A stretch of 30,027 nt of DNA from positions 1 through 30,027 of IMG/VR virus record IMGVR_UViG_3300047557_000257; one strand, 5' to 3'. This DNA comes from a virus. The notes beneath the pieces were generated by a model. It was not told where the DNA came from, ran no database searches, and saw only the letters and a list, made by a program, of their open reading frames with translations. The position numbers were made by a program, and so were the translations under genes. Positions 1 through 30,027 of this stretch are shown here, in pieces. Position 1 is the stretch's first letter; every line of letters starts with the position of its first letter.

Positions 1-305
1 ACAAGTTTACCGTCCACCTCGAAGACACGGTCAATCACCATTTTCACAGGTACACCTGCAATCATAGGATTGAGTTCTAGTTCGATAGCCTTAGCACCTT
101 GTGGTGTCTTCCAGATTTTCCAGTTGGCATTAGCCTTACGCCATTGGATGTACTGGTCAACCCATACAGGTCCTTGCTCGTTCCACCAAGCAGCATCTTC
201 CTTATTCGGATTGCTCTTGGTTGCTCGTCCCGCAACGCGGGCTTTATTGAAATCTAAGTCCTTGGTTTCTTTAGCCCAAGCCTCTGTCCATAGTTGATTA
301 GTCAT
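1..305 (-). CDS. PD-(D/E)XK exonuclease, core part (partial, runs off window)
   Basis: An open frame of 101 codons starts at an ATG at 305 and continues past the left edge. It contains WTEAWAKE early on and ends near VKMVIDRVFEVDGKL. The pattern of an acidic/hydrophobic strand (IELEL) followed by an IDRV strand matches the RecB/Cas4-like PD-(D/E)XK nuclease fold as found in actinobacterial phages; the D-x-K active-site strand would lie just outside the window. Such enzymes process DNA ends in phage replication or recombination. The start overlaps the stop of the upstream ORF (298-486) by 8 nt (ATGACTAA), and that ORF encodes what looks like the N-terminus of the same protein in another frame. 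It could be a separate coupled subunit, a frameshift product, or one gene broken by an indel. The family call rests on pattern recognition only. Confidence 0.7.
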   Translation of the reverse strand, partial: MTNQLWTEAWAKETKDLDFNKARVAGRATKSNPNKEDAAWWNEQGPVWVDQYIQWRKANANWKIWKTPQGAKAIELELNPMIAGVPVKMVIDRVFEVDGKL

Positions 306-486
306 TGGCTAGGTCCCACATTTCTGTCGCTGCGTGGAATGCTCTGCCACCTGCAGACCAGACACTCGGTTCCTCAGGTAGTTGCAGTAATCGACCTAGG
401 TAATACTGATACCCACAAGTCAGATAGGTTGTGAATGCTGAGTACGAAATATGGGGTGGCAATGTGTACCCCTGTAATTGAATCAT
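298..486 (-). CDS. PD-(D/E)XK exonuclease, N-terminal part (split gene)
   Basis: This 62-aa ORF carries the typical N-terminal signature of RecB-like phage nucleases: ISYSAFTTYLTCGYQYYLG (about residues 13-31), then P-E-E-P and GGRAFHAATEMWD (about 46-58), the conserved G-x-x-x-H-x-x-x-E stretch. It stops at TAA (298-300) right after that motif, where intact family members continue. The continuation is present in the +1 frame from 305. The start is supported by AGGAG seven bases upstream (minus strand CAGGAGATATAAATG). The cysteine in YLTC is reminiscent of the Cas4-type iron-sulphur ligand, but the other ligands cannot be seen. A 62-aa product alone would lack the catalytic core. A programmed +1 shift near GAC-TAA, coupled reinitiation, or a sequence indel are all possible. 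Confidence 0.65.
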   Translation of the reverse strand: MIQLQGYTLPPHISYSAFTTYLTCGYQYYLGRLLQLPEEPSVWSAGGRAFHAATEMWDLAND

Positions 487-508
487 TTATATCTCCTGTC
501 GTTAGTTA

Positions 509-558
509 CATAGCCCCAGTATGGAGGACAGGAGAGTACTCTACATATCGGGGCTATG
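509..558 (-). other. Hairpin in leader of nuclease operon
   Basis: Perfect 9-bp inverted repeat CATAGCCCC (509-517) / GGGGCTATG (550-558) with a 32-nt interior. The interior can form a further AGTA/TACT pairing and contains the palindrome AGAGTACTCT (533-542). It lies between the predicted promoter (657-698) and the nuclease ATG at 486, so it would be transcribed as part of a long 5' leader. There is no T-tract after it, so it is not a standard terminator. It is not a tRNA: no cloverleaf or T-arm fits. Confidence 0.5.
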
Positions 559-600
559 CAATATTCAGTTGTTAACTTACGTAGAAAGTATAATATATAA

Positions 601-660
601 TATATATTTATATTATATATAAGGGGCTTCGCCCCTATATATTATATATATTATTTATTA
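601..660. other. AT-rich tract with central GC hairpin
   Basis: Almost pure alternating A/T sequence surrounds the compact hairpin AGGGGC-TTC-GCCCCT (622-636), whose stem can be lengthened by the flanking TATATA tracts. The block has no ORF. It overlaps the -10 region of the predicted nuclease promoters and the first transcribed bases. The same design, AT-rich DNA with embedded GC dyads, recurs at 28868-29044. An unwinding or protein-binding site, or a leader RNA structure, are possible roles. Confidence 0.4.
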
Positions 661-698
661 TATAGTAATTATACACTGACTGTCAAAGGTTTTGTCAA
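657..698 (-). promoter_or_regulatory. Twin sigma70-type promoter for nuclease operon
   Basis: Two perfect TTGACA boxes on the minus strand (693-698 and 681-686), part of the direct repeat TTTGACA, face two TATAAT boxes (668-673 and 657-662). Spacings are 19 and 18 bp. The first following gene is the nuclease start at 486, giving a leader of about 165 nt. The position just downstream of the late-operon terminator (714-764) fits an independently controlled, probably host-polymerase-driven unit. Confidence 0.6.
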
Positions 699-713
699 AT
701 TACGACACGCCGA

Positions 714-764
714 TAAAAACAAAAAGAACCCCCTTCCCAAGGTGATTACCTTAGGTCGGGGGTC
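714..764 (-). terminator. Rho-independent terminator of the late operon
   Basis: On the minus strand a long stem is closed by CCCCC/GGGGG (758-762 / 729-733). Inside is an 8-bp pairing CCTAAGGT/ACCTTGGG around a 4-nt loop. It is followed immediately by TTCTTTTTGTTTTT (minus reading of 714-728). It lies about 40 bp after the stop of the last lysis gene, so it ends the structural/lysis transcript. Confidence 0.85.
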
Positions 765-802
765 TTTGTGTCTCTAAAGGGCTTTACAGCCCGTTTACGG
801 GG

Positions 803-988
803 CTAGCGTGCGCCTCTTCCAAACTCTTTAGCCGATGGGTCGAGCCACTTTAGGACGGGTCCGAGGAACCCAGCGAGTGCTGCCATTCCAAGGGTCTTCA
901 AGTCGGTCTCGCCTGCGAGGTAGAGTGCGATAGCAGCAGAGGCTGCAGCACGGAACCAGGTCAGCGATACTTGCTTTAGTGCTTCCAT
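803..988 (-). CDS. Holin-like membrane protein
   Basis: Product of 61 aa with two hydrophobic segments (about residues 12-26 and 30-48) separated by a short polar turn (GETD). The tail is charged and ends FGRGAR. Size, topology and position right after the endolysin fit a small class of phage holins that perforate the cytoplasmic membrane to release the lysin. Actinophage holins with a C-terminal FGRG-type tail are familiar to me. The ATG shares TAATG with the lysin stop, so it is translationally coupled. It is the last gene before the terminator at 714-764. Another small membrane protein of unknown function remains possible. Confidence 0.6.
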   Translation of the reverse strand: MEALKQVSLTWFRAAASAAIALYLAGETDLKTLGMAALAGFLGPVLKWLDPSAKEFGRGAR

Positions 989-1500
989 TATTTTGCCTTT
1001 CGTTTTGTATTGTGAACCTTGCAGCAGGTGCAGACTTCTACTTCTGCTACCTTCTTCTTTGGCTTAGGCTGTAGTTTAGCCTTAACCTGATTCACAATCT
1101 TAGGTTGATTCATCCACCAGAACCAAGGGCTAGTGTCATTAGCCATATCAGGGTGTATAGATATATGTAGATGCTTGACGTGAGGATTACTACCACTGTA
1201 AGGACGATTGCCCAAACGACTCTTGGACTTAGACCATATCTTCTTGTTAAAGATAAGATACTCCACCCTCGGGTCTTCCTTAAATTCTTCAAATAGTTTC
1301 GCACAGTCAATCCCATTCTTCGGGTCGTGTGTCAAGTCGACAGCAAGCCCTGTGTTATGGTCTGAGTTAGGACTCAGTTTTAGATGAGCAGCAGAAGGAA
1401 GTAGCCCATCGCTCGCCTTCATACGCTTCGGTGCAAGAGCAGTCGCCTGTCGCAACAGTGCGACGGCAGCAGGACTCGCGACCTTCACTACACGTTTCAT
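988..1500 (-). CDS. Endolysin, M15/VanY-like peptidase
   Basis: This 170-aa protein contains SDHNTGLAVDLTHDP (H48, D55) and, downstream, HVKHLHISIH (H110/H112). Together these form the zinc-binding H-x6-D ... H-x-H pattern of M15-type peptidases (VanY or D-Ala-D-Ala carboxypeptidase, L-Ala-D-Glu endopeptidase). It is expected to cut peptidoglycan stem peptides at lysis. The C-terminal 35 residues are lysine-rich and hold CTCCKVH (C157, C159, C160, H163), possibly a small metal knuckle or wall-binding tail. There is no signal peptide, so export would rely on the neighbouring holin. The start follows the preceding stop directly and has GAGGAA upstream. Hydrolase class is confident, exact bond specificity is not. 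Confidence 0.8.
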   Translation of the reverse strand: MKRVVKVASPAAVALLRQATALAPKRMKASDGLLPSAAHLKLSPNSDHNTGLAVDLTHDPKNGIDCAKLFEEFKEDPRVEYLIFNKKIWSKSKSRLGNRPYSGSNPHVKHLHISIHPDMANDTSPWFWWMNQPKIVNQVKAKLQPKPKKKVAEVEVCTCCKVHNTKRKAK

Positions 1501-1704
1501 TCATTTCCTCAATGCTTCCTTGACTAAGTCTGTCAGTAGTTCTACTTTTTCCTCAAGCCCATTAACTTTATCCTTAAGACTGGAGCCTCCGTTTGGCTTA
1601 AGTTCATAAAGGTAGTGCTTGACAAGCCATCGCACTAACGCTGCGAAGCCTGTGATTAAAGATAATATAGATACGGCAAGTGCTGCCCAGTCTGCAGGGG
1701 TCAT
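1501..1704 (-). CDS. Small one-TM protein with coiled coil (holin or spanin-like)
   Basis: Of 67 aa, residues about 5-27 form one hydrophobic segment (WAALAVSILSLITGFAALV), followed by a basic stretch and an amphipathic helix (LKDKVNGLEEKVELLTDLVKE) with coiled-coil spacing. The layout resembles class III-type holins or lysis accessory proteins. It lies directly upstream of the lysin (stop at 1501, lysin start at 1500). Start ATG at 1704 follows AAGGA and comes just after the TAA of the 736-aa tail gene. A second membrane protein follows the lysin, so one may be the holin and the other an antiholin or helper. Confidence 0.55.
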   Translation of the reverse strand: MTPADWAALAVSILSLITGFAALVRWLVKHYLYELKPNGGSSLKDKVNGLEEKVELLTDLVKEALRK

Positions 1705-3915
1705 TTATACTGTCCTTATAGTGATAGTGAGGACACCGCCATAACCAGTAAAGCCTCGGTCAGGTGGGGTCTGTCGAGTGAAATTGATTTGTTCGATAAC
1801 GCATTGGCGAGCCTCACCAGTTGTAAGGTCTTGCCAGGTTACAACATCTCCGTCTTCCTCGATTGCTTCTAGGGCTGAGATTCTGTCCTGTGCCCTGCCT
1901 TCGTATCCAACTAGGACGTTGTACTTGTCTGTCTCCACGTCAAAGCAATAGACGGGAAATCTAATTACTCGCTGTCTTGGTGTAGCGATAGTTGACTTAG
2001 CCTGATAGCCCTTGAATATAGGACCTCTAGACGAGTCAGTTCCATCTCTGTACAGAGTGAACTTATAGGCTAGGTATTCCTGAGCAGTAGATGGCTGAGA
2101 TGTAGTTACCTCAACAGGTGGAACAATGGCATCATAAGAGATGACATCGTAGATAGTTCCAAACTCATCAACAGTTTGTAGGCTCATTGAGCCGTAGTCA
2201 AAGTCACCTCTACCAATAAGACGCTTGAAGTTCTTAGGCTCTAGTGTGTTGTACCTGATGTAACCTGTCTGTAGGTAACCTGATGCAACTAACTCTGTCT
2301 CATCTTCAAGATAAGAATAGCCAGCCTTGCCAGTAAAACCAGAGCAGGCTGCTGATGCAATAGTTCCTGATGTTGCTGTGTTGTAAGTAAAGGTGGTAGT
2401 AGTAGTTCCAGTTACTGTGAATGGTCCACCATCTAGGGCAGCATCAACACCGATAACATAGATGATGTCACCAGTAGTTAGTCCGTGTCCTGACGCAGTC
2501 AGGGTAACAACGTTTCCAGTACGAGCCTTGTTGGTTACAGCAGTCTGGCTGCCAGAAGCAGTACAGAAAGCAAGTCTATCTGTCTCACCTAAGAATGCAC
2601 AAGAGGTTGTGTGGTAATTGTTAGTGCTGCTGTAGTAAATGTCGTTTGCATAGGCAAAACGTAGTGGCTCAATCTCATTACTTAAGTCAATACGAACTAA
2701 ACCTGGGTCATCGCCAACAGATGCAGCGCACCACACAAAGTGGTCGCGGGCAGCGAAGTCATAAACTGGTTGGCTTGATTCAAAGATTAGAGGACCATAG
2801 GCAAGCGAGCCATCTTGGTCATTGACCTGAGCAACACGAACACCTTTGCTTGTGCCAATCAACATATAGCCTAGGTAGTAATAAATCTTATGGATTATCT
2901 CACCTGTTGGCATCTCAGCAGCAGTAATGGCTGAGGTCAAGGTTGGCATAGCACCGCTTGATGTAGTCAATGTAAACTTATAGATGTTAGATTGAATACC
3001 ACCAAAGCCTGCAATGTAGATAGCAGGACCTGAGGCTGTGATGCTGGTGAAGATATGGTCAGCATCTCCGTGTGTATACACAGCAGTAGGTAGTGATGAT
3101 GCACTAGATGAGAACTCATAGATGGAGTTATTGACGCACATAACTATACGTTCTTTGACGTACTCCATACAGGCATTTTCTACAGTAATGCCAGCCTGTG
3201 TAAACATAACAGTATTGCTAGTGCTGGCGTTGCCAGTAAGAACCTTCTTGTTTACTTCTAATTTTCCTGTAGGACCAGTATCATTAGTAACCCAGAAGGC
3301 TGTGGTTCCATCATCACAGATGGCGTACACCTTGTCATCAGCACCAGAGTTGTAATCAATGAAGTGGGTCTCAGCGCCCGTTGTATCAATCTTGTCTACA
3401 TCGTAGCCATCGTGCAACAGGACACCGTCGGTTCCATTCCATTGGATAGAACGCAACTGCTGCATTGCTCGTCCCTTAGCAGCACCTGATGTTGTGATTG
3501 GTTCGGTAGTAACGTGAGCCTGAGTGGTGTCTTTAAGCAGGGTTACCTGTCCCTTAGTCCAGACATCTAAACCCTTGCTGTCTTTGTAGCGATAGGTGAT
3601 TCCAGCCTCTCCACCAGTCGGGTCAAAAAAGTTAATCCCCGTTCCTGAATGGAACGAGGACTGACTTCTTATCCACCAACCCGTAAGGGACTGCTCACCA
3701 GGTTCAGTCTGATTATCAAATTGTTCTTTACGGAAAGGAGCAGTTTGTCGGATATATGGATTGCCATCGTTGATGGCATAGATAAATGGCATACCTCCGA
3801 TTGCTACATCATAGGCAACATCGGTGTTCTGCCATACAGAAGTATCGGCTAATACACCTACGTTAACGGCAATCGCACGCGTTGCACGACCTTCGGTAAT
3901 ATCACGACCAGCCAC
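1705..3915 (-). CDS. Large beta-rich tail protein (tail hub/nozzle candidate)
   Basis: A 736-aa protein rich in Thr, Ser, Gly and aromatic residues with many short beta-type segments that read like propeller blades (for example IQWNGTDGVLLHDGYDV and IYIAGFGG). About residues 465-527 form a separable insert (TLTASGHGLTTGDIIYV and onward) like the small beta domains phages insert in virion proteins. It begins with GTG at 3915 behind AGGAG. In a short-tailed phage, an adaptor (306 aa, 10313-11233) plus a large beta-rich protein of this size would match the tail tubular A/B (gp11/gp12-like) pair, but direct similarity to T7 gp12 is not visible to me. A receptor-binding or other minor tail protein is the alternative. 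Virion role likely, exact role uncertain. Confidence 0.5.
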   Translation of the reverse strand: MAGRDITEGRATRAIAVNVGVLADTSVWQNTDVAYDVAIGGMPFIYAINDGNPYIRQTAPFRKEQFDNQTEPGEQSLTGWWIRSQSSFHSGTGINFFDPTGGEAGITYRYKDSKGLDVWTKGQVTLLKDTTQAHVTTEPITTSGAAKGRAMQQLRSIQWNGTDGVLLHDGYDVDKIDTTGAETHFIDYNSGADDKVYAICDDGTTAFWVTNDTGPTGKLEVNKKVLTGNASTSNTVMFTQAGITVENACMEYVKERIVMCVNNSIYEFSSSASSLPTAVYTHGDADHIFTSITASGPAIYIAGFGGIQSNIYKFTLTTSSGAMPTLTSAITAAEMPTGEIIHKIYYYLGYMLIGTSKGVRVAQVNDQDGSLAYGPLIFESSQPVYDFAARDHFVWCAASVGDDPGLVRIDLSNEIEPLRFAYANDIYYSSTNNYHTTSCAFLGETDRLAFCTASGSQTAVTNKARTGNVVTLTASGHGLTTGDIIYVIGVDAALDGGPFTVTGTTTTTFTYNTATSGTIASAACSGFTGKAGYSYLEDETELVASGYLQTGYIRYNTLEPKNFKRLIGRGDFDYGSMSLQTVDEFGTIYDVISYDAIVPPVEVTTSQPSTAQEYLAYKFTLYRDGTDSSRGPIFKGYQAKSTIATPRQRVIRFPVYCFDVETDKYNVLVGYEGRAQDRISALEAIEEDGDVVTWQDLTTGEARQCVIEQINFTRQTPPDRGFTGYGGVLTITIRTV

Positions 3916-3923
3916 TTATTCTC

Positions 3924-4643
3924 CTAGCCTTGTTGTTTAAGTTTTTCTTTCAAATATTCATTAGACCAATACAGTGAGTAGTAGTCATAGTCCACAGAGA
4001 ACCGCTTCATATGCTTGACTAATGCCCCAGTATGGGCGTGCAGTGGAATACCTGCTGCTCTCATACGACGGAAGAAGATGATGTCCTCGCCCACGAAGTG
4101 GTCATCGTTGCCATCACCTGTCTCAAAGAATAATCCTTTGCCAGGGTTAGCCTCACGAATTTTAGGTATGATTGACTTGTGCATTAAGACAAAACCAAAG
4201 CCAGCATTATCAATCTTGACTACCTCATTGTCAGGTAGTGGATGTAGATACTGAATCTGGTATTCGGATATGTCATTGAACAGACAAGGGAATGGCTTCA
4301 TCAGGCTACCCTCATTCTCCTTAGAGATGAAATACACACCACTAACGACAGGGCGATTAACCTTGTCTGCTGTCTTCCATAGTTTAGCCATTGAGTCTAG
4401 GTTCAGCACAATGTCTGAGTCAACCCATAGTAGCCAGTCTGTCTTAATCTTGTCAGCCCAATGGTCAAACAGTACTTGGCGTTGTCTGCCAATCTGATTG
4501 CCTTGAACTCGGATGCTGGTATGTATTGGCATACCGTTGGCTCCGCCAGCAATTACTGCTGTCATTAGTCCTTCAGTAAACTTACCATCGGTGGTGCCGT
4601 TGTCGCACCAACCGATAGCAACTGTATCTGTCTTGCCTATCAT
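3924..4643 (-). CDS. GT-A fold glycosyltransferase
   Basis: Product of 239 aa with family 2-like glycosyltransferase features: IGRQRQVLFDHW (51-62), LLWVDSDIVL with the metal/nucleotide-sugar DSD (75-77), KIDNAGFGFVLMHKS (143-157), and GEDIIFFRRMRAAGI (185-199) with the acceptor-side ED, then a conserved histidine (ALVKH, H211). There are no membrane segments, so it acts in the cytoplasm. Location between adhesin and tail genes suggests it glycosylates a virion protein (fibre or adhesin) or modifies a host surface glycan to block superinfection. Target unknown. The start has AGTAGGGGA upstream. Confidence 0.75.
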   Translation of the reverse strand: MIGKTDTVAIGWCDNGTTDGKFTEGLMTAVIAGGANGMPIHTSIRVQGNQIGRQRQVLFDHWADKIKTDWLLWVDSDIVLNLDSMAKLWKTADKVNRPVVSGVYFISKENEGSLMKPFPCLFNDISEYQIQYLHPLPDNEVVKIDNAGFGFVLMHKSIIPKIREANPGKGLFFETGDGNDDHFVGEDIIFFRRMRAAGIPLHAHTGALVKHMKRFSVDYDYYSLYWSNEYLKEKLKQQG

Positions 4644-4658
4644 CGTCCCCTACTTTCT

Positions 4659-4922
4659 TTAGTTTAATTCAGGTGTTACTTCTTCTACGTCAATCACTGG
4701 TGGCAATATAATGCCAATAGAAATTAAGTACTCATTTGTTGGAGGAGTAAAAGATGTGCCATCATAGGTTGACCACATTACTGGCTTATCTTCTCTAACC
4801 CACACTGCATCATCAAAGCCGTGCTCTTGTGCTATTGCGTCAGCAAGTGCTTCATCTTGTGAAGCAAATACTGCTACTTGTTGTACGCGATTGTCTTTAA
4901 GAAATACATAATGTTGTTCCAT
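4659..4922 (-). CDS. Small protein after the glycine-rich adhesin
   Basis: Start chosen at the ATG at 4922 (MEQHYVFLKDNRV), preceded by TTGGAG, rather than an earlier in-frame codon inside the upstream gene. The 87-aa product is mostly alpha/beta with EALADAIAQEHGF in the middle and an acidic end. It has no membrane segment or known catalytic motif. Similar short ORFs follow other fibre genes in this window, so an assembly-chaperone or capping role is imaginable. Function unknown. Confidence 0.6.
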   Translation of the reverse strand: MEQHYVFLKDNRVQQVAVFASQDEALADAIAQEHGFDDAVWVREDKPVMWSTYDGTSFTPPTNEYLISIGIILPPVIDVEEVTPELN

Positions 4923-4924
4923 AA

Positions 4925-5731
4925 TTAACTCCAATAAGTAACTCGTGCATAACCTGAACCACCTGCGCCACCAGTTCGTTCAGTTGTGTTAGTGTTATTA
5001 CCTGCACCACCACCACCGCCGCCTGTATTGGCTGTTCCTGCCGTTCCGTTTCCAGGATTATTTCCTTCGGAGCCATTACCTCCGCCGCTTGAGCCCTTGC
5101 CAGCGCCAGCAAAACCTTGTCCGCCACCGCCGCCACCACCATAACCTGCTATTCCAATTCCTCCTGGCTCAGCAGTAGATGCATTTGCTGCAGCGCCGCC
5201 TCCACCGCCTTGCGAACCACGCCCTCCACCAGAGCCCTTGTTTGTTCCACCCTGAAAACCAGGAACACCACCAGCGCCACCACCAGGACCACCGCAACTT
5301 GCATTACCAAGTAATGCGCTTCCACCACCACCACAACCGCCATTAGAGCCAGATGATGAGTTTCCTGCAATAATAGACCCTCCACCTCCACCACCAGTCG
5401 CTGTTGCAATAGAACCAAAAGTTGTATCTCCGCCATTTCCACCATTAACCGATGAATTTCCTGCGGTTCCTCCTGCACCAATGGTTACTGTATAAGATTG
5501 TCCAGGGGTAACAGTAATAACCCTTGACACTATACCGCCACCGCCTCCACCGCCACCTGCGCGAGCAACGTTTTGGTTATCTATGCCACCACCACCTCCA
5601 CCACCTGCTACAAGAAATACTTCAACAGCATTTACATTAGAAGGTGTGACAAATGTGCCTGTACTTGTAAACTCTTGAACTTTTTGTGTTAATGTTGCTG
5701 CGCTAGGCGCGGGAAATACTGAGATACCCAT
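4925..5731 (-). CDS. Glycine-rich tail adhesin
   Basis: A 268-aa protein starting with a short beta region (QEFTSTGTFVTPSNVNAVEV) typical of the glycine-rich fibre-tip family. Long glycine runs (up to eight in a row) alternate with Asn, Ser, Ala and aromatic residues, and it ends in SGYARVTYWS. In known phages such sequences form polyglycine type II sandwiches that present hypervariable receptor-binding loops, as in distal adhesins of T-even-type fibres. It would act outside the particle in host recognition. The ordered ends and low-complexity middle support a structured adhesin rather than noise. Variable loops likely determine host range. Confidence 0.7.
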   Translation of the reverse strand: MGISVFPAPSAATLTQKVQEFTSTGTFVTPSNVNAVEVFLVAGGGGGGGIDNQNVARAGGGGGGGGIVSRVITVTPGQSYTVTIGAGGTAGNSSVNGGNGGDTTFGSIATATGGGGGGSIIAGNSSSGSNGGCGGGGSALLGNASCGGPGGGAGGVPGFQGGTNKGSGGGRGSQGGGGGAAANASTAEPGGIGIAGYGGGGGGGQGFAGAGKGSSGGGNGSEGNNPGNGTAGTANTGGGGGGAGNNTNTTERTGGAGGSGYARVTYWS

Positions 5732-5733
5732 AA

Positions 5734-6036
5734 TTACGCTATCTCCACTCCGCTAATATGGAAGTCAACAGATGTTGACGACGCTAAGCCTTTAATAGTT
5801 TGAGTTGCAGGCAATACCTGCTTTAGGTCAAAGAACGCTGAAGTATTAGCAGCAATAGATACGCTACCTAACATATCAATGTCGTTCAGTAGGATGCTTG
5901 CTGTAACTGCAGCCGTTGTCGGGTTGCAGATTACAATGTTTGTCACAACAGCAGTGCTTCCTGCTGGTGTTGTATATAGGGTTGTTGATGTCGTAGCAGC
6001 CGCTGTGCGGGCTAGGACTTTACTTACTGTAGCCAT
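5734..6036 (-). CDS. Small beta-rich virion surface protein
   Basis: The 100-aa product has alternating hydrophobic and Thr/Ser strands: TTLYTTPAGSTAVVTNIVI (20-38), TAAVTASILLNDIDM, and SIAANTSAFFDLKQVL. This resembles small phage decoration or fibre-attached beta-sandwich domains. It has no signal peptide or catalytic residues. It lies between two adhesin genes, so attachment to the fibre or tail is likely. Function is not established. Confidence 0.55.
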   Translation of the reverse strand: MATVSKVLARTAAATTSTTLYTTPAGSTAVVTNIVICNPTTAAVTASILLNDIDMLGSVSIAANTSAFFDLKQVLPATQTIKGLASSTSVDFHISGVEIA

Positions 6037-6042
6037 TAGTTA

Positions 6043-6186
6043 CTACATACCTTTCTCTAGGTTTGTTTGTTGTTCATCCCATACTGTCTTAGGCATTGAG
6101 GTGTATTCTCCGTTGCCTTTGTCAATGATGACGTGTTGGGTGACTTCACCCATTGATTCTACTTCTACAATTTCAATGTTTGTCAT
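6043..6186 (-). CDS. 47-aa protein after fibre gene
   Basis: A short ORF fills the gap between two fibre genes: it starts at ATG 6186, 1 nt beyond the stop codon of the 357-aa gene, and stops with TAG at 6043-6045. The product begins MTNIEIVEVES and continues with VIIDKGNGEYTSMPKTVWD, acidic with one beta hairpin. I recognise similar tiny proteins next to fibre genes in uncultured phages but know no function. A fibre assembly helper or C-terminal tip subunit is a guess. Confidence 0.6.
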   Translation of the reverse strand: MTNIEIVEVESMGEVTQHVIIDKGNGEYTSMPKTVWDEQQTNLEKGM

Positions 6187-6187
6187 T

Positions 6188-7261
6188 TTATAACTCCGCA
6201 CTCAAGCCAACATACGCGCTGGCAGAATTGTTAGCAATTAAAAAGGCTGGTCTATATTGCGTAAAAGAACTAGTTTTAGTGAAGCCTATTTTTGAAATGT
6301 TTGCATTTGATTGATTTGACACAATGGTAACACTTGATGGAGTTCCCGTTAAGGTAACGCCGTCATAAGAACCCAAGTTTGCATAATCTAATGTAGTAGG
6401 CTTAACCCTCATTGTGACAGGATGCTGAATGTAATGTATTGTTGTGTTTGCAGTATCAGCAACTCCACCAGTCGTGTAAGGTTCATAAATCTCGCCGCTA
6501 GTAATTCGGAAGTAATACCGCTGGCACGCCGCTAGTTCGCCCTGCAAAGTTCCAGTTGCGGTTGTAAATGGGGTGGCTACGGAGCCTGCTTCAACCTGAA
6601 CGCCCCAAATATCAAAAGTGTTTTCCTGAATACCTAGAGAACCAGTTCTGGAGTTGTAATCACTTCCCGCAGTAACCCAAAGGTTTAACTGCAAACTTGA
6701 AGTATTTGCTGTTGTTCCAATGGTTTTACCTGAAATGCTAGGAACTATCGTTGTTAAAGTGTAACGAGTCCAAGATGTGGATAATGTTACTTGATTGATA
6801 TAAGTATTGACAGCAGTTGAAGGTGAACCACCTGAACCAAAAGCCTGCGTTAATTCAACAGCAATTTTTGGAGTCCCGCTACCAGATTTAGCCCAAAAAG
6901 AAATGGTAGCAGTTTGATTTGCTAAAGTTCTGACATCCTCAATTTTTTGGCGTAAAAAATAATAGTTGCCGTTTCCTGCGCCAGTATTTGTTACTACACG
7001 ATAATATGTTGAACCTTCATAACCTGTAACTGGTGCCGTACCAGGTGTAAATGTCTGTGACGAATCAGTGATAGTTCCGCTGTTAAATGAACTAACATCC
7101 CATCTATCAAACTTAAATCCTGCAGTATTTGATGCTGAACTAAATCCTCTTTGATTTATAGCAAAATCCCCGTTAATGATTTTGTTCTTACCCGCCACAA
7201 ACGGAGCCACCGCACCACCAGAGTTATCCTGTGTATCTGCTACATCTCTACTTCGTGTCAT
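6188..7261 (-). CDS. Fibre/adhesin with carbohydrate-binding-like domain
   Basis: Product of 357 aa. Residues about 24-54 hold NKIINGDFAINQRG and FDRWDVSS, the entry motif of a beta-sandwich (carbohydrate-binding-module-like) domain frequent in phage tail proteins. The same domain ends near IWGVQVEAGSVATPF (about 225-240). A C-terminal beta region of about 115 residues follows. It likely binds host surface glycans. It starts in a TAATG overlap with the small ORF 7261-7470 and is followed by a 47-aa ORF. No enzymatic motif is seen. Confidence 0.65.
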   Translation of the reverse strand: MTRSRDVADTQDNSGGAVAPFVAGKNKIINGDFAINQRGFSSASNTAGFKFDRWDVSSFNSGTITDSSQTFTPGTAPVTGYEGSTYYRVVTNTGAGNGNYYFLRQKIEDVRTLANQTATISFWAKSGSGTPKIAVELTQAFGSGGSPSTAVNTYINQVTLSTSWTRYTLTTIVPSISGKTIGTTANTSSLQLNLWVTAGSDYNSRTGSLGIQENTFDIWGVQVEAGSVATPFTTATGTLQGELAACQRYYFRITSGEIYEPYTTGGVADTANTTIHYIQHPVTMRVKPTTLDYANLGSYDGVTLTGTPSSVTIVSNQSNANISKIGFTKTSSFTQYRPAFLIANNSASAYVGLSAEL

Positions 7262-7470
7262 TAGTTACCTCCAAGGAGTAGTCGTGCTTCTTCTTCTGTG
7301 ATACCTAGTTTAGCAAGGAGTGCTTGGCGTGCTGTTGCTGCTTCTGCTGCTTTTGCTGCGCGTTCTGCTGCTTCGGCTTGAGCGCGTTCTACTTGAGCAA
7401 TTTCTTCAGAAGTGTAATCTCTCCAAGTTTCTTCGCCAGTTTGTGCATTAACTATTTTTTCTTTATACAT
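7261..7470 (-). CDS. Small helical protein after fibre gene
   Basis: ATG at 7470 (MYKEKIVNAQTGEE), 1 nt beyond the stop codon of the 328-aa fibre gene, is preferred over an upstream start that would overlap that gene by 80 nt; GGGGAG lies 9 nt upstream. The 69-aa product has a short beta start and a long Ala/Glu/Arg helix (about residues 22-50), then LAKLGITEEEARLLLGG. This layout is common among small phage tail-assembly or chaperone-type proteins. Function unknown. Confidence 0.6.
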   Translation of the reverse strand: MYKEKIVNAQTGEETWRDYTSEEIAQVERAQAEAAERAAKAAEAATARQALLAKLGITEEEARLLLGGN

Positions 7471-7471
7471 T

Positions 7472-8458
7472 TTAATTTGCTCCCCAAATATACATTGTTC
7501 CAGCATCAAAATTTGAACCGCTTGAAATAATTGAAACGCTCGTAATTGCAACAGAGCCTTCGTAAAGTCCTTTAGTTATGTAATGACCTGGGTCTGAACC
7601 CGTACTTATGTTTATTCCAGAAACCATATCAAAAAAATGATTGCCAATTTGGTCTGTCAAATCAACAAAAATAGCCCCATCGCAAGTTGATGCAGCATTG
7701 TTGGCTTGGTTTCCTAGTGAAATGCTGGTCTGGCTTGAATAAGCGGATACACCTGAAGGAACGGCATTTGAGTAAGTGGTTTGTGGATTCATAAACATTC
7801 CAAATTGAGTATAATTAGCGCCAGAATCAGAATTGAATCTAATGCGGAATTGGTCACCTGAACCTGCGGAAGCCGCATCTACTAAAATTAGCATTTGTTT
7901 AGCAGATAAACCACTGACTGTTATTGTTGTTGCTCCAGTTAGAGCAGTTCCACCTGCATTTAACAATGTCCAATTAGTAGCACTGCTACTAGCAGCCGCC
8001 CACTTCAACCCCGTAGCCGTACTGGAGTCGGCAGTCAAGACTGTGTTGTTGGCACCAACTGCTAGTCTTGCTGGTACATCTGCGCTAGTAGCGGTGACCA
8101 AATCTCCTTTGGCATCTACCAAAGTATTGCTGATTGCATTAGTTACGCTAAAAGCATTAACTGTCCAGACGGTAGCAATATCATTAGCGGTCAAAGCACT
8201 TAGTCCAGTAATGCTGCTACCGCTAGTAGCGGTATAGTCTACACCACGTTTTTGCAGTACTCCGTTTATAAATAGCAACTCCTGACCTACAGTGTAGGAA
8301 AGTGGCTGGCTATTATCATCATTACCAGAGAGAGATGTTTCACCACCTGATGCTGTCTTTACCCAAGTAGCAATACTTGAGGAAGTTGCTGCTGCGCCTT
8401 GAGAACCAAGACCAGCAACAGTCTGCCACGCAGACCCGTCATATCTTTTAACTGCCAT
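7472..8458 (-). CDS. Tail fibre protein with DAKGDL module
   Basis: The protein (328 aa) opens with MAVKRYDGSAWQTVAG, an attachment motif seen in many fibre proteins, then a beta domain with LLFINGVLQKRGVDYTA (61-77). At 115-120 it has DAKGDL, followed by LAVGANNTVLTADSSTATGLKW, a spacer module also found in the 614-aa fibre next door. The C-terminal 170 residues form a Ser/Thr/Gly-rich beta domain, probably the receptor-binding head. It starts 1 nt after the 614-aa gene with GGGAG upstream. Confidence 0.65.
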   Translation of the reverse strand: MAVKRYDGSAWQTVAGLGSQGAAATSSSIATWVKTASGGETSLSGNDDNSQPLSYTVGQELLFINGVLQKRGVDYTATSGSSITGLSALTANDIATVWTVNAFSVTNAISNTLVDAKGDLVTATSADVPARLAVGANNTVLTADSSTATGLKWAAASSSATNWTLLNAGGTALTGATTITVSGLSAKQMLILVDAASAGSGDQFRIRFNSDSGANYTQFGMFMNPQTTYSNAVPSGVSAYSSQTSISLGNQANNAASTCDGAIFVDLTDQIGNHFFDMVSGINISTGSDPGHYITKGLYEGSVAITSVSIISSGSNFDAGTMYIWGAN

Positions 8459-8459
8459 A

Positions 8460-10304
8460 TTAGTATGCTCCCATAATTGTCATAATTGTTAAGTCAGCAT
8501 CTGATTCGCCAGACTCATCAATCCAAACATCACCAGTTGTAGGTGAGGTTGGAGTTGTGGTTCCGACAAATATTCTTTTACCAGGGTCAGCATCTGTAAC
8601 TGTAATTGGTGATACTTGTACAGTTCCAGTAGTTGCTGTGCTAGTCCCCATACCAGCAAAGTCAATGTAGTCATAGGTTGCTGCTGCACCACCATCAATC
8701 TTTACTTGGCTACCAGCCTGTACTGTTCCCCATTCTACACCAGTACCTGTAGTTTTTAGATACTGTCCGTTAGTTCCGCTAGTTGCTCCAGCGGTTAGGG
8801 TTCCTGATAACGTTGCATTATCAAGGGTAACTGCAGCAATAGTAGATACTGTAGTTCCAGAGGTAATTACTGTTGTACCGATTGTTGGTGCTAGATAACC
8901 AGAAGGTGCTACCTGCCATTCAAGTCCTGTAGCGGTAGCGGAGTTGACTGCTAGTAAGTATCCATTGGTTGCAGCAACTGTTAGTTGGTCAAAGGTATTT
9001 GTGCCAGTACCTACTAGCAAATCTCCCTTTGCATCAAAGGAAGCAGCAACTGCAGCAGCAGCACTGGCTGCGCTGATAGCAGCAGAGTTAGCAGATGTTA
9101 AAGCAGACGAAGCAGATGTTGCTGCACTTGAAGCAGATGTAGCAGCAGCAGTTGCACTGGCTGCAGCAGATGTTGCGCTAGTAGCAGCAGCGGTAGCGCT
9201 AGTAGATGCGCTATTAGCCGAAGTCAATGCTGAGGCAGCAGAGGTGCTTGCCGAGTTAGCGCTGGTTAAAGCAGATGAGGCTGAGGTAGCAGCCGAAGTA
9301 GCCGAAGTAGCAGCAGCACTAGCGGAGTTAGAAGCCGTAGTAGCAGATGCTGCAGCGCTGGTAGCGCTGGTAGCCGCTGCTGTCGCAGAAGCCGCTGCAG
9401 AGGTTGCAGAGGTGGCTGCTGCTGTGGCTGAGGCAGATGCACTATTGGCGCTAGTTAGGGCGCTAGAAGCGCTTGTAGAGGCGCTAGAGGCACTTGTAGC
9501 GGCAGAGGCAGCACTAGTGGCAGCCGAGGCTGCTGAGGTGCTTGCTGCCGTTGCTGAGCCTAGAATGCTATCTACGTAATCCTTAGGGGTAGCAGAGGAG
9601 GCAACCATACCTGCTGAGGACAGACCTGTGATTACTGGTGAACCTGATATTACAGGGCTTGTCAAGGTTTTATTTGTCAAGGTTTGAGTTGCTGTAGCAA
9701 TGACTACCGTACCTGTTGTGTTAGGTAGAGTGATTGTGTTGTCCTGTGTTGGGTCAACTACAGTCAGGGTAGTTTCGTGAGCATCAGCGGTAGAGCCTTC
9801 AAAGACAATGCTTGCCTCGGCACTAGGAGTGCCAGTAAAGGTAGGGTTAGAAATTGTTGGGCTGGTAAGAGTCTTGTTGGTCAGGGTCTGTGTCTTAAGT
9901 GTACCTACTACGACACCCTCGCCTGAGTTGATACCGTGAAGAGTATGACCTGCTCCAGAGCCATCATTGTAATAAGCGTCAGCCTCAGCGTGTAGGTTGG
10001 CATCACGGTAATCTCTACCGATTGCCATATGTCTTACGACTGCACCTGCTGAGTGGTCTTGAGCAGTTGAGCCATCAATGGCTCTGGTTATTGTAAAGGT
10101 GTTAGTAGATACCGCAGTCGCATCTAAAATTTCTTCGAGCGCTGTATCTGGGTCGATAACCAAAGTGAAGGTGCGACCTGCTGGGATTGTTACACCACCT
10201 AGGAGAGCAGTGCCTGACACCACAGTAATTGATGTAGCACCAGATGTAATAGCACCCGTCAGTGTAGATTGCTGCGAACGCGAGGAGTATTGCCGTGTTG
10301 TCAT
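8460..10304 (-). CDS. Tail fibre with long Ala/Ser/Thr stalk
   Basis: Product of 614 aa. The N-terminal 130 residues are beta-rich and probably attach to the tail. TQTLTNKTLTSP occurs twice (138-149 and 206-217), a motif repeated in many phage fibres. Residues 250-421 are almost only Ala, Ser and Thr with Asn, in short repeats consistent with a trimeric fibrous stalk as in Stf-type side-tail fibres. DAKGDL (424-429) begins a spacer module also present in the 328-aa neighbour. The last 120 residues end in VDADPGKRIFVGTTTPTSP and a WIDESGE motif. It begins 8 nt after the adaptor gene. Confidence 0.75.
   Translation of the reverse strand: MTTRQYSSRSQQSTLTGAITSGATSITVVSGTALLGGVTIPAGRTFTLVIDPDTALEEILDATAVSTNTFTITRAIDGSTAQDHSAGAVVRHMAIGRDYRDANLHAEADAYYNDGSGAGHTLHGINSGEGVVVGTLKTQTLTNKTLTSPTISNPTFTGTPSAEASIVFEGSTADAHETTLTVVDPTQDNTITLPNTTGTVVIATATQTLTNKTLTSPVISGSPVITGLSSAGMVASSATPKDYVDSILGSATAASTSAASAATSAASAATSASSASTSASSALTSANSASASATAAATSATSAAASATAAATSATSAAASATTASNSASAAATSATSAATSASSALTSANSASTSAASALTSANSASTSATAAATSATSAAASATAAATSASSAATSASSALTSANSAAISAASAAAAVAASFDAKGDLLVGTGTNTFDQLTVAATNGYLLAVNSATATGLEWQVAPSGYLAPTIGTTVITSGTTVSTIAAVTLDNATLSGTLTAGATSGTNGQYLKTTGTGVEWGTVQAGSQVKIDGGAAATYDYIDFAGMGTSTATTGTVQVSPITVTDADPGKRIFVGTTTPTSPTTGDVWIDESGESDADLTIMTIMGAY
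9042..9557. repeat. Degenerate repeat coding for Ala/Ser/Thr fibre stalk
   Basis: Degenerate short repeats (plus strand GCAGCA, GCTGAGG, GCGCTAG types) cover residues 250-421 of the fibre gene. The low complexity also creates a long open frame on the opposite strand (8944-9579), which I take as a by-product. Repeats of this kind recombine easily, so stalk length may vary among relatives. Confidence 0.7.
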
Positions 10305-10312
10305 TTATGTTC

Positions 10313-11233
10313 CTATCGGGTGTAGTGAACTCGTGGTGGATATTGACCTTGTTGTGCAGAAATCTCCTCACGAAGACGCTGCTGGAATAATGCAAAGAGT
10401 TGACGTGCTGCAGAGTTGGCTGAACCAAATGCTCTCTTAGCGTCAATCTCATCAGCCTGTGGGCTAATCTGAGATGCGCGAGCAGGGTCAAGGTAAGCAA
10501 GTAGTCGGTATGCAGCACCAAGGATGATTACATCCTTAGCAGATGATTGATACCCTGTTACTGTTTCAAAGACATCTGAGCCATTTGTAAAGGCTCCAGG
10601 CTGGGTAACGTACATAACTTTGACTGTGCGACCAGGGGTGATGTAGTCTCTAATTGTTACTGTCTGGCTTCCGCTACCCCAAGTAGCAGTATCTGCCAAT
10701 GGGTCAAAGTCCCAACGCTTAATGCGAATCCACTCTTGAGTAGGTCCGACATCTTGCCACATCATTGTAAGAATATTTTCAATATTTAGATTTTCAAATT
10801 CATAAGTATTTACAGCAGCATTGAAGGTAAATGAGGTCTGCTTGACTGCCATCAACTGCGTGCCTACAGCACGAAGAGTATCATTGATTGCATTCTTAAC
10901 TACATAGCGAGGAAAGATTGGAGAGATGGTTACCTTTGTATCCACAGTGTGGGTGGCAGCAGTAGTGCCTAGATAGCCACGTCCATATGGAGCAATCGTT
11001 GCAGTATTAGCAACACGGTCAAAGGAGTTAACCCACATTAACTCTTCGTCAATCTCAATGATTCCCTTACCGACGTTATCGGTTGAACCAAGAGATAGAA
11101 TCAAAGGCGCTGACGAAGGGGAAGTTAATGTCGTCACCGCAGCGGTTAGATATGTGGAGCGGTCCTGCTGATAGGTGTACCCTGAGAGGTTAATCAAAAC
11201 CTCATCAATCATTTGAGATAATGTTACTGTCAC
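10313..11233 (-). CDS. Head-tail adaptor / tail tubular A-like protein
   Basis: This 306-aa protein has a helical N-terminus (MIDEVLINLSGYT), a central beta part (LSLGSTDNVGKGIIEIDEELMWV) and a strongly helical C-terminus (VIILGAAYRLLAYLDP, then a long Gln/Arg-rich helix). Helix bundles with an inserted beta domain are typical of phage adaptor or connector proteins that sit under the portal (gp4/gp11/gp6-like). Its place after capsid and connector-type genes and before fibres agrees. With no tail-tube or tape-measure gene here, it most likely forms the upper part of a short tail. Start ATG overlaps the upstream stop by 4 nt. Confidence 0.5.
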   Translation of the reverse strand: MTVTLSQMIDEVLINLSGYTYQQDRSTYLTAAVTTLTSPSSAPLILSLGSTDNVGKGIIEIDEELMWVNSFDRVANTATIAPYGRGYLGTTAATHTVDTKVTISPIFPRYVVKNAINDTLRAVGTQLMAVKQTSFTFNAAVNTYEFENLNIENILTMMWQDVGPTQEWIRIKRWDFDPLADTATWGSGSQTVTIRDYITPGRTVKVMYVTQPGAFTNGSDVFETVTGYQSSAKDVIILGAAYRLLAYLDPARASQISPQADEIDAKRAFGSANSAARQLFALFQQRLREEISAQQGQYPPRVHYTR

Positions 11234-11505
11234 AGGTCAATGCTCCTTAACGCATCAGTTGGAGAAAGGTTAGTTGTGCCTGCAAGTTCATTGCAGATTC
11301 CACCCAAAGCCTTGTAATTATTAGGCTGTCGATTAGCATCAGCCTTCTTGTTGAGCGCAGCAATTAGAGCCAAGCCCGTTGTGCCTGCATAGTCGTTGGC
11401 AGCAGCAGTCGGTGCTTGATATGCTGTTAATGCTGGATATGTCCCTCCATTAGCCAAGCGATTCAGTTCGCTTGTAAATGAACTACCTGCTGTGCCTGTT
11501 GCCAT
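11230..11505 (-). CDS. Conserved small virion-region protein
   Basis: The product has 91 aa. It begins MATGTAGSSFTSELNRLANGG and has ATTGLALIAALNKKAD-like and GGICNELAGTTNLSP segments, a sequence type I recognise from other phages of the same structural module but with no assigned role. It is mostly helical and has no membrane segment. It is coupled on both sides: TAATG with the upstream gene and a 4-nt overlap with the adaptor gene, so a connector or head-completion role is plausible. Confidence 0.6.
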   Translation of the reverse strand: MATGTAGSSFTSELNRLANGGTYPALTAYQAPTAAANDYAGTTGLALIAALNKKADANRQPNNYKALGGICNELAGTTNLSPTDALRSIDL

Positions 11506-11666
11506 TACTTGCCTTTCTTCTTGGCTACTGCTGCGTTATCTACCAAGTTAGGGTAAGGTCGTCCTGCTGCCTTAGCCCGCTTCTTTGCTGCTGCCTTTTG
11601 GGCAGGAGTTAGTTTCTTAGAAGTCTTCTTAGGGTTCTTCTTATCCCAGAATGCTTTCTTCACCAT
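11505..11666 (-). CDS. Lysine-rich micro-protein (53 aa)
   Basis: Short ORF with 16 lysines in 53 residues. It begins MVKKAFWDKKNPKKTSKK, continues LTPAQKAAAKKRAKAAGRP and ends in KKKGK. The ATG (11664-11666) overlaps the end of the upstream gene; the stop shares TAATG with the next gene. Composition resembles histone-tail-like or DNA-condensing peptides. One of seven such basic genes in a row. Function unknown. Confidence 0.6.
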   Translation of the reverse strand: MVKKAFWDKKNPKKTSKKLTPAQKAAAKKRAKAAGRPYPNLVDNAAVAKKKGK

Positions 11667-11935
11667 TTCACCTTATCTGCCCAGTAGGCTGCACTCATCT
11701 TGCCTTTTGCAATGTTCTTCTTGTGACGAGCCTTGAATGATTTCTGACGTGCTGTTGGTTTCTTGTCACCAGTCACACCCTGTTGTCCGAAACGAATTGT
11801 CTTTACTTGGCTGCCTTCTTTAGCCACAACTACGTGTGACTTAGTCGGATGGTTAGGGGTACGCTTAGGCTTGTTAAAGCCAGATACGCCTGCTCTCTTA
11901 AGCCTTGGGTCTCTCTTGCTTTCCATATTCCCCAT
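11660..11935 (-). CDS. DUF5872-like basic protein
   Basis: Product of 91 aa, rich in Lys and Arg. The stretch KTIRFGQQGVTG (45-56) and the end FKARHKKNIAKGKMSAAYWA then DKVKW match what I know of the DUF5872 family, small proteins in many viruses and some bacteria with no known function. The N-terminus (RDPRLKRAGVSGFNKPKRTP) is shared with phage members. Start at 11935 is used; an ATG three codons on (11926) is an alternative. It overlaps the upstream 49-aa gene by 38 nt. Confidence 0.7.
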   Translation of the reverse strand: MGNMESKRDPRLKRAGVSGFNKPKRTPNHPTKSHVVVAKEGSQVKTIRFGQQGVTGDKKPTARQKSFKARHKKNIAKGKMSAAYWADKVKW

Positions 11936-12047
11936 ACTTTCCTAGTACTGATTGAACTCTGCCATCTTTGCGAAGACGCACCACATATCCATCTTTAATC
12001 TGGATTGGGTTGAACCCGTGATGCGCCTTGCCTTTTCCTGATGACAT
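11898..12047 (-). CDS. Small basic protein (49 aa)
   Basis: A 49-aa ORF in TAATG coupling with the upstream gene. It starts MSSGKGKAHHGFNPIQIKDG, has a short beta hairpin (GYVVRLRKDGRVQSVLG) and ends GEYGKQERPKA. It is less lysine-rich than its neighbours (7 Lys). Family members with the hairpin exist in related phages to my recollection, without function. Confidence 0.5.
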   Translation of the reverse strand: MSSGKGKAHHGFNPIQIKDGYVVRLRKDGRVQSVLGKYGEYGKQERPKA

Positions 12048-12220
12048 TATTTCTTTTTCTTTAGAGCAGCAAGAAGAGCCTTGTCCATAGCCATCTCACG
12101 CTTTTCTTCTAGTCGTTCGCGTTTCTTCTCGGCTGCTGAGTACTTCTTTTTTTCTTTCTTAAGTACAACAGTTACCTTTACACCTTTAGAGGCTGCCTTC
12201 TTTTTCTTCTTTGCTGGCAT
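12047..12220 (-). CDS. Lysine-rich micro-protein (57 aa)
   Basis: Twenty of 57 residues are lysine. The protein begins MPAKKKKKAASKGVKVTVVL, continues into a charged helix (SAAEKKRERLEEKREMAMD) and ends LLAALKKKK. Both ends are coupled through TAATG. Extremely basic with no hydrophobic core; a nucleic-acid-binding or capsid-interior peptide is the natural guess. Confidence 0.55.
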   Translation of the reverse strand: MPAKKKKKAASKGVKVTVVLKKEKKKYSAAEKKRERLEEKREMAMDKALLAALKKKK

Positions 12221-12402
12221 TATTTCTTCCTCTTCTTTTTAGACATCCCTGCTTGCGACAAAGCAATAGCGATAGCCTGCTTACGATTCTTTACTACTGG
12301 TGCCTTCTTTGGACCCTTTGGGTCCTTGCCTGAATGAAGTGTGCCAGCCTTAAACTCTCTCATAACCTTAGAGACTTTTTTCTGCTTTGCTGTCTTCTTC
12401 AT
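12220..12402 (-). CDS. DUF6496-like basic protein
   Basis: The 60-aa product starts at the ATG of TAATG (12402), not at an in-frame GTG further up. The pattern VMREFKAGTLHSGK followed by KNRKQAIAIALSQAGMSKKK matches DUF6496, a short family with the hallmark QAIAIALS-AG that is common in phages and bacteria and of unknown role. Eighteen lysines. It is one of the seven basic micro-genes and is coupled to both neighbours. Confidence 0.7.
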   Translation of the reverse strand: MKKTAKQKKVSKVMREFKAGTLHSGKDPKGPKKAPVVKNRKQAIAIALSQAGMSKKKRKK

Positions 12403-12560
12403 TATTTCCACCAAGGATATTTCTGCTTCATAATTTTATCGAAGGTGGCTCCTTGATTACCCTGAGTCACTAGACCTGGGTTTGGATTAGCGAGGTTACC
12501 AATGCGGGTCTTACCTGCTTTTGGCTTTTCCTCTTCCATTTTTCTTTTCTTGGCTGGCAT
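12402..12560 (-). CDS. Small basic protein (52 aa)
   Basis: This ORF lies between two TAATG junctions. It starts MPAKKRKMEEEKPKAGKTRI, then GNLANPNPGLVTQGNQGATF, and ends KIMKQKYPWWK. A Lys-rich start and an aromatic end suggest a short peptide docking on another virion protein. I do not recognise a family. Confidence 0.5.
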   Translation of the reverse strand: MPAKKRKMEEEKPKAGKTRIGNLANPNPGLVTQGNQGATFDKIMKQKYPWWK

Positions 12561-12691
12561 TACTTCTTCTTGCCCATCTTCTTCATTGACTTCTTGGCTG
12601 CTGCTTTCTTAGCCATTTTCTTTTCTGCCATCTTAGCCATCTTCTTACCCTTGGCTGTGTATGGGAACTTCTTATCGCCTACCATTGGCAT
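12560..12691 (-). CDS. Lysine-rich micro-protein (43 aa)
   Basis: The first and most extreme of the basic micro-genes: 17 lysines in 43 residues, with Lys/Ala/Met repeats (KKMAKMAEKKMAKK) after MPMVGDKKFPYTAKG. Low-complexity H1-like character. The start follows AGGAG, which lies in the last codons of the upstream gene, and the stop forms TAATG with the next ORF. Confidence 0.6.
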   Translation of the reverse strand: MPMVGDKKFPYTAKGKKMAKMAEKKMAKKAAAKKSMKKMGKKK

Positions 12692-12693
12692 AT

Positions 12694-13005
12694 CTATACT
12701 CCTAGTTCTTTCATTACCTCTGCTGATTTTTTATTGATGTGTTTTGCTGGAGGCATCTTCTCGGCGTTGTATGCCCGCCCCAATGTCTCGCTTGCTTTTA
12801 CCGCCTCCTGAATCTTCTTCATAGAAGTTCCAGCAGGTTGAATGCCTTGGGCTCTTGCTTCCTTGTAGGCATCCAATTCTTTATTGAAGGATTTGTTAGA
12901 CATTACCTTCTTGCTATTTGCATCCCCAGTATTCATTTGTAAAGTCATCGCCTTGCAACCAAAGCAATCCTCTACAGGTTCGGGATGATGTTCCCAGTGC
13001 TTCAT
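12694..13005 (-). CDS. CFGC-motif protein of the head module
   Basis: Product of 103 aa. The N-terminus is HWEHHPEPVEDCFGCK: H3, H6 and H7 with C14 and C17 could coordinate a metal. This HHPE...CFGCK signature is frequent in actinobacteriophages in my recollection, in proteins of unknown function. The remainder is a basic helical region with a linker (ARAQGIQPAGTS). The start overlaps the preceding stop by 4 nt. A structural zinc site in a small head or connector protein is possible. Confidence 0.65.
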   Translation of the reverse strand: MKHWEHHPEPVEDCFGCKAMTLQMNTGDANSKKVMSNKSFNKELDAYKEARAQGIQPAGTSMKKIQEAVKASETLGRAYNAEKMPPAKHINKKSAEVMKELGV

Positions 13006-13277
13006 AGTTCAGTAAAGTTACTTTCTGTTACACCTACATTGCCTGCAATCAAAGCAGCCTTTGTAGCATCATCAACTGTATAGTTATATCCACCGCGATA
13101 TACCTGAGGATAATTAGGTAGGCTCTCGTCTAGCGGATAACGTATTTGTTGATACGTCCCTGTTGTTGGATTCATCACGATTGTTATGCCTCTCGCGAGT
13201 CTGTAAAACTCAAAGAGTCTTTGCACTCCCGTGAACCCTTCGTCCACCGTAGGTGGAGTAAATCTCCATTCAGCCAT
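13002..13277 (-). CDS. Conserved small protein after capsid gene
   Basis: The ATG at 13277 (MAEWRFTPPTVDEG) has AGGAGG at ideal spacing; a GTG 24 nt upstream is therefore rejected. The 91-aa product contains RLFEFYRLARGITIV, an RYPLDESLPNY segment, YRGGYNY, and ATKAALIAGNVGVTESNF at the end. Homologous small proteins appear right after capsid genes in related phages. It may be a head-tail joining or decoration protein, but nothing in the sequence proves this. Confidence 0.6.
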   Translation of the reverse strand: MAEWRFTPPTVDEGFTGVQRLFEFYRLARGITIVMNPTTGTYQQIRYPLDESLPNYPQVYRGGYNYTVDDATKAALIAGNVGVTESNFTEL

Positions 13278-13302
13278 AAGTCCTCCTAGTGAACTCACCA
13301 CC

Positions 13303-13326
13303 AGGCAGAGTTTCTAGGCTCTGCCT
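13303..13326 (-). other. Hairpin behind the major capsid gene
   Basis: Perfect 8-bp inverted repeat AGGCAGAG (13303-13310) / CTCTGCCT (13319-13326) with an 8-nt loop, 13 nt after the capsid stop codon. There is no T-tract on the minus strand, so termination would be partial at most. It may protect the capsid mRNA 3' end from exonucleases. Confidence 0.5.
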
Positions 13327-13339
13327 GACAGTCAATCAA

Positions 13340-14542
13340 CTAAAGAGCAGCGATTGAGGAACCAGATGTAATACGGAACAACGCTTCGTCACGGTAGACT
13401 GCGAAGCCAAGTACGCCGTACCAGCCCATTGGGCGGAAGCGCATCAACTTATCAGTTACGTTACCGATAACTACGTGTGGCTCTTCAGCAACGGCTTCTG
13501 CCATAGCCTGAGCACCGCACACGATTGTGTTGAATACACGTGTTACTGGAGTTACAGTGATTGTTGTAGAAACAGTTACTGCACCAGTGTTTGCTGTATC
13601 AACAGTGAAGGTTGTGGTTGAACCAGATGTTGAGATTGCAGTAATCTTTGCGCCTGAAGCGATACCTGTTCCAGCAATCTTGTCGCCAACCTCAGCGCGG
13701 GTTGCGATAACAGCAGATGAAGCAACACCGAAGGTGAAGCCTGCTGAAGTACCTGCAACGGTTACAGGGGTTGTAGCAAGAGCAGACTGGTCTGCACCTG
13801 TCTTAGCATTGTATAGACGTGGGGACTCAACGAAGAATGCACCTTCGTAAGTTCCGATTTCGCCTGCCCAAATGTTGTTAACAGCAGGTACTGTTTGTGC
13901 GTGAACGAAGTTCCAGCCCAAGTTTCCAGATTCTGCACGAAGGTCGTGTGAAACCTCTGGGTGGATACCAGCCCAGAAATCGCTACCACGACGAGCCTTA
14001 GCCTTGTTAGCGCGTAGTTTAGCAACTGCGCGGCGGATGTCTGCAGAATCGATTGTATCAGCAGCATCTACGTTAGCAACAGCAGTCGCGTTACCTGCGA
14101 AGATATTGTTTGTACCAGAGCGTAGAGTTGTCATTGCAACTGTGTCGATTGAGTCAGCAAGGTTGTAAGCAATGATGTTTGCAATCGCTGGGTCGACATC
14201 TGCAAGTGAGAACAACTCAAGTGCGCGGGTTACTAGTACTGCATTACCGTACTCATTAAGAGTAATGGTTACTGAAGTAGGTGTTGTTAGTGCAACTGCA
14301 TCTGGGTCTGTTGTTTCAGTCAGAGTTCCAGTTGCCTGGTCTAGGTCAACGTAGCGTTGTAGAACAACTGTTGAACCTGGGAATGCTTGACGGGCAGGGC
14401 GCTTATCTGCTACAGAACGGATTAGAGGTTCTGAACGGAGAGCGAACTCGAGAAGGCGGTCATATGCCTTCTGTACGAGACCTGCGCCACCAACTGTTCC
14501 ACCGAGCGAACCGCTCGATGTATCTGTATAGGCGTTTGACAT
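13340..14542 (-). CDS. Major capsid protein, N4 gp56-like HK97 fold
   Basis: A 400-aa protein that fits the N4-gp56-type major capsid family: GSTVVLQRYVDLDQATGTL (56-74), TLTETTDPD (73-81), an ITLNEYGNAVLVTRALEL strand-helix part (93-110), DIRRAVAKLRANKAKARRGS (169-187), AGIHPEVSHDLR (191-202), and ALFRITS near the C-terminus. Residues about 257-334 (13541-13774) are a Thr/Ser/Val-rich beta segment interrupting the core, likely an inserted surface domain. The protein builds the icosahedral shell. It follows the scaffold-like gene with AGGAGA upstream of the ATG. Confidence 0.85.
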   Translation of the reverse strand: MSNAYTDTSSGSLGGTVGGAGLVQKAYDRLLEFALRSEPLIRSVADKRPARQAFPGSTVVLQRYVDLDQATGTLTETTDPDAVALTTPTSVTITLNEYGNAVLVTRALELFSLADVDPAIANIIAYNLADSIDTVAMTTLRSGTNNIFAGNATAVANVDAADTIDSADIRRAVAKLRANKAKARRGSDFWAGIHPEVSHDLRAESGNLGWNFVHAQTVPAVNNIWAGEIGTYEGAFFVESPRLYNAKTGADQSALATTPVTVAGTSAGFTFGVASSAVIATRAEVGDKIAGTGIASGAKITAISTSGSTTTFTVDTANTGAVTVSTTITVTPVTRVFNTIVCGAQAMAEAVAEEPHVVIGNVTDKLMRFRPMGWYGVLGFAVYRDEALFRITSGSSIAAL

Positions 14543-14576
14543 TAGTTTTAGTCTCCTTGACTATGAACGGATTTAA

Positions 14577-15044
14577 TTAACCTTGCTGACGAAGCAGTGA
14601 CAAAATTTCATCTGCAGAACTTGCGTTCTGTAGTTTCATCTCAAAGTCTTCTGCTTTGTCTGGCGTAATCGCACGAGAGGTGAAAGCATCTTGCTGACGG
14701 AGTGCCGCAATATCTGCTTTACTTTCTGAATCGTCTGATGTCTTAAGTCCAAAGAGGTCGCCATTATCCTCGAGCCAGGTTGAAACTGTCTCCTCGTTAA
14801 TGTCTTCCAAGTCTTTCATAATAAGACGTGCAGCCTTAGCATTTACGCCTTTCTTTTCCAGTACCTGACGGACGGTCTGCTCACGCTGCGCCTTGGTAAA
14901 AGTCTCAAGTTGCTCTGTAAGTTCCTTGATACGCTTCTCATCTGCTCGCTTAGCCTTGCGTAACTTCTTTACTAAGTCACCGCCATCGAGTTGTGAATCG
15001 TTATCTAGGTCATCGTCTTCGTCGTCCCAGTAATTGTTGCTCAT
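14577..15044 (-). CDS. Capsid scaffolding protein
   Basis: The ATG at 15044 (MSNNYWDDEDDDL) has GGAGGT at good spacing; the in-frame GTG 12 nt upstream is less likely. The 155-aa product has a very acidic N-terminus, a coiled coil (about residues 25-60, LRKAKRADEKRIKELTEQLE), and an acidic, Gln-rich end. This composition and the place immediately before the capsid gene are typical of phage scaffolds, which guide procapsid assembly and are then lost, often by proteolysis. The HslV-like protease in this operon could be the enzyme that removes it. Confidence 0.65.
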   Translation of the reverse strand: MSNNYWDDEDDDLDNDSQLDGGDLVKKLRKAKRADEKRIKELTEQLETFTKAQREQTVRQVLEKKGVNAKAARLIMKDLEDINEETVSTWLEDNGDLFGLKTSDDSESKADIAALRQQDAFTSRAITPDKAEDFEMKLQNASSADEILSLLRQQG

Positions 15045-15164
15045 AGCAACCTCCACCCTTCTATCTATTGTTAGTCGTGAGCCTCAGTATCTATTCGGGG
15101 AAATAGGCTGGCTCTCACTACCAGTCTTATACGCCTAGCGGTGCTGGTCGACCCGCTAAGGATT
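15045..15164 (-). other. Structured gap before the scaffold gene
   Basis: A 120-bp interval without an ORF, unusual in an operon with almost no spaces. It holds TAGCGG/CCGCTA (15136-15141 / 15153-15158) and a nested structure GTGAG/CTCAC (15077-15081 / 15114-15118) around CTATT/AATAG. A weak -10-like TATAAG lies at 15126-15131 on the minus strand without a clear -35. It could be an mRNA processing site, partial terminator or internal promoter raising capsid output. Confidence 0.4.
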
Positions 15165-17396
15165 CTAGAATTGACCCGTTCTTGCTTGTGTTAAGCCGAC
15201 ACGGGATACGCCAGAGGTTCCGCCGAATTGGGCTAGTTCTCTCTGGGTTAGTCGAGTACGTGTGCGTTGTGCTTCTGCTAGAGAATTGAATACTTCTTGC
15301 TCTGCTTCAGCCAAGCCGTATGCTTGTTCTGTGCCAGAGTAAATCTGGCTGAGTTTTTCTGCAGTAGGAAGAATGTCTGCGATAGTTGAATAGCCTCTGC
15401 GAGCCTCGGCTTGTGTAACGCCTTGTGCTGCAAGTTGTTCTGCTGTAGCAACTCCTGCTTCGATTCCTTGCAGTCTCGCTGCTGCGCCAATCTCTGCTGC
15501 TGCAACCTGACGCTCGATTCTCTGGAACTGTTGTTGTGGGTCAAGTACATAACCAACAAGGTCATTAGTTCCAATGCCATAGAAGTCACGAAGTTGTCTA
15601 GTAACTGCAGGGTCAGCATTCTGAACTCGCTGTACTGCTGTTACTACTCGGTTAGAAAGTTCTGCAGGTGACATATCATTAGCAATGAACTGCTGTACAT
15701 AAGCATCATTATCAAATTGTCTTAAGCCATAAGCGCGTAGCACCTGACGGTATCCGTCTTCAAGATTGAGATACTCTGCTGGAGTGAGGACTGTAAGTCC
15801 TGCTTTAATACGGGCTTGGTTTGCACCAAATCGCTGAATGTATTCAGGAGTCTCTTGTAGTTGTAAAGTAATTGTTGCCTCAGTCGCACCTTCAATAGCA
15901 AGGTCACGAATCTTATTAGCAAGACTACCTAGACCATACTTAGCAAATCTGTCTTGCAGGGTCTTAATAATTGACTCTCTACCCATATTGGTAGTCGGTG
16001 AGGTGACGGAAGTTACTGGAGTTGTAGTTACTGCAGATGTGGTTGAGCCTGTAGAACCACCGCCTGTACCACCTACTCCACCTACTCCACCTGTACCACC
16101 AGTACCACCAGTACCACCAGTACCACCAGTTGTTCCACCAGTTGTTCCACCAGTACCACCAGTTGTTCCACCAGTACCACCAGTTGCGGCACCAGTACCA
16201 CCAGTTGCGGCACCAGTACCACCAGTTGCGGCACCAGTTGTGGTTCCTCCAGTTACAGGTGTGGAAAACCCTGAAGAGGTAAATGTTTTGTTACCAAGTG
16301 TGTAACCATTTATGTTTCCAAATTTATCATAAGTTGGCATTGGTTGAGTATCAAGTGTTGTAGCACCTACAGCGGAAGCACCTTCTGCTTGAGTGTTACC
16401 ACCAAATACACGAGAGCCATACTTAGCCATATTCTCTGGAGTTACTGGAGCACGATATTGTCTCCACTCACCATTAGTTGCCCCACCAATCCAGGACCAA
16501 TAAACAATATAACCTTTGTCTATATTGCCTTCAGGGCGTACATCTGGATTAAACTTAGGGTTTGTTGCTGCTCTCTTTGCAACTTCTGCTGCAGTAGCAG
16601 CCAATCTATCAGCCTCAAGAATGTCAGCACGAGTGGCATTTACGGCTAAGCCATCTTTGTATTCGATTCCATTACGTGTTCCCGTAAAGGCTGTGCCGTT
16701 TACTTTTAGGGGGTCTCTATCAATTCCACGACCAGTAAATTTTTGAGCAGTCTGTACATTTGCTGATGCTGTAGTGGTTGCAGTAGCGGTAGAAAGATTA
16801 ACTGTAGTTGCTGGCTTGGTTGTGTCTGCTGGCAAATTTGCTGATGTAGCAGGTTGAGTTGTATTGAAAGGCAGGTTTACAGCATCAGGCTTAGCGGTTG
16901 TAGTTGCTGTAGTTCCTGGCTGAGTTACCGCCGCAGGCTGGGTTGTAGTTGTGGGAGTGGTTCCTGGTTGAGGAATTGCACCCTTAATAGCGGCGGCTAA
17001 CTCTCTATCTTTCTGAGCGTCAGACTTAAATGTAGTTGAGATTGTGTTAGCAATCTGAGTTGTTGCAGTAGCAGGAACTGATACTCCAGCACCAGATGAA
17101 ATAACTTTAGGGTTCGTTACAACAGCATCAGTAACAATTGGTTCTAGTTTAGATATAACTTTAGCAGGAACAGTAGGAGCAACAACTGGGGCTACAGCCT
17201 GAACTACCTGATTTACGACAGCCTGGACAGCAGCGGTCTGAGGTGCAGTATTTTTAGGTGAGTCAACTACTGCAGAAGAGTTAACGGCTGCTGCTGTAGC
17301 AACACTAGCAAGCGCTGCTAGTTCTTTTTCAAATGCTACTGTATCAAAGTCATTATTGAAATCAGCAAGGTTCTGCAGATTAAAGTTAAAAAACAT
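15165..17396 (-). CDS. Large virion-associated protein with Gly/Thr linker
   Basis: Product of 743 aa. The first 230 residues are Ala/Thr/Val/Pro-rich and look disordered. About 382-452 is a tandem GGT/GAATGGT linker. The C-terminal part (from about residue 470) is helical: DRFAKYGLGSLANKIRDLA, LQETPEYIQRF, TPAEYLNLEDGYRQVLRAYG, then Gln/Ala-rich helices ending in LAQFGGTSGVSRVG. I know this C-terminal pattern from proteins near capsid genes in actinophage-like genomes, without function. It probably sits inside the head or is ejected. It starts in a TAATG overlap. Confidence 0.5.
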   Translation of the reverse strand: MFFNFNLQNLADFNNDFDTVAFEKELAALASVATAAAVNSSAVVDSPKNTAPQTAAVQAVVNQVVQAVAPVVAPTVPAKVISKLEPIVTDAVVTNPKVISSGAGVSVPATATTQIANTISTTFKSDAQKDRELAAAIKGAIPQPGTTPTTTTQPAAVTQPGTTATTTAKPDAVNLPFNTTQPATSANLPADTTKPATTVNLSTATATTTASANVQTAQKFTGRGIDRDPLKVNGTAFTGTRNGIEYKDGLAVNATRADILEADRLAATAAEVAKRAATNPKFNPDVRPEGNIDKGYIVYWSWIGGATNGEWRQYRAPVTPENMAKYGSRVFGGNTQAEGASAVGATTLDTQPMPTYDKFGNINGYTLGNKTFTSSGFSTPVTGGTTTGAATGGTGAATGGTGAATGGTGGTTGGTGGTTGGTTGGTGGTGGTGGTGGVGGVGGTGGGSTGSTTSAVTTTPVTSVTSPTTNMGRESIIKTLQDRFAKYGLGSLANKIRDLAIEGATEATITLQLQETPEYIQRFGANQARIKAGLTVLTPAEYLNLEDGYRQVLRAYGLRQFDNDAYVQQFIANDMSPAELSNRVVTAVQRVQNADPAVTRQLRDFYGIGTNDLVGYVLDPQQQFQRIERQVAAAEIGAAARLQGIEAGVATAEQLAAQGVTQAEARRGYSTIADILPTAEKLSQIYSGTEQAYGLAEAEQEVFNSLAEAQRTRTRLTQRELAQFGGTSGVSRVGLTQARTGQF
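16040..16250. repeat. Tandem repeat coding for Gly/Thr/Ala linker
   Basis: Repeats of CCACCAGTA, CCACCAGTTG and CGGCACCAGTA types (plus strand), with units of about 9-21 bp, encode GGTGG/GAATGGT in the 743-aa protein. Near-identical adjacent copies suggest recent expansion by slippage. The repeat also makes a proline/valine-rich mirror frame on the plus strand (15838-16305), which I regard as non-coding. Confidence 0.75.
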
Positions 17397-18334
17397 TATG
17401 CTAGCCCCATATCTCGCAGAACTCTAAGTGATAGAGAATCAATCGAATTTCTTGCGTTGTCAGTTAGGTCCCAACCAGGAAGTTTCTTTGCTTCTTTTTC
17501 CACATACCATTGTGGGGCAAGACCAGGCTTGCCTGTTGTTGGGTCAATCCATTGTAGAAACTTCTTTGCTTCAGGGGTATCTAGGGTTATCTGTCGCTCA
17601 AGAACGCTGCTTAGTGTTTGAGTAACGTATGAGCCTTGTACTTCCATAGATTGACCAGAAAGGATTCCTTGGGCAAATGCTGGATAAGTGCTAGCAGATA
17701 GATTACGGATAGCATTTTGTATATCTTCTTCAGTTGTGTTACCAGCAAATAGGTCTTGACTTGTCTTATCCCAGAATGCCTGGTTGTATAGATTGCTTAC
17801 TCCATAGGCACGAGCATAAGCCTGCAACTGATTGACGTTACCAATAGTCTCGCCACCAATTTGACCGACTTTACCGCTAGCCATAATGGCTGCATCAATC
17901 TGATTGTCGTCAAAGCCACCATCAAAGCCTGTGGTAAGAATGCTATTCAGAGTAGCGCCGTCAATGCGAATACCCTTTTGAACTAAGCGTCTACGCTGAG
18001 TCTCTATGTATTTTGCTAAAGTGTCGTCATATACTCCGCGTTGTTCATTCTTAAGTTTTAGGCGGGCCTTAACAGTAGGGCTAAGGTTCTTATAATAGTT
18101 AGTCTTGAACAAAGCCTCAAGGGCTGCGCCCGTTTGACCTGACTTAAATAAGTCAAATACTGCTTTAAGTTCTGCACCATATCTAGGGTCATTTAGCAAT
18201 GCTTCACTAATGCCATAAGCAGCAGCGGTCTCTACACCAGCACCAGCAATAACAGTTACTGGAGTTGTATTAAGACCAGTGGTGTCTCCATCAAGACCCC
18301 CACCACCATCAATAACGGTATTTGGAAATGCCAT
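17396..18334 (-). CDS. Helical virion-associated protein
   Basis: Start taken at the ATG of TAATG at 18334 (MAFPNTVIDGGGG), the coupling used across this operon, not 30 nt further upstream. The 312-aa product has a glycine-rich start and a helical body with SPTVKARLKLKNEQRGVYDD, YIETQRRRLVQKGI, and LQAYARAYGVSNLY. Spacing of these segments resembles the C-terminal half of the 743-aa neighbour (TPEY...YLNLEDGYRQVLRAYGL), so the two may be distant paralogues. Internal head or ejection protein is the best guess. Confidence 0.45.
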   Translation of the reverse strand: MAFPNTVIDGGGGLDGDTTGLNTTPVTVIAGAGVETAAAYGISEALLNDPRYGAELKAVFDLFKSGQTGAALEALFKTNYYKNLSPTVKARLKLKNEQRGVYDDTLAKYIETQRRRLVQKGIRIDGATLNSILTTGFDGGFDDNQIDAAIMASGKVGQIGGETIGNVNQLQAYARAYGVSNLYNQAFWDKTSQDLFAGNTTEEDIQNAIRNLSASTYPAFAQGILSGQSMEVQGSYVTQTLSSVLERQITLDTPEAKKFLQWIDPTTGKPGLAPQWYVEKEAKKLPGWDLTDNARNSIDSLSLRVLRDMGLA

Positions 18335-19077
18335 TACGCACCTGACGCATTCTGTGATAGCCAACTAGCAAAGTTAATACGTTGCTGACGCTCATAATCT
18401 TCGCCTAGAATGTTCTGACCAGTCTTAGTTACTATTTCTGCTACACCAGCAGCGCTAGGTCCAGGGGTAACTTCAGTAATGGTAGTCCCCTCCTTCTTGC
18501 CTTTACGGGTTGTAGTAGTTGCTGACTTGTTTAAGTATTCATCTACTGCTTGAAATAACTGTGACTTTTGAGCGTCGTCAAGGCTTTCAAAAGTACGACC
18601 AAACTTTTTTGAAAGACCATCATTAATCCAGTCACGAATCTGGGCACCACCATAGTTGGTAATAGTCTTAGATGTAGTAGGTCCTGTGTAACCTTCTTGT
18701 TGCTTCTTGCTCTTGGCATACCACTCAAGGTATTCTTCAGGGGTAATCTTTACTTGACCCTGAGAGTTCTTAAACCACTCAGATGCACCTTTAACAGCCA
18801 TAGCCCATAGGTTCGGTGAGGTTAAATCAGTAACATCTGTATAGCCTAAGGCTCTAGCCTTTGCTACAAACGCTGCTCTTTGCTTAGCGTCCCAAGTATA
18901 AGCCTGGGCAATAGCGTCAGCAAGGTTTGTAGTCTTTGCTATCTTGATTGTTTTCTTTCCGCCTCTAGGACCAGCAGGCACAACAGCGTCAGCCTCACCT
19001 AGGTATACGTCTCCACCTACACCACTAGAGCCGCCACCACTAATCCTACTCTTTAATATGTCTGTGGGTTGAGTCAT
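18334..19077 (-). CDS. Virion-associated protein, unknown
   Basis: This 247-aa protein has a Gly/Ser start (SGGGSSGVGGD), a basic segment (GGKKTIKIAKTT), a helical part with ARALGYTDVTDLTSPNLW, KITPEEYLEWYAKSKKQQEG, and a Gln/Asn-rich end. No catalytic motif or membrane segment is visible. Both ends overlap neighbours by 1 nt (TGATG at 19077, TAATG at 18334), so it is made together with the 312-aa and 1563-aa proteins and probably belongs to one complex. Confidence 0.45.
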   Translation of the reverse strand: MTQPTDILKSRISGGGSSGVGGDVYLGEADAVVPAGPRGGKKTIKIAKTTNLADAIAQAYTWDAKQRAAFVAKARALGYTDVTDLTSPNLWAMAVKGASEWFKNSQGQVKITPEEYLEWYAKSKKQQEGYTGPTTSKTITNYGGAQIRDWINDGLSKKFGRTFESLDDAQKSQLFQAVDEYLNKSATTTTRKGKKEGTTITEVTPGPSAAGVAEIVTKTGQNILGEDYERQQRINFASWLSQNASGA

Positions 19078-22000
19078 CAGAAGCCTTTCGTGAGGTCATC
19101 TTTTTCAAGAATGCGTGTGTAGATTCGTTCAAATGTAACATCTTGGTCTAACAAGTCACCAACAAATATGTCCCAAGCCTCACGTAAATCTGCGTTAGCC
19201 TGAGCATTAATTGACTTGTATTGACGCTTTGCTAGTTCTTCACGAACTATTCTGCGTCCTTCAAGATAGTCACTAAATGTTTTCATATCTTGGCGACCAG
19301 CAAGGCGTGGGTCTTGAACCCACTTGCTAGCGGTACGCAAGAACTTATTGACTGATTCAATGTCAATATCTCCATAAGCCTTACCCCATCCAGGGTATTG
19401 GTTAGATAGATTCTCAACGAACTCAGCCTTTGCTGCGACCAAATCAGGTGCTGCACTTAGTGTCTTAAGACCTCGATTAATACGCTCAGCCTCAAGAAGT
19501 GCTATACCTTTACGGTATTCCTTCCAGCCTACACCTGCCTGAGTTTCTTCAATAGCCTCATAAGGGTCTTTGCGCCCTCTGTAATTGATTGTTGAACCAG
19601 GTGCTACTGGGTCTTCGAACTGATTGCCATAGATTGTAGGTGAGAACTCACCAGCATTGGCATCTCCTACAAGGAACCAACCATACTCAGGGTTCTCAGC
19701 AATCAAATCTGATAGTTGCTGTGAGCGCTCATAGGCGCTTAGTGTTGCTGAAATACCAGTATTGTTCTTTGAAAGGCTGGTTGTAAAGTAAAAGTAATCT
19801 GCTCCATAGCGGTTATAGAATACATCTGCTGCGGTATCAGGGTTTTCTCTGCGCAGTTTTTGATACTCATCAATGTAGAACTGATAAGGGCTACGTGTGT
19901 TTGTAGCAAAAGGTAGGACAAGTCGGGTAGCAACTTCAAGGGCAAGGATTTTCATTACCTTGTCGTTGACTTCCTTCTTAGTTGGAGGGGTATCACGAAG
20001 CCCTTGGTCGTATTTAGCGTTCTCTTCCGCCATTACAAGGACAGTTAGACGGCTTCTCATAGGGTCTTCTTCATTCATCAAAGCAAGTGCTTTACGGGCT
20101 GCAGCAGACTGAACTACCAAATCTCTAATGCTTCTATCTTGTGCGCCATAAGGAAGAATCTCAGATACAAGTCTTGTCTTCTCTGACTGTGGGTAACGAG
20201 AAACAATCTCTGATGCAGCAAACTGGGCGAACCAGCCTGCGCCTGGGTTCCACCAAGCACCACCTTGGAAGATAAGGTTTAGTGAAGCCTTAGGAATCTG
20301 TAGTGGTCTATCAACTATACCTAGGCTCATACGCTTGGCCCACTCAGCAGGGATGTTGATGTATGTCAAACCGTCGCGCTCTTCAGTCATACCGTTTCTA
20401 TCGGGTGACTCGTAAGCAATCTGTAGTTTGCGTAGGGCTGCTGGGTTATTTAGACCAATGCGTAGCCACTTCTCAGCCACATCGGAGAATGCTCCAAAGA
20501 ATGGGAAGACATACTTGAGTGTATATGCAGCATCTGTTTTCTCTGCCACATCGTAAACTGTTCGACGCATCTCGGCTCTAGCCCATTGGCGAGCCTTGTT
20601 CTCTAGGCTGCGAAGGTAGCGAGAGTCAACCATATCGCCCTTTGTAGTTTCAATAGCCTGCTCTACAAGAGCATTCAAGCGTCTGCGATATAGGTTTACG
20701 TACAAAGGTGAACGTACAAGTTTAGATTCAGGAACCTCGCCTGCCCACTTGTAGAAAGCGTTAGCCACCTTAGAGGACATCTGTGTAACGTAGTTACCAC
20801 CTAGTGCTTCTATTGTTTGAGCACCGTTAACTGATGGATAAGAGTCAGCGTTATCGCCAAAGAACTTGACAATGTCATCCTCATTAAAGTTTCTCTTGAG
20901 AAGAAGTTGACGCATTTCATCATTAGGCAGTAGATGACGGGTATTCTCAAAGTTCTCTTCGGCTAATTCTCTAGCAGTCTTACCCATTCTTGTGAATGGA
21001 CGTAGGATTCTGCGACCCTCATCTGAGGTTTGTAGCCACATTTCAACTTCATCTACAGTGCTGCCCTCAAGGAACTTACGTCCAATTTTAGAGCCCTTAA
21101 CCTGGCGGTTAACAACACGTAGATAGGCTTCTGCATAGTTAGCATCTCTACCATTTACACGGACGAAGTCTCCAGTTAACTGCATTGAGTTACTGATACT
21201 GTCCTTAACCTGGCTTAGGCTGGTATCAACTACCTGACCTGCTGAGGCTACGAACTTATCGTTGTAATATGCAGCCTGCTCAGGGGTTAGACCCTTTGCA
21301 TCTTGTAACTTAAGACCCAAAATTTCAATCTCGCCAATACCATACTGAGCGTTAGGCTCAAGTTTTTCTTTGTTTAGGATTCTATCAATCTCGTTAATCT
21401 CAGCATCAATCTGGTTTGGGTCATCAACCAGTTCTCTAGCAGCAAGGAGTTTGTTTCTTTGAGCCTCTAGTTTGGCTCGCTCTGCTAATTCTAGTACATC
21501 ATCTGCTGCATTCTTAGACTTGCCACCACTAAGTAGGTTAGCAATCTTGTTCATTGAACCTTGTGCTGCAGTCTCAAGCATTGTCCAAGCACCAAGAACG
21601 CTGAATACGCGAAGGTTGCCCTCTGTTAGGTTACGTACTGGATAGCCTAGACGGGCTAGAACCTGAAACTTTAGGAACTGGTCAAGGGCATCAGCCAAAT
21701 CACCAGTAGCGTTTTTCATTCTCATAGCACCGCTATAAGCGTTGTAAAGAACAGGTGCTCCAGTTGTAGCATCCTTAACCATCTCGGCACGAGTTGCCCT
21801 CTTTAGAACCTTGTACATTGTGTCAATGTCAAGTGTAGGCATCTGCTTAGCCAACTGAGTTTCATTAATAGGCGTAGAGAATACGTGTGCTACTCCATCT
21901 TCACCCATAACTGGCTTGGCACCTACTGGTCCACCAGTCTTAGGGTCAATAGCACCTGTATACAGACGCTCTTTAATCAGGTTAGTTCCCTGTTGACGCT

Positions 22001-23768
22001 TGTTAGCGAACAAGGAATAAGCCTTGGAAACTTCAAAGTCGCTGTAGCCGAACTGTTTTGCAACTACTGAAAATAGTTCACGCTCAATCTCTGCGTGAAC
22101 AAAGGCTCTTTCATCTGCATCCACAGCCCCAGCATACTTAGCGAATAACTCGTTCCTACGCTCTACTGTGAATGAAGTTGACTTCTTGAATCGAGCCTCT
22201 GCACGAGCAAGTTCTTGCTTTAAGTCTTTGACCTTTTCTACGTTAGCGCCATTCTTAGGGTCTAACTTAGAAGCCTCATCAATCTTAGATTTCAAAATAT
22301 CAATTTCAGTTTCGTAAACTTTGCGCTGTCTATCGGATAAACCAACTACACGGCTTAACTGATTGTCAATAGTCTGAACACTCTGGTTGTCTGTATAGTC
22401 AATCCAGCCACGAGGACGCTTGTAGAAGAAGCCAGTATGGAATCTAACCATAGTTCCAGAGTTAGAACGGAAGTCAATAAAGTTCTGGCTATTAACAAAT
22501 GTTCTGCGGATGTCGGAACCTAGGTCTACGAATGGAACTTTCTTAGGGTCCATTGAACCAATAAGTGCTAGATTCTTGTGAATCTTAGCAATATCCTCTT
22601 CGTACTCTTTGATAAGTTCTATGTGCTTCTCGTATTCAGCACCGTCATTCATATAGTTGAAAGACATCTGACCATCTTCGGCAGGCTTGCCTGTCAAGAA
22701 CTTCATCTGTGGTACTTCGTCACGTAGTGACGCAACCTGTGCTGCTAGAAGGTCGGACTGGTTAGCCAACTGCACGAAGGCATCTTCGTCGCCCATTGCC
22801 ATATGTATAATGTTTGTTTTAGCAGCGTGACGAGCAGTCTTATCTTCAATCTTATTTGCGGTAGTAAGAAGGTTCGCAATAATTCCAGGATTAGATGACT
22901 CACGTACAGCCTTGATACGGAAGAAATCTTGTTCAACCATACCGTCAGTACGCTCAAGGAAATCGTTGAATGTGCCCTTAAGTCTTTGCTGGCGCTTAGT
23001 TAGGTCTTCTGCGCCAGAGATAATTTTGCCGAACTCATCTGCGCTCTTAAAAGCGTAGCGACCAGCACGATAAACCTGGACACCCTTACCAGCAATAACA
23101 AATGGGTCGATAACAAATCGAGATACAACATCTCCAAACCAAGAACCTACACGGCCTGCGGTCTGTTCTTCGAATGCAGCCTTACGCTGATTACCATCAT
23201 AAATATTAAAGTTGTTGGAACCAAACAATAGGTTCTCTTTGATAAACTCATCTCCAAGGCCAAGGTTAAATTTATCGAATACTCCGATGCTTCCTTGTGC
23301 GATTGTGTTAAGCATCATCTGACCTGGAGAAATCTTGCCTGCTTCTTGCCAGGACTTACGGATATTCTCTATATCGAACTGACCCTTCCATAGAGGGTTG
23401 TTCTCATCTGCTACACCAAGGCCAAATACAACAGCCTGTGCTGCTAGGTTGTAACCTTTTTCTAAAGTCTCGCTTGTCTTCTGCCAGAAACCTTTAGCCT
23501 CACCTGGCACTGCAGGCATATACTGCTTAAGTCTTGCGTCATAATACTCAGACTTAAAACTACGTGTTGTCGGATTAAACGACTGGATAAGTGCAGCACG
23601 GTCTTTTTGTGGGATTGCTGTTGCAAAATCTATAGGTAAAGCGTATGAAGATACTTCTGCTGGCTTTTGATAATACTTATTGAACTCACCTAAAGTATCA
23701 AATGTAGAAGGGTTAGATGAAGTTATCTTTGCTTGATACGCTAATATCGCTTTTTGTCTGTCGCTCAC
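19077..23768 (-). CDS. Giant virion/ejected protein (polyvalent-like)
   Basis: Product of 1563 aa, the largest in the window. It starts with GTG in a GTGA overlap. Mostly helical, with charged coiled-coil-like stretches about residues 490-560 and 790-830. A segment near residue 710 (LARLGYPVRNLTEGNLRVF) and one near 1086 (YVFPFFGAFSDVAEKWLR) resemble parts of large polyvalent or ejection proteins that phages inject with their DNA. No HExxH, kinase or ADP-ribosyltransferase signature was found. It lies between portal and capsid genes, where such proteins are made before head assembly. A structural core protein without enzyme activity is equally possible. Confidence 0.5.
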   Translation of the reverse strand: MSDRQKAILAYQAKITSSNPSTFDTLGEFNKYYQKPAEVSSYALPIDFATAIPQKDRAALIQSFNPTTRSFKSEYYDARLKQYMPAVPGEAKGFWQKTSETLEKGYNLAAQAVVFGLGVADENNPLWKGQFDIENIRKSWQEAGKISPGQMMLNTIAQGSIGVFDKFNLGLGDEFIKENLLFGSNNFNIYDGNQRKAAFEEQTAGRVGSWFGDVVSRFVIDPFVIAGKGVQVYRAGRYAFKSADEFGKIISGAEDLTKRQQRLKGTFNDFLERTDGMVEQDFFRIKAVRESSNPGIIANLLTTANKIEDKTARHAAKTNIIHMAMGDEDAFVQLANQSDLLAAQVASLRDEVPQMKFLTGKPAEDGQMSFNYMNDGAEYEKHIELIKEYEEDIAKIHKNLALIGSMDPKKVPFVDLGSDIRRTFVNSQNFIDFRSNSGTMVRFHTGFFYKRPRGWIDYTDNQSVQTIDNQLSRVVGLSDRQRKVYETEIDILKSKIDEASKLDPKNGANVEKVKDLKQELARAEARFKKSTSFTVERRNELFAKYAGAVDADERAFVHAEIERELFSVVAKQFGYSDFEVSKAYSLFANKRQQGTNLIKERLYTGAIDPKTGGPVGAKPVMGEDGVAHVFSTPINETQLAKQMPTLDIDTMYKVLKRATRAEMVKDATTGAPVLYNAYSGAMRMKNATGDLADALDQFLKFQVLARLGYPVRNLTEGNLRVFSVLGAWTMLETAAQGSMNKIANLLSGGKSKNAADDVLELAERAKLEAQRNKLLAARELVDDPNQIDAEINEIDRILNKEKLEPNAQYGIGEIEILGLKLQDAKGLTPEQAAYYNDKFVASAGQVVDTSLSQVKDSISNSMQLTGDFVRVNGRDANYAEAYLRVVNRQVKGSKIGRKFLEGSTVDEVEMWLQTSDEGRRILRPFTRMGKTARELAEENFENTRHLLPNDEMRQLLLKRNFNEDDIVKFFGDNADSYPSVNGAQTIEALGGNYVTQMSSKVANAFYKWAGEVPESKLVRSPLYVNLYRRRLNALVEQAIETTKGDMVDSRYLRSLENKARQWARAEMRRTVYDVAEKTDAAYTLKYVFPFFGAFSDVAEKWLRIGLNNPAALRKLQIAYESPDRNGMTEERDGLTYINIPAEWAKRMSLGIVDRPLQIPKASLNLIFQGGAWWNPGAGWFAQFAASEIVSRYPQSEKTRLVSEILPYGAQDRSIRDLVVQSAAARKALALMNEEDPMRSRLTVLVMAEENAKYDQGLRDTPPTKKEVNDKVMKILALEVATRLVLPFATNTRSPYQFYIDEYQKLRRENPDTAADVFYNRYGADYFYFTTSLSKNNTGISATLSAYERSQQLSDLIAENPEYGWFLVGDANAGEFSPTIYGNQFEDPVAPGSTINYRGRKDPYEAIEETQAGVGWKEYRKGIALLEAERINRGLKTLSAAPDLVAAKAEFVENLSNQYPGWGKAYGDIDIESVNKFLRTASKWVQDPRLAGRQDMKTFSDYLEGRRIVREELAKRQYKSINAQANADLREAWDIFVGDLLDQDVTFERIYTRILEKDDLTKGF

Positions 23769-24217
23769 AGTAAGTTAGCCCTCAACAATCTCACATAATT
23801 GCGGAATGCCTGTGAGGAGTTGGGGTTAAGTGCTGCTGCTTCAAGGGCTGGTAGATAACTCATTAGACGCTGACGGTCTACATCTGTATCTTCATTCTTT
23901 GGTAGCGTAAGCGCTTCAGGTCCTGCTCCTGGTCCCACAGGTATACCCGTTGTAACTGGCTCTTCTGGATTTTGAGTCGGAGCCGTTATCGGTGTCACTG
24001 GCGGAAGGTTTGCCATCATCGGTGCTCGTGCTGTTGGTGATGGTGCTTTAGCCATAGTTGCTGCTTGCTGTTGCTCCATCAATTCTTGTCCTTGTCCATA
24101 AGTTCCGCCAGAGTAATACTTTGCACCCTGACGACCTGACTGCCCATTGCCACCAGTGGCTGATACGTTGGCAGGATTATTCTGCGGTGCAGTTGGTCGC
24201 ATTCCGCCTCTAGCCAT
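23765..24217 (-). CDS. Pro/Gly/Ala-rich disordered protein
   Basis: Product of 150 aa. Most of it is low-complexity: RGGMRPTAPQNNPANVSATG, YYSGGTYGQGQELMEQQQ, then a Pro/Ala/Thr run. Only the last 45 residues (VDRQRLMSYLPALEAAALNP and onward) look ordered and helical. Such proteins in phage head operons are often scaffold-like or flexible internal proteins. Start shares TAATG with the upstream gene; the end overlaps the giant gene by 4 nt. Confidence 0.5.
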   Translation of the reverse strand: MARGGMRPTAPQNNPANVSATGGNGQSGRQGAKYYSGGTYGQGQELMEQQQAATMAKAPSPTARAPMMANLPPVTPITAPTQNPEEPVTTGIPVGPGAGPEALTLPKNEDTDVDRQRLMSYLPALEAAALNPNSSQAFRNYVRLLRANLL

Positions 24218-24444
24218 TATTTCTCCTCTGGTGTGTATGAGTATTCTTCAGCGCTCAATAACATTCCCTTGGCAAGCCAAGGATTCATATTGTCGCTTAC
24301 ATCTGTCATTAAATATCGAGTGCCTTCATAGTCAGACCACTCGCTAACGAGAACCCATCCTGTGCAGATTTGGCTCTCTGAATCTTCTAGTTCTTCAGCA
24401 AGTATCCGCATTGCTGCTTCTATTGCATCATTGAACTTGCTCAC
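24217..24444 (-). CDS. Small conserved protein next to the protease
   Basis: The 75-aa product has a helical start (AIEAAMRILAEELED) followed by a beta part TGWVLVSEWSDYEGTRYLM, then WLAKGMLLSAEEY. I recall similar short proteins with a WVLVSEW-type strand in actinophages, with no function known. The ATG overlaps the stop of the HslV-like gene by 4 nt, making a tight pair. A regulator or adaptor of the protease is an attractive but untested idea. Confidence 0.55.
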   Translation of the reverse strand: MSKFNDAIEAAMRILAEELEDSESQICTGWVLVSEWSDYEGTRYLMTDVSDNMNPWLAKGMLLSAEEYSYTPEEK

Positions 24445-24977
24445 TTGTATTGTTCTTCTGTATAGAACGGTGGTGAAGAATAAGCACTAACTTTGGACGC
24501 GATTTCCATAGCCACTAATGGCTCGGCTCCTGCGTGTAGTGCGCCTAGCGCAAAAGGTCCACCTGAACCGATTGCATAAATATTATCTTCGCTCTTCATA
24601 ACTGACAAGTCTTCGTCAACATCAAATAGTTCTCCACCGACTGCCATCAAGAACTGGAATCTCATAGATTCTTTCTTGTCATCGTCGAATGAATAACCGT
24701 TGTCAGTTAAGCATTTACGCAAGGAAGGCATCGCCTTAACAATCATATAGCGATACGGGTCTTTTTTATCCTTCTGGGTAAACTGTGGTGGCATCCATAT
24801 GTTCTGGGCTATGTCGCAAGGAACTACTTCTCCTGCTCCTGCAACTAATATCGGACCACGTTTAGCAATCTTCTTCATTACTTTGTGAGCGTATACTCGA
24901 CCTGAATCATCAATGACTCTGCTATCAGCAACTAATATGCTTTTAGAGTCATATTCAATACCGATAATCGTTGTCAT
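24441..24977 (-). CDS. HslV/proteasome-like Ntn-hydrolase (candidate maturation protease)
   Basis: Product of 178 aa, the length of HslV. It begins M-TTIIGIEYDSKSILVADSRV. Counting from the Thr exposed by Met removal, T1, D17 and R19 fall exactly where proteasome-type peptidases have catalytic residues. K31 in AHKVMKK can supply the K33 role with a two-residue shorter loop. IYAIGSGGPFALGALHA (about 132-148 of the precursor) matches the HslV segment AIGSGGPYA. There is no propeptide and no HslU-like ATPase nearby. It lies between portal and capsid genes, where phages usually encode the prohead protease, and no other protease is seen there. SD AGGAGGGG is strong. Fold assignment is confident; a role in scaffold or capsid cleavage is inference. 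Confidence 0.8.
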   Translation of the reverse strand: MTTIIGIEYDSKSILVADSRVIDDSGRVYAHKVMKKIAKRGPILVAGAGEVVPCDIAQNIWMPPQFTQKDKKDPYRYMIVKAMPSLRKCLTDNGYSFDDDKKESMRFQFLMAVGGELFDVDEDLSVMKSEDNIYAIGSGGPFALGALHAGAEPLVAMEIASKVSAYSSPPFYTEEQYK

Positions 24978-24991
24978 TGTCCCCTCCTAAA

Positions 24992-26761
24992 TTATCGTCG
25001 TCGAATAGTTCTTACGCTTGCTGTTGGTTCTCCGCCTCCAGATATACCTGAAAGCAAACTCATAATGTCTGGTGCTCCACCTTGCTGTTCTCCAGGGGTA
25101 GGAAGAGCGCCTCCTGCCAGTGCTTCGGGAGCAGGGGACGGTTGCTCAACCATTTGTTCGGCACCAGCAGGAGGAACCTGTTCTGCAGGAGCGAAGACTT
25201 CCTCAATCGCATCCTCAAGCGCCTGTCCCTTTTGGCGAGCCTTGATAACTGCAGCAACCTTACGCACAACTTCAGAGGCATCTTGTCCTTCAGTTGCCAT
25301 TGCTGGAATTGCTTGTGTGTACTGTGTAAGTGAACCAAGAAGTGCGGTACGCATATTCTCGATTTCAATCTTTTCAAGTTCTTGAGTTACGTTAACTGTA
25401 AACGGAAGTTCGCGCATTGCTAAATCTTTGGAGATAAGTCCTCCACCTAAAGCCTGTAGCATAAAGATAAGACCTTGCGCTGGGTTAAGACCTGCAAGCA
25501 TTCCATAACGAACGTCTGCTGAGTAGTCACCCTTAATGTCTTTGCGTGGGCTGTAGGTAATTTCGTAAGGTGAACCTGCGTCCACACCACGAATTGTCTT
25601 TTCTTTAGGGAAAATCTTTTCATCAACCATAAAGCAAATCTGAATTACATCGCGCAAAGCGCTCGCAAAGATTGCTTGTGCTGATTTAACCTGGGTATCA
25701 AAGGCACCCATAAGAGCCTGTACGCCCTGACCAGTAACGATAGAGGCATCAATATTGCCTGTACGTCCTTCAGGGTAACGAGCACCAACACGCATTTCTT
25801 GATTAAGCAATGTCTGCTCAGTAAATGCGCCCGCTGGAATAGGAAGTTCTACACGGCGCACACCTGCTGGGTTGGATGTACGGATAACCGCATCTCCACC
25901 AAGTTGCAAATTCTGTACATCGGTTGGTAGAACGATTGGAGACTGTACAGATTTCTCTGCTGCCTCCATTGCAAGCAACGCAAAGCGGTTGCGAAGCAAC
26001 TGAATACCAATGATGTCATCGAATTGACCACGCATCTCACCATCAACAGATGGCTTACGTGCGACAACAATCATCATCTTGCCCAATGGATTCTTTGCTT
26101 TTGAAAGAACTAGATTATTTTTGTCTGGGAGATAGATTATTGATTGGTCTTCGTCGTAATAGCGAACCATCTCAACCTGCTGAGTCAAATCTTGCTCGTA
26201 CCGTAGAGGTCCAAGAAGTTCAATCTCAAGTTCAGGGAACATAGCAACAAGTTCGCCAAGTGTCATTGAGTAGCGTTTTGCAAATGCCGTGCATCGTCCG
26301 TAGCGGTCAAACTCAGGGTAAGCACCTATTGGGTTTTCTAGGCGAATGCGTGGCAGTTTTGCTTCTTCATCCAGTTCAATTACGAACGGGAGGAATCCAT
26401 ATGTTAAGTACCAGTCCGCTCCTTGGTACATCTGTACAGCCAAATCTGAGTGAGCAAAATAATTAGAGGCAATGCGAGTACGTGTATCAGCAAACTTACG
26501 AGCCCTATCAGAAACCGAGTTCGCTGCATTGCAGTTGACCGCTGGTAGTGGAGCCATAACCTCTGAAAGGTCTCGCGCAACAATATCCACAAAATTTGCA
26601 ACGACATTTGCATCTACTCCGTCTGGAAAGAAGTCAGGATAGACTGATGCAATTTGACCTTTGCGGACAGCAAGTACGTCAAGGTTGCGAGCGTCTCTAT
26701 CGACAGCACGATAGCGCAGCGATTCTACGCGGGCTGCGACTTGTTCCATTGAGAGTGCCAT
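24992..26761 (-). CDS. Portal protein
   Basis: Product of 589 aa placed right after the terminase. The N-terminal half mixes helices and strands (NLDVLAVRKGQIASVYPDFF, then IVARDLSEVMAPLPAVNC). The middle has GAYPEFDRYGRCTAFAKRYS and a long helix ALLAMEAAEKSVQSPIVLP. About residues 335-375 (VGARYPEGRTGN and ASIVTGQGVQALMGAFDTQ) look like the portal wing/stem region. The last 70 residues are Pro/Gly/Gln-rich and probably flexible. Size, gene order and helix pattern fit a dodecameric portal that threads DNA into the head. It starts 6 nt after the terminase stop. Confidence 0.75.
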   Translation of the reverse strand: MALSMEQVAARVESLRYRAVDRDARNLDVLAVRKGQIASVYPDFFPDGVDANVVANFVDIVARDLSEVMAPLPAVNCNAANSVSDRARKFADTRTRIASNYFAHSDLAVQMYQGADWYLTYGFLPFVIELDEEAKLPRIRLENPIGAYPEFDRYGRCTAFAKRYSMTLGELVAMFPELEIELLGPLRYEQDLTQQVEMVRYYDEDQSIIYLPDKNNLVLSKAKNPLGKMMIVVARKPSVDGEMRGQFDDIIGIQLLRNRFALLAMEAAEKSVQSPIVLPTDVQNLQLGGDAVIRTSNPAGVRRVELPIPAGAFTEQTLLNQEMRVGARYPEGRTGNIDASIVTGQGVQALMGAFDTQVKSAQAIFASALRDVIQICFMVDEKIFPKEKTIRGVDAGSPYEITYSPRKDIKGDYSADVRYGMLAGLNPAQGLIFMLQALGGGLISKDLAMRELPFTVNVTQELEKIEIENMRTALLGSLTQYTQAIPAMATEGQDASEVVRKVAAVIKARQKGQALEDAIEEVFAPAEQVPPAGAEQMVEQPSPAPEALAGGALPTPGEQQGGAPDIMSLLSGISGGGEPTASVRTIRRR

Positions 26762-26767
26762 AGTTTC

Positions 26768-28633
26768 CTATCCGTATGTTTCTTGCCATTGCTCGGCAAA
26801 GGCTTCATCAAGATTTATTTCCATTCGGCGCTGAGACTGTGCTCTAGTTGCCCAACGGTTTTGCACCCAGCGCTGTTGCTGAGTTCCTGTTTGCATCATT
26901 TCTCTGACGCGGATGATTGCAAACCACAATGCCATCACACAGTCAGTTGCGTTTCTGGTATCAGGCTTCCAAGTTATTAGTTGTTGCACTAGCGCCTTAA
27001 GACCCTCTGAGCCTTCGTTGCTAGGTAGTTCTATTAAATTGTTATCCTGGAATCTTCCATCTCTAAGATTGCCAAACAAACCTGACATAGAAGCCACACC
27101 AAAGTTAGTATCCCACTTATTCTTACCAGTGAAGTGAGAGTTGAGTTGGCAGCCGTGCATCGACAACCAGTTACGCAACCTGTCATCGAGGGCGTATGCT
27201 TTCTGGTGGGCGTTGATTTCAATTCGTATTTCCTGTGGCTTGTATCTTTGAACCCAGTCTTCAATCAGGTTCTGAATCTTGTCTGGTGTTGGGTCTGTCA
27301 TATTGACACAATCAAGAATATAAATCATTGAGTCAGCCTTGTTGTAAGTAACTACAACGGCTGCGGTGTTACCTGTCATAGCAGGGTCTAGCCCTATAAC
27401 GGTATAGCCCTCGACCTGTCGTGGATGACCTGCAGCACCTGGTTTAAGCGGTCCGCGCTTTCGCATACCGTTGACACATCCTGCAACTGCTGCTGGCGGA
27501 AAGATTGCGTCTTCGACAACGTCTTCTTGTTGATAGACCATAGCCCAGACAGAAGGGGCGACTTCGCTTCTTCTAGTGAAGAGAGCGCCTCCGTCCCATT
27601 TTGGATATAGTCCTTGTTCATCAGGTTCATCATTCTCGCCCTCAGGGCGGTCAGTCTTGGCCCACAACGTTTTCCAGTTGTCTGGCTTCTCATCAAACTC
27701 AAGGACCGCTGGCATCGCACAATATGTGAAAGGCGATTTACCACCAGTCCAGTTAGAGCCGTCCCGTATCTGTTTGTATAAGTCGACAGGAGCAACACGG
27801 GTCCCTACGATAAGTAGTTTCCCGTGTCGTCCTAAACGCGTGATTACTTCTTTTTGAAGCCATTCAATTTGCTTCTCCCACTCGTGGGCATTGGAGTTCA
27901 TCACGACATCGTCTAGGATAATCAGGTCGGCACGAGCACCGTAAATTTGAGAACCAAAGCCTAGGGCTTGTACCGTAGGGTCTTTTTCTCCAGAGTCTCG
28001 ACCTGTACCTAGATAAATCATATCGGCGGACCACGTAGGAGAGTCCGCCTTATATCCACCGTTAGGACCGAAAGCCGTTTGGAGTTTAATCCAGGACGGA
28101 TGGCTTAGTCTGGTCTTGATGGCTGAAAGGAACTTACGCGCCATACCCTGAGTCTTGGAGACCAGGATAATGCGAATGTTAGGGTTTGTGGCAATTCGGT
28201 AGGTGACGTAGTTAATCGTCAGCACCGTGCTCTTGGCGTGCTCAGGGGGTACGTTAATCAGTACTCGGTTGGCAGCGCCTTGCTCGTAGGTCATAGACGG
28301 ATGTAACCATCTTGGCTCCCTACCCTCAATCAGGTCAATCCAGTCGAGTTGGTGGGGGAACAACTTGGTGTCTAGGAACTCTTCTGAGAATTGCTCAAAG
28401 GAAATATCCTTCAGGTTGGCTAGGTCAGCCTTGACCCCTTTACCCTCAAGTCTTGCCTTATCGGCTCGTTCCTTGAAGTTGGCGTCAGCCATAGTCCATT
28501 GTCGGAAGGTAACCTCATTACGGTTAACCGACTCCATAGCAGCCTTGATGGTGCTACCTTGGCTCAGTTGGTGGAGCACTCGCTCCATAGCCTCGCCCTT
28601 TGGGATGTCCACTTTCCCAGGTCTGCGTCCCAT
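26768..28633 (-). CDS. terL: Terminase large subunit
   Basis: Product of 621 aa. The ATPase domain has Walker A VPPEHAKST (128-136), Walker B ADLIILDDVV (235-244) and a coupling motif VGTR (276-279). The RNase H-like nuclease has GLDPAMTG (D416), IEIN (E472) and ATDCVMALW (D564). The protein packages DNA into the procapsid through the portal. The first 65 residues (STIKAAMESVNRNEVTFRQW) look like the helix-turn-helix of small terminase subunits; no separate small subunit gene is present in the window. Start has AGGAG four nt before the ATG; a late promoter lies about 200 nt upstream. Confidence 0.93.
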   Translation of the reverse strand: MGRRPGKVDIPKGEAMERVLHQLSQGSTIKAAMESVNRNEVTFRQWTMADANFKERADKARLEGKGVKADLANLKDISFEQFSEEFLDTKLFPHQLDWIDLIEGREPRWLHPSMTYEQGAANRVLINVPPEHAKSTVLTINYVTYRIATNPNIRIILVSKTQGMARKFLSAIKTRLSHPSWIKLQTAFGPNGGYKADSPTWSADMIYLGTGRDSGEKDPTVQALGFGSQIYGARADLIILDDVVMNSNAHEWEKQIEWLQKEVITRLGRHGKLLIVGTRVAPVDLYKQIRDGSNWTGGKSPFTYCAMPAVLEFDEKPDNWKTLWAKTDRPEGENDEPDEQGLYPKWDGGALFTRRSEVAPSVWAMVYQQEDVVEDAIFPPAAVAGCVNGMRKRGPLKPGAAGHPRQVEGYTVIGLDPAMTGNTAAVVVTYNKADSMIYILDCVNMTDPTPDKIQNLIEDWVQRYKPQEIRIEINAHQKAYALDDRLRNWLSMHGCQLNSHFTGKNKWDTNFGVASMSGLFGNLRDGRFQDNNLIELPSNEGSEGLKALVQQLITWKPDTRNATDCVMALWFAIIRVREMMQTGTQQQRWVQNRWATRAQSQRRMEINLDEAFAEQWQETYG

Positions 28634-28831
28634 TGTTCTCCTAAATAAGTGAGCGGGGTACTTTGGCTTCCGTGGGCATCTAGTGCCACTTGGGAATCGA
28701 GCCCTACCTCCTGCCTTACGGCGGTGTGCTTGCCAATCACTATGACGGTATGCTGTTTCCCCCCAGGGTGGGTATTCAACTTTCTGCGAGAGGTCTCAGC
28801 CCCACACCCTGTTGCTCAAAACTAAAAACCT
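28634..28831 (-). promoter_or_regulatory. Structured leader of the terminase operon
   Basis: About 190 nt between the predicted late promoter and the terminase ATG. The minus strand holds CCGCC-GTAA-GGCAGG (a stem with a GTAA tetraloop and one bulge) and GGG-CTCGATT-CCC, which looks like a tRNA T-arm. A surrounding TAGTG/CACTA pairing spans 62 nt. A complete tRNA does not fit: acceptor and anticodon stems fail. A TTG-started frame (28564-28779) runs through it, but it has no protein-like features and overlaps terL. The leader may carry a regulatory RNA fold or a packaging recognition site. Confidence 0.4.
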
Positions 28832-28860
28832 ATTATAAACGCCCACCGTTAAACGGTCAG
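28832..28860 (-). promoter_or_regulatory. Late promoter with palindromic operator
   Basis: Minus-strand -35 CTGACC (28855-28860) and perfect -10 TATAAT (28832-28837), 17 bp apart. The spacer contains the palindrome ACCGTT-A-AACGGT (28845-28857), 6-bp arms around one base, which overlaps the -35 end. A dimeric regulator bound there would block or reposition RNA polymerase. It is the only good promoter upstream of terL, so it probably drives the whole late operon. Confidence 0.6.
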
Positions 28861-28867
28861 AATATGG

Positions 28868-29044
28868 GCACCTGATATATATTATATAATTTTATATATT
28901 ATATATATACGTCGCGTAGCCCGCAAGAGGCGGAGCGACGCTCCGTATAGATATTAAATATCTATACATATAAGATAACCTGTTCAAATCGGAAAACCGA
29001 ACAGGTTTTCAGAATATATTTTTATTAGTTGCCCTTTGGGCAAC
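28868..29044. other. AT-rich dyad cluster, candidate replication origin
   Basis: An AT tract (about 28873-28909) is followed by CGTCGC/GCGACG (28910-28915 / 28935-28940), then CGGAGC-GAC-GCTCCG (28931-28945), the 23-bp palindrome centred at 28956 (11-bp arms GTATAGATATT / AATATCTATAC), AACCTGTTC/GAACAGGTT (28977-29007) and GTTGCCC-TTT-GGGCAAC (29028-29044). The first two dyads exclude each other. No ORF. Stacked dyads beside an unwinding-prone tract at a divergent intergenic site fit an origin or terminase cut site. Confidence 0.4.
28977..29009 (+). terminator. Possible rho-independent terminator
   Basis: Nine-bp stem AACCTGTTC (28977-28985) / GAACAGGTT (28999-29007) with an inner CGG/CCG option, followed by TTTTC in plus orientation. 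The T-tract is short. No plus-strand gene lies upstream in the window, so it may instead be part of the dyad cluster. Confidence 0.3.
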
Positions 29045-29071
29045 AAAAGTGCAGGTCAGAGGCATATTATA

Positions 29072-29440
29072 GGGCGCGAATATAACAGAAAATTTTAGGG
29101 TGAGACTATCGCGCCCAGTCCAGTCGGGTTTAATTAGTCTGGGGTCAGACACGCAGGGGCAGGGCTGAGGGTATTTTCTGACCCTGCCTATCGTCTGCCG
29201 ATTGACTTAGTATCTATTGACCCCATTAGGGGGTCTTCTCTTGATGTCTTCTGATATTAAACGAGGAGATAGGCAGATAAATAAATGAATGCGGGGGAAT
29301 AGGAGGGGGCTTACTATCTCCCCCGCAGGGTCAATGAGCCCCCCTCGTTATGGATTAAATCTTAAATAGTTGAAAGTTAAACTAAATCAGGGGGAATCTA
29401 TCGAACAGATGTGCTAACCGATAGTGTGACCGACATCACT
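29072..29440 (+). other. GC-rich hairpin array with alternative pairings
   Basis: No ORF is supported. Perfect stems: GGGCGCGA/TCGCGCCC (29072-29079 / 29109-29116); GGGTCAGA/TCTGACCC (29142-29149 / 29177-29184), which competes with GGCAGGG/CCCTGCC (29158-29164 / 29182-29188); GACCCC/GGGGTC (29219-29224 / 29230-29235), followed by a T-rich TTCTCTT; TGCGGGGGA/TCCCCCGCA (29290-29298 / 29319-29327) extended by ATAG/CTAT, whose loop GAGGGGGCT can instead pair with AGCCCCCCTC (29337-29346); and CTATCG/CGATAG (29398-29403 / 29419-29424). The recurring mutually exclusive pairs look like RNA switching or attenuation, or protein-binding DNA. Confidence 0.45.
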
Positions 29441-29450
29441 AAAAAGGTTA

Positions 29451-29479
29451 TTGACAGGTTTAGGCTTAAGGCGTAAAGT
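29451..29479 (+). promoter_or_regulatory. Promoter for the SprT-like gene
   Basis: Perfect -35 TTGACA (29451-29456) and -10 TAAAGT (29474-29479) separated by 17 bp. Transcription would start about 29486, roughly 38 nt before the ATG at 29524. The region just downstream, CTATCGG (29485-29491), can pair with CCGATAG (29418-29424) at the DNA or longer-transcript level. Confidence 0.55.
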
Positions 29480-29523
29480 TCTACCTATCGGCAGGAGATA
29501 CCGCCGAGACAGGAGAAAAGAAA

Positions 29524-30027
29524 ATGAACACCTCAACAATCGAGAAGACCGAGAGGCTATCAAATATCGCTCAAGCCCTCGAAAATGCTCACGAGATTAT
29601 TCGAGAGAAGACAGGCGCACCCCGCGCCACTATCCTAGTCACCCGCAAGACAGGGCGCACAATGGGACACTTTACTCACGCTAAGATATGGAAGGCGGGC
29701 GAGGATAATTTCCACGAGATTATGGTCTCCGCAAATTATTTTGAGCGCGGAGCGCGGGCGGTATTGGGAACTCTTCTTCACGAGGTAGCGCACTCTCTAG
29801 ACCTGCAAAATGGGATTCAAGGCGTGACAGGGGACGGCTATCACAACAAAAAGTTCAAGGCTACCGCCGAGGCTCTAGGGCTCACAATCACCCAAGCGAA
29901 TGGGATTGGGTGGAGCGTGACCGAGGTATCCGACGAGTGCGCCGAGCGGTGGGCGGAGGCTCTCGCTTTGATTGAGAATGCCCTCCTACTTATGGCGGAC
30001 AGCGAACAAGGCGCAAAGACTAAGGGC
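29524..30027 (+). CDS. SprT-like zinc metallopeptidase (partial)
   Basis: An open frame of 168 codons runs off the right edge. It has LLHEVAHSLD with zinc-binding HEVAH (86-90) and YHNKKFKATAEALGL with the third ligand H107, then IGWSVTEVSDECAERWAEAL. HExxH followed by YHNKKF and a GW motif is the typical actinophage SprT-like family; SprT/Spartan relatives cleave DNA-protein crosslinks in eukaryotes, but the phage role is unknown. The start follows GACAGGAGAAAAGAAA with good spacing. It is the only plus-strand gene in the window and is somewhat GC-richer than the late operon, so it probably belongs to an early or accessory arm. A zinc ribbon may follow outside the window. Confidence 0.85.
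   Translation, partial: MNTSTIEKTERLSNIAQALENAHEIIREKTGAPRATILVTRKTGRTMGHFTHAKIWKAGEDNFHEIMVSANYFERGARAVLGTLLHEVAHSLDLQNGIQGVTGDGYHNKKFKATAEALGLTITQANGIGWSVTEVSDECAERWAEALALIENALLLMADSEQGAKTKG

Follow-up and report, generated by a model that had tools for sequence, protein, structure and literature searches.

Why should a phage encode a proteasome-like peptidase directly behind its portal gene? The question is raised by the stretch of viral DNA analysed here (the window, 30,027 nucleotides), in which such a gene directly follows the portal gene and g75 comes next (Table 1). An initial annotation, made from the sequence alone, had read this gene as an HslV/proteasome-like peptidase in the place of the prohead protease, and had suggested that it might mature the capsid or remove the scaffold, or else degrade host proteins by docking on a host unfoldase. 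The first of these claims is borne out by the analysis: the open reading frame is real, and lies on the minus strand. The second is not, and we found instead a strict alternation, at a fixed place after the portal gene, between the peptidase and an unrelated small protein, sp86.

Table 1. Features of the window, and examples of sp86 on other contigs
Feature	Position	Strand	Remarks
Peptidase, proteasome-family (HslV/BPH-like) threonine peptidase	24441..24977	minus	ATG at 24977; 178 aa
Ribosome-binding site of the peptidase gene	24981..24988	minus	AGGAGGGG, strong, read from the sequence
g75	24217..24444	minus	75 aa; start overlaps the peptidase stop
Portal protein	24992..26761	minus	PHROG_104
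Terminase large subunit	26768..28633	minus	PHROG_38 and PF17289
g150	23765..24217	minus	PHROG_8200; first gene past the exchangeable cassette; present in all members; homologous to Immanuel3 gp07
1563-aa protein	19077..23768	minus	PHROG_10618; homologue of Immanuel3 gp09
Scaffold-like protein	14577..15056	minus	PHROG_7813; weak DUF4355 and head-scaffold matches
Major capsid protein	13340..14542	minus	PHROG_1357
sp86 examples	L118:8912-9169, L139:9601-9867, L192:702-950, and others

The protein begins with M-T-T-I-I-G and carries GSGGP at residues 137-141. In alignment, Thr2, Asp18, Lys36 and Gly49 of the ORF correspond to Thr1, Asp17, Lys33 and Gly47 of the proteasome, with a two-residue loop insertion accounting for the shift of the lysine. 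The proteasome active site that had been read from the letters (a Thr directly after the Met, Asp17, a lysine near position 33 and the GSGGP segment) is thus present. AlphaFold predicts an Ntn fold with high confidence (pLDDT 93.9, pTM 0.88), in which the first helix pair spans residues 51-60 and 74-92. The best Foldseek match in the PDB is the beta-proteobacterial proteasome homologue (BPH) of Thiobacillus (5ovs, E=2e-11, TM 0.75), followed by HslV and 20S beta subunits, and the profile search agrees that BPH is the nearest solved structure (E 5e-9). The protein also matches PHROG_1040, ‘peptidase HslV family’, over residues 1-175 (E 5e-26). As expected of a member of the Pfam Proteasome family (PF00227), it combines the Ntn fold with the N-terminal Thr and Asp17, Lys33 and Gly47, and it scores 22.7 bits, marginally above the cut-off of 22.4.

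The catalytic residues are strongly conserved. Thr2, Asp18, Lys36 and Gly49 are invariant across an alignment of 33 relatives that are 33-89% identical. In a wider alignment of 140 distinct relatives plus the window peptidase, position T1 is Thr in 138 rows, Ser in one and a gap in two; D17 is Asp in every row that carries a letter; and K33 is Lys in 138 rows, the apparent change to Ser in the remaining three being a two-residue alignment slip. The initial annotation had also pointed to Asp17 and Arg19 at proteasome spacing. Both are present in the window peptidase, but only Asp17 is conserved, with Arg19 replaced by Gln in about 20% of relatives. Compared with close relatives, for which synonymous sites are unsaturated, dN/dS is 0.04-0.09, which shows that the gene is under purifying selection. 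The profile matches, the modelled fold, the conserved catalytic residues and the low dN/dS together indicate a real, constrained and probably active proteasome-family (Ntn-hydrolase) peptidase; the fold and the conservation rule out a chance resemblance.

Narrower assignments were tried and mostly rejected. The score is 23.1 bits against an equivalog cut-off of 157.75 for HslV proper in TIGR03692 and 23.7 against 137 in NF003964, and for the 20S proteasome beta subunit it is 27.8 bits against 224 (TIGR03634). Two phage-borne subfamilies, PPH and AAH, have been described by Fuchs et al. 2021 (PMC8665760). PPH proteins have about 140 residues and lack helix H2 (PMC8665760), whereas the window peptidase has 178 and its model includes that helix. 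The best explanation is a group-I (BPH/HslV-like) peptidase of the proteasome family, a placement made by comparison with BPH through its solved structures. Scans of genome contigs with the HslV profile and with a terminase profile yielded no relatives in bacteria, and a literature search on Planktophila proteasomes and on phage VpV262 produced nothing useful.

The window phage has cultured relatives. The Planktophila phages LanE43AprF5 and LanE43AprE7 (OX376641 and OX376640, respectively; 39 kb) were isolated on ‘Ca. Planktophila’ LanE-43 (PMC10202952). Their portals are 82-85% identical to that of the window, and the gene order of LanE43AprF5 is identical to that of the window. Because these phages are such close relatives, the window phage probably infects freshwater Actinobacteria. 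Streptomyces phage Immanuel3 (Beephvirinae) is related more distantly; its terminase-to-capsid module is homologous and conserves the order portal, g150, 1563-aa protein, g247, g322, g743, capsid protein and g99. In the window itself, the scaffold-like and capsid genes are 9-10 kb from the peptidase gene and not adjacent to it. Further along, we noticed a 614-aa and probably fibre-like protein with long Ala/Ser/Thr-rich repeats of the SAATSA type (8460-10304), a glycine-rich protein (4925-5731; PF21722, 7e-23) and, adjoining the latter, a glycosyltransferase-like protein with weak Pfam matches (3924-4643).

The gene that follows the portal was surveyed with two scans whose seeds were portal proteins and not the genes in the slot, and the best 80 loci of each were analysed. 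The portals found are 76-100% identical to the seeds, and most contigs are fragments. Among the best 80 loci of the first scan, the post-portal gene is HslV-like in 69, sp86 in 8 and cut off in 3; among the best 80 of the second, the corresponding numbers are 37, 40 and 3. An HslV-like gene therefore occupies the slot in 106 and sp86 in 48 of 154 portal-seeded loci (best 80 per scan), with the reservation that some contigs may recur in both scans. Not one of these 154 loci has both genes, neither gene or a third kind of gene. When all scans are pooled, again taking the best loci per scan, 158 distinct portals comprise 118 with HslV and 40 with sp86. The exclusion extends to the rest of the genome where long records could be searched: a profile search detected no HslV anywhere in the sp86 records, four of which are 37-39.5 kb long (HslV controls were positive in 12 of 12 cases), and no sp86 was found in 12 long HslV records or in LanE43AprF5.

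The sp86 protein is unrelated to HslV. It is 82-90 amino acids long; its head is basic, its short core helical and its tail acidic, and its structure is predicted with low confidence (pLDDT 67.5). It has no Pfam match, PHROGs give only weak families of unknown function, and no match was found among named phages. However, sp86 is also present in phage contigs without a window-type portal, where it lies after endolysin-like and small membrane-protein genes; these lysis-side copies are 74-80% identical to the sp86 in the portal slot of contig L118.

The two alternatives have replaced each other repeatedly. When the presence of HslV or sp86 is mapped onto a 72-portal tree, 7 changes are required, 6 of which are forced by well-supported branches. 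In the pair of loci L044 and L145, the portals are 97.6% identical and the flanks 94% identical over 3.2 kb and 89% over 6.1 kb, and HslV plus g75 versus sp86 are swapped exactly from the end of the portal gene to the start of g150. Four HslV types with less than 50% identity between them occupy the slot, and HslVs that are only 29% identical sit under portals that are 91% identical. A single origin of the slot HslVs is not supported, as sequences from early regions nest among them; long branches blur the deep order. By eye, no clear allele-specific feature distinguishes the portal C-terminal tails of HslV-positive and sp86-positive phages. The g75 gene accompanies HslV in 66 of 122 cases and sp86 in 0 of 50. 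It overlaps HslV translationally, goes along with it in about half of the loci, and may serve the peptidase as an adaptor or a regulator. The slot is an exchangeable cassette: it holds either one of four HslV types, to which g75 may be added, or sp86, which is unrelated to them.

HslV homologues also exist outside this setting. In every annotated phage that we examined, the homologue is among early or metabolic genes. Microbacterium phage LeeroyJenkins encodes an HslV-like gp16 outside its head genes in addition to a true prohead protease, gp25, and DSL-LC01 likewise combines a capsid protease with an HslV-like gene located away from the head genes. In a second actinophage lineage, two of the four HslV types recur, beside a gene for an MRE11-like phosphoesterase (L057:10531-11565, minus strand, and L241-L320). 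HslV is plainly accessory there, being present in 14 of the best 80 loci, on either strand; no sp86 was found in the sampled flanks of this lineage. We also observed that ORF47 of Vibrio phage VpV262 (L394:20743-21303), which is annotated as hypothetical and lies outside the head genes, encodes a divergent proteasome-like protein.

We consider it most probable, at roughly two chances in three, that the window gene encodes a host-directed or quality-control threonine peptidase that is carried in an exchangeable cassette and does not act on the phage head. A host-facing role is the best guess because the head can do without the gene, which has often been exchanged and is found in more than one phage lineage, and the swapping of very dissimilar HslV types under nearly constant portals is as expected for a gene involved in host interaction. 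The peptidase would be made from the terminase-portal operon, and removal of the Met would expose Thr1. By analogy with BPH and HslV, its subunits probably assemble into a ring or double ring, inside which peptides or unfolded proteins could be cut. During infection it would attack proteins of the host or proteins that are misfolded. As had been suspected, the phages appear to have no ATPase partner, since no AAA_2 (HslU/Clp-type) ATPase was detected in five near-complete HslV-positive records; the peptidase may therefore work without ATP or be fed by a borrowed host unfoldase. In addition, the fact that sp86 always replaces HslV suggests that there is a function for which the phages depend on one of the two. 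A tentative extension, to which we give somewhat less than even odds, is that HslV-like peptidases and sp86 are two exchangeable ways past a single host barrier, the one destroying and the other blocking the same host factor, and that these phages of abundant freshwater Actinobacteria need one of the two. It counts against a host-facing role that the post-portal place is constant despite the exchange, which may reflect a link to the portal or to packaging.

An alternative is that accessory genes simply find a tolerant landing site behind the portal, and that the functions of HslV and sp86 are unrelated. The accessory status of HslV in the second lineage would agree with this, as would the occurrence of both genes in other actinophage contexts, and a slot with room for one gene yields exclusion by itself. 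However, the slot was neither empty nor filled by a third kind of gene in any of the 154 portal-seeded loci (best 80 per scan), and neither gene was found elsewhere in near-complete genomes that carry the other. We regard this explanation as unlikely.

Slightly less probable still is that the peptidase is a prohead protease acting on scaffold, portal or capsid, i.e. that an Ntn-hydrolase has replaced the usual S14, S49 or S78 enzymes and that sp86 does the job in another way. In 106 of 154 portal-seeded loci (best 80 per scan) HslV is the gene next to the portal, and the remainder always have the same other gene, which could be read in this way. Moreover, the initial annotation was correct that classical prohead proteases are missing, as we found no ClpP (S14), S49 or S78 protease in the near-complete relatives searched. 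Nevertheless, position after the portal is insufficient to name a protease a capsid protease, and in close relatives the same head forms without HslV. With 48 of the 154 portal-seeded loci (best 80 per scan) lacking HslV in the slot, the gene is not a constant companion of the head module, and both the scaffold and the capsid N-termini are alike in HslV-positive and sp86-positive phages. The slot alternates between HslV and sp86, and Immanuel3 has other small ORFs there and encodes no HslV, sp86, S78, ClpP or S49. Homologues that lie outside head modules, or even coexist with true prohead proteases, and HslV types only 29% identical that serve nearly identical heads, also argue against this role. 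The absence of HslV from near-complete sp86 records, in which scaffold and capsid N-termini are unchanged, and from Immanuel3 shows that it is dispensable for the head module, and together with the flank-matched swap this led us to reject capsid maturation as the best explanation; that the peptidase is a capsid protease is not supported.

An equally improbable idea is that the ring is a decoy, which binds a host AAA+ unfoldase or proteasome parts and so blocks host proteolysis with catalysis being secondary: it would fit the lack of a phage-encoded AAA_2 ATPase in the five near-complete HslV-positive records and the ability of sp86, which is small and has no enzyme fold, to stand in for HslV, but a decoy does not need Thr1, Asp17 and Lys33, which are almost always kept in 140 distinct sequences.

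Proteasome homologues of phages have been known only from annotation, with no function assigned so far, and the either/or rule provides a first handle on their role. Because natural close pairs differ by HslV plus g75 versus sp86, function is testable in cultured Planktophila phages, and sp86 offers a short, well-conserved entry point. Among known systems, BPH (5ovs/5ovu) resembles the window peptidase in fold, catalytic residues and compact subunit, but is only 20-24% identical to it, and is a bacterial gene outside any phage portal operon. HslV of HslUV shares the fold, Thr1/Asp17/Lys33, the GSGGP segment and the lack of a long propeptide; however, the window peptidase is far under the HslV equivalog cut-offs (23 bits versus 137-158), and the phages have no HslU-type ATPase. 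The Beephvirinae, represented by Immanuel3, have the module in the same order as the window, but without HslV, sp86 or a known prohead protease. The peptidase itself belongs to an already known kind, as PHROG_1040, PPH and AAH are phage-encoded proteasome homologues without an unfoldase, just as in the window phage (PMC8665760). What is new here is the strict HslV-or-sp86 rule and the fixed place after the portal. The 2021 survey reported neither an informative gene neighbourhood nor any phage specific to Actinobacteria that carries AAH (PMC8665760), whereas the phages described here are an actinophage family in which HslV has a fixed context.
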